Shown: positions 1 to 55,099 of the stretch, one piece after another
Numbering within the stretch: the stretch's first letter is position 1
Layout: every line of letters begins with the position of its first letter
Origin: Gammaproteobacteria bacterium
GTDB taxonomy: Bacteria; Pseudomonadota; Gammaproteobacteria; SZUA-152
DNA: 55,099 bases
Assembly (NCBI GenBank): GCA_021648485.1
Contig: JAKISS010000014.1
Coordinates: forward strand, 1-55,099
Direction of reading: 5' to 3'
Notes under the pieces: model-generated
What the model saw: the letters and a program-made list of their open reading frames with translations, nothing else
Database searches by the model: none
What the model was told of the DNA's origin: nothing
Program-made: the position numbers and the translations under genes

Positions 1-516
<516 letters not shown>

Positions 517-894
517 TTACTTGCCTATAACTTTACTGATTACAAACACCTCAACATCACTCATAGAACATTCTTCGTTTGATGCCATATTTCTAGTAAT
601 AACTTTTATTTTTTTACCTGATTTTTCTATGAAAACAATGAAGTGAATTTGAACATATAGATTATTACCCATCTTTTCTGATGCGAGTCTAGTCGTTTTA
701 GTTTTATTAAAGTCGAGTGATTCGTTGCTCGTAATGCCTGAATTTTTCAAATGGACAAACGCCATATTTGTAGCCCATCGTTCTACACCAGAGCATTCCG
801 GATGTTCTAATTTACTGACTATATCCCCTTTCTCTGCACATCCAAAAGAAAAAAACAGGGCTAATATTAAGATAAATATCATTTTTATGTTCAT
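517..894 (-). CDS. Small lipoprotein, possible immunity partner of the adjacent toxin remnant
   Basis: A 125-residue protein. The start was set at 894 because MNIKMIFILILALFF followed by FSFGC is a complete lipoprotein signal sequence; nine codons upstream add nothing. Mature protein is about 105 residues with cysteines near the middle and C-terminus (PECSG, NEECSM). No family is recognised. The start lies 13 bases after the end of a decayed Tlde1-like cell-wall toxin gene on the same strand. Tlde1-type effectors are known to be paired with a downstream periplasmic immunity protein, so an immunity role is a reasonable inference from size, export signal and position. It is not shown by sequence similarity. 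Confidence 0.6.
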   Translation of the reverse strand: MNIKMIFILILALFFSFGCAEKGDIVSKLEHPECSGVERWATNMAFVHLKNSGITSNESLDFNKTKTTRLASEKMGNNLYVQIHFIVFIEKSGKKIKVITRNMASNEECSMSDVEVFVISKVIGK

Positions 895-907
895 AATATT
901 TACCACA

Positions 908-1277
908 CTACCGAACTGCACTTAGTTCTCTATCGTGACTGCCCCATATCTTTTCTCTGATGGCACGAGGCATGATTATGCATCCAGATGAAGCAGTACC
1001 TGGAGATTTTATTGAATCACCATGAATTTGAAAACTCGTTCTACCATGAGCAGTATGGTCTATTGCCAATAATGGCAACACATAAGGACCAGTATTAACG
1101 CTGTTTCCAGGAGAATCTATTCGGTATTTACCCCTTGGTATTGTCCGATATCTGTAAAATGCTCCATTGAAGGATTATTTTTTTCCTGCTTCCTTTCCAG
1201 AGTACCCTTAGTGCAATTTTCTGACCATTGCGCCAAAGTTCCCCACTAGATTGTTTATATTCCCAAGGCATAAACAT
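908..1277 (-). pseudogene. Tlde1-like (DUF2778) peptidoglycan-cleaving effector, frameshifted remnant
   Basis: Reading from the start at 1277 gives MFMPWEYKQSSGELWRNG, the typical opening of Tlde1/DUF2778 effectors. The frame is then lost several times. Segments in other frames read GYSGKEAGK, then NNPSMEHFTDIG, then IPRGKYRIDSPGN, and finally LPLLAIDHTAHGR and FQIHGDSIKSPGTASSGCII up to the stop at 908. The HGD...SSGC arrangement is the L,D-transpeptidase-like catalytic His/Cys motif of this family, which cleaves peptidoglycan stem peptides as a type VI secretion effector. At least three indels are needed to join the pieces, so the gene is dead in this form. A small lipoprotein gene follows immediately. 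Confidence 0.75.
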
Positions 1278-1340
1278 ACCCCTGAATTATCTTAAAAAAC
1301 ATAACGTTCCATACACTGGAACGCTTGCCCGAGGGTTTAC

Positions 1341-1377
1341 GCCTCTGGATTCTGGCTAACAACATGCCGGAATAACG
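1341..1377. repeat. GGATTCCGGC/GCCGGAATGACG palindromic repeat, copy 1
   Basis: Reads GCCTCTGGATTCTGGCTAAC then AACATGCCGGAATAACG, with inverted halves around GGCTAACAACATGCC. A nearly identical, better preserved copy lies at 27617-27654, and a shorter palindrome of the same core at 22164-22191. Intergenic, of the kind often scattered through proteobacterial genomes. Confidence 0.6.
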
Positions 1378-1484
1378 ATATTTCCAGCCATTAAAGCACT
1401 TACTCAATAACCACATTTAACCGCTTGATTATATTTAAGTTTTAAACAAACAATAGCTCCGAATCAAAATCAAACACTCTGATA

Positions 1485-2363
1485 TTAACCACCCTGGGCT
1501 TGAGCCATCACTTCTTCTGCAAAGTTTTCAACTTTCTTTTCGATGCCTTCGCCCACTTCCAGACGATCAAAACCCACCACGGTCGCACCGGCAGCTTTCA
1601 ACAATTGCTCTACGGTTTGATCCGGGTCTTTCACAAAAGGCTGCCCGGTCAGGGTGATTTCTTTGAGGAATTTTTTGATGCGACCACCCACCATTTTTTC
1701 AACGATTTCCGGTGGTTTACCGCTTTCAGCGGCCTGCGCAGCAAAAATGGCTTTCTCTTTTTCGATTAATTCGGGATCAACGTCTGCTTCCGATACGCAG
1801 GCAGGGTTGCTCGCTGCCACATGCATGGCGATATCTTTGGCCAGAGCTTCATCACCACCCTGTAATTCCACCAGTACACCAATACGACCACTGTGCAAAT
1901 AACACCCCAGCACACCCTCTGTGGTTTTACACACAAACCGACGTACGTTTATGTTTTCACCCACCTTGGCAATCAGGTTTTTAGTCGCATTCGCCACCGT
2001 TTCACCATCATCCATACTCAATGCCAACAAGGCATCGATGTCTGTCGGTTTCTGATCCAGGGCAACCTTCGCCACAGCCGCTGAAAAATTCAGGAAGTCA
2101 TCACCCTTGGTGACAAAATCGGTTTCGCAGTTCACTTCCACCATTGCGGTGCTTTTTCCGTCAGCACTGGCCTTGAACACCACCAGACCTTCCGCCGCAA
2201 CACGCCCGGCTTTTTTGTCCGCCTTGGCAGCACCACTCTTGCGCATCAGCTCGATGGCAGCCTCAATATCACCGCTCACTTCCACCAATGCCTTCTTACA
2301 TTCCATCATGCCGGAGCCGGTACGCTCACGCAGTTCTTTTACTAACGCAGCAGTAATTGCCAT
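1485..2363 (-). CDS. tsf: Translation elongation factor Ts
   Basis: EF-Ts exchanges GDP for GTP on EF-Tu in the cytoplasm. The start at 2363 gives [20 protein letters not shown] and 292 residues, close to the 283 of E. coli. A longer open frame upstream (to 2513) is not family-like and is rejected. The diagnostic [12 protein letters not shown] motif is at residues 14-25, and [10 protein letters not shown], the conserved core contact, is near residue 75. It lies downstream of rpsB, 184 bases away, on the same strand, and is probably cotranscribed with it. Confidence 0.97.
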
Positions 2364-2547
2364 TGTCGTCGTTCCTCGAATATCGTTGGTTCTAATCGCA
2401 CATGAAGGCTTACGCATACACCCTATACCCTCACGTACCAAAAGATCACTGGCGGATACCTCTGGCCAGCAATCTTTTCGTTGTGTTTTTCCTACCCTCT
2501 CCGTTGACTGCAAAGTGCAGAAAGCAAAAAAGGTTCAGCCACAGAAA

Positions 2548-3345
2548 TTATTCTGCGGCTGCTGCTGCCACAGGTGCTGCGGGTTCAGGAGCCACCGCGT
2601 CAGGGGCCGCTGCTTCAGCATCAGTCACTTCCACAAAGCCATCGTCACCCCGAGGCTGCAAGGCAGCAGATCGGCTTTCCACGATAGCATCGGCCACACC
2701 GCGCACATACAGCTGGATAGCACGCATGGCATCATCGTTACCTGGAATCACATAATCAACGCCATCCGGATTAGTGTTGGTATCCACAATACCCACTATC
2801 GGGATACCCAGCTTGCGTGCTTCGGATACCGCAATTTTTTCATGGCCGACATCAATAATCAGCACGGCATCCGGCAGACCGTTCATGTCTTTAATACCGC
2901 CCAGGCTGCGCTCCAGCTTTTCCTGCTCGCGGGTCAGCATCAAGGCTTCCTTTTTGCTGAGCTTGGCGAAGCTGCCGTCAGCAGCCATAGCTTCCAGCTC
3001 CTTCAGGCGCTTGATGGAACGTTTGACGGTATTGAAGTTGGTCAGCATACCGCCCAACCAACGATGATTCACATAAGGCATACCTGCACGATCAGCATGT
3101 TCTTTGACGCTGTCGCGAGCGGCGCGCTTGGTGCCGACAAACAGTACCTTGCCTTTCCCGGCGGCCAGTTTGCTCAGGAAATTGGTCGCATCTTTATACA
3201 GAGGCAGGGTTTTTTCCAGATTAACGATATGAATTTTGTTACGTTCGCCAAAGATGTACGGAGCCATCTTGGGATTCCAGAAACGGGTTTGGTGACCGAA
3301 ATGAACTCCGGCCTCCAGCATTTGACGCATGGTCACTTGAGACAT
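2548..3345 (-). CDS. rpsB: 30S ribosomal protein S2
   Basis: 265 residues, starting [20 protein letters not shown], which is the S2 family signature. [16 protein letters not shown] and the [20 protein letters not shown] and [11 protein letters not shown] blocks are all present. The C-terminal 40 residues are an Ala/Pro-rich tail ([14 protein letters not shown]) longer than in E. coli S2. The gene is first in the rpsB-tsf operon, divergent from map. A sigma-70-like promoter and a leader of about 180 bases precede it. In enterobacteria S2 represses its own operon through the rpsB leader; whether this leader folds the same way was not tested. Confidence 0.97.
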
Positions 3346-3535
3346 GTGCTACTCCTGATTGTATGGGTTAAACCTCCACGCATCCCATGTACCAACCCTG
3401 GCCGAAAAACCCCGGTCCGGGCACCCTGGTACACGTGTCGATACGTGTGCGGATTAAGAGAAACAGGTAAAACCCAAAGGCCTTTTCCCCCGATTTCTCC
3501 AGTGATTGCTCTCTCATTGCTAAAACAGCGCGGGC

Positions 3536-3564
3536 TTTATACCATATGCGGCCTTTTTCAACAA
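3536..3564 (-). promoter_or_regulatory. Probable sigma-70 promoter of rpsB-tsf
   Basis: Read on the minus strand: -35 TTGTTG (3564-3559), a 17-base spacer, and -10 TATAAA (3541-3536). Transcription would start near 3529, leaving a leader of about 180 bases before rpsB. That is long enough to hold an autoregulatory structure for S2. Confidence 0.55.
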
Positions 3565-3644
3565 TCAGATAGATCGATTTCGATCAAAAGACACCTTTAA
3601 TTTACCCGTCTGACTTCACGACAGGCACACAACAGGAAAGCATT

Positions 3645-4412
3645 ATGGGCATTACCCTAAAAACCCCTGAAGATATCGAAAAAATGCGCATCGCCGGTCA
3701 ACTGGCCGCAGAACAACTACACATGATCGCCCCGCACATCCAGCCGGGCATCACCACTAATGAACTGAACCAGATTTGCCACGATTACACCATCAACGAG
3801 CAACAGGCCATCCCTGCCCCGCTCAATTACCATGGTTTCCCCAAATCCATCTGCACCTCAGTGAACAATCAGATCTGCCATGGCATCCCCAGTGCTAAAA
3901 AGCTTAAAAATGGTGACATTGTCAATATTGATGTCACCATCATCAAAGACGGCTACCACGGCGATACCAGTAAGATGTTTTTCGTCGGCACGCCTTCTAT
4001 TCTCGCCGAACGCCTGTGTCGTATCAGTCACGAATGTATGAGACTGGGCGTGGAAATGGTCAAACCCGGCATCCACCTGGGTGACATCGGCCACAATATC
4101 CAGAAACACGCCGAAGCCAACCATTTTTCCGTAGTACGGGAATATTGCGGCCACGGTATCGGTAAAGTCTTCCATGAAGAACCGCAAGTGCTGCACTACG
4201 GTGACGCAGGCACTGGCGTTATCCTGGAACCGGGCATGACGTTCACCATCGAACCCATGATTAACGCAGGCAAGCGTCATGTAAGGCTGATGCCGGATCA
4301 ATGGACCGTGGTCACCAAAGACCGCAGCCTCTCCGCCCAGTGGGAGCATACCCTGCTGGTAACGGAAGACGGCTACGAAGTGCTGACCCAGTTGCCGGGT
4401 GACGAGATTTAA
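3645..4412 (+). CDS. map: Methionine aminopeptidase, type I
   Basis: 255 residues. Removes the N-terminal Met from nascent proteins as a dinuclear metal enzyme. The metal ligands fall in recognisable motifs: DVTIIKDGYHGD (two Asp), EYCGHGIGKVFHEEP (His), FTIEPM (Glu) and QWEHTLLV (Glu). The opening MGITLKTPEDIEKMRIAGQL is family-typical, and a ribosome site (AACAGGAAAGC) precedes the ATG. Divergent from rpsB, the usual gammaproteobacterial arrangement. The glnD gene that often follows map is absent; an unrelated hydrolase gene lies downstream on the other strand. Confidence 0.97.
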   Translation: MGITLKTPEDIEKMRIAGQLAAEQLHMIAPHIQPGITTNELNQICHDYTINEQQAIPAPLNYHGFPKSICTSVNNQICHGIPSAKKLKNGDIVNIDVTIIKDGYHGDTSKMFFVGTPSILAERLCRISHECMRLGVEMVKPGIHLGDIGHNIQKHAEANHFSVVREYCGHGIGKVFHEEPQVLHYGDAGTGVILEPGMTFTIEPMINAGKRHVRLMPDQWTVVTKDRSLSAQWEHTLLVTEDGYEVLTQLPGDEI

Positions 4413-4510
4413 CCTGAATCGATCACAGATTGTGTTGGGGCATGCCATCCTTTGGAGGATGCAGGTTCTTCAATAAACACTGACAAGAATACAAAAAATG
4501 GTTATGGAAT

Positions 4511-5608
4511 TTATCCGGCAGTACCAATCACATAGGTATTCTTGTCCACTTGATACTCCAATGTGTTTTCAACAGCCTTGCCAGTGAACATTCCCTCAAA
4601 AACCCCTCTGAGCACAGCATTGTCTTTAACAGAATCACCTTTAAAATAGGTATGTTCTCTACCCGCACCATCAACCCCGGTAACATCAATATAATAAGCA
4701 TTGGGTGAATTTAATTTTCTTGTGTAATGTCCCAGGCGTGCCAGCTGTTCATCACCAGGTTTGATGCGTGATGCAGCAAGTGCGCTGTCATCTTCATTGA
4801 TGACAACGTAACAACGATTCCTGACATCCAGCCTGCCGACCCAGTCTTTGTGGTTTTTATTATTGGCATCTGCGGCGACCAGACAAATATTATCAAAGAC
4901 CAAATTCCGGGTAAGGCTATCTGTTGTCATCAACGTGTGTTTTAACACATAGCTGCCCATGCTGTGGCAGAGCAAAGACAGTTTTGTTTGACAGCTTTTT
5001 TCCTGTAATTCAGTAAAGTATTCTTTGGCTGCCGCGCTATTGTCAGGATATTTTTTTTCGGCCCTTTGCCAAATATTGTCGCGCCGCGCCTTGGTCAATA
5101 GCGAATGATAATACTGTATTTTTCCAACCACACGATTTAAGGCGCTTGCGGATTGCCGTCCATCTGCCTTGTCACTTGAATACGAGGTAGCACCCGATAT
5201 TACACCGCCCCCATTTGCCGGCCATGTGAAAGGAATAACGATAACATCGTATAACTGTTCAATATCCTGGGCAGCCTTTACAACGTCCTTTACATCATTA
5301 TTGTAACCATGCACAAAGAAAAGAATGCTTTTCTCTTTTTCCATCGCCAGTTCAAATATTTCACAGGCAACTCTGAGGCTGCCATGCCATTCATCATTAA
5401 CATCAATATCAATTTTATATTTTTTTTTGAGTTCTTTAATTTCCTGCGGAGAAAGGTTGTCCGTAACCGGCTTTGAAAGCCATGTTTTACCTCTTTTTTC
5501 TACTTTGACGAGCGTTATTTCCTGTGCGCCTTTGGTATTGGGTCTTTTACCAAAGATATCCAGTCCCTTTTTTTTTGTATTTATTTCACGATTTGTAATG
5601 AGATACAT
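4511..5608 (-). CDS. Alpha/beta hydrolase of DUF900 type
   Basis: 365 residues, no signal peptide. ILFFVHGYNND (about residue 95) is the oxyanion-loop strand. LSLLCHSMGSYVL (about 210) is the nucleophile elbow, with Ser in a C-H-S-M-G context so that the first Gly of the usual GxSxG is Cys. VGRLDVRNRCYVVINEDDSAL, given here as two blocks around CYVVINEDD, carries a late acidic residue that could belong to the triad, and HYTRKL or HTYFKG could supply the His. Substrate unknown: esterase, lipase or effector-like roles are all possible. It sits alone in AT-rich DNA between map and yciO, away from its neighbours' base composition, which suggests later acquisition. Confidence 0.6.
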   Translation of the reverse strand: MYLITNREINTKKKGLDIFGKRPNTKGAQEITLVKVEKRGKTWLSKPVTDNLSPQEIKELKKKYKIDIDVNDEWHGSLRVACEIFELAMEKEKSILFFVHGYNNDVKDVVKAAQDIEQLYDVIVIPFTWPANGGGVISGATSYSSDKADGRQSASALNRVVGKIQYYHSLLTKARRDNIWQRAEKKYPDNSAAAKEYFTELQEKSCQTKLSLLCHSMGSYVLKHTLMTTDSLTRNLVFDNICLVAADANNKNHKDWVGRLDVRNRCYVVINEDDSALAASRIKPGDEQLARLGHYTRKLNSPNAYYIDVTGVDGAGREHTYFKGDSVKDNAVLRGVFEGMFTGKAVENTLEYQVDKNTYVIGTAG

Positions 5609-5957
5609 AATTCTCCCCTTATTTCTCTGTCAGATTATGAATGTTTTCATCTGCACATTTCGTAAGAATTGTTTTATAAAAATGTTCCAGGCCAGGTCAT
5701 TTGTCGCACAATTAGTTATTACTGAAATCAAAACTAGCATTGCCATCCCAAACAACCAACTCTTTAGTTGGCTTTCGGTAATTTTCAACATAATACGGAA
5801 AAAGATATGTCATCCGACGCTCAAAATAATAACGACTTAACGTGGTTTTTCAAATATACCGTTATTGCTTAGGAATGGAACGTCTGCCCAGGGAAACGAA
5901 ACTTTTGAACTCCGGCTAAAAATACTCTTTAACAGAATAACGCCTTACCACTTTCAG
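5609..5957. other. Non-coding gap, AT-rich
   Basis: Lies between the starts of the DUF900 hydrolase and the end of yciO. Open frames here are antisense or patternless. No RNA gene, repeat or convincing terminator was seen; the hydrolase promoter must be here. Confidence 0.4.
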
Positions 5958-6584
5958 TTATAAATCCACCAGCATATCCACTGACCCCTGCCCCCGCCTC
6001 ACAATTACGGGCGCATCATCGGTAAATTCCACGACGGTCGTGGGTTCAAAGCCACAGTAACCACCATCAATCACCAAATCCAGGCTATGCTCCAACGTGT
6101 CACGGATGTCGTAAGGATCGGTAAGCGGCATATCATCACCGGGCAAAATAAGCGTGGAACTCATCAGAGGTTCGCTGAGAGTTTCTAGCAGCGTCTGGGC
6201 AATGCGATTATCCGGCACGCGCAGGCCGATGGTTTTACGCTTGGGGTTTTGCAAGCGGCGCGGGACTTCTTTGGTGGCTTTAAGAATAAAAGTATATGGC
6301 CCCGGCGTGTGGTTTTTAATCAGCCGGTAAACACTGTTTTCCACCTTGGCGTAGAGCGCAATTTCAGAAAGATCCCGACACACCAGGGTAAAATTATGCT
6401 TGGCATCCACTTGTCGGATACTGCGGATGCGCTCCATGGCGGCTTTGTCTCCAAGATGGCAACCGAGGGCATAACCAGAGTCGGTGGGATAAGCGATGAC
6501 CCCACCACCGTTGATAATCTCTACCGCTTTGTCGATCAGCCGCTGTTGGGGGTTGTCGGGATGAATCTGAAAAAACTGGCTCAT
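5958..6584 (-). CDS. yciO: Sua5/YciO/YrdC-domain protein, YciO type
   Basis: 208 residues. The start at 6584 is chosen because MSQFFQIHPDNPQQRLIDKA matches the YciO opening; a start nine codons upstream is only read-through in the frame. The YrdC fold motifs GGVIAYPTDSGYALGC, FTLVCRDLSEIA, GPYTFILKATKEVPRR and KTIGLRVPD are present. The related TsaC/Sua5 proteins make threonylcarbamoyl-AMP for tRNA t6A; the role of YciO itself is less settled. Its ATG overlaps the TGA of the rnm gene by four bases (ATGA), so the two are translationally coupled, as in many gammaproteobacteria. Confidence 0.9.
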   Translation of the reverse strand: MSQFFQIHPDNPQQRLIDKAVEIINGGGVIAYPTDSGYALGCHLGDKAAMERIRSIRQVDAKHNFTLVCRDLSEIALYAKVENSVYRLIKNHTPGPYTFILKATKEVPRRLQNPKRKTIGLRVPDNRIAQTLLETLSEPLMSSTLILPGDDMPLTDPYDIRDTLEHSLDLVIDGGYCGFEPTTVVEFTDDAPVIVRRGQGSVDMLVDL

Positions 6585-7447
6585 CTGCTTTCCTCCCGGT
6601 CCATCGCCCACTCTTTCCAGATCGGTACACAGCCATCCGGTAATGGCATAGGCCGCCCCAGCTCCTGCCAGGATTGTTCAGGGCCGTGGTAATCCGAACC
6701 ACAAGAAGACAGCAATTCGTAGCGTTTGGCGTATTGTGCCATACCCATAGCATCACTCGCCGAATGGCTGCCGGAAACCACTTCAATGCCGACACCACCA
6801 CAATCTTTAAAGCTTTCTATAAATTGCCGCAAACGGGTGGCACTGACGCGATACCGTGCCGGGTGAGCGATCACCGCCTGCCCGCCGGCATCACAAATCC
6901 AGCCCACGGCCTCTTCCAGCGTCGCCCACTCACCGGAGACGTAACCAGGCCGGTTATGCACCAGGAATTTCTTGAACACTTTACGCATATCCTTGGCGTA
7001 TCCGGCCTCCACCAGAAAACGGGCAAAATGCGTACGGCTGAGAATGGGCCCGGTGGCAAAAGCCTGAGCGCCTGCCAGTGCGCCTTCAATGCCGTGCTTT
7101 TCCAGACGTCGGGCGATCTCTTCACCGCGTCCAGTACGGACGGCCCGCAGTTTAGCCAGCCCGGTTTGCAGGCCGATATGCTCAGGATCAACATTCAACC
7201 CCACGATATGAAAAGTCACACCACTCCAGGTCACTGAAATTTCGACGCCTGATACCAGCCGCAATCCCACTTCTACCGCAGTGACAGCCGCTTCTGCCAA
7301 CCCATCGGTGACATCATGATCGGTGAGTGCCAGTACATCCACGCCTTGCGCACGGGCGCGGCGCACCAGCGCCTCCGGGCTGAGAGTGCCATCGGACAGC
7401 GTGCTATGGCTGTGTAAATCGAAATGAAGAGTATCGGATGTAGGCAT
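6581..7447 (-). CDS. rnm: 3',5'-nucleoside bisphosphate phosphatase / RNase AM (PHP domain)
   Basis: 288 residues, near the 293 of E. coli YciV/RNase AM. PHP metal motifs: FDLHSHSTLSDGTL (about residue 8), ALTDHDVTDG (about 39), VSGVEIS (about 64), VIAHPARY (about 195) and SCGSDYHGPE (about 250). This family hydrolyses 3',5'-bisphosphorylated nucleosides such as pAp and trims 5' ends of small RNAs. First gene of a two-gene unit with yciO. Transcribed away from yciB across a short (111-base) intergenic region. Confidence 0.92.
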   Translation of the reverse strand: MPTSDTLHFDLHSHSTLSDGTLSPEALVRRARAQGVDVLALTDHDVTDGLAEAAVTAVEVGLRLVSGVEISVTWSGVTFHIVGLNVDPEHIGLQTGLAKLRAVRTGRGEEIARRLEKHGIEGALAGAQAFATGPILSRTHFARFLVEAGYAKDMRKVFKKFLVHNRPGYVSGEWATLEEAVGWICDAGGQAVIAHPARYRVSATRLRQFIESFKDCGGVGIEVVSGSHSASDAMGMAQYAKRYELLSSCGSDYHGPEQSWQELGRPMPLPDGCVPIWKEWAMDREESR

Positions 7448-7558
7448 AAGCCCACCATTCTAACAGAGCCCTACTCCCGAGGTGTGACAAAGCACGGTCA
7501 CATTGTGTTAAATTAACGCCCCTTGTCCACCACCATTAATTGTCGGTAAGCGCGCCAC

Positions 7559-8122
7559 ATGAAATTCCTCTTTGATTTTTTCCCCATTTTGCTGTTCTTT
7601 ATCGCCTACAAACTGGAAGGCATTTTCGTCGCTACCGCTGTGGCTATCGCTGCCAGTTTTTTGCAGGTCGGTCTTTACTGGCTAAAGCACCGACGTTTTG
7701 AGACCAGCCATCTGGTGACCCTGGTATTGATCGCCGTCTTCGGCGGGCTCACTTTGCTTTTGCAGGACGAAGCCTTTATCAAATGGAAGCCCACCGTTAT
7801 CAATTGGCTGTTTGCTGCTGTTTTTATCGGCAGCCAGTATATTGGTAAAAAAACCATCGTTGAACGCATGATGGGCACCAGCCTCACATTGCCGGATGTT
7901 GTCTGGGTACGATTGAATGCGTCCTGGGCCATCTTTTTTATCGCTCTGGGTTTTGCCAACTGGTACGTGATGGCCAATTTTGATACTGACACCTGGGTCA
8001 ATTTCAAAATGTTTGGCATGATGGGTCTCACCCTCGTTTTTCTTGTTGCACAAGGGTTTTATCTCACAAAATATTTGCAGGATGAGCTGCCTGAAAAAAC
8101 AGCCCGAACGGAAGAGGATTAA
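7559..8122 (+). CDS. yciB: Inner-membrane septation protein YciB
   Basis: 187 residues with five hydrophobic segments. MKFLFDFFPILLFFIAYKL is the characteristic YciB/IspZ opening, and GSQYIGKKTIVERMMG and LNASWAIFFIALGFANWYV are also typical, ending with a cytoplasmic Lys/Glu tail. The family affects cell-envelope integrity and septum formation; the biochemical function is not defined. First gene of yciB-yciI-bolA-PPIase, all close together on one strand. Confidence 0.93.
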   Translation: MKFLFDFFPILLFFIAYKLEGIFVATAVAIAASFLQVGLYWLKHRRFETSHLVTLVLIAVFGGLTLLLQDEAFIKWKPTVINWLFAAVFIGSQYIGKKTIVERMMGTSLTLPDVVWVRLNASWAIFFIALGFANWYVMANFDTDTWVNFKMFGMMGLTLVFLVAQGFYLTKYLQDELPEKTARTEED

Positions 8123-8128
8123 ATCACC

Positions 8129-8437
8129 ATGCTTTATGCCATCATCAGTGAAGACCGGAAAGACAGTCTTGAACGACGCCTGCAAGCGCGTTCCGCACAT
8201 CTGGAAAGACTCACTGCACTACAAAACGAAGGTCGGCTGCTGCTTGCCGGGCCGCACCCGGCCATCGACAATGAAGACCCTGGCCCGGCGGGTTTCAGCG
8301 GCAGCCTGGTGGTTGCAGAATTTCCGTCACTGGACGATGCACAGCAATGGGCCAATGCCGATCCTTACATGGCTGCCGATGTCTACGATAATGTCACTGT
8401 AAAACCCTTTAAAAAAGTCTTCCCTCAACCATTGTAA
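8129..8437 (+). CDS. yciI: YciI family protein
   Basis: 102 residues of the YciI-like ferredoxin-fold family. [56 protein letters not shown] and DPY with a following [10 protein letters not shown] are the family blocks, including the conserved His and Asp of its putative active site. No biochemical function is established. The Shine-Dalgarno AGAGGA overlaps the end of yciB, six bases upstream, so it is in the same operon. Confidence 0.9.
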
Positions 8438-8478
8438 AAAATGACTCATTATTATAAAACCCCACTGAGAAAAACAGC

Positions 8479-8754
8479 ATGAGTGAACGTATTGATATGA
8501 TCCGCGAAAAACTGACAGCGGCCTTTTCCCCCGAACAACTGGACATCATTGACGAAAGCCACCTGCATGCCGGTCACCCTGGCGCACGCAGCGGTGGCGG
8601 GCACTTTGTGGCCACCATCGTATCCACAGCCTTTGCAGGAAAAAACATGCTGGCACGACATCGCATGGTTTATGATGCGCTGGGCGATGCCATGAATACT
8701 GACATCCACGCCTTGAGCATCAAGGCACTGACACCTGAAGAATTGAACAATTAA
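8479..8754 (+). CDS. bolA: BolA family protein
   Basis: 91 residues. HLHAGHPGARSGGGHF contains the conserved His ligands and the loop of BolA proteins; VSTAFAGKNMLARHRMVYDAL is the helix-turn-helix-like class II KH segment with the family signature RHRMVY. BolA partners with monothiol glutaredoxins in iron-sulfur handling and affects cell shape. It is between yciI and a periplasmic PPIase, an order repeated in several beta- and gammaproteobacteria. Confidence 0.93.
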   Translation: MSERIDMIREKLTAAFSPEQLDIIDESHLHAGHPGARSGGGHFVATIVSTAFAGKNMLARHRMVYDALGDAMNTDIHALSIKALTPEELNN

Positions 8755-8768
8755 AGAAAGGACATAAC

Positions 8769-9581
8769 GTGAAATCGACTCCCCGCACACTGGCCCTCAT
8801 TTTTTTTGCCGCCACCACTGTTTTTGCAGGCACTGCCAGTATCACATTGGCTGCTGATAAAGACATCGTTGCTATTGTCAACGGTAGCAATATTACTGAA
8901 TGGACACTCAAGCGTTATGCCGGTCAACGTGGTTTGCCACCGGAAATGCCCAAAGGTCAGCAACGTGCCGCGTTAATTGAGGAACTGATCAACCGCGAAC
9001 TGATTTATCAGGATGCCGTCAGTATCGGCATCGACCAGACGCCTGCCATCATCAACGAAGTCGCACATCAGCGTGTTAACCTCATCGCCAGCCGCATGTT
9101 GAATCGTTCATCAGATCGGTTTGCGGTAAGCGATGAAGAACTGAAAAAAGAATACGAAAACCGCAAAGGTGAATTGGGTGGCAAAGAACTCAAAGCTCGC
9201 CATATCCTGTTAGAAAATGAAGATGATGCCAAGGCGGTGATCACCGAACTGGACAAAGGTGCAGATTTCACCACTCTGGCCAGTAAAAAATCCACCGGCC
9301 CCAGTGCCGGAGATGGCGGTGACCTCGGCTGGTTTTCAACCGAGCAAATGGTTAAACCCTTCTCAGATGCCGCCAACAAACTGGAAAAAGGCAGCTACAG
9401 TAAAACACCAGTAAAAACCCAGTTTGGCTGGCATGTCATCCTGCTGGAAGATACGCGACTGGTAAATCCGCCCTCATTTGACGAAGTCAAAGAGCAAATC
9501 CGTGTGGGCCTGCAAAACAAACTGATCGAAACCTACATCAGCAGCCTGCGTGAGACGGCAAAAATCGAACAGAAAAAATAG
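8769..9581 (+). CDS. Periplasmic parvulin-type peptidyl-prolyl isomerase
   Basis: 270 residues, starting at GTG (8769) with AAAGGAC eight bases upstream. Residues 1-28 form a signal peptide ending in ALA-type sequence (TASITLAAD). An N-terminal helical, SurA/PrsA-like region (EELINRELIYQDAVSIGID) is followed by a rotamase domain at about 135-230 with ARHILLENEDDAKA, GADFTTLASKKSTGPSAGDG, GDLGWF and KTQFGWHVILLED. It would help fold exported proteins. Last gene of the yciB operon; an intrinsic terminator follows at once. Confidence 0.9.
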   Translation: MKSTPRTLALIFFAATTVFAGTASITLAADKDIVAIVNGSNITEWTLKRYAGQRGLPPEMPKGQQRAALIEELINRELIYQDAVSIGIDQTPAIINEVAHQRVNLIASRMLNRSSDRFAVSDEELKKEYENRKGELGGKELKARHILLENEDDAKAVITELDKGADFTTLASKKSTGPSAGDGGDLGWFSTEQMVKPFSDAANKLEKGSYSKTPVKTQFGWHVILLEDTRLVNPPSFDEVKEQIRVGLQNKLIETYISSLRETAKIEQKK

Positions 9582-9589
9582 CCATTCAA

Positions 9590-9628
9590 CAGATCAGAAG
9601 TCTGTTCAACCGACTTCCGGTCTGTTTT
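9590..9628 (+). terminator. Intrinsic terminator of the yciB-bolA-PPIase operon
   Basis: Two stacked 6-bp stems, CAGATC/GGTCTG and GAAGTC/GACTTC, separated by one A-C mismatch around an 8-9 base loop, run straight into TTTT. It begins nine bases after the PPIase stop codon. Confidence 0.8.
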
Positions 9629-9856
9629 CAAAGTGCCATATGGATTCGATACACACTCCTGATTCATGCTGGCAATATGACTCTTTTCAGCACTCACAAT
9701 AAGGATTACGCTCAACACGCCATTCGTTCTACGAATCAGTATCGCACCTGAAACGTCTGGTGCAATGCATTGCGTAAATATGACCACTTATCTGTATCCA
9801 GATAAGAACTTTGCAACAGGCTTCCTGTTGACTGAAACGAAAAAGGGGGGTATTCG

Positions 9857-12610
9857 ATGTCCGGGAAAAACAACAATTTTATGCTACGTAGTGGCGTTAT
9901 TTCTCCTGTACTGAAACACGCCTTGTTGTTAGCCAGCCTGCTTGGCATTCTCAGCGGCTGCTTTGACAAAAGCGGGGACTCAAGTCCGAAAGGTGGAGAT
10001 TCAAGCCCGAAGGGCTCCACCCTCAGCGGTACCGTGAGCAGCGCCGCAGGTTCCGTGGCTGACAGTGACATCAATGACCCCAACGCTCCCTATGTAGCCA
10101 ACGATACCCCCGATCAGGCCCAGCCAATCCCCAACCCGGTGATGCTGGGCGGTTACGTGAATGTAGCCGGAACGGGCTATACCGGTCGCTCGTATTCATC
10201 CGGTGATCGCGTAGACTTCTTCAGCATCAGCCTGGCCGCAAACCAGAACATCACTCTCAATATCGCCGACCACACCACAGGCGACCTGGACCTGTACTTA
10301 TACAAGGACGATGGCAGCATTGACCTGAACAACCCTGACAATATGTCGAGAGGTACCGGCAAGACAGAAACCCTCACCGTTGCCGAAGCCGGAAACTATA
10401 TCATCGAGGTGTACGCTTTCAATGATACTGACAACCCCAATGATGGTTACTCGAATTACGCCCTGGTGGTAGGTCAGAATGCGCAAGACACAGCAGCACA
10501 CACAACCGGCAGACTGGTATTAACCGACAATTTTGTACCGGGCGAGATCATCGTGCGCTTCCGGGATGACGCCCTAAGCTCAAACGCCAGCCGGGCTCCC
10601 ACAACCCGGGCAGCCAGCCTTGGCTTGCAAGCCAAAGCCGGTGCCGATAACCGTGCCATGCTGCTGGGACTGGGAGACCTGCAAGCACGTCAGGCAAGCT
10701 TTCGCACCCTGGGCATCACCGCAAAACAGAAGAATGCTGACCCACTGCGACAATTCCGCTCCGCAGACCCCGAAAAACAGCTGAAAATGGACACCCTTCA
10801 AGTCATCAAGGCACTGCGCAAACGCAACGATGTACTATACGCCGGACCTAACTACATCTATCAGGCCCAACTGGAACCAACCGACCCCTACTATAAATTC
10901 CAATGGCATTATCCGCTGATCAACCTGCCTGGAGCCTGGGATGTCAGCACAGGCGATGCCAATGTTATCGTGGCTGTCATTGATAGCGGTGTACTGCTCA
11001 ATCACCCCGATCTGTCGGGACAGTTTTCCGGCGATGGCGGGTATGATTTCATCCGGGATAACGCTATTTCCCAGGACGGTGAACCCGGTATCGATAACAA
11101 CCCGGATGATCCCGGCGACAAAGCGGCTCCCGGTGGCAGAAGCTCTTTCCACGGCACCCATGTGGCTGGCACTATCGCAGCAGCAACCAGCTTCGGTGGC
11201 GGGGGGACCGGTGTAGCCGGTATAGCACCCGGCGTGAAAATCATGCCCTTGCGTGTTCTCGGTGTTGATGGCGGCACGGGCTACGATATCTTCCAGGCAA
11301 TACGTTACGCTGCGGGTTTAAGCAATGACTCTGGCACAGTGCCTGCGCAAAAGGCCGATATCATGAACCTCAGTCTTGGCGGCGGCCCTTTTATCCAGGA
11401 AATGCAAAACCTCATTACCCAGATCCGCAACGAGGGCATGGTCATCGTCGCTGCAGCCGGTAACAGCCGTACCGGCACACTCGCCTATCCCGCCAGCTAC
11501 GACGGCGTGATATCTGTCAGCGCAGTCGATATCAATAAACAACTGGCCGGATACTCCAATTTTGGTGCCGCTATTGATGTCAGCGCACCGGGCGGAAATA
11601 CCGCCCGGGATATTAACGGTGATGGTCGTCCTGATGGCGTGCTCAGTACCATTGGCGATGATTCCGGCAACAGCATCAAACTGGATGTCTACAGCGAATA
11701 CCAGGGAACCTCAATGGCCGCCCCCCACATGGCCGGTGTCGTAGCATTGATGAAATCGGTTTACAGTAACTTGACACCTGCCAATGTGGACAGCTTGTTG
11801 AGTAGCGGCAAAATCGTCCAGGATCTGGGCACTCCCGGTCGGGATGACCAGTTCGGCCATGGCCTGATTGATGCCCGCAAAGCCGTGGATGAGGCTGCCC
11901 TCCTGACTGGCGCTGGCAGCACCCCGGACACCCCGTTCCTCAACGTATCCCCCGTCGCATTGAACTTCGGTAACAGCGAGACCAGCCTCTCGCTGTCAAT
12001 GGTCAACGGTGACTCTGGTGAACTCACCATTACCTCGGTAGACGATGATGCCGCCTGGCTGACAGTGACCGCCAATTCCGTGGATGCCACCACCCAACTT
12101 GGCAGCTACCAGGTCAGCATAGACAGAACAGGACTGGCAACAGGCACCTATACGGCTAACATCACCATCGTTTCATCCGCCAACAGCGTTACAGTTCCGG
12201 TTATCCAGCAAGTAGGTGACTCCGGCGTCAGCAGTACCAATGCCGGTTACCAGTATATTTTGCTGCTCAATGCCGATAACGGTGAGCCGGTTCAGCAATG
12301 GACAAGCAGCGCTCAAAATGGAAGTTATAATTTCCAGTTCAACAACGTTGACTTCTCCGCCGGGCAAAACTACCTCATCATTACTGGCACCGACCAAAAC
12401 AACGACAACATTATTTGTGATGCTGGCGAAGCCTGTGGTGCTTATATCACCCAGGTTCAACCCAAAACCATTACTACTGATGACAAACACAGCGGCCTGA
12501 ATTTTACCACTGGCTTCAACGTGGGATTGCAAAATCAACGTCTATCGACAACAGCTGGCCCGCTCCGCGGCATCGCCATCCGTCGCTTGTCTGGCAAACA
12601 AGCACCGTGA
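9857..12610 (+). CDS. S8 (subtilisin-like) serine protease lipoprotein with PPC and BACON-like domains
   Basis: 917 residues, with a GGGGGG ribosome site six bases upstream of the ATG. A signal sequence ends in the lipobox LSGC (Cys35), followed by a Ser/Gly linker with a tandem DSSPKGG repeat. Residues about 80-190 form a pre-peptidase C-terminal (PPC) type beta domain (DRVDFFSISL, TGDLDLYLY). VPGEIIVRF at about 230 starts a propeptide-like segment. The catalytic triad is Asp at about 376 (AVIDSGVLLNHPDL), His at about 434 (SFHGTHVAGTI) and Ser at about 618 (YQGTSMAAPHMAG), with oxyanion Asn in AAAGNS. Residues 695-790 look like a BACON/Ig-type repeat and the rest is beta-rich. Likely anchored at the cell surface or outer membrane. 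It overlaps the next gene by four bases, which encodes a PrcB-domain lipoprotein. Confidence 0.9.
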   Translation: MSGKNNNFMLRSGVISPVLKHALLLASLLGILSGCFDKSGDSSPKGGDSSPKGSTLSGTVSSAAGSVADSDINDPNAPYVANDTPDQAQPIPNPVMLGGYVNVAGTGYTGRSYSSGDRVDFFSISLAANQNITLNIADHTTGDLDLYLYKDDGSIDLNNPDNMSRGTGKTETLTVAEAGNYIIEVYAFNDTDNPNDGYSNYALVVGQNAQDTAAHTTGRLVLTDNFVPGEIIVRFRDDALSSNASRAPTTRAASLGLQAKAGADNRAMLLGLGDLQARQASFRTLGITAKQKNADPLRQFRSADPEKQLKMDTLQVIKALRKRNDVLYAGPNYIYQAQLEPTDPYYKFQWHYPLINLPGAWDVSTGDANVIVAVIDSGVLLNHPDLSGQFSGDGGYDFIRDNAISQDGEPGIDNNPDDPGDKAAPGGRSSFHGTHVAGTIAAATSFGGGGTGVAGIAPGVKIMPLRVLGVDGGTGYDIFQAIRYAAGLSNDSGTVPAQKADIMNLSLGGGPFIQEMQNLITQIRNEGMVIVAAAGNSRTGTLAYPASYDGVISVSAVDINKQLAGYSNFGAAIDVSAPGGNTARDINGDGRPDGVLSTIGDDSGNSIKLDVYSEYQGTSMAAPHMAGVVALMKSVYSNLTPANVDSLLSSGKIVQDLGTPGRDDQFGHGLIDARKAVDEAALLTGAGSTPDTPFLNVSPVALNFGNSETSLSLSMVNGDSGELTITSVDDDAAWLTVTANSVDATTQLGSYQVSIDRTGLATGTYTANITIVSSANSVTVPVIQQVGDSGVSSTNAGYQYILLLNADNGEPVQQWTSSAQNGSYNFQFNNVDFSAGQNYLIITGTDQNNDNIICDAGEACGAYITQVQPKTITTDDKHSGLNFTTGFNVGLQNQRLSTTAGPLRGIAIRRLSGKQAP

Positions 12611-13140
12611 TCATGGCCAGCAATATACGGTTTACCGCCAGCATCGCGTGTGCCTTGCTGTTGCTACCACTGGTGGCCGCATGCCAATCGAAAGCGCACC
12701 ATCTTCAGCAACAAGACAAACAACCTGCTGTTGAAGCGCTATACACAAGCCAGCAATGCGGCCGCAGCCAGAGCACTCCCTCCATTACCTGGATCAATAA
12801 TGCCCAACAACTGGCAACCAGCATCCAACGAATCCAGAGCACACCGCTCGGCGGTAAGCCTCCGACACTACCGAAACTGGATTTTCAACACGAAATCGTC
12901 CTGTTGATCGAAATGGGACAACGTCCTACGCTTGGCTACCAAATCACATTGACCGAGATCAATAACCTGCATATCACATCGGGACAAGCCCATCTTACAG
13001 TGGACTGGATACAGCCTCCGGCCGATGCCATGGTTGCACAAATGATCAGCAGCCCCTGCCTATTGCTCAAACTTAAACGGGGAGACTATACCTCGGTGCA
13101 GATTCTGGACAGACAGGGAACGATTAAAGCAGGCAGCTGA
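12607..13140 (+). CDS. PrcB-domain lipoprotein, likely partner of the S8 protease
   Basis: 177 residues from GTG at 12607 (an ATG at 12613 is equally possible). A signal sequence ends at VAAC. The C-terminal half has the PrcB pattern: FQHEIVLLIEMGQRPTLGYQ, a central ITSGQAHLTV, then QPPADAMVAQMISSPCLLL. The PrcB C-terminal domain takes its name from a subunit of the Treponema denticola dentilisin protease complex, whose catalytic subunit is an S8 protease. The GTGA overlap with the S8 protease gene implies coupled translation. A processing, anchoring or inhibitory partner role is inferred from that precedent and the coupling. Confidence 0.75.
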   Translation: MIMASNIRFTASIACALLLLPLVAACQSKAHHLQQQDKQPAVEALYTSQQCGRSQSTPSITWINNAQQLATSIQRIQSTPLGGKPPTLPKLDFQHEIVLLIEMGQRPTLGYQITLTEINNLHITSGQAHLTVDWIQPPADAMVAQMISSPCLLLKLKRGDYTSVQILDRQGTIKAGS

Positions 13141-13393
13141 ACTGCATTTTCCCCGCGCGTATACTTGAATACGGCCATCAACTTCCCCTTGCACAAACGT
13201 AGAAACCATGAAGAACCGCAATCAGTTATCCTGATTTTTCCATAACGAAAAAGAGGACACGCAAATAATGACAATTCTTCATAGCGAAGATAACGCACCT
13301 GGCTTAATTTTGTGTTTGATGATTCGTTCATTACTATTGATCATGAAGACGGCCTCTTGGTGTTTTTTTGAAGAGGCTAATTTTTCAATGTGT

Positions 13394-15115
13394 TCATCTG
13401 GCCAGCAATACGATAACGATAATAGTTAAAATGAATGAGACCGTTTGCCAGAACACAACTGGGTTACGCTCTATTAAGGGTGGCCGCATTTTACTTAAGA
13501 ATGCCTTATTGGGGCAGCGAAGATCATAAATAAATTCTGATAATGTATCGTATCGCTTATGTGGATCCGGGTGTACGGCCTTTTTAATTGCTTCATCTAT
13601 CCATGCGGGTATTTCCCGATCTTCGCTAAATACGCTACGATACTTTAGTCTTCGCTGAGCGGCTTTGGTACGGGAATTTACCACCTGCGTACCGTAGGGC
13701 GTTCTGCCAGAAAGCATGTGATAACAGATTACGCCTAACGAAAACATATCGGAACGCTGTGTGCCGACCTCACCCAGAAAATATTCAGGTGCCGTGTAGA
13801 GCGCTGTACCAAGAATATTTTCCTGTTCAATCGGACGGGTTATTTCCTTAAGACCTTCAACACGGACAGCACCAAAATCAATAATTTTTACCACGTCATT
13901 CTGATCAATCATGATGTTATCGGGTCTCAGGTCTTGATGAAACATTTCCTGACGATGGAGTGCGCGTAAACCTTTGGCGATTTGTTCCACAATATTGCGA
14001 ACGTCTTCTACACTCGGCTTGGGGTGATCGATCATCCATTGTTTTAATGTTTGTCCTTTTATGAATTCGGTTACGATATACAGGTAGTTTCGTTTTCGCG
14101 TTTGCTGGCAAGGTTTTACTACATGAGCATTGTTGATGCGGCGGGCAACCCATTCTTCCATCAGGAAGCGTTCCAGATAATCCGGGTTATCACGAAGGTC
14201 AATGGAGGGAGTTTTTAAGGCGACCTGTTCTTTGCTCTCAACATCCACAGCCAGATAGATATGGCTGCGGTGACTGTTATGTAGATCGCGTATGATTTCA
14301 TAACCGTCAAATATCATTCGAGGCTTGAGTTCAGGAGGAAAAGGCAATGAAGTTAATTGTTGATAGGCTTCATCGGCATTTTGAATAGGCAGTTGATCAA
14401 TTCTAATAATTTGAATACTTAAGTTATCCGTACTGTCCTGTTGAAGAGCCTCTTCGATAATTAATGAGGCTGCTTTATCCAGGTTGCCAACATGATTCCT
14501 GACAGTCTCTATGATGAACTTATCATCTACAAATTCATAAACACCATCGGTAGCCAGAATAAAAAGATCGCCAACATCCAGGGTAAAAGAATGATAATCC
14601 AGCTCAAGCTGCTCTTTCATACCCAGCGCACGTCGCAGGTAACTTTTATCTTTCGAGACCCAGAGTCGATGGTCTTCGGTAATCTGTTCGAGATTTTTAT
14701 CAATTAAACGATAGACACGGGTATCCCCTGCATGAAAAATATGTGCAGTATTGGACTTGATAACCAAAGCGGTGAATGTGCAAACATACCCCTTATCTGG
14801 TGAGTAACGATAAGGACTATTGCGGGTTTGCAGATAAAGCCAGGAGTTTGTCGCTTTTAATACACGCTGTACGGAGGTTTTGACTGTCCAGGATTCCGGG
14901 GTGCAATAGTAATCCTCCAGAAAACTTTTAATGGCAACTTCACTGGCGTGTTGACTGACGCCACTGCTACTTATACCATCCGCCAGCGCAATGGCAATCC
15001 CTTTTGATGTCAGCTGTGGTTCTTTCGGGATACAGGCACCATGAAAGTCCTGATTGATTTCCTTACGGCCTTTATCCGTTCCTTGTCCGATAGATATGTT
15101 TAGCTGATTTGGCAT
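13394..15115 (-). CDS. Bifunctional PP2C phosphatase / Ser-Thr protein kinase, membrane anchored
   Basis: 573 residues. Residues 1-240 are a PP2C phosphatase: QGTDKGRKEINQD, IALADGISSSGVS, FHAGDTRVYR and FILATDGVYEFV carry the metal-binding Asp residues. Residues about 270-520 are a Hanks-type kinase: ATP-site Lys in VALKTP, catalytic loop HQDLRPDN (Q-D instead of the usual R-D), the Mg-binding motif as IIDFGAV, and GTALYTAPE in the activation segment. A glycine-rich loop is poorly conserved (RDLHNSHRSHIYLA). Residues 551-572 form one transmembrane helix at the very C-terminus. It follows the formate/nitrite transporter gene by 76 bases on the same strand, so it probably controls that transporter or nitrogen metabolism; target unknown. 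Confidence 0.88.
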   Translation of the reverse strand: MPNQLNISIGQGTDKGRKEINQDFHGACIPKEPQLTSKGIAIALADGISSSGVSQHASEVAIKSFLEDYYCTPESWTVKTSVQRVLKATNSWLYLQTRNSPYRYSPDKGYVCTFTALVIKSNTAHIFHAGDTRVYRLIDKNLEQITEDHRLWVSKDKSYLRRALGMKEQLELDYHSFTLDVGDLFILATDGVYEFVDDKFIIETVRNHVGNLDKAASLIIEEALQQDSTDNLSIQIIRIDQLPIQNADEAYQQLTSLPFPPELKPRMIFDGYEIIRDLHNSHRSHIYLAVDVESKEQVALKTPSIDLRDNPDYLERFLMEEWVARRINNAHVVKPCQQTRKRNYLYIVTEFIKGQTLKQWMIDHPKPSVEDVRNIVEQIAKGLRALHRQEMFHQDLRPDNIMIDQNDVVKIIDFGAVRVEGLKEITRPIEQENILGTALYTAPEYFLGEVGTQRSDMFSLGVICYHMLSGRTPYGTQVVNSRTKAAQRRLKYRSVFSEDREIPAWIDEAIKKAVHPDPHKRYDTLSEFIYDLRCPNKAFLSKMRPPLIERNPVVFWQTVSFILTIIVIVLLAR

Positions 15116-15191
15116 TTGTGAAAGTCACTCCAGCTCTGGTACACCTTCAGACTTTAGGTGCAACCAAAGACCGGAGTGCCTTAATATTACA

Positions 15192-16007
15192 TTATTTGCT
15201 GATTTTACGATCAGGGCATGTTTTCACATGCGTGTAGTACAAGGGCAGTGCAACAAACAACAGGCCACCGACCAAATTCCCCAGAACAGTTGGCAGTTCA
15301 TTCCAGATAAGGTAATCAGCAACAGTAAAGTCACCCCCCATAATCATGGAGAAAGGGAACAGGAACATGTTAACGATTGAGTGTTCAAAACCCATGTAAA
15401 AGAACAACATGATTGGCATCCACATGGCAGCGATTTTTCCAGTTGCTGAGGTCGATATCATAGCACCGACGACGCCCATGGAAACCATCCAGTTACACAA
15501 CATGCCACGCATAAAGATGGTTAACCAACCTTCAAGGCCGTGCGCTTGATAGCCCACCGTTCGGGATTCACCGATGTGGGCAACTTTTTCTGCAATCGCA
15601 CCTCCGTCGATGTTGTAGCCATAGGTTAAGACAAAGGACATAATAAATGCCACCGTCAGCGCCCCTCCCAGGTTTCCTAGAAAAACCCAACCCCAGTTGC
15701 GTAAAATTTGCCCGACGGTGACACCCGGTCTTTTATCAAGCCAGGCAAGGGGTACCAGTGTAAATACCCCCGTCAGTAAATCAAACTTCATTAGGTACAG
15801 CATAATGAAGCCCACAGGAAAGAGTACTGAACCAAGGAGAAGCGAACCTGTTTGCACGATAACCGTAATCGCAAACATGGCCGCAAGCGCCAAAACGGCT
15901 CCCGCCATGAAGGCACGAATAACGGTGTCCTGTACCGACATGTAAATTTTGGACTCACCCGCATCCACCATTTTTGTAACGAACTCTGAAGGCTCTAAAT
16001 AAGACAT
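15192..16007 (-). CDS. Formate/nitrite transporter family channel (FocA/NirC type)
   Basis: 271 residues with six membrane segments. FNT features: an N-terminal segment SYLEPSEFVTKMVDAGESK, the pore-helix motif LGNLGGA (two-fold pseudo-repeat with LGNLVGG near the C-terminus), and GMLCNWMVSMGV with the broken helix around FEHSIVNMFLFPF, including the conserved pore His in GFEHSIVN. It conducts formate, nitrite or hydrosulfide anions across the inner membrane. Sequence alone does not pick the substrate; the following kinase/phosphatase gene is a context seen with nitrite uptake, so nitrite is the favoured guess. Confidence 0.88.
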   Translation of the reverse strand: MSYLEPSEFVTKMVDAGESKIYMSVQDTVIRAFMAGAVLALAAMFAITVIVQTGSLLLGSVLFPVGFIMLYLMKFDLLTGVFTLVPLAWLDKRPGVTVGQILRNWGWVFLGNLGGALTVAFIMSFVLTYGYNIDGGAIAEKVAHIGESRTVGYQAHGLEGWLTIFMRGMLCNWMVSMGVVGAMISTSATGKIAAMWMPIMLFFYMGFEHSIVNMFLFPFSMIMGGDFTVADYLIWNELPTVLGNLVGGLLFVALPLYYTHVKTCPDRKISK

Positions 16008-16370
16008 AATTTTTCCTTTTCTACCCCATACGATGAGTCGGTATTATTTTTTGTGAACGTATGGAGTTGAGGCAGTGCAGGTTTCAGGCCAAAAATACGT
16101 TTCCCTTACAACCCTGTAATTAGATGGTTTTTTTTTAATGAGGGTGCATTTTTTGTGGGAAAAAAGTCTACCCACGCACAAATTATGTGCGTGCTGCCAC
16201 TTTGTGGTGCGCAAATACATTGATTTCATTTATCCCAAGAAATACAAACAACGGGCTCGTCGTAGAAATGTGTAAGGTCTATAAAAGACCATATTCAAGG
16301 CAGTTGGCGGTGGTGTCTTTCACAAGCGTAGGCAGGATAATCGATATTCAGCTTTAGCCAGTCGTATGAT
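16008..16370. other. Non-coding gap upstream of the FNT gene
   Basis: No plausible gene; a 61-codon open frame at 16044-16229 lacks a ribosome site and pattern. Holds the transporter promoter and runs up to the MITE-like element at 16371. Confidence 0.4.
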
Positions 16371-16536
16371 CCTAAATTAATCAGTTAAACTGTAGCGAGA
16401 GCGACTAAGGTGCGGAAGATAAAGTGTTTTTCAGGTTATTTTGGACGAAAGCGTATCACCTGTACGGTGAGTTCTGAAAAACGCTTTAGATTCTGTGCCT
16501 TAGGCGTTCGCAGTAGGTTTAACTGATTAATTTAGG
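16371..16536. mobile_element. MITE-like element, copy 1 (166 bp)
   Basis: Both ends carry a perfect 20-bp terminal inverted repeat, CCTAAATTAATCAGTTAAAC. The interior is largely the same sequence as the element at 31782-31956 in the opposite orientation, for example AAGGTGCGGAAGATAAAG and TTTTGGACGAAAGCGTATCA. Flanks are ATGAT (16366-16370) and ATAAT (16537-16541), a 5-bp target duplication with one difference. There is no coding capacity. Internal segments are also partly self-complementary. Confidence 0.85.
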
Positions 16537-16769
<233 letters not shown>

Positions 16770-16821
16770 ATTTTTCTGTTAAAAACGCCAAAACGCATAG
16801 GGTCTCACAACAGAGCGACGC

Positions 16822-16850
16822 ATTCTACTCCAGGAGCTTCCTGATAGGAA
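16822..16850 (-). promoter_or_regulatory. Probable promoter of tRNA-Pro
   Basis: On the minus strand: -10 TAGAAT (16827-16822) followed by a GC-rich discriminator GCGTCGC typical of stable-RNA promoters, and a weak -35 TTCCTA (16850-16845) 17 bases upstream. Located between the merR-like stop and the tRNA. Confidence 0.5.
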
Positions 16851-16857
16851 GGGGGTA

Positions 16858-17214
16858 TTAGCGCTTAAGGATTTCCAACACGTCTTCCAGCTCACTGATC
16901 ATCTGGTGAATAATCTGGCGGCTGTGATTCACGTCTTCTTTCGCTTCGCCACCCGCCAGTTTTTGCCGCGCCCCGCCGATGGTGAAGCCGTGCTCGTACA
17001 ACAGGCTGCGGATCTGACGAATCATAATGACATCATGACGCTGGTAATAGCGGCGATTACCCCGACGTTTCACCGGTTTTAATTGTAGAAATTCCTGCTC
17101 CCAATAACGCAATACATGCGGTTTTACACCGCACAGTTCACTGACTTCACCGATGGTGAAATAGCGCTTGCCGGGTATGGGGGGAAGTTCGTTATTGTTG
17201 GCTGCTTCCAGCAT
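16858..17214 (-). CDS. MerR family regulator of the ihfA-linked type
   Basis: 118 residues from the ATG at 17214; a TTG three codons upstream is possible. Helix-turn-helix: [22 protein letters not shown] (residues about 18-39, shown here as [15 protein letters not shown] and HVLRYWE), then the wing [13 protein letters not shown] and a C-terminal coiled coil. No effector-binding cysteines. The reading frame overlaps the end of ihfA by 23 bases. This small MerR gene directly after ihfA and before tRNA-Pro is a standard gammaproteobacterial feature; its target is not known. Confidence 0.88.
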
Positions 17215-17494
17215 AGGCCTCAACTCGTGCTTTCAGTTTTTGACCTGGGCGAAAAGTCACCACTCGGCGGGCTGAAATAGGAATTTCCTCACCCGTTTTA
17301 GGGTTTCGACCGGGACGTTCGTTTTTGCTACGCAGATCGAAATTTCCAAAACCTGATAACTTCACTTGATTGCCGCCTTCCAGCGCATCGCGAATCTCTG
17401 CAAAAAAAAGTTCAACAATTTCTTTTGCTTCGCGTTTATTCAGGCCCAGTTCTTCATACAGTTTGTCTGCCATTTCAGCTTTGGTTAGCGCCAT
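17192..17494 (-). CDS. ihfA: Integration host factor subunit alpha
   Basis: 100 residues. [20 protein letters not shown], the [20 protein letters not shown] core and the DNA-minor-groove arm [14 protein letters not shown] with [14 protein letters not shown] are diagnostic; the Pro in GRNPKTG is the DNA-intercalating residue. Binds and sharply bends DNA as a heterodimer with IhfB. Located directly after pheT, as in E. coli. Confidence 0.97.
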
Positions 17495-17564
17495 ACTTTT
17501 TTCTCACTTGTGTCGAAGCTATTGGTTGAAACTGTTTGTTCGTATCGCAGTGTTCGTCCGTAAT

Positions 17565-19958
17565 TTACTGTCGTAACGCCGCGCCCAGCTGATCGGTTAG
17601 CGCTGTAAGTATGGGGGCCATGGCCTCCTCGACATCTGCCTCCTCAAGTGTGCGTGAGCGTTCCTGGAAGGTCAAGCCAAACGCAACACTTTTTCTACCG
17701 GAATCAATACCTTTGCCTTGATACACGTCAAATAACTGGAAGTTATCCAGCAAATCTGTAGCGGCATTTTTCACCACATCCTTAAGCTGATTCAGGGGTA
17801 TTTTTTCATCGATAACCACGGCGATGTCACGACGAATCGACGGGAATTTCGATAAAGCAGAAAACTGTGGAATCTCTGCATTTTCGAAACATTTCAGCGC
17901 AATTTCGAACAAAAACACCTTTTGTGACAAACCAAGCTTAGCCTCCAATGCGGGATGCAAAGCACCGATGCTGCCTATTTTTTCACCGCTTTCGGTGTAA
18001 ATTGCCGCAGACTGCCCAGGATGCAGCGCGGGTTCCTGTTCAGCCACAAAGGTGAAATTTTCAACTGTCGAGACAGTAGCCAGCAAACTTTCGACATCGC
18101 CCTTGAGGTCAAAGAAATCCATCGGGCGTGGTTTTTGCGCCCACTGTTCCGGAGCCCAGCTACCGGTGACAACGCCAGATAGATAATTTTCCTGTTTTAT
18201 TTCATTGTCTTGCGGAATAAACTTCAGGCCTGACTCGAAGAATTTCACGTCTGTCTGCTGACGATTCAGGTTGTGCAATACGGCCTGCACCAACCCGGGC
18301 CAGTGACAGGTACGCATCACCGACATGTCTGCCGAAATCGGGTTTGTCAGCGCAATAGCGGCTTGCCCGGGATCGAACAGTTGTTGCAATTCCGGATCAA
18401 TAAAGCTGTAAGTGATGGCTTCTTGATAGCCACGACTCACCAGAATATTCTGCAAGCGCGACAGAGGAACACGGCTTTCCGGAATCGGCTGGATATGTGC
18501 TGCGGACTGCGGTAGCGTGGTGGGCAGGTTAGCGTAACCATAAACCCGCGCAAGCTCTTCGATGAGATCTTCTTCAATAGTAATATCAAAACGGAAGCTG
18601 GGTGCAGTGACCTGCCAGCTTTCACCCTCTGTTGTTGTACTTATGATTGCGCTCATACCCAGCCGGGTCAGGATATCGGTCACATCATCCGCAGAAATAG
18701 CCCGACCCAAAACACGCGTAATACGCTCGGCTCGCAGTAAAATGGTATTACGTGTCGGCATGTGTGCATCGTGAATCACTTCAACCATTGGACCAGCAGC
18801 ACCCCCTACTGTTTTCAACAACAATGCGGTAGCACGGGCCAGCGCACGCTGTTGCAATGCCGGGTCCACACCCCGCTCAAAACGATGGGATGAGTCCGTA
18901 TGCAAGCCATAGCTGCGCGCCTTCCCCGCGATGCTAAGCGGATTGAAAAAGGCACTTTCCAAAACAATGGAGGTGGTTGCGCCACCCACCGCAGAATCCG
19001 CACCGCCCATAATACCTGCCAATGCCAGTGGTAGGGTTTCGTCAGCGATCAGCAATGTACCAGGAACCAGATCAATTTTTTGTCCGTCCAGCAACGTTAT
19101 GGATTCACCCTGCCGGGCATGGCGCACCTGGATACCCTCGTTGATCTTGGCAAGATCAAAAGCATGCATGGGCTGGCCCAGTTCAAGCAACACAAAGTTG
19201 GTGATATCCACCACTGGCCCCAGGCTGCGCAGACCACTGCGGCGCAGTGCTTCCTGGATCCACATGGGCGTGCTGGCATTCGGGTCGATGCCCTCGATCA
19301 CCTGACACAGATAGCGTGGACAATCTTCGGAGGCAGATACTGTCACCGGAAGCGATTTATCCGACGTTATTTCAACGGCATCACCCTCGTCCACCACCAC
19401 TGTAGCTTTGCACAATGTACCCACTTCCCGAGCAATACCAGCAATGCCCAGGCAGTCACTGCGATTAGGCGTAAGACTCAGTTCAATGGACTGATCGTCC
19501 AACCAGAAGTATTCACGAATATCCTTGCCGATGGGTGCATCCATGGGCAACGCCATCAAACCATCCACCCCCTCCCCCATGCCCAGTTCTTTTGCGGAAC
19601 ACAACATGCCAGAGGATTCCACGCCGCGCAGTTTGGCTTTTTTGATGTTCATGCCACCGGGCAGGGTTGCGCCGACTTTGGCAACAGGTACACGCATATC
19701 GACAGCCACATTGGATGCACCGCAAACGATTTGTAACGGGTCGCTTTCACCCACATCCACCTTACACACTTGCAACTTGTTGGCATCGGGATGCGCTTCA
19801 ATACTTTTCACCTGGCCCACAACTGTGTTTGTAAATTCGCCAGCCACAGGCTCAATGGCTTCAACTTCCAGGCCCGCCATGGTCAATACCACAGAGAGTT
19901 CTTCTGTGGTGATTTTTGGGTCAACCCATTCACGTAACCAGTGTTCACTGAATTTCAT
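17565..19958 (-). CDS. pheT: Phenylalanyl-tRNA synthetase beta subunit
   Basis: 797 residues, the family's length. MKFSEHWLREWVDP opens the protein; residues 40-150 form the tRNA-binding (EMAP-II-like) domain (VVGQVKSIEAHPDANKLQVC); the B3/B4 editing region follows (NRSDCLGIAG, VVDITNFVLLELGQPMHAFD); B5 and the catalytic-like core are at about 400-680; and the C-terminal anticodon-binding FDX-ACB domain (ALSKFPSIRRDIAVV) is at 700-797. Forms an alpha2-beta2 enzyme with PheS. It is separated from pheS by 278 bases containing a palindromic repeat. Confidence 0.97.
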   Translation of the reverse strand: MKFSEHWLREWVDPKITTEELSVVLTMAGLEVEAIEPVAGEFTNTVVGQVKSIEAHPDANKLQVCKVDVGESDPLQIVCGASNVAVDMRVPVAKVGATLPGGMNIKKAKLRGVESSGMLCSAKELGMGEGVDGLMALPMDAPIGKDIREYFWLDDQSIELSLTPNRSDCLGIAGIAREVGTLCKATVVVDEGDAVEITSDKSLPVTVSASEDCPRYLCQVIEGIDPNASTPMWIQEALRRSGLRSLGPVVDITNFVLLELGQPMHAFDLAKINEGIQVRHARQGESITLLDGQKIDLVPGTLLIADETLPLALAGIMGGADSAVGGATTSIVLESAFFNPLSIAGKARSYGLHTDSSHRFERGVDPALQQRALARATALLLKTVGGAAGPMVEVIHDAHMPTRNTILLRAERITRVLGRAISADDVTDILTRLGMSAIISTTTEGESWQVTAPSFRFDITIEEDLIEELARVYGYANLPTTLPQSAAHIQPIPESRVPLSRLQNILVSRGYQEAITYSFIDPELQQLFDPGQAAIALTNPISADMSVMRTCHWPGLVQAVLHNLNRQQTDVKFFESGLKFIPQDNEIKQENYLSGVVTGSWAPEQWAQKPRPMDFFDLKGDVESLLATVSTVENFTFVAEQEPALHPGQSAAIYTESGEKIGSIGALHPALEAKLGLSQKVFLFEIALKCFENAEIPQFSALSKFPSIRRDIAVVIDEKIPLNQLKDVVKNAATDLLDNFQLFDVYQGKGIDSGRKSVAFGLTFQERSRTLEEADVEEAMAPILTALTDQLGAALRQ

Positions 19959-20236
19959 TGTTTGTTTACTCTTATTCTTGTCTTGAAATGTGAATTAAGC
20001 GCTAAATCCTTGGAATTGATCATTTGATCTTTCCTTTACAACGTATATTTATCGTGTCTTGATCCCACAATTCTCTGTCACTGTCATTAAGTTAAATCGA
20101 ATTTCTGTTTGTTGCGGGTTGAGGCGTAAGGAGCAAGCAATCATTTTTACCGCAAAGGACATGAAGAGAAGGATTTTCTTCCCTTCGCGCTTCTTTGCGG
20201 TGTTTGTGCTTAAGTAAATCTGCACTCAATTCACAT
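19959..20236. other. pheS-pheT spacer with repeat insertion
   Basis: In most gammaproteobacteria pheS and pheT are separated by only a few bases. Here 278 non-coding bases intervene, and the middle is occupied by a dispersed palindrome (20149-20201). No gene, and no promoter clear enough to name. Confidence 0.5.
20149..20201. repeat. Dispersed CTTTGCG-type palindromic repeat, copy B
   Basis: Begins ACCGCAAAG and ends CTTTGCGGT, a perfect 9-bp inverted pair around a 35-base middle containing CTTCGCGCTT. It belongs to the same family as 298-356 and 35198-35256. Confidence 0.6.
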
Positions 20237-21400
<1,164 letters not shown>

Positions 21401-21760
21401 TCAACCCGCCAGATTTGCTTTGGCTTTTTCCGCCAATTGAGCAAAGGCATTTTTATCGAAAACCGCGATATCTGCCAGCATCTTGCGATCAACTTCAATC
21501 TCGGCATTTTTCAGACCGTTGATAAACCGGCTGTACGACAAACCACACTCACGGGCTGCCGCATTGATACGGGCAATCCATAATGCGCGAAACTGACGCT
21601 TGCGTTGACGGCGATCACGATAGGCATATTGACCGGCTTTGGTGACCGCCTGAACGGCAACCCGATAAACGTTTTTGCGACGGCCACTATAACCTTTGGC
21701 CTTGGCAATCACTTTTTTGTGTTTGGCGCGTGCTTGTACGCCGCGTTTTACTCGTGCCAT
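21401..21760 (-). CDS. rplT: 50S ribosomal protein L20
   Basis: 119 residues. [20 protein letters not shown] and [19 protein letters not shown] are the extended RNA-binding N-terminus; [20 protein letters not shown] is the globular core signature. A primary 23S-binding assembly protein that in many bacteria represses the rpmI-rplT operon. Follows rpmI by 46 bases. Confidence 0.97.
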
Positions 21761-21806
21761 TTCTATTCTCTCCTGTTACTTGACAAAAAGCAGATACGTA
21801 ATTGGC

Positions 21807-22004
21807 TTAAACGTACGGCAACAAACGGTTCAGCATGCTGACATCTGCATCATGAACCATTTTGCCGGAACGCAAATGACGTTTCCGCTTCGTGCTCTTC
21901 TTGGTGAGAATATGACGACGGTGTGACTGGGCGCGTTTAAAGCTCCCGGATGCTGTGCGTCTAAAACGCTTGGCAGCACCACGATTGGTTTTCATCTTTG
22001 GCAT
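21807..22004 (-). CDS. rpmI: 50S ribosomal protein L35
   Basis: 65 residues from the ATG at 22004, which gives [20 protein letters not shown], the invariant L35 start; an in-frame extension upstream to 22034 is not coding. Ends [15 protein letters not shown]. Between infC and rplT as usual. The 217-base gap from infC is longer than in E. coli and includes a palindrome. Confidence 0.96.
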
Positions 22005-22163
22005 AACAACTCCGCATTTGTTTACATTTGTCAAAACAACAAATGAATACTGCTTGTTAAAAAACAGCGCATTTTCGACTGGAGGTCTTGGTGTGCCACA
22101 CCTGACCGACAGCAGCGCCCTCGTGCCAGCGCATTTTTAATTCGAGAATAGCTGATACCACTT

Positions 22164-22191
22164 CGTCATTCCGGCTTTCACTGGAATGACG
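22164..22191. repeat. CGTCATTCC palindrome between infC and rpmI
   Basis: CGTCATTCC and GGAATGACG form a perfect 9-bp inverted pair around GGCTTTCACT. The core matches the GGAATGACG repeats at 1341-1377 and 27617-27654. It lies in the leader of rpmI-rplT, where it could form a hairpin in the mRNA. Confidence 0.65.
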
Positions 22192-22221
22192 TTAATCAGG
22201 TATTCTTCAGAAGAAAAAAGC

Positions 22222-22746
22222 CTAGCTTTTTTTCGGCGAGATCACCATGACCATCAAACGACCTTCCATTTTGGAACGTTGCTCAACACTGCCATGGCCT
22301 TCTGATTCCACATCATGTGCCACCCGGTCCAATAATTTTGCACCGAGATTTTGATGAGCCATCTCTCGCCCACGGAAACGCAGAGTCACTTTCACCCTGT
22401 CTCCGTTGTTAAGGAACTTGATAAGGTTGCGTAGTTTTACCTTATAGTCCCCAATGTCCGTTCCCGGACGAAACTTCACTTCCTTGACTTGCGTCTGTTT
22501 CTGCTTCTTCTTTGCCGCATGTTTTTTCTTGTTTTCTTCAAACAGGAATTTGCCGTAATCCATTACACGGCAAACAGGAGGCGCAGCGTTCGGCACAATT
22601 TCGACCAGATCCAGATCGGCATCCAGTGCAGCCTGCTGCGCAGCATCAATCGGTACCACCCCAACCTGTTCACCCTCTGCTCCAATTAAACGCACTTCCG
22701 GTGCAGTGATGTCTTCGTTCAGGCGAACCTTTTTTTCTTGAGCGAT
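22222..22746 (-). CDS. infC: Translation initiation factor IF-3, apparent AUC start
   Basis: 174 residues if started at ATC (22746-22744). No ATG or GTG fits: the first such codon in frame (GTG, 22695) would remove the conserved opening that reads [25 protein letters not shown] lies eight bases before the ATC. Other IF-3 hallmarks: [22 protein letters not shown] (in part [10 protein letters not shown]) linking the two domains, [21 protein letters not shown] (in part) and the C-terminal [12 protein letters not shown]-3 proofreads start codons, and infC is known in enterobacteria to start at AUU so that IF-3 represses itself; AUC would serve the same feedback. The ATC lies inside the thrS stop region, six bases before the TGA complement. 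Confidence 0.93.
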
Positions 22747-22749
22747 GCT

Positions 22750-24675
22750 TCAATCCTCCAAAGTAGTGCGACCGCGACTCGCAATATCTGTGGAAAGCCC
22801 TTCAGTAAACTGCGAAAGCGTCATGCTTCCAAGGTCTTTGCCACTGCGCGTGCGCACGGCCACTGTATCATTTTCAACTTCCTTATCGCCCACAACGAGC
22901 AGGTAAGGAATGCGTTGTAAAGTGTGCTCGCGGATTTTAAAGCCAATCTTCTCATTTCTCAAGTCCGATTTTGCCCGGAAGCCCCCGCCACACAAGGCGT
23001 TTTCTATTTTTTGCACATATTCGTTGTTACGATCAGTGATCGGTAGCACTATTACCTGGGTCGGAGCCAGCCATGCGGGGAAGGCTCCGGCAAATTCTTC
23101 GATCAAAATACCGATAAATCGCTCCAACGAACCCAGGATGGCACGATGCAACATAACCGGCACCTGTTTGGAGCCGTCTTCGGCAATATAGTGAGCATCA
23201 AGACGACCCGGCATGGAAAAATCCACCTGAATCGTGCCGCATTGCCAGACCCGGCCAATGCAGTCTTTCAGCGAAAATTCGATTTTCGGGCCATAAAAAG
23301 CCCCCTCACCCGGTTGCAAATCCCAATCCAGCTCTTTGTTATTCAAGGCTTTTTCAAGAGAATGTTCGGCCTTGTCCCAGTCAGCATCCGCCCCCACCCG
23401 TTTTTCCGGCCGGGTGGACAACTTGATGATGACCTCTTCAAAACCAAAATCCCGGTACACCCGGTACAGCAAATCAATAAACGCTGATACTTCGCTTTGA
23501 ATCTGGTCTTCTGTACAAAAAATGTGTGCATCATCCTGGGTAAAGCTGCGCACTCGCATCAATCCGTGCAATGTGCCGGAAGGCTCGTTGCGGTGACAGG
23601 AGCCAAACTCTGCCATGCGTAGCGGCAGGTCACGGTAACTTTTTAACCCCTGATTAAATATTTGCACATGACAGGGACAATTCATGGGTTTAATCGCATA
23701 AGTGCGTTTTTCCGACTCGGTGATGAACATATCGTCACGGAATTTTTCCCAATGACCGGATTTTTCCCACAACACCCGATCCACCACCTGCGGTGTTTTT
23801 ACCTCGCCGTAACCGTTTTCTGTCAGCACGCCACGAATGTACTGCTCCACCTGCTGGTACAGCGCCCAGCCGTTGGCATGCCAAAACACCATCCCCGGTG
23901 CTTCCGGCTGACTATGGAACAAATCCAGCTGACCAGCCAGACGACGGTGATCACGTTTTTCCGCTTCTTCCAAACGATGCAGGTAGGCTTTGAGATCCTT
24001 TTTATTGCTCCATGCCGTACCATAAATACGTTGCAGCATTTCATTATTGGAATCACCACGCCAGTAAGCACCGGCCAGCTTCATCAGTTTGAAGGATTTC
24101 AGCTTGCCGGTGGACGGTACATGCGGGCCACGGCAAAGATCAATGAAGTCACCCTGCTGATATAACGAAAGTTCTTCACCACGCGGAATGGCTTCGATCA
24201 ACTCAGCCTTGTATTTTTCACCTTTCTCCAGGAAAAAGGGAATAGCCTCCTCCCGCGACATCACACTGCGCATCACAGGCAAATTCTGTTTCACAATCTC
24301 TTTCATGCGCTTTTCGATAGCCAGCAAATCATCAGGGCCAAAACCCGGCTCGTAGGCAAAATCGTAATAAAAACCATTTTCAATCACCGGACCGATGGTG
24401 ACCTGTGCCTCGGGATACAGTTGCTGCACCGCCTGCGCCAACAAATGCGCGCTGGTGTGGCGGATGATGTCCAGCCCATCTTCGTCACGCTCGGTGATAA
24501 TCGCCAGCGTGCTATCTTCATTAATGATGTACGAAGCATCCACCAGCACATCATTGACGCGCCCGGCCAAAGTGGCTTTGGCCAGACCGGGGCCAATATC
24601 GGCAGCCACATCCAGAACCGAAACAGGGTGATCAAATTTACGTTGGGAACCATCAGGCAGGGTTACAAAAGGCAT
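22750..24675 (-). CDS. thrS: Threonyl-tRNA synthetase
   Basis: 641 residues, E. coli length. Order: TGS domain (1-62, [14 protein letters not shown]), editing domain with the metal-binding [11 protein letters not shown] and the later SAD-type motif, then the class II core (motif 2 [20 protein letters not shown], Zn ligands in MNCPCH, and motif 3 [18 protein letters not shown]) and the anticodon domain from about 535 ([17 protein letters not shown]). Charges tRNA-Thr and deacylates Ser-tRNA-Thr. First gene of the block. In E. coli ThrRS represses its own mRNA through the leader; the 270-base upstream region was not resolved for such a structure. Confidence 0.97.
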
Positions 24676-24948
24676 ATTCTTTTCTCCAGTGGTGATCCAT
24701 ACGAGAGATCACATGTTTGTGCGGCAGAACCGCGATAATTTAAAGTCTCTCACTATTTAAAGGGAGAAGGTCGGGATGAGGGTGCAACACACAAAAATGT
24801 CCTGCACACCCACTCTACGGCTACAACAAAGCGGACGAACTTTAACCGCCTGACTGCAAACTGTCAAAAAGCAAGGGGGAAATTACCCATCAGTACGTAA
24901 CCAGGGGGTGCTAACCAGAAGTCGCTGGCCAGAATGTAAAACCAGCTA

Positions 24949-26595
<1,647 letters not shown>

Positions 26596-26776
26596 TCAGG
26601 GGAAAAATAAATGTAGCGCAATACAACAATACCACGTTTCAAATACTCACCTTAATACGCTGTACATCAGATAAGCTTTATGATCGATAGCTCCCTCTTC
26701 TTCCAGAAACGAGATTCACCCGCCGGGTTGAAAAGTAAACCCGAAAATCATTTTTTCTTCTTAATCGAGACCTTGC

Positions 26777-27478
26777 TTATTTACTTTTTTCTATTTTTTC
26801 CTGAATAAAAGCCAATTTGTGTTCTTCTTCATCAAGATTTATTGAGAACATGATCTTTTTTCTGGCATCCGTTATTTTGGGTAGCTGAACTCTTATAAGA
26901 CCGTTCATTTTTTCACCTGGTAATACCGTTGTATTTTCCGGCATGAGTGAATCCAGATGTTCCAGGATTTCTTTATGCCGCTTTTTTGACTTGGCAACAC
27001 GGTCCTCATGTTTTTGTTGATCTGACAAACTGGTGGTCGAACCTGCACTTACTGCAACGTTTAAAACATTAAGTACGCTTCCAATAGCATCCCACGTATT
27101 ACGGGTTTTTTGCGATGATTTTTCTTTTTTAATCAGCTCCTCTTTCCTGAATACTTTAAGTGCCATTACTGTATCAGTATCCATTTCGTAACTACGGGCG
27201 GAAATATCACTCATTGAAAATTGCATATTATTTAACGATCTATTTTCGATGGTAAGAATAAACTCTCCCCAGCCTACATTTTTTATTTTTTCTAACTTGG
27301 GTGACAAACCAACCAGATTATATTTCTCAGAGGTGAGCGTTTTTTGATCATTTTTATGAATTAATGTTTGACCGTTTTCGGGTAATGCACTTATTTTCCC
27401 ATAAGTAGAACACCCACTTATCACTACAGAAGTCAGTACAATTGTTAACTTTAGATACATCCATTGACTATTTTTCAT
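26777..27478 (-). CDS. Lipoprotein of unknown function
   Basis: 233 residues from the ATG at 27478, preceded by CGGGAGGGAACGC, a strong ribosome site; an in-frame start at 27541 is less likely. The signal sequence ends VVISGCSTYG (lipobox Cys about residue 23). The mature protein has a beta-rich first half (GWGEFILTIENRSLNNMQFS), a Lys/Glu-rich charged middle (RKEELIKKEKSSQKTRN), and a short hydrophobic stretch (IGSVLNVLNVAVSAG). No family is recognised. First of three exported unknowns in a repeat-bearing AT-rich region. Confidence 0.65.
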   Translation of the reverse strand: MKNSQWMYLKLTIVLTSVVISGCSTYGKISALPENGQTLIHKNDQKTLTSEKYNLVGLSPKLEKIKNVGWGEFILTIENRSLNNMQFSMSDISARSYEMDTDTVMALKVFRKEELIKKEKSSQKTRNTWDAIGSVLNVLNVAVSAGSTTSLSDQQKHEDRVAKSKKRHKEILEHLDSLMPENTTVLPGEKMNGLIRVQLPKITDARKKIMFSINLDEEEHKLAFIQEKIEKSK

Positions 27479-27530
27479 TGCGTTCCCTCCCGGAACTACA
27501 CATTTATTCTTCCCTTGAATAAATAAACAA

Positions 27531-27704
27531 CCCCGCAGCAAGCTATCTCGCTACGCGAAAACGGGGTATTGATATCATCATGTCACCCCAGCAAAAGCCA
27601 GCGCTCAGAGATTTCAGCCTCTGGATTCCGGCTAAAAACATGCCGGAATGACGGTATTCGCAACACCAACAAAAGTAGGCACGCCGAGGCAACAAGCTGC
27701 GGGG
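27531..27704. repeat. Composite repeat cluster
   Basis: The outer pair CCCCGCAGC (27531-27539) and GCTGCGGGG (27696-27704) is inverted. Inside lies a copy of the GGATTCCGGC...GCCGGAATGACG palindrome (27617-27654), almost identical to 1341-1377. This looks like one dispersed repeat inserted between the halves of another. No gene is supported here. Confidence 0.5.
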
Positions 27705-27825
27705 AATTAAACCCCAGGCGATTAAAAATGAGTCTCGCGAAAGAAGCAATGCAGGCAGCCAAAGCCTCAACCGGAGTCCCTTACAAATCACAACATGAGG
27801 AACCTCTTAATTTTTCCCTCATCCA

Positions 27826-28815
27826 TTATCGTGCCGCATCTGGCTGAAAAAGAGGAGAAAGACCCGAGTTGGCCAGACAACGCCGTAACTCATCATCCAT
27901 AACCCAACCACAATCACCATTACTTTGTGCTGAGCAACTGGCAGCACGATAACACGCGTACTCAGGACGCCATTCACAGGTTGTTATTACATCAGTGTCT
28001 GAGCAAATCTGGCCAGAGCAACCTGTCGGGAAACACATCTTGGGCTTCGTACTTTCAACCTTCAGATAAAACTGACTGGCGGCAATTCCCTGAGCAGAGC
28101 CAGCCGGACCGGCTACCTCAACAAATTTTCCAGCCATGGGCAAACCATTTTCTGAATTAACGGCTTCTTGCGCTAAAACAAGCTGTTCATCACTGGCTCC
28201 AACCATACTCAGATCATAATCCGCCAGACTTTTACTGAAATATCGATTAAGAATTTGTCCATCATAACTCGGGCAGGGTTCAGTGATACAACGTATGCCA
28301 TTATCAGTAACCGTCACAAATATACCCTTGGGAGATTGATCGGAAGCACTCAACCAGGCGTTATTCACTTCCAGCAACCCATAGGCAACCGCATTCGACA
28401 AACGTCCCTGTATCAACACTTTTGATTCGCCCATTGCCTGACGAAGCTCAGCAACCTGAATATCAGACAACCCTGGTATGTTAATTTTTTCCTCGGCGAC
28501 ATAACATTCCTGTTTCACCGCCCCATCAGGGCACATAAATATCCTGCGATTTACCGCACTGACAAACCATCCGCCACAAATCGGTGAAACACATCGTCTA
28601 AGGTCTGGCTTAACCGTAAAATAAGTATCCTTTAATGGTGAAAACCCCGGTATCACCGGTATGGGTATTGTTGGTACCGTTGGTGTCGGTATTTCTATTG
28701 GCGTCGGTAACGGGGCCGGTTTAACGCCATAAAACCCATCCGCAGCATGCGCACTAAAACCGGAAAAACAAAAAACAGCGAAAGTCGTAATAAGTTTTGA
28801 TTTTAGGTTTTTCAT
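27826..28815 (-). CDS. Secreted Cys-rich protein with DUF6748-like and eight-cysteine regions
   Basis: 329 residues from ATG 28815 (GGAGAGG upstream). Signal peptide MKNLKSKLITTFAVFCFSG ending SAHA. A Pro-rich linker (LPTPIEIPTPTVPTIPIPV) follows. Residues about 60-210 have the DUF6748-like pattern PDLRRCVSPICGGWFVSAVN, CPDG, ECYVAE, and a second TDNGIRCITEPCPSYDG. The C-terminal part, MCFPTGCSGQICSD ... TTCEWRPEYACYRAASC ... GDCGWVMDDELRRCL, has eight closely spaced cysteines, a module found at the ends of some secreted proteins. Function unknown; disulfide-stabilised and extracytoplasmic by inference. Family assignment from memory of the pattern. Confidence 0.7.
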   Translation of the reverse strand: MKNLKSKLITTFAVFCFSGFSAHAADGFYGVKPAPLPTPIEIPTPTVPTIPIPVIPGFSPLKDTYFTVKPDLRRCVSPICGGWFVSAVNRRIFMCPDGAVKQECYVAEEKINIPGLSDIQVAELRQAMGESKVLIQGRLSNAVAYGLLEVNNAWLSASDQSPKGIFVTVTDNGIRCITEPCPSYDGQILNRYFSKSLADYDLSMVGASDEQLVLAQEAVNSENGLPMAGKFVEVAGPAGSAQGIAASQFYLKVESTKPKMCFPTGCSGQICSDTDVITTCEWRPEYACYRAASCSAQSNGDCGWVMDDELRRCLANSGLSPLFQPDAAR

Positions 28816-29439
28816 TAAACCTCTCCATTCCATGAAGTTTGATTGTTATACATAACAACTTACGGGTATTCCATTAGAAAGTAGCATACCAACCATTAGG
28901 TCACAAAAGATAACCGTGTATTTATTAACAGAATACTCAATAGTAACACCAATAGACATCAGGAGAAATACGGAAGAATAAACAGAGGCATTCACTAAAA
29001 ACAATAATTGTTTTTCAAAATATGCAACAACCACAACCCTGTTGGCCATGAACAGTCATTGCTTTCTCAGCATCTTGATGTTTGACACTAAAACATGACA
29101 CCTCTGTAAATGAAGAAGCGCCATCAACACGGTTAATACTGGAAAAATACAGGTTATTAAAAAATGAGTTATCGGGTGATTTCCCTGAAGCTACAATAGT
29201 GTTTGCTGGCAATACAACTCATTGCAGCTTCAAAGGACAACGACAGCGGATCCTTAAACAAGATAAACCAGCGCGGAACAGGCCGCCACTGTCAGAAGTT
29301 TTAATATCATTATAAAACGAAAAGGATTAGGAGAAAATACTTCTACCGCGAACTTGACAAGTTCGGGTTTCCGATACCGGCCCGGATTTTAAACCGGGCC
29401 GACATTGGCAAAAATATCGATATAAACAACTATCAAACG
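28816..29439. other. Non-coding gap with hairpin, no supported gene
   Basis: Several short open frames on both strands (for example 28846-29049, 29015-29212, 29082-29315) overlap each other and lack ribosome sites, so none is annotated. A strong hairpin at 29378-29401, CGGCCCGG-ATTTTAAA-CCGGGCCG, with CGAACTT-GAC-AAGTTCG just to its left (29350-29366), sits 39 bases after the stop of the upstream minus-strand gene and may end its transcript. Confidence 0.45.
29378..29401 (-). terminator. GC-rich hairpin after the secreted-protein gene
   Basis: Perfect 8-bp stem CGGCCCGG/CCGGGCCG with an 8-base AT loop. No U-run follows on the minus strand, so termination, mRNA protection or a repeat origin are all possible. 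Confidence 0.4.
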
Positions 29440-30303
29440 TTATTTATATTTATATTTTACTTTGACTTTCTTGAAAGAGATGTAATAGATGAAACGATGC
29501 ATAGGCGGTATATTCCCATTTGGCTGACCATCAGGAATGTCGATAAAAGATAAATTGAGGTTTATTTTTTCCGGGTATACCACACCTTCTGAGGCCTTCG
29601 ACATATCGAAAACTTCACCGGAAGTGGTACGTACTACGCCGTCATCACCACGAATTTCTTCGGAGAGTAAAACATGGCCTCCCCATAAAGATCCTTTAGG
29701 ACCATCAAAAGGCAAAGCACCTGATGCGTCAGGATAAGGGTTGTCAAAACGTTCACCATTAAGCGTAATTTTTGCCGGCCCCCAAATAGCAAGCTGGGCA
29801 AAGAACGTAGGCGTTACCGGTCCACCAACGCCAGTATCACCGTGCAGATAAACATTAGTGGTGATCGGGTCACCCACAATATCTGTCACCGAATCCCGGG
29901 ATGATCCAATACGTATTCCGGTGGCATGAGCTGGTGGTCCGAAAGTATTCTGTCTGTATGTCCAGCGACCGTATTCATCTTCCCACTCAGCTCTAATCGT
30001 GCCAGTGTTGGCAATGGGGTCTATCTCCAGTCTGGCGTGACCTTTGACCCGTGTGAGCGCCTGCCCGCCCCAGTCGAAGGAATCCACAGGCCCTGCTGGG
30101 ACACCATCGACGCTATCAGTGACGGGACCCATAACCCGGCGGACACGCACCGGATTACTAGCCTTGATGGAAATACGTGTACTGCTTTTCACACCCGTAA
30201 CAGTGCCACTATCTTCACCAACTCCATGTGCAGCAGCGCCGCCGGTCCATAGCACAATGGCCAGTCCGCTGGCGACGATGCCGGAATATATTGAGTGTTT
30301 CAT
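29440..30303 (-). CDS. Secreted protein of unknown function
   Basis: 287 residues from ATG 30303 (GAGGG nine bases upstream); an ATG three codons earlier is possible. Signal peptide MKHSIYSGIVASGLAIVLWT ending GGAAA|HG. The mature protein is mostly beta by appearance, with Gly/Asp/Pro-rich turns (VPAGPVDSFDWGGQ, GDTGVGGPVTP), aromatic residues (WEDEYGRWTYRQN) and a lysine-rich end, KKVKVKYKYK. No cysteines in the mature part. No family is recognised and nothing nearby explains it. Confidence 0.6.
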   Translation of the reverse strand: MKHSIYSGIVASGLAIVLWTGGAAAHGVGEDSGTVTGVKSSTRISIKASNPVRVRRVMGPVTDSVDGVPAGPVDSFDWGGQALTRVKGHARLEIDPIANTGTIRAEWEDEYGRWTYRQNTFGPPAHATGIRIGSSRDSVTDIVGDPITTNVYLHGDTGVGGPVTPTFFAQLAIWGPAKITLNGERFDNPYPDASGALPFDGPKGSLWGGHVLLSEEIRGDDGVVRTTSGEVFDMSKASEGVVYPEKINLNLSFIDIPDGQPNGNIPPMHRFIYYISFKKVKVKYKYK

Positions 30304-31405
30304 TTTGAGCATTCCCTCTTCTCTTTTATTTATAGATAATCTTATGTTGATTGACCGTGACCATTCGGTCGCCAGCACGAAGAAATCCTGCCAGCCATTC
30401 CCTGCTAATTGGTTTGTGCCTTTTATCCCTCCCTGAATTATTTGTTGAGACAAACAATATTTTGCGACATTTTGTTTCGTATTTATGTGAAATGCAATTG
30501 GGAATTTTACCTAGCACACCGCACGGATTACTAATATTTCATTTGTTGAATACAGCAGCTATGCTGCTTCACCCAATGAATAAAAAATAATTCCACCGAT
30601 TCAATTCTGAAAATTTTGGTAAAAAATTTATTGCTTTAAAGAGTTTCAATAAACATCTCATAACAATTGAAATCCAGATATTAATCATGCACTACACCTC
30701 AACGCGATGTAAGACAAGTTACGCCAAAAACCCTGCCTGGAACAGGCTAACGGTGAGTCTGTCAACCGAACGGGGCTTGTAATAAAGAGCTTTTCAAACT
30801 CACTGACAAATTACGCTATATCGTAATTTGTTAACTTAATAACATTATTGCACGTCCGCCTTCTACCCCACAGCAGACTTGAAAACTTTTTTAACGGGAC
30901 CATATTATGTGCCATTTTTCTTTACTTGAAAGCACTCTCTTTTAAATAGTAAAAAGTACAACATTTCCTCACTGCAAGGGTACGTCTTACTACCAACCCG
31001 GATAAACCAGCTACGCCCTAATTTATTACACGCATAGCAGCAGGATAATTCAATATTGGCACTTAAACATATAAATAAACAGGTTAAACACACCCACGAT
31101 GCTTTGGATATAATAGCGAAATTGTTTAATTTTTGAACGAACCATTTACGATGACCGGAAAAATGTCACAAAACATTTACTCGCGTAAACATAGGTTGCA
31201 CATCACACACTCTCCCTCCAAACCGTTAATCTCATTATTTTAATAAGCTGATAATCCGATCTCGAAAAATTTATCATACCGAAAATATTGATATGACACA
31301 TGCCATCCTGTTAATTGATATTTAGCATTTTTTGATGTGGAGGTATTTCCCGGCTGGCATCAATAACTGGGAAACAGAAATATGAATAAACAACCGTAAG
31401 CCCGC
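30304..31405. other. 1.1-kb AT-rich stretch without genes
   Basis: Open frames are short, patternless and lack ribosome sites. No tRNA, CRISPR or terminator stands out. It lies between the secreted-protein gene and a transposase remnant, so it may be eroded mobile DNA. Confidence 0.4.
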
Positions 31406-32346
31406 ATGAACAATGACACGAAGACTCACCTATTTCCAAGCTTGATTGACAATGTGCTGAAACATTCGGGTCAATATATTGGCAACGTTTTTGCGAACGT
31501 TAGAAAGGTTTAAATTTCAGTCGTCTCATCCAACGTTCAGGGTTCAAAAAGCGATCAGGTGTACCCATCATTGATTCTGCTTTTTTGTTGGCGCTTTCAA
31601 AATGGATCGATATTTCATCTATCGCGGTTTTCGCCAAACAGTCATTGAAGGTATTTTCTGAGGGAAAAAGAAATGTTATGTGCGAACTACTTAAGCGGGA
31701 AGACGTTGATTGGCCTGGGTTGAATGCACGCGTTTCTAAAACAATCTATACACAACAAAACATCTCATCAAACTGCTTAAACCTAAATTAATCAGTTAAA
31801 TCTACTGCGAGCGCCTAAGGCACAGAATCTAAAGCATTTTTCAGAACATGTTGAACTCACCGTATGGGTGATACGCTTTCGTCCAAAATAACCTGAAAAA
31901 CGCTTTATCTTCCGCACCTTAGTCGCTCTCGCTACGGTTTAACTGATTAATTTAGGTTAAAAGCTTACATATTAGATGGCTCAATAAAAAACGCCGTGGG
32001 AAAAAGATGGGGGCCTGCCATTTTGACCATACCGAAGGGCGTCATGTCGTCGGGCAACAAGTATTGACGTTAGGGCTGGTGACCGAAGGATTATTTATGC
32101 CTCTTGATTCTCAAATATACATGAATGGCTCAAAAATGCAGGGGCTCATTCGGGCATTCAAAGATCAATGCAGTACCGGTGTCAAGCGCTTTGATGCAGC
32201 AATAGATCAAAGCAAGCCTTGCGTCGGAAAAAAGACTGGGCACTATTTTTCTGAGCATAGATGCCGAAATAAGCACGACAAAGACACTAAAGATATACGC
32301 ATTGCGCTGGGGAATTGAAGTCCATTTCAAAGAAGCCAAACAGTAA
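31406..32346 (+). pseudogene. IS4-family transposase remnant, frameshifted, deleted and interrupted by a MITE
   Basis: From ATG 31406 the frame reads MNNDTKTHLFPSLIDNVLKH and stops at 31511. It resumes one frame over with FSRLIQRSGFKKRSGVPIID and on through LLKREDVDWPGLNARVSK. At 31782 a 175-bp MITE-like element interrupts it. Beyond that come AYILDGSIK (around the first catalytic Asp, with the usual second D as G), then after a one-base slip KKRRGKKM, HFDHTEGRHVVGQQVLTLGL and MPLDSQIY. A large internal deletion leads to LSIDAEISTTKTLKIYALRW and GIEVHFKEAKQ, stop at 32344-32346. These are IS4-type DDE transposase blocks. The gene is not functional. Confidence 0.88.
31777..31961. mobile_element. 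MITE-like element, copy 2 (31782-31956), with 5-bp target duplication
   Basis: 175 bp with 19-bp perfect terminal inverted repeats CCTAAATTAATCAGTTAAA, inverted relative to copy 1 at 16371. It is longer mainly by about nine bases near the centre. TTAAA is repeated on both sides (31777-31781, 31957-31961). Removing the element plus one TTAAA joins AAC TGC TTA to AAA GCT TAC and gives N-C-L-K-A-Y-I-L-D, the continuous transposase frame. This proves insertion into a pre-existing gene. Confidence 0.93.
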
Positions 32347-32370
32347 AACGCCAGCATCATGCTGGCGTTT
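32345..32370 (-). terminator. Intrinsic terminator of dsbC
   Basis: AAACGCCAGCA and TGCTGGCGTTT form an 11-bp stem with a 3-base loop; on the minus strand it ends in TTTTA. It lies 37 bases beyond the dsbC stop and also closes the transposase remnant on the other strand. Confidence 0.85.
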
Positions 32371-32407
32371 ATTGGAGGGGTTTTTATCCCGATAATAATT
32401 TCTGCCT

Positions 32408-33172
32408 TTAATTCTGGTTTTTAAGCTGGTCCAGCATCTGGATTAAACGTTTTGCCTCTACATAACCAGGAATCACCCGCCCATTTTCCAGCACCAGCGT
32501 TGGCGTGCCCGTCACGCCCACCAGATTGGCAGCGTCCATGTGTTTTTTGACGGGGTTATCACACTGGGCTCTGGGCAGTGTAACGCCCGCTTTGGACTGG
32601 GTCATTGCCTCTTGCTTGTCATCGGCACACCATACAGAAACCGCCTTGTAATAAGAGGGTGTATCAACACCGGAACGTGGAAAGGCCATGTAACGAATGG
32701 CAATACCCAGTTTGTTGTATTCATCCATTTCCTTGTGCATTTTCCGACAATAACCGCAATCGATATCCGTAAATACAGTAATGGTATATTTCACTTTTTC
32801 CGCTGCGGGTGAAAACAGAATCATATCTTTTTCGTCCATATCCCGCACAATCTTGGCGCGACCCGTTTGACGTTTGCTTTCCGTCAGGTTTGTACGGCTT
32901 TTTAAGTCGTACAAATCACCCTCCAGCATGTAACGCCCATCGGCCGAGATATAAAGAATTTGTGGGCCATAAACTGCCTCATACATACCTGGAAAGGCGG
33001 CGGGTTTAATGCTGTCGGCTTTCGTTTGTGGCATCAATTCAGACAGCACTTTTTGGATATTGGCCATTTCTTCAGCTTCACCCGCCGTCGCCTGTATGGC
33101 AAAAGTAAAGCCTGTCAGAAAAACGAGGCTGATCATGCTATTCACTGCTAATGTGTTTATAAATTTTTTCAT
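32408..33172 (-). CDS. dsbC: Thiol:disulfide interchange protein DsbC
   Basis: 254 residues. Signal peptide of about 30 residues ending IQATAG. An N-terminal dimerisation region (IQKVLSELMPQTKADSIKPA) is followed by the thioredoxin-fold domain with ITVFTDIDCGYCRKMHKEMD; the active site is CGYC. The cis-Pro loop is GVTGTPTLVLENGRVIPGY. A second Cys pair (WCADD ... AQCDNPV) matches the structural disulfide of DsbC. A periplasmic isomerase that corrects wrong disulfides. It is between a transposase remnant and yajQ. Confidence 0.94.
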   Translation of the reverse strand: MKKFINTLAVNSMISLVFLTGFTFAIQATAGEAEEMANIQKVLSELMPQTKADSIKPAAFPGMYEAVYGPQILYISADGRYMLEGDLYDLKSRTNLTESKRQTGRAKIVRDMDEKDMILFSPAAEKVKYTITVFTDIDCGYCRKMHKEMDEYNKLGIAIRYMAFPRSGVDTPSYYKAVSVWCADDKQEAMTQSKAGVTLPRAQCDNPVKKHMDAANLVGVTGTPTLVLENGRVIPGYVEAKRLIQMLDQLKNQN

Positions 33173-33207
33173 GCTACTTTTTAGACCTCGTTTTAAAAAC
33201 TTATTGG

Positions 33208-33690
33208 TTAATCTCGAAAATTAGTATATTGCAAAGGCAGGTCCAGCTTCTGATCTTTCAGCATAGCCATGACCGCCTGTAAGTCATCCCGCTTTTTGCC
33301 CGTCACTCGTACCTGCTGATCCTGAATCGCGGATTGCACCTTGAGCTTGGCTTCTTTGATCAGTTTCACGACCTTTTTCGCCGTTTCTTTGTCCAGCCCT
33401 TCACGAACTGTCACCTTTTGCTTGACCTTTAAATTGCTGGTCTCAGGCTCAGCAATATCCAGGCAACCTGTGTCAATCCCCCGTTTGACCATTTTATTGC
33501 GCAAAATGTCCATCATTTGTTTCAATTGAAAAGCGCCATCGGCAATTAATGTTAATTCATTACCTTTTTGTTCAAACTTGGCATCCGACCCTCGGAAATC
33601 AAACCGTGTACCCACCTCCCGGTTAGCTTGATCCACGGCATTGCTCAGCTCATGCATTTCAACTTCAGAAACCACATCAAATGAGGGCAT
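33208..33690 (-). CDS. yajQ: YajQ family nucleotide-binding protein
   Basis: 160 residues, the family length. MPSFDVVSEVEMHELSNAVD opens, followed by REVGTRFDFRGSDAKFEQ, the signature, and the C-terminal SAIQDQQVRVTGKKRDDLQ with LDLPLQYTNFRD. Members bind c-di-GMP in Xanthomonas/Pseudomonas and nucleic acid or nucleotides in E. coli. Cytoplasmic. Monocistronic in appearance. Confidence 0.95.
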   Translation of the reverse strand: MPSFDVVSEVEMHELSNAVDQANREVGTRFDFRGSDAKFEQKGNELTLIADGAFQLKQMMDILRNKMVKRGIDTGCLDIAEPETSNLKVKQKVTVREGLDKETAKKVVKLIKEAKLKVQSAIQDQQVRVTGKKRDDLQAVMAMLKDQKLDLPLQYTNFRD

Positions 33691-33721
33691 TTGTTTTTCC
33701 TTCTCTTTTTTTCAAATTATG

Positions 33722-34627
33722 TTAACCGCGCGGATGATGCTCGGCGTGCAGGTTTTTTAAACGCTCACGCGCGACGTGAGTATAAATTTGTGTGGTGGAC
33801 AAGTCACTGTGTCCCAGCAACATCTGTACAACACGCAGATCCGCTCCATGATTCAGCAAATGGGTGGCAAAACTGTGGCGCAGAGTGTGTGGTGATAATG
33901 GCTTATGAATACCGGCCTGCTGCGCATGCTTTTTGATGAGATACCAAAAAGCCTGTCTCGACATCGCTGCTCCCCGTCGGGTCACAAACAGCGCCTCACT
34001 TTCGTATCCCTTGAGCAGTTCAATACGTGCTGTACACAAATAACGTTCCAGCCAATCACTTGCCACCTCTCCCAGGGGAACCAGCCGTTCTTTGCTGCCC
34101 TTGCCCAGAGTGCGCACCACGCCTTGACGCAGATTGAGCTGCAACACCCGCAACTCCACCAATTCCGAGACTCGCAACCCGCTAGCATAAAGCAGTTCCA
34201 GCATGGCCCGGTCGCGCAAACCCAGCGCGGCATCCGTGTCAGGCGCATTAATCAACAGCTCCACATCCGACTCAGTAAGCGACCTGGGCAGGGACCGCCC
34301 TAACCGAGGGGCTTCAATACGCTCACTGGGGTCAGCCGACAGGCAGCCATCACGCACGGCCTGCTGATAAAAACTCCGCAGACTGGATAACAAACGCGCC
34401 ATCGTGCGCGGCTTTGCTTCGGCACGCACTCGCGCAGCCAAATACGCGAGTAAATCCTCCCGTTGCGCCGCAAGCAACACGCATTGCCGCTGCTCATCCA
34501 GCCACTGGGCAAAGCCACGGAGGTCGTGCCGATAAGCGGCCAGCGTGTTCCGACTCAAGCCACGTTCCATCCACAAGGCATCAAGGAATCGATCAATTTC
34601 CCCAGTATCAGTCGCAGATTCAGACAC
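33722..34627 (-). CDS. xerD: Site-specific tyrosine recombinase XerD
   Basis: 301 residues from GTG 34627; the open frame continues upstream but only into the MGMT gene. N-terminal SAM-like domain IDRFLDALWMERGLSRNTL then the catalytic domain with Arg in YASGLRVSELVEL, Lys in GKGSKERLVPL, His-x-x-Arg in SPHTLRHSFATHLL, and the Tyr nucleophile in STTQIYTHVARERL. Resolves chromosome dimers at dif with XerC. The GTG overlaps the MGMT stop by eight bases (GTGTCTGA), so the two are coupled. Confidence 0.95.
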   Translation of the reverse strand: MSESATDTGEIDRFLDALWMERGLSRNTLAAYRHDLRGFAQWLDEQRQCVLLAAQREDLLAYLAARVRAEAKPRTMARLLSSLRSFYQQAVRDGCLSADPSERIEAPRLGRSLPRSLTESDVELLINAPDTDAALGLRDRAMLELLYASGLRVSELVELRVLQLNLRQGVVRTLGKGSKERLVPLGEVASDWLERYLCTARIELLKGYESEALFVTRRGAAMSRQAFWYLIKKHAQQAGIHKPLSPHTLRHSFATHLLNHGADLRVVQMLLGHSDLSTTQIYTHVARERLKNLHAEHHPRG

Positions 34628-35135
34628 TGACGAAGCCTTCGTGTTCCAATAAGGCCTGTTTGAAACGCAGTTTTTCGCCTGCCGTTTCTCCCGCATACCC
34701 GCCCATGCCTGACTGCGACAGAATACGATGACAAGGCACCACAACCGGCACCGGGTTGCGCCGACAGGCCTGACCGACCGCCTGCGCTCCCCCTTTCATA
34801 CCCAGTTGTTTTACAAGCTGACCGTAAGTTGCGGTATTCCCCGATGGCACATCACACAGAGCCGACCACAAACGACGCTGAAATTTTGTCCCCTGCATGT
34901 GTAGCGGGACATCAAAAGACCATTGCGGGTCATCAAGATAACGCTGCAATTGATAGACAACATTTTCTGCTAAAGCCGTATGCGGCACCTGCGTGACAGT
35001 TTGCTCGAACAAAAAATCAATGCCGCAAAGTACGGCATCATGATCATGCCCCGTCGTATAAATTGCCAAACTCAGGGCTTGCCCCGTCAACATGAAAGGC
35101 ACGATAGCATCAGCGCTGTCAGCAGTGGGTTTCAA
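34620..35135 (-). CDS. ogt: Methylated-DNA-protein cysteine methyltransferase
   Basis: 171 residues from TTG 35135; the ATG at 35093 (157 residues) is as likely. Active-site PVVVPCHRILSQSGMGGYAG, with acceptor Cys in PCHR and the Arg-finger region YGQLVKQLGMKGGAQAVGQA. FQRRLWSALCDVPSGNTATYG is the DNA-binding winged helix. Repairs O6-alkylguanine and O4-alkylthymine by transferring the alkyl group to itself. Upstream of and overlapping xerD. A similar protein is also called MGMT; the ogt symbol rests on length and the absence of an Ada domain. Confidence 0.9.
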   Translation of the reverse strand: MKPTADSADAIVPFMLTGQALSLAIYTTGHDHDAVLCGIDFLFEQTVTQVPHTALAENVVYQLQRYLDDPQWSFDVPLHMQGTKFQRRLWSALCDVPSGNTATYGQLVKQLGMKGGAQAVGQACRRNPVPVVVPCHRILSQSGMGGYAGETAGEKLRFKQALLEHEGFVSV

Positions 35136-35197
35136 AAAGAGAAGCCTTGTTTCACTGGTTCATGTTCCATTTCATTCAAGTTTATTACTGAGTATTT

Positions 35198-35256
35198 AAC
35201 GCAAAGTTCGCGAAGACGCAAAGAAAAAACCGTATAAACTTTACGCTCTTTGCGTT
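35198..35256. repeat. Dispersed CTTTGCG-type palindromic repeat, copy C
   Basis: AACGCAAAG at the left end and CTTTGCGTT at the right end are perfect 9-bp inverted partners. The interior holds a further CGCGAAGACGCAAAG. Same family as 298-356 and 20149-20201. Intergenic, between the MGMT start and rplS. Confidence 0.65.
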
Positions 35257-35357
35257 TACAACACCTGGCTTGATAGCATCATACATCTCTAAAAGTCAGG
35301 CTAAGCAGCCACTACTGGACTATGTTTCATTGCTCCATTCTGGCAAAAAACCGGGAC

Positions 35358-35389
35358 AAAAAAAACGCCCGGCGGAACCGGACGTTTTT
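35358..35389 (-). terminator. Intrinsic terminator of the rpsP-rimM-trmD-rplS operon
   Basis: AAAAACG-C-CCGG pairs with CCGG-A-CGTTTTT around a 5-base loop; the U-run on the minus strand follows directly. It is 23 bases downstream of the rplS stop. Confidence 0.8.
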
Positions 35390-35411
35390 GAACAGGACCA
35401 AAATACTGACT

Positions 35412-35756
35412 CTACAGCTTTTCTTTGATACGCGCAGCCTTACCGGTCAACTCACGCAAATAATACAACTTGGCACGACGCACGGCACCACGACGCTTGA
35501 CCTGAATTTCACTCACCAACGGACTGTAGGTCTGAAACACACGTTCAACACCCTCACCGTGGGAGATTTTCCGCACGGTGAAAGAAGAATTCAGCCCCCG
35601 GTTACGCTTGGCAATAACCACGCCTTCAAAAGCCTGCAAACGCTCGCGAGTGCCTTCTTTTACTTTTACTTGCACAACCACGGTGTCACCTGCGCCGAAC
35701 GCAGGAATTTCTTTCGACATTTGCTCGGCTTCGATTTGCTTAATAATTTCGCTCAT
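35412..35756 (-). CDS. rplS: 50S ribosomal protein L19
   Basis: 114 residues from ATG 35756 ([20 protein letters not shown]); four upstream codons in frame are discarded. [40 protein letters not shown] and [15 protein letters not shown] are the L19 blocks. Located at the 30S-50S interface. Last gene of the operon. Confidence 0.97.
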
Positions 35757-35903
35757 GACCTGCTCCAATCATACGTGATCAATATCTGACCAACACCCGG
35801 CCAAAAAACCGGTCCAAAAATCAAGGCGCGAATTATACCTGTATCTGTGCCCGTAAACATAGCCCTTCTCTCATAAATTCTCGAATAATATCTCCGACAG
35901 GTT

Positions 35904-36641
35904 TTATGTGTGCTCGCAGATGAACTCATCCAGCAGTTGCTGTTGAACGTTATCCAGCACCAACCCTTCCAGCAAATCCGGTCGCCGCAACCAGGTACGA
36001 CCCAACGCCTGCTTCTGTCGCCAGCGATGAATTGCCTGATGATCTCCACTGGTCAGCACGGCGGGCACTGTTTCACCCGCCACCACTTCCGGGCGCGTGT
36101 AATGCGGATAGTCCAGCAAACCATCACTGAACGAGTCTTGGGCAGCGGAGTCTTTGTGGCCCAATGCCCCCGGCAACAAACGTGTCACGCCGTCAATGAG
36201 CACCATGGCCGCCAGTTCTCCGCCACTGAGCACATAATCTCCGATAGACCATTCCTCGTCGATTTCAGCAGTGATGAGGCGCTCATCCACACCTTCGTAC
36301 CGGCTCGCCACCAGCACCAGCCCCGGCAAGTCCGCAAGTTCACGCAACCCGGCTTGATCCAGCTTTCGCCCCTGAGGTGAAAGATGAATCACCCTTGCGC
36401 CCTTGGGAGCCTGGGTACGCGCTGCACAAATCGCTGCACGCAGCGGTTCCACCATCATCACCATGCCAGGACCACCACCATAGGGTCGATCATCCACGGT
36501 GCGGTGTTTGTCAGTGGTAAAATCACGCGGATTATAATCGTGAATCGACAACAACGATTGCGCTACCGCGCGCCCGGTGATTCCTGCTTCGCTCACCGCA
36601 GCCAGCATTTCCGGAAACAGGGTCACCACGCCAATGTGCAT
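35904..36641 (-). CDS. trmD: tRNA (guanine-N1)-methyltransferase TrmD
   Basis: 245 residues. [20 protein letters not shown], then [20 protein letters not shown], and the trefoil-knot SAM site around [14 protein letters not shown] and [20 protein letters not shown]. Methylates G37 of tRNAs with G36, such as tRNA-Pro, to stop frameshifting. Lies 12 bases after rimM and 147 bases before rplS. Confidence 0.97.
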
Positions 36642-36653
36642 GCCTAACCGCCT

Positions 36654-37199
36654 CTATTCAAAATCAGCATCCCAATCAACATGCAAAGTACCGGTATCGA
36701 GATCCACCTTTTTGACAATCGGACCCGTCACATAGGGAATCAGCCGCTCGCGCTCACCTTTCACCACCAGCACATCGTTGGCACCGGTTTCCAGCAAATG
36801 GTCCACTTTGCCCAGGGAAACACCGTCGGTGGTCAACACTTCGAGCCCTTGAAGGTCCTTCCAGTAATATTCACCTTCAGCCGTCGGTGGAAGCTGATCA
36901 CGACGAATGGCAATTTCCTGCCCATTCAGACGGGCAGCAGCATCGCGGTCATCGCAATCGTTGAATTTAGCCACCAATCCCTTGCCATGATTTTTAGCTT
37001 CGATGACGGGGGCAATGGCCCAGGTTTTGCCATCGGCGCTGGCCGCCTTGAAATACCAGGGGTTATAATCCAGCAGATCGCCCGTCTGCTCGGTAAAAGA
37101 AAAAACTTTCACCCAGCCACGCACACCATAAGGCGCACCGATTTTGGCTACGACCAAGTATTCCGTCTGTGCTGAGACTGTTTCGTTTTTTGAAGCCAC
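36654..37199 (-). CDS. rimM: Ribosome maturation factor RimM
   Basis: 181 residues from GTG 37199, which gives MASKNETVSAQTEYLVVAKI; a longer frame to 37238 is not family-like. GAPYGVRGWVKVFSFTE is the RimM N-domain signature; EYYWKDLQGLEV and the PRC-barrel GANDVLVVKGERERLIPYV follow. Aids 30S head assembly around S19. Operon member after rpsP. Confidence 0.95.
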   Translation of the reverse strand: MASKNETVSAQTEYLVVAKIGAPYGVRGWVKVFSFTEQTGDLLDYNPWYFKAASADGKTWAIAPVIEAKNHGKGLVAKFNDCDDRDAAARLNGQEIAIRRDQLPPTAEGEYYWKDLQGLEVLTTDGVSLGKVDHLLETGANDVLVVKGERERLIPYVTGPIVKKVDLDTGTLHVDWDADFE

Positions 37200-37270
37200 G
37201 GTGATTACCCCGGCTGCGATAACGTGACCGGCTAACACCGGTCACAAAATGCATTGTTTCTTACAAGCAG

Positions 37271-37528
37271 TTAAGCAGCAACTGCGGCTTTTTTCTGCTG
37301 TTTCAACAGGCTGGCAACACGGTCAGACATCTGCGCGCCCTGCGAAACCCAATGTGCAATACGGTCGGCATCAAGACGCAGCATCTCTTCAGCACCAGTG
37401 GCTCGGGGATTGAAAAACCCCAGACGCTCAATAAAACGACCGTCGCGTTTGTTGCGGCTATCGGTCACAACGATGTGATAGAAAGGGCGTTTTTTGGCAC
37501 CGCCACGAGACATACGAATGGTTACCAT
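37271..37528 (-). CDS. rpsP: 30S ribosomal protein S16
   Basis: 85 residues. [20 protein letters not shown] and [20 protein letters not shown], then [20 protein letters not shown], are the S16 signatures. First gene of rpsP-rimM-trmD-rplS. Normally adjacent to ffh, but here an ispG-XRE insertion of about 2.3 kb intervenes. Confidence 0.97.
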
Positions 37529-37619
37529 GCGTGTAAATCCTTCAATAATCGGTTAAGGGTTCAGTATTTTTTGTATCGGTCAGACCAGCGATTTGTCGGC
37601 CAGTCCAAGAGAGCCGCGC

Positions 37620-37625
37620 ATTCTA
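37620..37625 (-). promoter_or_regulatory. -10 element of the rpsP promoter
   Basis: TAGAAT on the minus strand followed by GCGCGGC, a GC-rich discriminator of the type found at ribosomal promoters. The matching -35 (TTTATT at 17 bases) is weak. Transcription would start near 37613, 85 bases before rpsP. Confidence 0.45.
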
Positions 37626-37761
37626 CGCCAATTCACCGGGGAAATAAATGCCTGACAATCAGTATCTCGCAATCAACGCAGACTTGCGGGTGTTTTCATC
37701 CATTCCTCCCCTCCCCCGGGAATTAATTCCTTACTATCACAGCCACACCGCCACCAAGACA

Positions 37762-37971
37762 CTACTCACCCAGCAACAAATCCTCCGGTCGGGAATCAAG
37801 CATTTGTGCGACAAGAAAGAATTCATCCACAACCAGGCTACCATCGCCTTGCTCGACATCTCGCAACTGTACCTGATCCAGGTTGCAGCATGCCGCCAAT
37901 TCTTCCAGCGTAAGTCCTTTAGCCTCCCGGCATACCGAAATATTATGACCGACAATTTCTTGTGTTCTCAT
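37762..37971 (-). CDS. Small XRE-family DNA-binding protein
   Basis: 69 residues from ATG 37971, preceded by GGAGGGG five bases upstream. Nearly the whole protein is a lambda-repressor-like helix-turn-helix: VGHNISVCREAKGLTLEELA, then AACCNLDQVQLRDVEQGDGS and VDEFFLVAQMLDSRPEDLL. No additional domain. It follows ispG by 68 bases on the same strand and may be cotranscribed with it; whether it regulates ispG is not shown. Confidence 0.8.
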   Translation of the reverse strand: MRTQEIVGHNISVCREAKGLTLEELAACCNLDQVQLRDVEQGDGSLVVDEFFLVAQMLDSRPEDLLLGE

Positions 37972-38039
37972 GATACCCCTCCAATTCGCCACGTTAAGAA
38001 ATACACATCGAAGGTATGAACAAAATTGCTCACACACGA

Positions 38040-39128
38040 CTACACCATTTCAGATGAATTCTGTTCAGATTCGATAAGCTTAAACAATTCCGAGACTAAC
38101 GCCTCTTCCTTCACGGTTTTTATCACTACGCCTTTTTTAAAAATTGCGCCCTTACCCTTACCGCATCCAATACCATAATCAGCTTCCCTGGCTTCACCTG
38201 CCGCATTAACAACACAGCCCATCACCGCAATCTTTTTAGGCACTGCCAATGACTCGGCACGCTGCTCCACGGCCAATGCAATAGACCTTATATCCACTTC
38301 CGCACGCCCGCAGGATGGACAGGAAATAATCTCGCTGCCTCGTTCGCGCAAACCCAGTGTATTCAGAATTTCTTTGGCGATTTTCACCTGAACAACTGGA
38401 TCCTCGGTGATGGACACACGAAACGTATCACCAATATTTTCTTTAAGTAGCGCAGATACACCAATGGATGTTTTGACGATTCCCGATATCAGCGTACCCG
38501 CCTCTGTCACGCCGATATGAAGAGGATAATTTGTTTTTCCTGATATAATACTTTGTGCCTTGATGCTCGCATCCACATCGGCACTCTTCAAAGACAACAC
38601 GATATTATAAAATTTTTCTTCTTCAAAAAACTTTATCCACCTCAATGTTGATTCCACCATCGCTTCCGCTGTGGGATGGCCATATTTCAACAATAAGTCC
38701 TCCTCCAGCGAACCTGCGTTAATTCCAATCCGAATTGGAATTCCAGCTGACTTCGCACAACTTAAAACATCTTTGGCTTTATTCTTTCCACCGATATTAC
38801 CTGGATTTATCCGAACTTTATCAACACCATTTTCAATGGCCATAATTGCAAGCTTTGAACTGTAATGTATGTCAGCGATCAACGGAATATGAATATTTTG
38901 TTTTATTTCAGAAATCGCCTGTGCCGCACGTTCGTCGGGAACTGCCACCCGAATAATGTCACAGCCTTCTTTTTCCAGTGACAGTATTTGCGCAATAGTG
39001 GCTTCGGCATCATGCGTTTTGGTCGTACACATCGATTGAATAGCAATTGGATTTTTTCCACCAATCGCGACATTCCCAATTTTTATTTCTTTAGTCGATC
39101 TCGTACCGTACAGCAGATTTTCACTCAT
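38040..39128 (-). CDS. ispG: 4-hydroxy-3-methylbut-2-enyl diphosphate synthase IspG, atypical for gammaproteobacteria
   Basis: 362 residues from ATG 39128 (GGGAG eight bases upstream). Catalyses the penultimate iron-sulfur step of the MEP isoprenoid pathway. TIM-barrel part: NVAIGGKNPIAIQSMCTTKT, IIRVAVPDERAAQAI, IPLIADIHYSSKLA, KVRINPGNIGG. Iron-sulfur ligands: CPSCGR (two Cys), MGCVVNAAGEAREAD (Cys and Glu). Segments such as MGCVVNAAGEAREADYGIG and FKKGVV resemble Firmicutes-type IspG more than the usual gammaproteobacterial form, and the gene is AT-rich and outside its common rodZ-hisS neighbourhood. Transfer or a second copy is inferred. Confidence 0.93.
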   Translation of the reverse strand: MSENLLYGTRSTKEIKIGNVAIGGKNPIAIQSMCTTKTHDAEATIAQILSLEKEGCDIIRVAVPDERAAQAISEIKQNIHIPLIADIHYSSKLAIMAIENGVDKVRINPGNIGGKNKAKDVLSCAKSAGIPIRIGINAGSLEEDLLLKYGHPTAEAMVESTLRWIKFFEEEKFYNIVLSLKSADVDASIKAQSIISGKTNYPLHIGVTEAGTLISGIVKTSIGVSALLKENIGDTFRVSITEDPVVQVKIAKEILNTLGLRERGSEIISCPSCGRAEVDIRSIALAVEQRAESLAVPKKIAVMGCVVNAAGEAREADYGIGCGKGKGAIFKKGVVIKTVKEEALVSELFKLIESEQNSSEMV

Positions 39129-39835
39129 AAACATTACTCCCACCCTGACATCGCGTAAAACTGCCGATTCCTCCACACAATATTTTCAATTGTGTATCGA
39201 CTGCATTTAAGTCGAAAAATTACGGCAGAAACCAGGAAGTCTACCGTAAACCGTGAGTTGACTTGATATCCATTCTTGCTATTTTTCATTTTCCACACAT
39301 TCTTCTGAAATAAAATTTCTGCTGCAATGTGAAAAGTTATCTTCTGCAATAACCTCTAAACAAGAATCTCTAAAAGAGGTTATCTTCATATATCAACAGA
39401 GATAAAAAACCAATATTCCCATAACACATACACTGACTCATAACTGGAAATAGAATGAGTCTTATTGCAATAGCGCAACCAGCCTCTGATGGACTGCATA
39501 ACCCTGCCTAAAAAACCTTGTACGCCAGTCGGATAAATTATGTTAGAAACATCTATAATTTTTAAACTGAAAACGGACGACCCATAACGGTCTTGAGCGA
39601 CAATCAAAAAAGCAAAACGATTGACCCGGGATGGCATTCAAATGAACCTGACAACAGGCAATCACTTACCGCTGACGCGCGTCCTAAGGGATAAAGCCAA
39701 ACTTAATAGTAATAAAAGATTACAGAAGGGGAAAAACCGGTAAAAGCCAGTATTTGAAGAGATGGAACGTTAATTTTTTTGCGCCAGGGTCCCCACTGCC
39801 TGCTGTGGGGACGTTTATTGTCCGATTGAAAAATG
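39129..39835. other. Non-coding gap between ispG and ffh
   Basis: AT-rich; the open frames at 39134-39349 and 39386-39637 have no ribosome site or recognisable pattern. At the ffh end lies a perfect hairpin (39789-39812). Holds the ispG promoter, not identifiable by eye. Confidence 0.45.
39789..39812 (-). terminator. Hairpin downstream of ffh
   Basis: GTCCCCAC-TGCCTGCT-GTGGGGAC, a perfect 8-bp stem 24 bases after the ffh stop. A good U-run is missing on the minus strand, so efficiency is uncertain. Confidence 0.55.
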
Positions 39836-41191
39836 TTAAAACGGCATACCCGGCGGCATACGGCCTTTGAGGCCTCGCATCATTTTGGCCATGCCACCAC
39901 CTTTCATTTTTTTCATCATTTTTTGCATCTGCGTAAACTGCTTGAGCAGGCGGTTCACATCCTGCACCTGTACCCCCGAACCTATCGCAATACGCCGCTT
40001 GCGCGAACCCTTGATAATAGCCGGAAACTGGCGCTCTTTCATGGTCATGGAGCTGATAATGGCTTCCAGTCGCTTAAACTGTTTTTCATCGACATTTTTG
40101 GCAGCACCGGCCATTTGGCCCATACCCGGCATTTTGTCCATGAGTGCAGCAATACCGCCCATATTCTGCATCTGCTGTAATTGATTACGAAAATCCTCCA
40201 GGTCAAACCCTTTGCCTTTGGCCACTTTTTTGGCGAGTTTTTCCGCTTCTTTATGATCAACTTTATGCTGGGCCTCTTCGATGAGCGACATGACATCACC
40301 CATACCAAGAATACGCGAGGCCATACGGTCCGGGTGGAAGGCCTCCAGTGCTGTGGTTTTTTCGCCCACGCCAAGAAACTTGATGGGTTTGCCGGTGATC
40401 TGACGAATGGACAACGCGGCACCACCACGAGCATCACCATCGGTCTTGGTGAGAATGATACCGGTGAGCGGCAGCGCCTCGTTGAAGGCCCTGGCGGTAT
40501 TGGCAGCGTCCTGACCGGTCATGCTGTCCACCACAAACAAGGTTTCCACCGGATCAATGCCTGCATGCAAGGCTTTGATCTCGGCCATCATTTCGTCATC
40601 GATGGCGAGACGACCGGCAGTATCGATGATCAGCACATCCATAGCCTGTTTACGCGCCTGATCCAGCGCATTTTGAGCAATAGTCAGTGGCTTTTGTGAC
40701 GGGTCGCTGGGGAAAAATTCTACATCCACCTCAGCTGCCAGGGTCTTCAATTGCTCGATGGCCGCCGGGCGGTAAACGTCAGCACTGGCCACCATCACTG
40801 ATTTTTTCTTGCGCTCTTTAAGCCAGCGCGACAATTTGGCAACACTGGTGGTTTTACCCGAGCCCTGCAAACCGGCCATCAAAATCACCGCTGGGGGACG
40901 GGTAGTGAGATCCAGCTCCTCGTTAGACTCGCCCATGACCTTGACCAGTTCGTCATTGACGATCTTGACCAGAGCCTGACCCGGTGTGAGGCTCTGCATC
41001 ACCCCTTCGCCCAAGGCGCGCTCTTTAACCTGATCAACAAACTCACGCACCACTGGCAACGCCACATCGGCTTCCAGCAGCGCCATGCGGACTTCACGCA
41101 GGGTGTCCTTGATGTTGGATTCCGTCAGACGTGCCTGGCCACGCAGGGTTTTGAGGGTGCCACTAAGGCGTTCACTTAAGCTGTCAAACAT
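39836..41191 (-). CDS. ffh: Signal recognition particle protein Ffh (SRP54)
   Basis: 451 residues. N domain (1-85), then the GTPase: P-loop MAGLQGSGKTTSVAKL, DVYRPAAIEQLK, DTAGRLAIDDEMM, TKTDGDARGG. The C-terminal M domain is methionine-rich (MQKMMKKMKGGGMAKMMRG) and contains the RNA-binding RRIAIGSGVQVQDVNRLLKQ (helix-turn-helix). Targets inner-membrane proteins with 4.5S RNA. Ends PPGMPF. Usually followed by rpsP. Confidence 0.97.
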   Translation of the reverse strand: MFDSLSERLSGTLKTLRGQARLTESNIKDTLREVRMALLEADVALPVVREFVDQVKERALGEGVMQSLTPGQALVKIVNDELVKVMGESNEELDLTTRPPAVILMAGLQGSGKTTSVAKLSRWLKERKKKSVMVASADVYRPAAIEQLKTLAAEVDVEFFPSDPSQKPLTIAQNALDQARKQAMDVLIIDTAGRLAIDDEMMAEIKALHAGIDPVETLFVVDSMTGQDAANTARAFNEALPLTGIILTKTDGDARGGAALSIRQITGKPIKFLGVGEKTTALEAFHPDRMASRILGMGDVMSLIEEAQHKVDHKEAEKLAKKVAKGKGFDLEDFRNQLQQMQNMGGIAALMDKMPGMGQMAGAAKNVDEKQFKRLEAIISSMTMKERQFPAIIKGSRKRRIAIGSGVQVQDVNRLLKQFTQMQKMMKKMKGGGMAKMMRGLKGRMPPGMPF

Positions 41192-41271
41192 GATGTTTCC
41201 CGTGAGAATAAAAAAGCCCCGAAATCGATAACCATTCCGGTCTTTCTGTTACTGGATTTTCAGAGGGGAGA

Positions 41272-42036
41272 TTATAGCGTGAAAATCAATCCGGTTTGTG
41301 CTGGCTTAATTTTACGGTCAGTAATGGCCTGGCGACACTCGCTCATGATCAGAGATTCGTGGCCGGGCTTGTTATGGGTGATATACACTTCGGGCTGGTG
41401 TTTGAGTTTTTTCAGATCTGCGGCCAACAGCTCGGCGGTATAGTGGCCGGAACGTTTGCTGAGGTCAAGATCGGCATTGGAGAAAGCCGCCTCCACCAAC
41501 AACAGATCAAGATGATCGTGGCTGTTGAGCACATTCCAGAAATTATCGTTGGTTGTGGTATCACCACTAAAGGCAAAAGCACCGCTCTCGCATGCCACAC
41601 GATAACCTACACCAGGCACAATGTGATTGACAGCAATCATCTCCAGCTCTCGGCCTTCCATCTCGATGACATCCCCCGGCGACAGGGTTTGGTAGCGCAT
41701 CACCGGCTCATCTTCCGTGGGCAGCTTGGAAAAATCCGGCCAGATGGTCCAGTTAAAGACATGTGTTTGCAGAGCCTCCAGAGTGACCGGCTGCCCATGT
41801 ACAATCAATGGGTCACGAATACTGGGGAAAATGCTGTCTACCAATAGCGGTAAAAATGCAAAATGGTCAAGATGGGAATGGGTCAAAAACACATGACGAA
41901 TCCTGCGCATTTCGTCCAGCGTCAACTCACCCACACCGCTACCGGCGTCAATAAGAATATCGTCATCGATGAGCAGCGAGGTGGTTTTAAGTTCACTCCC
42001 CACTCCGCCACTGCACCCCAGCACACGCAATTTCAT
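41272..42036 (-). CDS. Class II 3',5'-cyclic nucleotide phosphodiesterase, metallo-beta-lactamase fold
   Basis: 254 residues. MKLRVLGCSGGVGSELKTTS, ILIDAGSGVGELTLDEM, and the metal motif LTHSHLDHFAFLPLLVDSIF with the HxHxDH ligands; AFSGDTTTNDNFW carries the bridging Asp, and VYITHNKPGHE a later His. The LPLLVDSIF sequence is typical of the class II cAMP phosphodiesterases rather than general beta-lactamase-like hydrolases. Likely lowers cellular cAMP. No signal peptide. Its own transcript upstream of ffh's end region on the same strand. Confidence 0.8.
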   Translation of the reverse strand: MKLRVLGCSGGVGSELKTTSLLIDDDILIDAGSGVGELTLDEMRRIRHVFLTHSHLDHFAFLPLLVDSIFPSIRDPLIVHGQPVTLEALQTHVFNWTIWPDFSKLPTEDEPVMRYQTLSPGDVIEMEGRELEMIAVNHIVPGVGYRVACESGAFAFSGDTTTNDNFWNVLNSHDHLDLLLVEAAFSNADLDLSKRSGHYTAELLAADLKKLKHQPEVYITHNKPGHESLIMSECRQAITDRKIKPAQTGLIFTL

Positions 42037-42348
42037 AGGTCACCTGATGGCCTAGTGGCTCGTTGAAAAAAAAGGGGGGATTATTTTTTCCCTGAATTTA
42101 CATGATGATAACGCAATGTACCAGCCCGTTTTATCCCGCCCCTGATTCTGACCCCAGTCGCTTGCGGCGCGGGATTCCTGCATTATGCGACGAGATCTGG
42201 CCATATTGGATCTATTGTGGTGCTTAACGGCAGTCTGATGCTAAAAATTTAACCACATCCATACCCATAGCCTGTTACACATCACAAAATAATGAAAGAT
42301 ATTGACAAACCATACTCTGAACCGACCTAATACGTGCCTTAAAGCAGC
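42037..42348. other. Divergent intergenic region
   Basis: Between the phosphodiesterase and the CcsA-like gene, which point away from each other. Contains a poly-A run next to GGGGGG (42067-42081) and no repeats. Promoters for both genes should be here; none was clear enough to list. Confidence 0.4.
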
Positions 42349-43203
42349 ATGCTGCTCTCTGCCATAGAAACCGCAAAACACATGATCCAAACACTGACCG
42401 GCACCATTGCCCTCGTACTTTATTCAGTCTCCGGCCTGTTATTGGCCCGACGTCTGTTTCACGACCGCACCAAACCGGAAAAAACCAGCGGATTGAACAA
42501 GCTACAGATTATCAGCATCGGGCTGATGGCCGTGGTGTTTCACGCCATCACTCTCTACAACACGCTGTTTGTGGCAGGCGGACTGAACCTCGGTTTTTTC
42601 AATGCCCTGTCACTGATTACCTGGCTCATTGCCCTGCTGGTACTACTCGCTGCTCTCTCCAACCCCGTTGAAAGCCTGGGTGTGTTTCTGCTGCCACTGG
42701 CTAGTATCGCTATTTCACTGGAACTAATCTTCCCTAGTACCTTTATGCTGCCTGGCATACAGGCACTGGAACTCAAACTACACATTATCATGTCCGTACT
42801 CGCATACAGCCTGCTGAGTATTGCAGCCGTACAATCGGTGCTGCTGGCAGTTCAGGACAAACATCTACGCAATAAACGCCCCGGTGGATTCATTCGCGCC
42901 TTGCCACCCCTGCAAACCATGGAAACCTTGCTATTCCAGTTGATAGGACTAGGGCTGGCAATGCTCACCTTGTCATTGATTAGCGGTGGTGTGTACCTGG
43001 AAGACATGTTCGCCCAGCATCTGGTACATAAAACCATTTTGTCCATGACTGCCTGGGTCGTTTTCGCGGTACTATTGTGGGGGCGCTGGAAATTTGGCTG
43101 GCGCGGGCGTATCGCCATTCGCTGGACCCTGAGCGGTTTTTTTGTCCTTCTGCTGGCCTACATTGGCAGCAAATGGGTTGTGGAAATCATGTTGGGGCGC
43201 TAA
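42349..43203 (+). CDS. CcsA/YpjD-type cytochrome c assembly-like inner-membrane protein
   Basis: 284 residues (a start at 42382, MIQTLTGTIALVLY, is also possible; no strong ribosome site is visible for either). Eight or so hydrophobic helices. LKLHIIMSVLAYSLLSIAAV carries the conserved His of the CcsA heme-lyase family, and the WAVGF-like WVVFAVLLWGRWKFGWRGR follows. VHKTILSMTAWVVFAVLLWG (in two parts) contains another His. In E. coli YpjD is in the same place between ffh and corB. Whether it handles heme has not been shown for YpjD. Confidence 0.85.
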   Translation: MLLSAIETAKHMIQTLTGTIALVLYSVSGLLLARRLFHDRTKPEKTSGLNKLQIISIGLMAVVFHAITLYNTLFVAGGLNLGFFNALSLITWLIALLVLLAALSNPVESLGVFLLPLASIAISLELIFPSTFMLPGIQALELKLHIIMSVLAYSLLSIAAVQSVLLAVQDKHLRNKRPGGFIRALPPLQTMETLLFQLIGLGLAMLTLSLISGGVYLEDMFAQHLVHKTILSMTAWVVFAVLLWGRWKFGWRGRIAIRWTLSGFFVLLLAYIGSKWVVEIMLGR

Positions 43204-43339
43204 ACCTCCTAAATCCCATCATACTTCTGCCGCTATTCCATTCAGGTTCAAACCATGTTTTCCTGTTAGCCATCTTGACACGATGGCCGCTTGACCCTGA
43301 ATATTCCTCCTACACACAGTTAACAAGGCAAAACATTTC

Positions 43340-44638
43340 TTGAACGACATTCCCATATCCGTCTTAGTTGGCGTACTTGTTTTCCTCATCATTCTTTCCG
43401 CCTTTTTTTCCGGATCAGAAACAGGGCTGGTCAGCCTGAACCGCTATCGTCTGCGGCATCTGGTAAAAACCAAACACCGGGGTGCCACACGCGCAGCCAA
43501 ATTACTGGAACGACCGGATCGACTCATCGGGCTGATTTTACTGGGCAATAATTTTGTTAATATCCTCGCCTCCTCCATCGCCACCATACTGGCTCTGCGT
43601 CTGTATGGAGAGGCCGGCATTGCCATTGCCGCCGGCATACTGACGCTGGTGATCCTGATTTTTTCCGAAGTTACCCCCAAAACACTGGCGGTATTACACC
43701 CGGAGCGCTTTGCTTTTCCCGCCACGTTCATTCTTTCTCCATTATTGAAAATACTTTACCCACTGGTGTGGATCGTCAACATCGCTGCCAATGGCCTGTT
43801 GCGTCTGGGTGGTATCAGTACCGACAGAGCCACCAGCCAGGCCTTGAGCAGTGAAGAGTTGCGCATAGTCGTCACCGAGGCCGGTGCAATGATTCCACGC
43901 CGACATCAAATGATGCTGACCAATATCCTCGATCTTGAAAAAGTTACCGTGGATGACATTATGATTCCCCGCAACGAACTGGTGGGCATCGACATAAATG
44001 ATGACTGGGACGATATTCTCAAACAGCTCACCAACAGTCAGCACACTCGCATGCCGGTATTTGATACCGATATCAACAATGTTCTCGGCATGATTCATGT
44101 GCGCAGCACCCTACAGCTGTTGACCCAGAAAGAAACCAGCAAAGAAGATTTGAAACGCTGGATTCGCCCTGCCTATTTTGTCCCCGAAGGCACGCCGCTC
44201 AATAAACAGCTGCTGCATTTTCAGCGAGAAAAACACCGCAGCGGCTTAGTGGTCGATGAGTACGGTGACGTACAGGGACTGGTCACACTGGAAGATATTC
44301 TTGAAGAAATCGTGGGTGAATTCACCACTGACCCTGCCACCCACATCAAGGAAGTCCACCGTCAGAAAGATGGTACTTTTCTAGTGGATGGCAGTGCGTC
44401 TATTCGTGAACTCAACCGGATTATGCAATGGGAGTTGCCGACAAACGGACCCAAAACGTTCAGCGGCCTTATTACGGAACATATGGAGAGCATCCCGAAG
44501 CCAGGCACCAGCCTGATGCTGGCAGGGTATCCTGTGGAGATTGTGCAAACCAAAGACAACATGGTAAAAACGGCACAAATCAACCCCAATTTTCGTCGCC
44601 CTGAAAGCGACAACCCGACAGATCAGCCTGCTGCGTAA
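43340..44638 (+). CDS. corB: CorB/HlyC-CorC family membrane protein (CNNM-type)
   Basis: 432 residues from TTG 43340; the ortholog in E. coli also begins at a non-ATG codon. DUF21 membrane domain (residues 1-190; FSGSETGLVSLNRYRLRHLV, GNNFVNILASSIATI), two CBS domains (about 205-325; DDIMIPRNELVGIDI, QHTRMPVFDTDINNVLGMIH, EYGDVQGLVTLEDILEEIVG in part), and the C-terminal CorC/HlyC transporter-associated domain (340-420; DGTFLVDGSASIRELNRIMQ). Linked to magnesium/cobalt efflux or resistance. After ypjD on the same strand. Confidence 0.93.
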   Translation: MNDIPISVLVGVLVFLIILSAFFSGSETGLVSLNRYRLRHLVKTKHRGATRAAKLLERPDRLIGLILLGNNFVNILASSIATILALRLYGEAGIAIAAGILTLVILIFSEVTPKTLAVLHPERFAFPATFILSPLLKILYPLVWIVNIAANGLLRLGGISTDRATSQALSSEELRIVVTEAGAMIPRRHQMMLTNILDLEKVTVDDIMIPRNELVGIDINDDWDDILKQLTNSQHTRMPVFDTDINNVLGMIHVRSTLQLLTQKETSKEDLKRWIRPAYFVPEGTPLNKQLLHFQREKHRSGLVVDEYGDVQGLVTLEDILEEIVGEFTTDPATHIKEVHRQKDGTFLVDGSASIRELNRIMQWELPTNGPKTFSGLITEHMESIPKPGTSLMLAGYPVEIVQTKDNMVKTAQINPNFRRPESDNPTDQPAA

Positions 44639-44721
44639 ATCACCTTCTTGCACAGGCCTGCTGAACGACTATCGAGACGCTGCAGGAGAACATGTCGTGA
44701 GCACTATTCTGTTTGGTCCGG

Positions 44722-44751
44722 GCAGCTGGCGGGGAATCTCCCACCAGCTGC
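44722..44751. terminator. Hairpin between convergent corB and the cold-shock gene
   Basis: GCAGCTGG-C-GGGG-AAT-CTCC-CA-CCAGCTGC forms a near-perfect long stem. It lies 83 bases after corB and 10 before the cold-shock gene's stop, so it can serve either transcript. No U-run. Confidence 0.5.
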
Positions 44752-44761
44752 TCAAATCACA

Positions 44762-44989
44762 CTAGTTTTGTGACTGCGGGTCACCTTCAGAGCCCATCAC
44801 ACGCGTTGTTTGCACACCGCGCGGACTGCTGGACGCTTCAAACTGCACTGGCTGACCTTCTTTCAACGTTTTAAACCCCGCACCATCAATCGTCGAATAG
44901 TGGACAAAAACATCTTCACCACCATCCTCAGGCACGATAAACCCATAACCCTTAGCATTATTAAACCACTTCACTGTTCCTGTTTGCAT
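44762..44989 (-). CDS. Cold-shock domain protein, CspD-like
   Basis: 75 residues. [20 protein letters not shown] carries RNP1 (KGYGFI); [20 protein letters not shown] carries RNP2 (VFVHY). [20 protein letters not shown] follows, with a short tail EGDPQSQN. Binds single-stranded RNA/DNA. An untranslated leader of unknown length precedes it in a 540-base gap, typical of cold-shock mRNAs. Confidence 0.94.
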
Positions 44990-45530
44990 GAGCTCAACCT
45001 CTATATTCCTTTACTAGGCAGACATACCGCTGGTCTGTCAAAAACACTACATATTATTCACAAGCTACGCTTTAAACGCGCACGTTTTAACCACTACGTT
45101 GCCACACAACAACTCAAACGCACGACAACCCGTTAGTCACAATACCAGCATTATCTACCAAACAAATAACCACGACAGTGCATAGCATCATAACAAACAT
45201 ACTCGCCCTGCAACTCTAGTCAATTGTCAATCCCATTGCAATGCTCTGAAATACCTGAATAAATTCGCAAAATATTTCATATTTGCGGGTTTCCACAGCA
45301 TACATCCGCATCAATTACTGGTGATAAATACCTATACAGCATAGGAAAAACCATGAATACAAAAAGAGAGGGGAATCATTAAGCAACTGTTTTAAATGAA
45401 AAATATAAGAAATATTCTCAAAAAAACAAGGGCAATCATGCGTTCGCCTGCCCTTCTTCAAAACTTTTCACGCCTGCGCAGAATATGCTTTGTCTGGGAC
45501 ACTGGAAAAATAGTAAATATTCACAATTAA
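44990..45530. other. Non-coding gap upstream of the cold-shock gene
   Basis: AT-rich. Contains a weak hairpin, AAGGGCA...TGCCCTT (45428-45455), and probably the cold-shock gene's promoter and 5' leader. Nothing else is seen. Confidence 0.4.
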
Positions 45531-45752
45531 TCAACGATTTTTTTGTTTTGCCAAAATAATTTTCACCAGCACCAGAATAATCAGCGCCGAGTGCCACAAT
45601 AAATCAAAAATATCCACAACCCGGATCAGTTGACCATTGATCAACATACCCAGTTTTTCCCACAAATGCGGTTCTGGGCGAAATGGCAGTAAAGCCATAA
45701 ACACTGCCACCAACACCAGTGGCCCCAAGGGGATTTTTTCCAACCACTTCAT
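45531..45752 (-). CDS. Small two-helix membrane protein
   Basis: 73 residues: MKWLEKIPLGPLVLVAVFMA, LLPFRPEPHLWEKLGMLING, then VDIFDLLWHSALIILVLVKI and a basic tail. The PEPHLxEKLxML and DIFDLLxH pattern is conserved in small proteins sometimes misnamed RND transporter; no transporter architecture is present. Divergent from ppc across 175 bases. Function unknown. Confidence 0.75.
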   Translation of the reverse strand: MKWLEKIPLGPLVLVAVFMALLPFRPEPHLWEKLGMLINGQLIRVVDIFDLLWHSALIILVLVKIILAKQKNR

Positions 45753-45927
45753 TCGCGATCCTCACAAAAAGCTGCAATACCCGTACAGCAGCTATAAAAA
45801 CAAGTCAAGAGACAGTGATGCCAATACATCAGGTATAATCCCCGGCTCTTCGCGTAATGGGCGAACCAAAACAACGCTTGCGTATTCTGCTTTTTTGAAT
45901 TTTAACACTCTGAAATAAAACAAATAT

Positions 45928-48747
45928 ATGAAAACTGAACCTGGTGACAAAGCCCTTCGGGCACGCGTTAAACTGTTAGGTACATTGCTCGGCAACATCC
46001 TGCACGAACAGGAAGGCAATGACGTGCTCACAGCAGTAGAAACCCTGCGCAAAGGTTATATCAACCTGCGTAAAAACGACACGCCAAGCAAACGCCGTCG
46101 CCTCACCCGGTTTATCGAAGGTCTGTCATCCGAGAGCCTGGTGCATATCGTACGTGCCTTCAGTACCTATTTCAGCCTTATTAATCTTGCCGAAGAATCC
46201 TACCAGCACCATCAGCGTCGCAAACAGGTACGCCAGGTCAATGGTAACAATACGCTCTGGACCGGCTCTTTTGATACCACCCTGCATGAACTGCACGACC
46301 AGGGCATTAATTCTGAACAACTGCAAACCTTGCTCAATCAACTGGCCTATATTCCGGTGATCACCGCGCATCCCACTGAAGCCAAACGCCGCACTATTAT
46401 GGATGCACAGCGTCGTATCTTTTTAACCAATGAAGAACTCGGCGACACCCGACTGACCAAATCGGAAAAAGCAGCACTGATTGACAAACTCGAAAGCCAG
46501 ATTCAAATTCTTTGGAAAACCGATGAAGTGCGCGCCATCCGCCCTCGCGTCAAAGACGAAATCAATTACGGACTCGCCTATTTCAACGAATGTTTGTTCG
46601 ATGCGGTTCCTAACACCTACCGGAATTTTGAAAATGCCGCATTGCGTGTTTGCGGTACAACGGCAGAGGGCAAACCCAAAATTACCATTCCCAGTTTTTT
46701 ACGCTTTGGATCGTGGATCGGCGGTGACCGTGACGGCAACCCCAACGTCAAACCAGAAACCACGATCATGGCCGTACGCTTACAGTCTCAAACCATTTTA
46801 CTGGAATACCTCACGCGTATTCCTGTACTCATCGAGCTGCTGACCCATTCCAATAAACTTTGCACACCCACACAGACAATGCATGACAGCCTGGAGCGTG
46901 ATGAGCAATTCACTGAGCATGCCTTCGCCGACAAACCGGAACGTTTTACTCACGAACCCTACCGGCGCAAACTGAGCATTATGCGTTACCGGCTTGAGCG
47001 TAATCTTGTTGCACTGAAAAACAAACTTCAGGAGCGCACTGAGCGCGACGACACATACACCATCGACCGCTACCCGTCCGAAAAAGAATTCCTGATCGAT
47101 CTGAAAACCATTTATGACTCACTGGCCAGTCACGGCGACAAACGTATCGCCGATGGCAAACTCAAAGACCTGATTCGCCTCACCGAGACCTTTGGTTTTT
47201 ATTGCCTGCGCCTGGATGTGCGCCAGGAGTCCACACGGCACAGTGAAGCCGTTGCCGAGCTTTTCAAACAAATCAACATCGACTATTTATCATTAGATGA
47301 AGATGCCCGTCTCACCGTACTGGAAAAATCCATTAAAGACCCTGCGGGTATCGATTCACACAACACCAGCATCAGTACACTCACACAGGAAACGCTGGAT
47401 GTGTTCCGCGCAATGGTACAAATGCGCAACGAAATCAGCAAAAAAGCCTTTGGCAGCTATGTCATTTCCATGACACATGAAGCCAGCCATGTCATGGAAG
47501 TGTTATTCATGGCACGCCTTGCCGGGCTGGCAGGGTATAAAAATGCCGAGGCACAGTGCAGCATTCGCATCACCCCGTTATTTGAAACCATTGAAGACCT
47601 GGCACACATCGAGCCGGTAATGAGCAAACTGCTGGATAATCCCGTTTACGCCGCCATGCTCAAACAGGTCGGCAATTTGCAGGAAATCATGCTGGGCTAT
47701 TCCGACTCCTGCAAAGACGGTGGCATTCTTGCCTCGGTGTGGAGTTTGTACGATGCACAAAAACGTGTAACACAACTTACCAACGCGCACGGTGTACGCT
47801 GTCGCCTGTTCCATGGCCGTGGTGGCACCGTCGGGCGTGGCGGCGGCCCTACCCATGAGGCCATTCTTTCGCAACCGGAAGGCACCGTGCATGGTCAGAT
47901 CAAATTCACTGAACAGGGAGAAGTGCTTTCTTTCAAATACAGCAACCAGGAAACCGCTGTCTATGAACTTACCATGGGCCTCACCGGACTGATCAAGGCC
48001 AGTGCCAATCTCGTGCGACCTGCCGCACCGGAATGCAAAGACTATCTGGCCACAATGGATGAACTGGCCAGCACGGGTGAAACCGCCTATCGTCAACTCA
48101 CCGATCACACCGAAGGCTTTCTGGATTATTTTTACGAAGGCACCCCGGTCAGTGAGATCGGCCTGATGAACATTGGTTCACGCCCGTCACACCGCAAAAA
48201 AGGTGATCGCGCCAAAACGTCAGTACGTGCCATCGCCTGGGTATTTGGCTGGGCGCAATCACGTCACACCCTGCCCGCCTGGTTTGGCATCGGTACCGCA
48301 CTGGAACAGTGGCGTCAGGGTGATCCAGACCGCCTGGCACAATTACAAAAAATGTATCAGCAGTGGCCCTTTTTCCGCGCCTTGCTCAGCAACACACAAA
48401 TGGCCCTGTTCAAGGCCGAACCTAATATCGCCAAAGAATATGCCAAACTGTGTGTTGATGAAAAAACCGGCAAACGCATTTACAAACTGTTCCGGGAAGA
48501 ATATACCCGCACCGTAACGCAAGTGCTCAATATTACGGGCGCAAAACAACTGCTGGAAGAAAACCCGGTACTGGAAGTTTCATTGACGCGCCGAAACCCT
48601 TATCTCGACCCATTAAATCATATTCAACTCACCTTGCTTAAACGCTACCGTGATGAAAGTCTCAGCGACGAACAACGTGCGAGCTGGCTCAACCCGCTGT
48701 TGCGCTCCATCAATGCTATTGCTGCGGGCATGCGCAATACCGGTTAG
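45928..48747 (+). CDS. ppc: Phosphoenolpyruvate carboxylase
   Basis: 939 residues, slightly longer than E. coli (883). Catalytic motifs: VITAHPTEAKRRTIM (His, about residue 147), SWIGGDRDGNPNVKPETT (about 268), MTHEASHVMEVLFMARLAG region, GYSDSCKDGGILAS (about 595), FHGRGGTVGRGGGPTHEAI (about 630), and the C-terminal RNPYLDPLNHIQ with the family ending NTG. Makes oxaloacetate from PEP and bicarbonate to refill the TCA cycle. Stand-alone, with its own terminator. Confidence 0.96.
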   Translation: MKTEPGDKALRARVKLLGTLLGNILHEQEGNDVLTAVETLRKGYINLRKNDTPSKRRRLTRFIEGLSSESLVHIVRAFSTYFSLINLAEESYQHHQRRKQVRQVNGNNTLWTGSFDTTLHELHDQGINSEQLQTLLNQLAYIPVITAHPTEAKRRTIMDAQRRIFLTNEELGDTRLTKSEKAALIDKLESQIQILWKTDEVRAIRPRVKDEINYGLAYFNECLFDAVPNTYRNFENAALRVCGTTAEGKPKITIPSFLRFGSWIGGDRDGNPNVKPETTIMAVRLQSQTILLEYLTRIPVLIELLTHSNKLCTPTQTMHDSLERDEQFTEHAFADKPERFTHEPYRRKLSIMRYRLERNLVALKNKLQERTERDDTYTIDRYPSEKEFLIDLKTIYDSLASHGDKRIADGKLKDLIRLTETFGFYCLRLDVRQESTRHSEAVAELFKQINIDYLSLDEDARLTVLEKSIKDPAGIDSHNTSISTLTQETLDVFRAMVQMRNEISKKAFGSYVISMTHEASHVMEVLFMARLAGLAGYKNAEAQCSIRITPLFETIEDLAHIEPVMSKLLDNPVYAAMLKQVGNLQEIMLGYSDSCKDGGILASVWSLYDAQKRVTQLTNAHGVRCRLFHGRGGTVGRGGGPTHEAILSQPEGTVHGQIKFTEQGEVLSFKYSNQETAVYELTMGLTGLIKASANLVRPAAPECKDYLATMDELASTGETAYRQLTDHTEGFLDYFYEGTPVSEIGLMNIGSRPSHRKKGDRAKTSVRAIAWVFGWAQSRHTLPAWFGIGTALEQWRQGDPDRLAQLQKMYQQWPFFRALLSNTQMALFKAEPNIAKEYAKLCVDEKTGKRIYKLFREEYTRTVTQVLNITGAKQLLEENPVLEVSLTRRNPYLDPLNHIQLTLLKRYRDESLSDEQRASWLNPLLRSINAIAAGMRNTG

Positions 48748-48764
48748 GCATTCTGGATGTATGT

Positions 48765-48787
48765 GTGGGCACAGAAAACGTGCCCAC
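48765..48787 (+). terminator. Hairpin terminator of ppc
   Basis: GTGGGCAC-AGAAAAC-GTGCCCAC, a perfect 8-bp stem 17 bases after the ppc stop, followed by CCTTT rather than a long U-run. Confidence 0.6.
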
Positions 48788-48812
48788 CCTTTGCGCGCGA
48801 ATGGACAAGCAC

Positions 48813-48995
48813 CTAAAACCGATTCATGCCACCCAGCATTCCGCCCAACAGCATCATCAAAACAGCACCAATAATCGACAGAATAATAAATGCAGGAATT
48901 GCCGCCACCGCCCATTTGATCATAAACATAACCATGGACAAAAATGGCATACGTATATCGGTGACCACAACATACTGACTTTCTTCTTCGTTCAT
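48813..48995 (-). CDS. Small membrane protein
   Basis: 60 residues. GGAGAG eight bases upstream of ATG 48995 supports translation. An acidic start MNEEESQYVVVTDIRMPFLS, one long hydrophobic region (MVMFMIKWAVAAIPAFIILS and IIGAVLMMLLGGMLGG). No known function. Convergent with ppc and downstream of bufC on the same strand (126 bases). Confidence 0.65.
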   Translation of the reverse strand: MNEEESQYVVVTDIRMPFLSMVMFMIKWAVAAIPAFIILSIIGAVLMMLLGGMLGGMNRF

Positions 48996-49121
48996 TTTAT
49001 TTCTCTCCTTGTTGTATCAAACCATGAAACGCGGGGGGTAGGGATGAGACAGGTCCGTGCAACGTTGCCCGACACCCATTTGCCATTAACGACAAACCTC
49101 GATGAGATTACGCGCAAGAAT

Positions 49122-49904
49122 TCAGGCTTGCAATTCAACAATCATCCCTGCTGCCAGCCAGCTTTTCAAAAAACCGGCGGCTTTCATAGGTACTGTTTCC
49201 TGATCCTGTATTTCGTCAGCCAGCGCACCGCACAGCTCGGAAAAATTCGCCCCGGCCAATGCCGCCTGTAGCGCAACAGTTTCATCGGCCTCCATGGAAC
49301 GGTACTGTGTCATCAGCTCATGTCGCCATAACAAACACTGCGCCGGTTCCGCCAGGCGCACCGGCTCGGGCACCGTTTCCGCATTTTTCATCATTCGCCA
49401 ACGGATCAGGGTATTCCACCAGATTGCCATCGTACGCACTGAAGGATGAAACCGTATTGTCAGTTCCGCCCATGCCTCAGGGGCAATCGCCGCCGCATCA
49501 GCCTCCGTGGCCACCACAGCATCTGCCGCATCAAACGCACCGACAAAACTCCATTCCAATTGTGCCATTTCAGCAGGCCAGTGATGCTCTCCATTATCGG
49601 GCTGATAACCCAGAAACGCCGGGAAATCCCGGCCAAACCAGCGTAATGAATAATAGTGAGACGGATATTTATGAGTGTATGCCATGCAGGCTTCGTTGAA
49701 GACATCCTCACCCAGAAGTTGTTTCAGGATCTCATAATCACTTTCCAGCGCTTCTTCCAGCCGGGAAAAATAAGCATTGCCGTAGATGGCCAGGCGTACA
49801 TCACTGGAAACAGCTTCCGTACTGTTAATGTATTTACCGAATTCTTCATCCCCGTTGACCACATTGCGCTTGAACGCATTTTGCAATTCTTTCAGCCCGG
49901 GCAT
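49122..49904 (-). CDS. bufC: BufC/HvfC family protein (DUF2063), bufferin maturation partner
   Basis: 260 residues. N-terminal DUF2063 domain: LKELQNAFKRNVVNGDEEF, LAIYGNAYFSRLEEALESDY, LGEDVFNEACMAYTHKYPSH, SLRWFGRDFPAFLGY. The second half (WAELTIRFHPSVRTMAIWWN) is the winged or beta region that contacts the precursor in this family. It overlaps the end of bufB by 13 bases, so it is translationally coupled. It acts with the DUF692 enzyme as the RiPP-recognition partner. Cytoplasmic. Confidence 0.92.
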   Translation of the reverse strand: MPGLKELQNAFKRNVVNGDEEFGKYINSTEAVSSDVRLAIYGNAYFSRLEEALESDYEILKQLLGEDVFNEACMAYTHKYPSHYYSLRWFGRDFPAFLGYQPDNGEHHWPAEMAQLEWSFVGAFDAADAVVATEADAAAIAPEAWAELTIRFHPSVRTMAIWWNTLIRWRMMKNAETVPEPVRLAEPAQCLLWRHELMTQYRSMEADETVALQAALAGANFSELCGALADEIQDQETVPMKAAGFLKSWLAAGMIVELQA

Positions 49905-50788
49905 GATGATGTCTCCCGCTTTTTTGAATTGCCATTTTCCGGCCCATCATTACCCAGCACATCATGGGTAATTTTGCGTAACTCACCTAACTCTGCCATG
50001 AGTTCTGCAAAGGGTGGAAAACAATCATCACGCTCGATCATCGCCGATACCGGACCAAAATGTTTCAGTGCCTCGGCATATAATTCCCACACTGGCTTCA
50101 CCACAGGATGATCGTGCGTGTCGATAACATAATCACCATAATCACTATGCCCGGCGAGATGAAACTGCCACACACGTTCAGCAGGTATGCCTCGGATATA
50201 ATCCAAAGGGTCAAAACCATGATTGCGTGCGCTGACATAAATGTTATTGATATCGAACAGCATGAGACAGTCGGCACGCTGCATGATTTCAGCATGAAAC
50301 TCCCACTCGGTCATTTCCGACTGCACATAGCTCACATAACTGGAGGCATTCTCCAGAAGAATTTGTCGGCCCAGATAATCCTGCACTTGCTGTACGCGCG
50401 CGACAACATGATCAATTGCCTCCTGATTAAAAGGCAGAGGCATCAGGTCATGCAGGTTATGTCCACCCTGCCCGGTCCAACACATGTGATCAGACACCCA
50501 CTGTGGTTCGACACGACCAATCAACTGCTTCAGTCGTTTCAGATATGCCCGGTTCAATGGGTCGGTGCCACCAATGGACAACGACACGCCATGCATCACT
50601 ACCGGATAATTTTCGCGCACCCGATCAAGAAAATGCAGTGGCTTGCCACCGTCTACCATATAGTTTTCCGAGATGATCTCGAACCAATCGACGGCAGGCC
50701 GGGTGTCCACGATGGTTTCGTAATACTCCGGTCGCAGACCCAGACCACACCCCAGAAACGGCTTATCGATTTTCATTTCAGTTTGCAC
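49892..50788 (-). CDS. bufB: BufB/HvfB multinuclear non-heme iron enzyme (MNIO, DUF692)
   Basis: 298 residues from GTG 50788 (AGGTG five bases upstream; ATG 50776 is an alternative). GCGLGLRPEYYETIV opens the TIM-barrel; metal-site motifs are VVMHGVSLSIGGTDPLN, VSDHMCWTG, ILLENASSYV, LMLFDINNIYVSARNHG, WQFHLAGHSDYG, IDTHDHPV and MIERDD. MNIO enzymes oxidise Cys residues in precursor peptides to thiooxazoles or related groups. In the bufferin system BufB with BufC modifies the DUF2282 protein BufA. A terminator separates it from bufA upstream. Confidence 0.94.
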   Translation of the reverse strand: MQTEMKIDKPFLGCGLGLRPEYYETIVDTRPAVDWFEIISENYMVDGGKPLHFLDRVRENYPVVMHGVSLSIGGTDPLNRAYLKRLKQLIGRVEPQWVSDHMCWTGQGGHNLHDLMPLPFNQEAIDHVVARVQQVQDYLGRQILLENASSYVSYVQSEMTEWEFHAEIMQRADCLMLFDINNIYVSARNHGFDPLDYIRGIPAERVWQFHLAGHSDYGDYVIDTHDHPVVKPVWELYAEALKHFGPVSAMIERDDCFPPFAELMAELGELRKITHDVLGNDGPENGNSKKRETSSCPG

Positions 50789-50828
50789 AAAATCACCTTA
50801 ATGCGTATTTACCTGCATCGTCATGCAT

Positions 50829-50878
50829 AAAAAAAGCCGGTATCACAAGGAGAAACATCCCTGCCACACCGGCCTTTT
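50829..50878 (-). terminator. Intrinsic terminator between bufA and bufB
   Basis: On the minus strand AAAAGGCCGGT pairs with ACCGGCTTTTTTT. The 25-base interior forms a second stem (CAGGGA/CTCCTTG). The hairpin ends in seven Ts, 17 bases after the bufA stop. Partial read-through would give much more precursor than enzyme mRNA, as expected for a RiPP. Confidence 0.75.
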
Positions 50879-50894
50879 CAAACAAAAGCGAAAA

Positions 50895-51167
50895 TTAATC
50901 GCCGACTTTACCACCAATAGAATCACAGGCCTGTTTGCTCATGGTAACAAACCCCTGACCCTTGCAAGAGCTTTTACTCTTGCAACCATTCTTGGCTGAT
51001 TTGCAATCATTGTTACCCTTGCATTTGTTGACACCATAACAGTGTACCTTGGCATCATGCCCCTCTCCGTGGCCTTCACCGGCCTGCACAGTCGCCATCG
51101 GCGCAAAGGCAAACAGGCTGGCAGCCGCGACAGCCAGAGCAGCATTTGTGGTTTTCATTGCTTTCAT
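50895..51167 (-). CDS. bufA: Bufferin-type precursor (DUF2282), six core cysteines
   Basis: 90 residues from ATG 51167 (GGAGAG seven bases upstream; an ATG five codons earlier overlaps that site). Signal peptide MKAMKTTNAALAVAAASLFA ... MATVQA, likely cut after residue 29. The short His-rich segment GEGHGEGHDAKVH leads to the core with Cys at 43, 49, 55, 62, 68 and 81: CYGVNKCKGNNDCK, NGCKSKSSCKGQGF and SKQACDS. This spacing, with CxGxNxCKG and SSCKGQGF, is that of DUF2282 bufferins, secreted copper-binding RiPPs matured by BufB-BufC before export. Periplasmic metal sequestration is the expected role. No DoxX-type bufD gene is nearby. Confidence 0.92.
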   Translation of the reverse strand: MKAMKTTNAALAVAAASLFAFAPMATVQAGEGHGEGHDAKVHCYGVNKCKGNNDCKSAKNGCKSKSSCKGQGFVTMSKQACDSIGGKVGD

Positions 51168-51387
51168 CAGTTTTCTCTCCATGGGTTGAATAAAACAGCC
51201 TGATTAAAACATCATGGCTATCAGTAAAAACAAACTACGTATTCTATCAAAACAGGAATTTATCCCGCATCTATCACAACAGTGTGACATCCTCACCCGC
51301 TATACTTAAGGTGTGCGTACAAACTCCGACGCACAATTCCGTCAATTGTTACCGAGCCGATGACAAAATACAACGGGCACAAATGGA

Positions 51388-52434
51388 TTAAAGTTCCAGC
51401 TCCCCTGTGCCCTGCCCCCGCAATTGGTCGGCCACCACCACAGCTTTTCGCCATGCAGGGTCTTGCAACAGAGACTCCCGGTCAATATTGTGTCGCTCAT
51501 GCAAACGGGCCAGACGCACATGAACAACAGGGTCATCGCACGCATCCAGATTATCCAGCAATCGCACCGACTCTGCGGGGTGATTACATACCAGCAACAT
51601 ATCGCAACCTGCCGCCAATGCCGCCTGTCCGCGTTCAACAATATCACCCATTACATGCGCCCCCCGCATGGTGAGATCATCACTGAAGATCACCCCCTGA
51701 AAGCCCAGGCGTTCGCGCAACACCACCTTTAACCAAAACGATGAAAAGCAGGCCGGTCTGTCATCCACTGCCGCATAGATCACATGCGCAGGCATAATAC
51801 CACCCAGCCCACCCCGCACCAGTCGGCCAAAAGGTTTCACATCTTCCGCGTAAATATCTTCGAAACTGCGTTCATCCACCGGCATATCAATATGAGAGTC
51901 CGCCACCACTGAGCCATGCCCCGGAAAATGTTTACCCGTCGCCACCATCCCGGCGCGACGCATACCCAGCATCCAGGAAATGGCCAACTCACCTACCGCC
52001 TCCGGGTTGCGGTGAAAGGCGCGGTCAGCAATCACCGTACTCACCCCAAAATCCAGATCCAGCACTGGCGAAAAACTGAAATCGATACCCACAGCACGCA
52101 GCTCCACCGCCATCAACCACCCGCAGGTTTCCGCCAGATGTTTGGCACGTTTTTTATCATCGTTGAACATTTCGCCAAATACCCTGGCAGGTGGCAGCTC
52201 GGTAAAGCCATGACGAAAGCGCTGTACACGCCCACCTTCATGATCCACCGCCACCAGCAGGTGTGGATCACGCAAACAGTGAATGTCCGCCACCAGTTGT
52301 TGCAGTTGCCCGGGCGACTCATAATTGCGCGTAAACAGAATGACCCCGCCCACCAGTGGATGCAATAACATCTCGCGTTCTTCCGCACTGATTTCCAGAC
52401 CAGCGAGATCCAGCATAATGGGGCCAAGTGACAT
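51388..52434 (-). CDS. nagZ: Beta-N-acetylhexosaminidase NagZ
   Basis: 348 residues, GH3 family. GPIMLDLAGLEISAEEREML, GGVILFTRNYESP, AVDHEGGRVQRFRHGFTELP, KHFPGHGSVVADSH (general acid His/Asp) and IFSDDLTMRGAHVMGDI, where the Asp in SDD is the nucleophile. Removes GlcNAc from muropeptides during cell-wall recycling in the cytoplasm. The C-terminal YESPGQLQQL region is normal. Downstream of hemolysin III on the same strand, 194 bases apart. Confidence 0.95.
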   Translation of the reverse strand: MSLGPIMLDLAGLEISAEEREMLLHPLVGGVILFTRNYESPGQLQQLVADIHCLRDPHLLVAVDHEGGRVQRFRHGFTELPPARVFGEMFNDDKKRAKHLAETCGWLMAVELRAVGIDFSFSPVLDLDFGVSTVIADRAFHRNPEAVGELAISWMLGMRRAGMVATGKHFPGHGSVVADSHIDMPVDERSFEDIYAEDVKPFGRLVRGGLGGIMPAHVIYAAVDDRPACFSSFWLKVVLRERLGFQGVIFSDDLTMRGAHVMGDIVERGQAALAAGCDMLLVCNHPAESVRLLDNLDACDDPVVHVRLARLHERHNIDRESLLQDPAWRKAVVVADQLRGQGTGELEL

Positions 52435-52628
52435 TAAGTGCCTTGTTTTCAGGTGTTGTTGATTTTATTTCAAGCGTTATTGATTCAAGAAAAACCCTAG
52501 TGAGTTCTTTTTCATCGTATTATATGAACTCTACCGACTTGCAAGCAGACTTCATGTTGAACCAAAAACAAGGAGGAGTCCATACAAGCGGGCGAGTTGC
52601 ACCCACAAACTGCACACCTTTCCCGGGT

Positions 52629-53246
52629 TCACAACACATAAAGCAGCATGATCAAATAATGCGAAATGCTACCCGCCAGCACAAACAGGTGCCAGATACC
52701 ATGAGCATGTTTGATGCGTTCGTCGAGGGCGTAAAAGACAATACCGCCGGTATAAAACAACCCGCCCAGCACCAGTAATATCAGCCCGCCCATTGGCATG
52801 ACCTGAACAAGGGGATACAGAGCCACCACAATCAACCAGCCCATAAGCAGATAAATAAGTATCTGAATGCGGCGCGAACCCTGCCGATGCAAAACATCCA
52901 CCACGATACCGATGATCGCCAGCCCCCAAACGATACCAAACAGGGTCCAGCCCCAGGCACCGCGCAGAGTCACCAGTGTCAGTGGCGTGTAAGTGCCAGC
53001 GATGAGCAGATAGATAGCCACATGATCCAGCTTCATGAATATCTGTTTGGCTCGTCCGCGCAAGGAGTGATACAGCGTTGACAGGGTGTACAACAGAAAC
53101 AGGGACGTGCCGTAGATACTGAAACTGACGATTTTCCAGATATCACCCTGCAAGGCGGCAAAGACAACCAGCACCACCAAACCCGCCAGGGCCAGTGCAG
53201 CACCCACCAGATGGGTGATACTGTTGAAACGTTCACCGTGATACAT
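52629..53246 (-). CDS. Hemolysin III family membrane protein
   Basis: 205 residues, seven membrane helices. GERFNSITHLVGAALALAG, STLYHSLRGRAKQIFMKLDH (conserved SxxYH and KLDH), YLLIAGTYTPLTLVTLRG, YTGGIVFYALDERIKHAHGI and WHLFVLAGSISHYL with the last conserved H. The His/Asp residues match the PAQR metal-site pattern. Hydrolase activity is not established for bacterial members; hemolytic action is unlikely to be its role. Confidence 0.92.
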   Translation of the reverse strand: MYHGERFNSITHLVGAALALAGLVVLVVFAALQGDIWKIVSFSIYGTSLFLLYTLSTLYHSLRGRAKQIFMKLDHVAIYLLIAGTYTPLTLVTLRGAWGWTLFGIVWGLAIIGIVVDVLHRQGSRRIQILIYLLMGWLIVVALYPLVQVMPMGGLILLVLGGLFYTGGIVFYALDERIKHAHGIWHLFVLAGSISHYLIMLLYVL

Positions 53247-53292
53247 ATTGACTCCGACAGGTTTTCGTATAAATCAGTGATTCAGGCGAGAA

Positions 53293-53898
53293 TCAGCTCG
53301 AAACCGGTCTGCCCCACTGGCCGGTAAAAAATCCGTCACCCAGGGGTTTACGTTTCCTTGTTGCGTTTTCCATTTCCTGAAAATCTTCGTGCAGAGTATC
53401 TGCTGCTCCGTGATAACCCACAGCGATAACGGCCATCAGTGCCACTTCATCGGGAATGCCAAAAGCAGCACGCGCCTGTTCCACATCAAAACCACCCATT
53501 TGGTGCGCATTCAGCCCCATGGATGCCGCTTGCAGACAGACGTTTTCACTGGCGGCTCCCGTATCATACTGACTCCAGCGATTGTCACTGCCATTGTGAC
53601 TGAACGTGGGCATGCTGCCCACCAACATCAACACTGGTGCCTGTTTTGCCCATAACTGATTTTTCTCTGCCAGACAGCTCAGCATTTTTTCCCAGGCGGC
53701 TTCATCCTGCCCGCGATTGCAAACCACAAACCGCCAGGGCTCATCACCAAAGCAGGAGGGTGCCCAGCGTGCGGCTTCCAACAGGGCCAGCAGTGTTTTT
53801 TCATCCACATTTTTTGTTGTATCAAAAGCGCGCGGACTCCAGCGCCGGGCGATAAGCGCATCAATGGGAACTGCTGTTGTTGCCGTTTTGTCTGACAT
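53293..53898 (-). CDS. Nitroreductase family protein
   Basis: 201 residues from ATG 53898 (AGGA nine bases upstream). IDALIARRWSPRAFDTTKNV binds FMN; EAARWAPSCFGDEPWRFVVC and YDTGAASENVCLQAASMGLN form the rest of the flavin site, with GIPDEVALMAVIAVGYHG near the end. NAD(P)H-dependent FMN enzymes of this kind reduce nitroaromatics or quinones; natural substrate unknown. Monocistronic between hemolysin III and pirin. Confidence 0.9.
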   Translation of the reverse strand: MSDKTATTAVPIDALIARRWSPRAFDTTKNVDEKTLLALLEAARWAPSCFGDEPWRFVVCNRGQDEAAWEKMLSCLAEKNQLWAKQAPVLMLVGSMPTFSHNGSDNRWSQYDTGAASENVCLQAASMGLNAHQMGGFDVEQARAAFGIPDEVALMAVIAVGYHGAADTLHEDFQEMENATRKRKPLGDGFFTGQWGRPVSS

Positions 53899-53990
53899 TA
53901 TCATTTTCCTTTTCTGATTGTTGGTCCGGCATCCAAAACCCGAACCGGAATGATCGTACTCATAAGGATTAATCGTTAATCAACATTGTC

Positions 53991-54701
53991 CTATGGCAAA
54001 TCAAACAGTAAAAACCTGGCCCCACCTTTTGCCTGAAGTTGCAGACTGTTTTCATTCTCAATGGTCAGGGCATCACCCTCTGTCAACGTTTGATCCGCTG
54101 CGGTGATTTCTCCGGTCATCATGTGCAGATAATATCTTCGCGCCATATTCAACGACAGTGCTAACAGCTCATCGTTCACCAGACAACCCACCGACAACAC
54201 GGCATCCTGATGCAAAAACATGGAGCCATCCCGCCGGTCCGCTGACACCAGCACGCTTAATTTTTTGTCGCCCTCCTTACCTTCTTTGCGGTCAATCCAC
54301 GCAAGCTGTTCATAACCGGGTGTCACGCCCAGCTGATTCGGCTCAATCCAGATTTGCAAAAGGCGTAATATTTCATCGGAAGAGACATTGTATTCACTAT
54401 GAGTAATACCCGTGCCCGCACTCATGCGTTGCACATCTCCCGCCTGTAGTTGCAACACATGTCCCATGCTGTCCTTGTGCTCAATCGTGCCTTGCAGAAT
54501 GATGCTGATAATTTCCATGTCGCGATGAGTGTGTGTTGCAAACCCCGTCCCCGGTGCCACTTCATCATCATTAATCACCCGCAACACGGAAAAACCCATA
54601 CGCTCCGGGTCCATGTAACCGGCAAAGGAAAAACTGTGCTGACTGTTCAGCCAGCCATGCCGGCCCTGTCCACGTTGTTGTGATCGTCTGATTTCAAACA
54701 T
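53991..54701 (-). CDS. Pirin family protein
   Basis: 236 residues from ATG 54701 (GGAGAGG nine bases upstream); a longer frame to 54749 is not family-like. MFEIRRSQQRGQGRHGWLNS, HSFSFAGYMDPERMGFSVLR, then the metal-binding THTHRDMEIISIILQGTIEH and SAGTGITHSEYN cupin motifs with His, His, His and Glu. Related YhhW is a quercetin 2,3-dioxygenase. Its divergent neighbour is a YhaJ-like LysR regulator, as in the E. coli yhaJ-yhaK pair. Confidence 0.93.
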   Translation of the reverse strand: MFEIRRSQQRGQGRHGWLNSQHSFSFAGYMDPERMGFSVLRVINDDEVAPGTGFATHTHRDMEIISIILQGTIEHKDSMGHVLQLQAGDVQRMSAGTGITHSEYNVSSDEILRLLQIWIEPNQLGVTPGYEQLAWIDRKEGKEGDKKLSVLVSADRRDGSMFLHQDAVLSVGCLVNDELLALSLNMARRYYLHMMTGEITAADQTLTEGDALTIENENSLQLQAKGGARFLLFDLP

Positions 54702-54784
54702 TTTCGCCTCTCCTGGCGTGCTGAAAACACGCTGAACGAACCTTGCCATTCATAAAAATTGAATAAACATTTTCCGCTCAAATA

Positions 54785-54795
54785 TTGAAGTTCAA
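54785..54795. promoter_or_regulatory. Candidate LysR operator between pirin and LysR genes
   Basis: TTGAA-G-TTCAA is an odd palindrome in the 184-base divergent region, about 100 bases from the LysR start. LysR boxes often have AT-rich T-N11-A dyads; this is a weak prediction. Confidence 0.25.
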
Positions 54796-54885
54796 AGATA
54801 GTGTTGACCGGACTGAATAAAAAGCAGAAGATTTTGCAAAACTTGAACGAATTTTCTGAACATTCCACCAGTCACCGTAAAAACC

Positions 54886-55099
54886 ATGAAACTCACGCTG
54901 GATGCCCTCAACGTACTGGACGCCATCGAGCAAAGTGGCAGCTTCGCCGCTGCCGCAGAAAGCTTGTATCGTGTGCCCTCTGCCATCAGCTACACCATGC
55001 AAAAGCTGGAACAGGATCTCGGCACCCCCATTTTTGATCGCAGCGGACACCGCGCGGTACTCACTCCCGCAGGAAAAACGCTGCTAAAAGAAGGACGAC
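54886..55099 (+). CDS. LysR-family regulator, YhaJ-like, N-terminal 71 codons (partial)
   Basis: Truncated by the right edge. MKLTLDALNVLDAIEQSGSF, AAAAESLYRVPSAISYTMQK and LEQDLGTPIFDRSGHRAVLT are the winged helix-turn-helix of LysR regulators. The VPSAISYTMQKLE and FDRSGHR segments are like E. coli YhaJ, whose gene is next to a pirin gene (yhaK). It is divergent from the pirin gene, so it likely controls it. Confidence 0.9.
   Translation, partial: MKLTLDALNVLDAIEQSGSFAAAAESLYRVPSAISYTMQKLEQDLGTPIFDRSGHRAVLTPAGKTLLKEGR

What the first reader, a model, noticed from the sequence alone, without database searches (positions are those of the whole stretch)
49122..51167. Complete bufABC bufferin operon with a terminator after the precursor gene
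A secreted DUF2282 precursor with six cysteines (43, 49, 55, 62, 68, 81) precedes a DUF692 MNIO enzyme and a DUF2063 partner, overlapping by 13 bases. Established knowledge: MNIO enzymes modify such Cys residues to give copper-binding bufferins that protect cells from the metal. New points seen here: an intrinsic terminator between bufA and bufB that would raise the precursor-to-enzyme ratio; a His-rich GEGHGEGH segment before the core that could add metal binding; no DoxX-type bufD; and a following 60-residue membrane protein. The core spacing may bind a different metal set than known members.
Basis: partly seen in the sequence, partly recalled or inferred. Interest (0 to 1): 0.8.

Follow-up and report, generated by a model that had tools for sequence, protein, structure and literature searches.

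The report
Copper-buffering peptide operon with internal terminator
This is an ordinary member of a known family of bacterial gene sets that make a copper-binding peptide; its one less familiar feature is a transcription stop signal right after the peptide gene, which probably keeps the peptide abundant and its modifying enzymes scarce.

Summary
The three-gene operon is real and lies on the minus strand: bufA 51167-50895, bufB 50788-49892, bufC 49904-49122, with the 13-base bufB/bufC overlap. The precursor has no DUF2282 (Buf1) match; it is a Buf2/BufA2 bufferin (NF050166, 88 bits against a cut-off of 60). BufB passes the bufferin-maturase cut-off; BufC is a DUF2063 partner whose predicted fold matches known MNIO partners.

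The "different spacing" is the commonest one: 6-6-7-6-13 in 50 of 60 homologues examined. The GEGHGEGH linker is a local insertion. Lack of an adjacent doxX is usual for Buf2 loci here. The 60-residue ORF is separated from bufC by an opposite-strand antiporter gene in L057, so it is not an operon member.

The terminator holds up: -32.3 kcal/mol, z -7.0, with a related stem in 10 of 10 loci of the window's genus. Hairpins of other sequence recur at this junction: 41 of 78 Buf2 loci against 5 of 51 Buf1 loci, though much of that contrast goes with shorter Buf1 gaps.

Most likely mechanism: read-through attenuation sets a high precursor-to-enzyme ratio for a copper-buffering periplasmic thiooxazole peptide. 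No transcript, modification or metal was tested.

The parts
50895..51167 (-). bufA2 precursor gene, 90 aa plus stop (an in-frame ATG at 51182 would give 95 aa)
   Evidence: NF050166 Cu_RiPP_BufA2, 88 bits against cut-off 60; no Pfam match; start choice
51081..51167 (-). Sec-type signal peptide region, residues 1-29, ending VQA before GEGH (read by eye, no predictor run)
   Evidence: sequence shows a basic start, hydrophobic stretch and AxA-like end; aligned across relatives
50925..51041 (-). six-Cys core, spacing 6-6-7-6-13; four central Cys each followed by Lys
   Evidence: this spacing in 50 of 60 homologues; Cys43, 49, 55, 62, 68, 81 invariant in the 16 sequences aligned
50830..50879 (-). 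intrinsic terminator hairpin with T run, about 18 nt after the bufA stop, about 41 nt before the bufB GTG
   Evidence: z -7.0; conserved in the genus, 95.2% of cells paired, 3 pairs changed on both sides
49892..50788 (-). bufB, MNIO enzyme (GTG start with upstream AAGGTGA)
   Evidence: NF050167 MNIO_BufB 384 bits against 310; PF05114 376 bits; aligned to MbnB, TglH and 3bww
49122..49904 (-). bufC, DUF2063 partner with a probable C-terminal RRE-like domain; overlaps bufB by 13 bases
   Evidence: PF09836 74 bits against 27; below the NCBIfam HvfC cut-off, 39 against 142; model pLDDT 90.3 matches the TglHI entries 8hci and 8hi7 and 3dee at E about 1e-5; RRE proteins 5v1u and 6jx3 only at E about 0.2
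51253..51279 (-). conserved block TTGTGATAGATGCGGGATAAATTCCTG upstream of bufA, candidate promoter element or operator
   Evidence: aligned in 10 of 10 genus loci; one copy in each of 10 of 12 genus genomes

Best explanation
The locus is a Buf2-type bufferin operon. BufA2 is made in the cytosol. BufB, presented with substrate by the DUF2063/RRE partner BufC, oxidises the four central Cys (each in a Cys-Lys pair) to thiooxazoles. The first and last Cys probably form a disulphide, and the Sec-exported peptide buffers copper in the periplasm. A strong intrinsic terminator just after bufA ends most transcripts, so the small precursor is made in excess while bufB and bufC get only read-through. Shown here: gene families, core spacing, partner fold, the hairpin and its conservation. 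Inferred: modification chemistry, disulphide, export, copper role, termination efficiency and read-through.
For: Family models over their curated cut-offs for BufA2 and BufB and for PF05114 and DUF2063. BufC fold matches the TglHI entries and 3dee. Core spacing is the commonest in 60 homologues, and ERDD at the site that the captophorin paper links to Cys-Lys substrates occurs in 52 of 60 (site mapped by me from the alignment to ERDF of 3bww). Hairpin -32.3 kcal/mol, z -7.0. Related stem in 10 of 10 genus loci, starting 16-19 nt after the bufA stop in 9 of 10 and 186 nt after it in L064. Nine sequences: 95.2% of cells paired against 46-58% in slid controls. First set: -10 kcal/mol or lower in 36 of 60 junctions, 9 of 60 coding controls and 25% of shuffles. 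Larger set: -10 or lower and equalled by at most 2 of 50 shuffles in 41 of 78 Buf2 and 5 of 51 Buf1 loci (Fisher p 5e-7, or 1.8e-5 with the genus counted once). Against other same-strand gaps of 40-350 nt, taken from the 29 named loci: 35 of 55 versus 15 of 45, p 0.005. No sigma70-like site was listed on the minus strand in the bufA-bufB gap.
Against: 37 of 78 Buf2 loci fail the strict hairpin test, including L066 and L068 of the three named Legionella loci scored (L067 passes). Buf1 gaps are shorter (median 27 against 79.5 nt); restricted to gaps of 40 nt or more, hairpins of -10 or lower are 46 of 70 against 6 of 18, p 0.017. Of the 42 loci drawn across the class (L032-L056 and L119-L147 as scored), 18 pass. 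Covariation is modest: shuffles reach the observed measures in 8 to 74 of 500. The hairpin is so strong that it might be a full stop, with bufBC driven by a promoter my scan cannot see. No transcript data. Buf2 chemistry itself is described only as preliminary in PMC12452194 (passages). The BufA model was poor (pLDDT 55.8) and says nothing about the disulphide. The RRE domain match is weak (E about 0.2).
Confidence: 0.72

Rival explanations
1. The hairpin is a complete terminator: bufA is its own transcript and bufBC has a separate, non-sigma70-like promoter inside the 41-nt spacer or overlapping the hairpin.
For: Very stable hairpin with a T run; L059 and L064 have room, with 236 and 89 nt between hairpin and bufB; stand-alone precursor genes exist (PMC12452194 legend passage).
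Against: 8 of 10 genus loci leave only 20-61 nt between hairpin and bufB; no sigma70-like site listed there in the window.
Confidence: 0.15
2. The hairpin mainly acts as a 3' stabiliser or processing end of the bufA message, with differential decay rather than termination setting the ratio.
For: Long, nearly perfect stem conserved in the genus, which would also block exonucleases.
Against: A T run follows the hairpin in all 10 genus loci. In other families the T run is no independent evidence, because the scorer requires one.
Confidence: 0.1
3. A Buf2 operon whose real job is another metal or stress, not copper.
For: The published survey argues for roles beyond copper, and the Legionella gig promoter responds to gold and copper (passages of PMC12452194 and PMC5413113).
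Against: Core, spacing and enzyme site are those of the general Buf2 set; the C. vibrioides pair CCNA_03000-03001 is listed as copper-induced (table passage of PMC8224329; that this pair is the Buf2 operon is recalled).
Confidence: 0.15

Closest known systems
Buf2 (BufA2, Buf_6/12Cys) bufferin operons, as in Caulobacter vibrioides and Legionella
   Same: BufA2 model over cut-off, six Cys, Cys-Lys pairs, MNIO plus DUF2063 partner, signal-peptide-like start
   Different: Nothing essential; this lineage has a short His-bearing linker, no adjacent doxX (as in most Buf2 loci checked) and a conserved terminator after bufA
Buf1 (DUF2282) bufferin operons (gig operons)
   Same: Same enzyme and partner families, same gene order A-B-C
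   Different: Precursor is not DUF2282; the terminator at the A-B junction is uncommon there (5 of 51)
Captophorins: fontiphorin, oxazolin, gonophorin (EGKCG repeats)
   Same: MNIO plus type-1 partner making thiooxazoles on Cys-rich peptides (PMC12668002, start of text and passages)
   Different: Precursor has Cys-Lys rather than Lys-Cys motifs, and BufB has ERDD where 3bww has ERDF
Post-precursor terminators in other RiPP clusters such as nisin and streptolysin S (recalled, no call)
   Same: Hairpin between precursor gene and enzyme genes to favour precursor
   Different: Different chemistry and hosts; my literature searches did not bring up a paper describing this for bufferins, nor one that I could cite for the precedent

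Membership tests
Buf2 / BufA2 bufferin | Precursor over the curated NF050166 cut-off | tested here: met
   88 bits against 60
Buf2 / BufA2 bufferin | Six conserved Cys | tested here: met
   invariant in the 16 aligned; spacing shared by 50 of 60
Buf2 / BufA2 bufferin | Adjacent MNIO of the bufferin-maturase family | tested here: met
   NF050167 384 bits against 310
Buf2 / BufA2 bufferin | Partner with a DUF2063 domain (PME type 1) | tested here: met
   PF09836 74 bits against 27; predicted fold matches TglHI entries and 3dee; the NCBIfam HvfC model stays below its cut-off
Buf2 / BufA2 bufferin | RRE-type domain in the partner | tested here: inconclusive
   RRE proteins 5v1u and 6jx3 rank 4-9 with probability 0.97-1.00 but E 0.17-0.43
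Buf2 / BufA2 bufferin | Adjacent DoxX gene (listed among core genes by the survey, but not defining: excluded from the held stretch in 15 of 18 Buf2 loci) | tested here: not met
   no DoxX near the operon; two matches on other contigs
Buf2 / BufA2 bufferin | Sec signal peptide | tested here: inconclusive
   read by eye and aligned; no predictor available
Buf2 / BufA2 bufferin | Cys-derived thiooxazoles and Cu(I) binding | not testable with these tools
   needs mass spectrometry and metal titration
Buf1 / DUF2282 bufferin | Precursor matches PF10048 | tested here: not met
   0 Pfam families at E 0.1; no match in own genome
RiPP operon with precursor-enzyme attenuator | Stable hairpin plus T run between precursor and enzyme genes | tested here: met
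RiPP operon with precursor-enzyme attenuator | Partial termination giving more precursor message | not testable with these tools
   needs RNA-seq or term-seq

The most novel reading that the evidence does not exclude
Buf2 bufferin operons, as a family, carry a read-through terminator at the precursor-enzyme junction that is repeatedly re-evolved with unrelated stem sequences. It would set the substrate-to-enzyme ratio by transcription, which most Buf1 operons do not do. In the window's genus the conserved stem and the private upstream block would form a two-point control of one copper-buffering unit.
Probability: 0.4. Interest if true: 0.42.

Novelty: new member of a known kind. Interest (0 to 1): 0.3.

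Why it matters
If bufferins act by stoichiometric metal binding, a cell must make far more precursor than enzyme. A transcriptional stop at that junction is a simple, testable answer to how, and the Buf1/Buf2 contrast makes a prediction for RNA-seq of copper-stressed bacteria. It also matters when such operons are moved to E. coli for production, since native junctions could starve the enzyme.

Tried and rejected
Rejected: DUF2282 membership. Rejected: unusual Cys spacing or altered metal set. Rejected: the 60-aa ORF as an operon member; its only Pfam hit was DUF846 below cut-off. Rejected: the GEGHGEGH linker as a conserved metal site. Rejected: the absence of doxX as a new point. Rejected: the hairpin as a dispersed repeat; one exact copy in the own genome and two copies with 2 mismatches, while the reversed control pattern also gave 2. 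No Rfam family at E 1 in 48700-51500. No PADLOC match.

Led nowhere: structure of BufA (pLDDT 55.8); a regulon search for the upstream block, which has only the bufA copy in the own genome within 3 mismatches and one copy in each of 10 of 12 genus genomes; loose patterns for the block matched 13 of 88 upstream regions, 10 of them the genus loci; sequence search of the PDB for BufC and BufA (none). A DoxX search by script with one query found nothing, not even in L199, where the Pfam model has a match, so it was too insensitive and is not used; one search replaced it.

Weak points of the counts: assign start codons mechanically; L042 appears in both the Buf1 and Buf2 lists because a Buf1-type precursor lies between its Buf2 precursor and the enzyme; several genomes give two loci; loci were the best-scoring matches or those I chose to fetch, not a random draw. 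The 35 of 55 junctions come from all loci up to L085, the 45 control gaps only from L057-L085, and the control gaps are longer (median 149 against 81 nt). Dropped rows: 7 of the 67 enzyme loci had no BufA2 hit upstream and were left out; 8 of 30 Buf1 loci had no enzyme found downstream and were left out; precursors without an enzyme within 450 nt were left out. One search used 9 of the 10 genus sequences (L058 left out, its hairpin being identical to that of L057). One search was given 18 of the 29 named loci.

Papers: PMC12452194, start of the text and passages; PMC12668002, start of the text and passages; PMC12538549, PMC5413113, PMC8224329, PMC6107846 and PMC9138089, passages only. The original bufferin paper was looked up by a DOI given from memory and is not held. 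Absence of a published bufferin terminator rests on searches and on zero hits for 'terminator' in five papers; most subscription journals were not searched.

Full report
What is there. On the minus strand lie bufA (51167-50895; an in-frame ATG at 51182 is possible), bufB (50788-49892, GTG) and bufC (49904-49122), with bufB and bufC overlapping by 13 bases. nagZ lies upstream on the same strand and PEP carboxylase lies beyond on the opposite strand. The own genome (3.13 Mb, 86% complete) holds one MNIO match to BufB, one DUF2063 match, no DUF2282 match and two DoxX matches on other contigs. BufA2 is widespread: over the cut-off in 17 of 57 relatives and 51 of 274 genomes of the class.

Families. 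BufA matches NF050166 BufA2 with 88 bits against a cut-off of 60 and no Pfam family. BufB passes NF050167 (384 against 310 bits) and PF05114 (376 bits) and aligns to 3bww, TglH and MbnB. BufC passes PF09836 but not the NCBIfam HvfC cut-off (39 against 142 bits); its model (pLDDT 90.3) matches chain A of the TglHI entries 8hci (E 1.2e-5) and 8hi7, presumably TglI since TglH is chain D, and 3dee (E 2.0e-5); RRE proteins 5v1u and 6jx3 follow only at E about 0.2.

Substrate core. Among 60 non-redundant enzyme loci with a BufA2 hit upstream (7 of 67 without one left out), the last five Cys spacings are 6-6-7-6-13 in 50. The window is therefore typical. Its four central Cys are each followed by Lys. 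The captophorin paper reports that Cys-Lys enzymes carry Asp where the fontiphorin enzyme has Phe250 (passage). In the alignment the window's ERDD lies on ERDF of 3bww, which I take as that site; ERDD occurs in 52 of 60. The GEGHGEGH linker is in the window, L057 and L058; other genus members have shorter or different linkers and many distant ones have no His there.

DoxX. The survey lists DoxX among the core bufferin genes (passage), so I checked its absence: in 15 of 18 named Buf2 loci no DoxX match of the genome has coordinates that could fall in the stretch held around the operon, and 3 (L065, L077, L078) stay open (against the ranges). Absence beside Buf2 is therefore usual.

Terminator. 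The 60-nt stretch 50825-50884 folds at -32.3 kcal/mol, z -7.0, 0 of 200 shuffles as good. The mechanical scan did not list it. In all 10 loci of the genus the junction scores -25.0 to -38.5 kcal/mol with a related stem (L003 differs in its inner part) although the gap runs from 79 to 318 nt; the hairpin starts 16-19 nt after the bufA stop in 9 of 10 and 186 nt after it in L064. On nine aligned sequences 95.2% of cells pair against 46-58% for slid partners, and 3 pairs change on both sides. With so few, related sequences, shuffles reach the observed measures in 8-74 of 500, so covariation alone is modest.

Is it a family trait? In the first set a hairpin of -10 kcal/mol or lower is found in 36 of 60 junctions, in 9 of 60 coding controls and in 25% of shuffles. 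A uniform scorer on 78 Buf2 and 51 Buf1 junctions finds such hairpins, equalled by at most 2 of 50 shuffles, in 41 of 78 and 5 of 51 (Fisher p 5e-7; 32 of 69 against 5 of 51 with the genus counted once, p 1.8e-5). Shuffles reach -10 in 21% and 3% of cases. Much of the contrast goes with gap length: for gaps of 40 nt or more, hairpins of -10 or lower are 46 of 70 against 6 of 18, p 0.017. Other same-strand gaps of 40-350 nt in the 29 named loci give 15 of 45 against 35 of 55 for the junctions. Of the 42 scored loci drawn across the class, 18 pass the strict test. So the trait is common but not universal in Buf2.

Mechanism. A strong hairpin close after bufA, few bases left before bufB, and no sigma70-like site listed on that strand there fit read-through attenuation: much precursor, little enzyme. 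The rest follows the published bufferin model: modification in the cytosol by BufBC, export, copper buffering. None of these steps was tested here.

Upstream control. A block at 51253-51279 is aligned in 10 of 10 genus loci. Its 23-base centre occurs once in the own genome within 3 mismatches and once in each of 10 of 12 genus genomes; the other two, G001 and G008, have no BufA2 match over cut-off. It looks like a private promoter element or operator of this operon, of unknown regulator.

Verdict. An ordinary new member of the Buf2 kind, with a well-supported terminator that appears not to have been described for bufferins in the papers I could search.

Noticed in passing
window 51253-51279, minus strand: Block TTGTGATAGATGCGGGATAAATTCCTG upstream of bufA, conserved in 10 of 10 genus loci and present once per genome in 10 of 12 genus genomes; looks like a private promoter element or operator.
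   Followed up: partly
window 48813-48995 and L057 6683-8147: A 60-aa membrane-protein ORF sits next to PEP carboxylase; in L057 a Na/H-exchanger-family gene on the opposite strand lies between it and bufC, and is missing from this place in the window.
   Followed up: partly
G002 contig C69 and G004 contig C275 (the genomes of L061 and L063): In two genus members a DoxX match lies about 2 kb downstream of the DUF2282 (Buf1) match on the contig of the same number, so in this genus doxX seems to go with Buf1 rather than Buf2 (that G297 and G298 are G002 and G004 is inferred).
   Followed up: no
L198 (own genome, contig C69): The own genome's better DoxX match is preceded by an ORF that looks rhodanese-like by eye, far from the bufferin operon.
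   Followed up: no
L028, L029: Two genus members carry a second Buf2 set with two tandem precursors and almost no gap before the enzyme, hence no terminator there.
   Followed up: no
L073: Legionella sp. PC1000 has a precursor with many KGKNxC repeats and 12 Cys in front of the same enzyme family.
   Followed up: no
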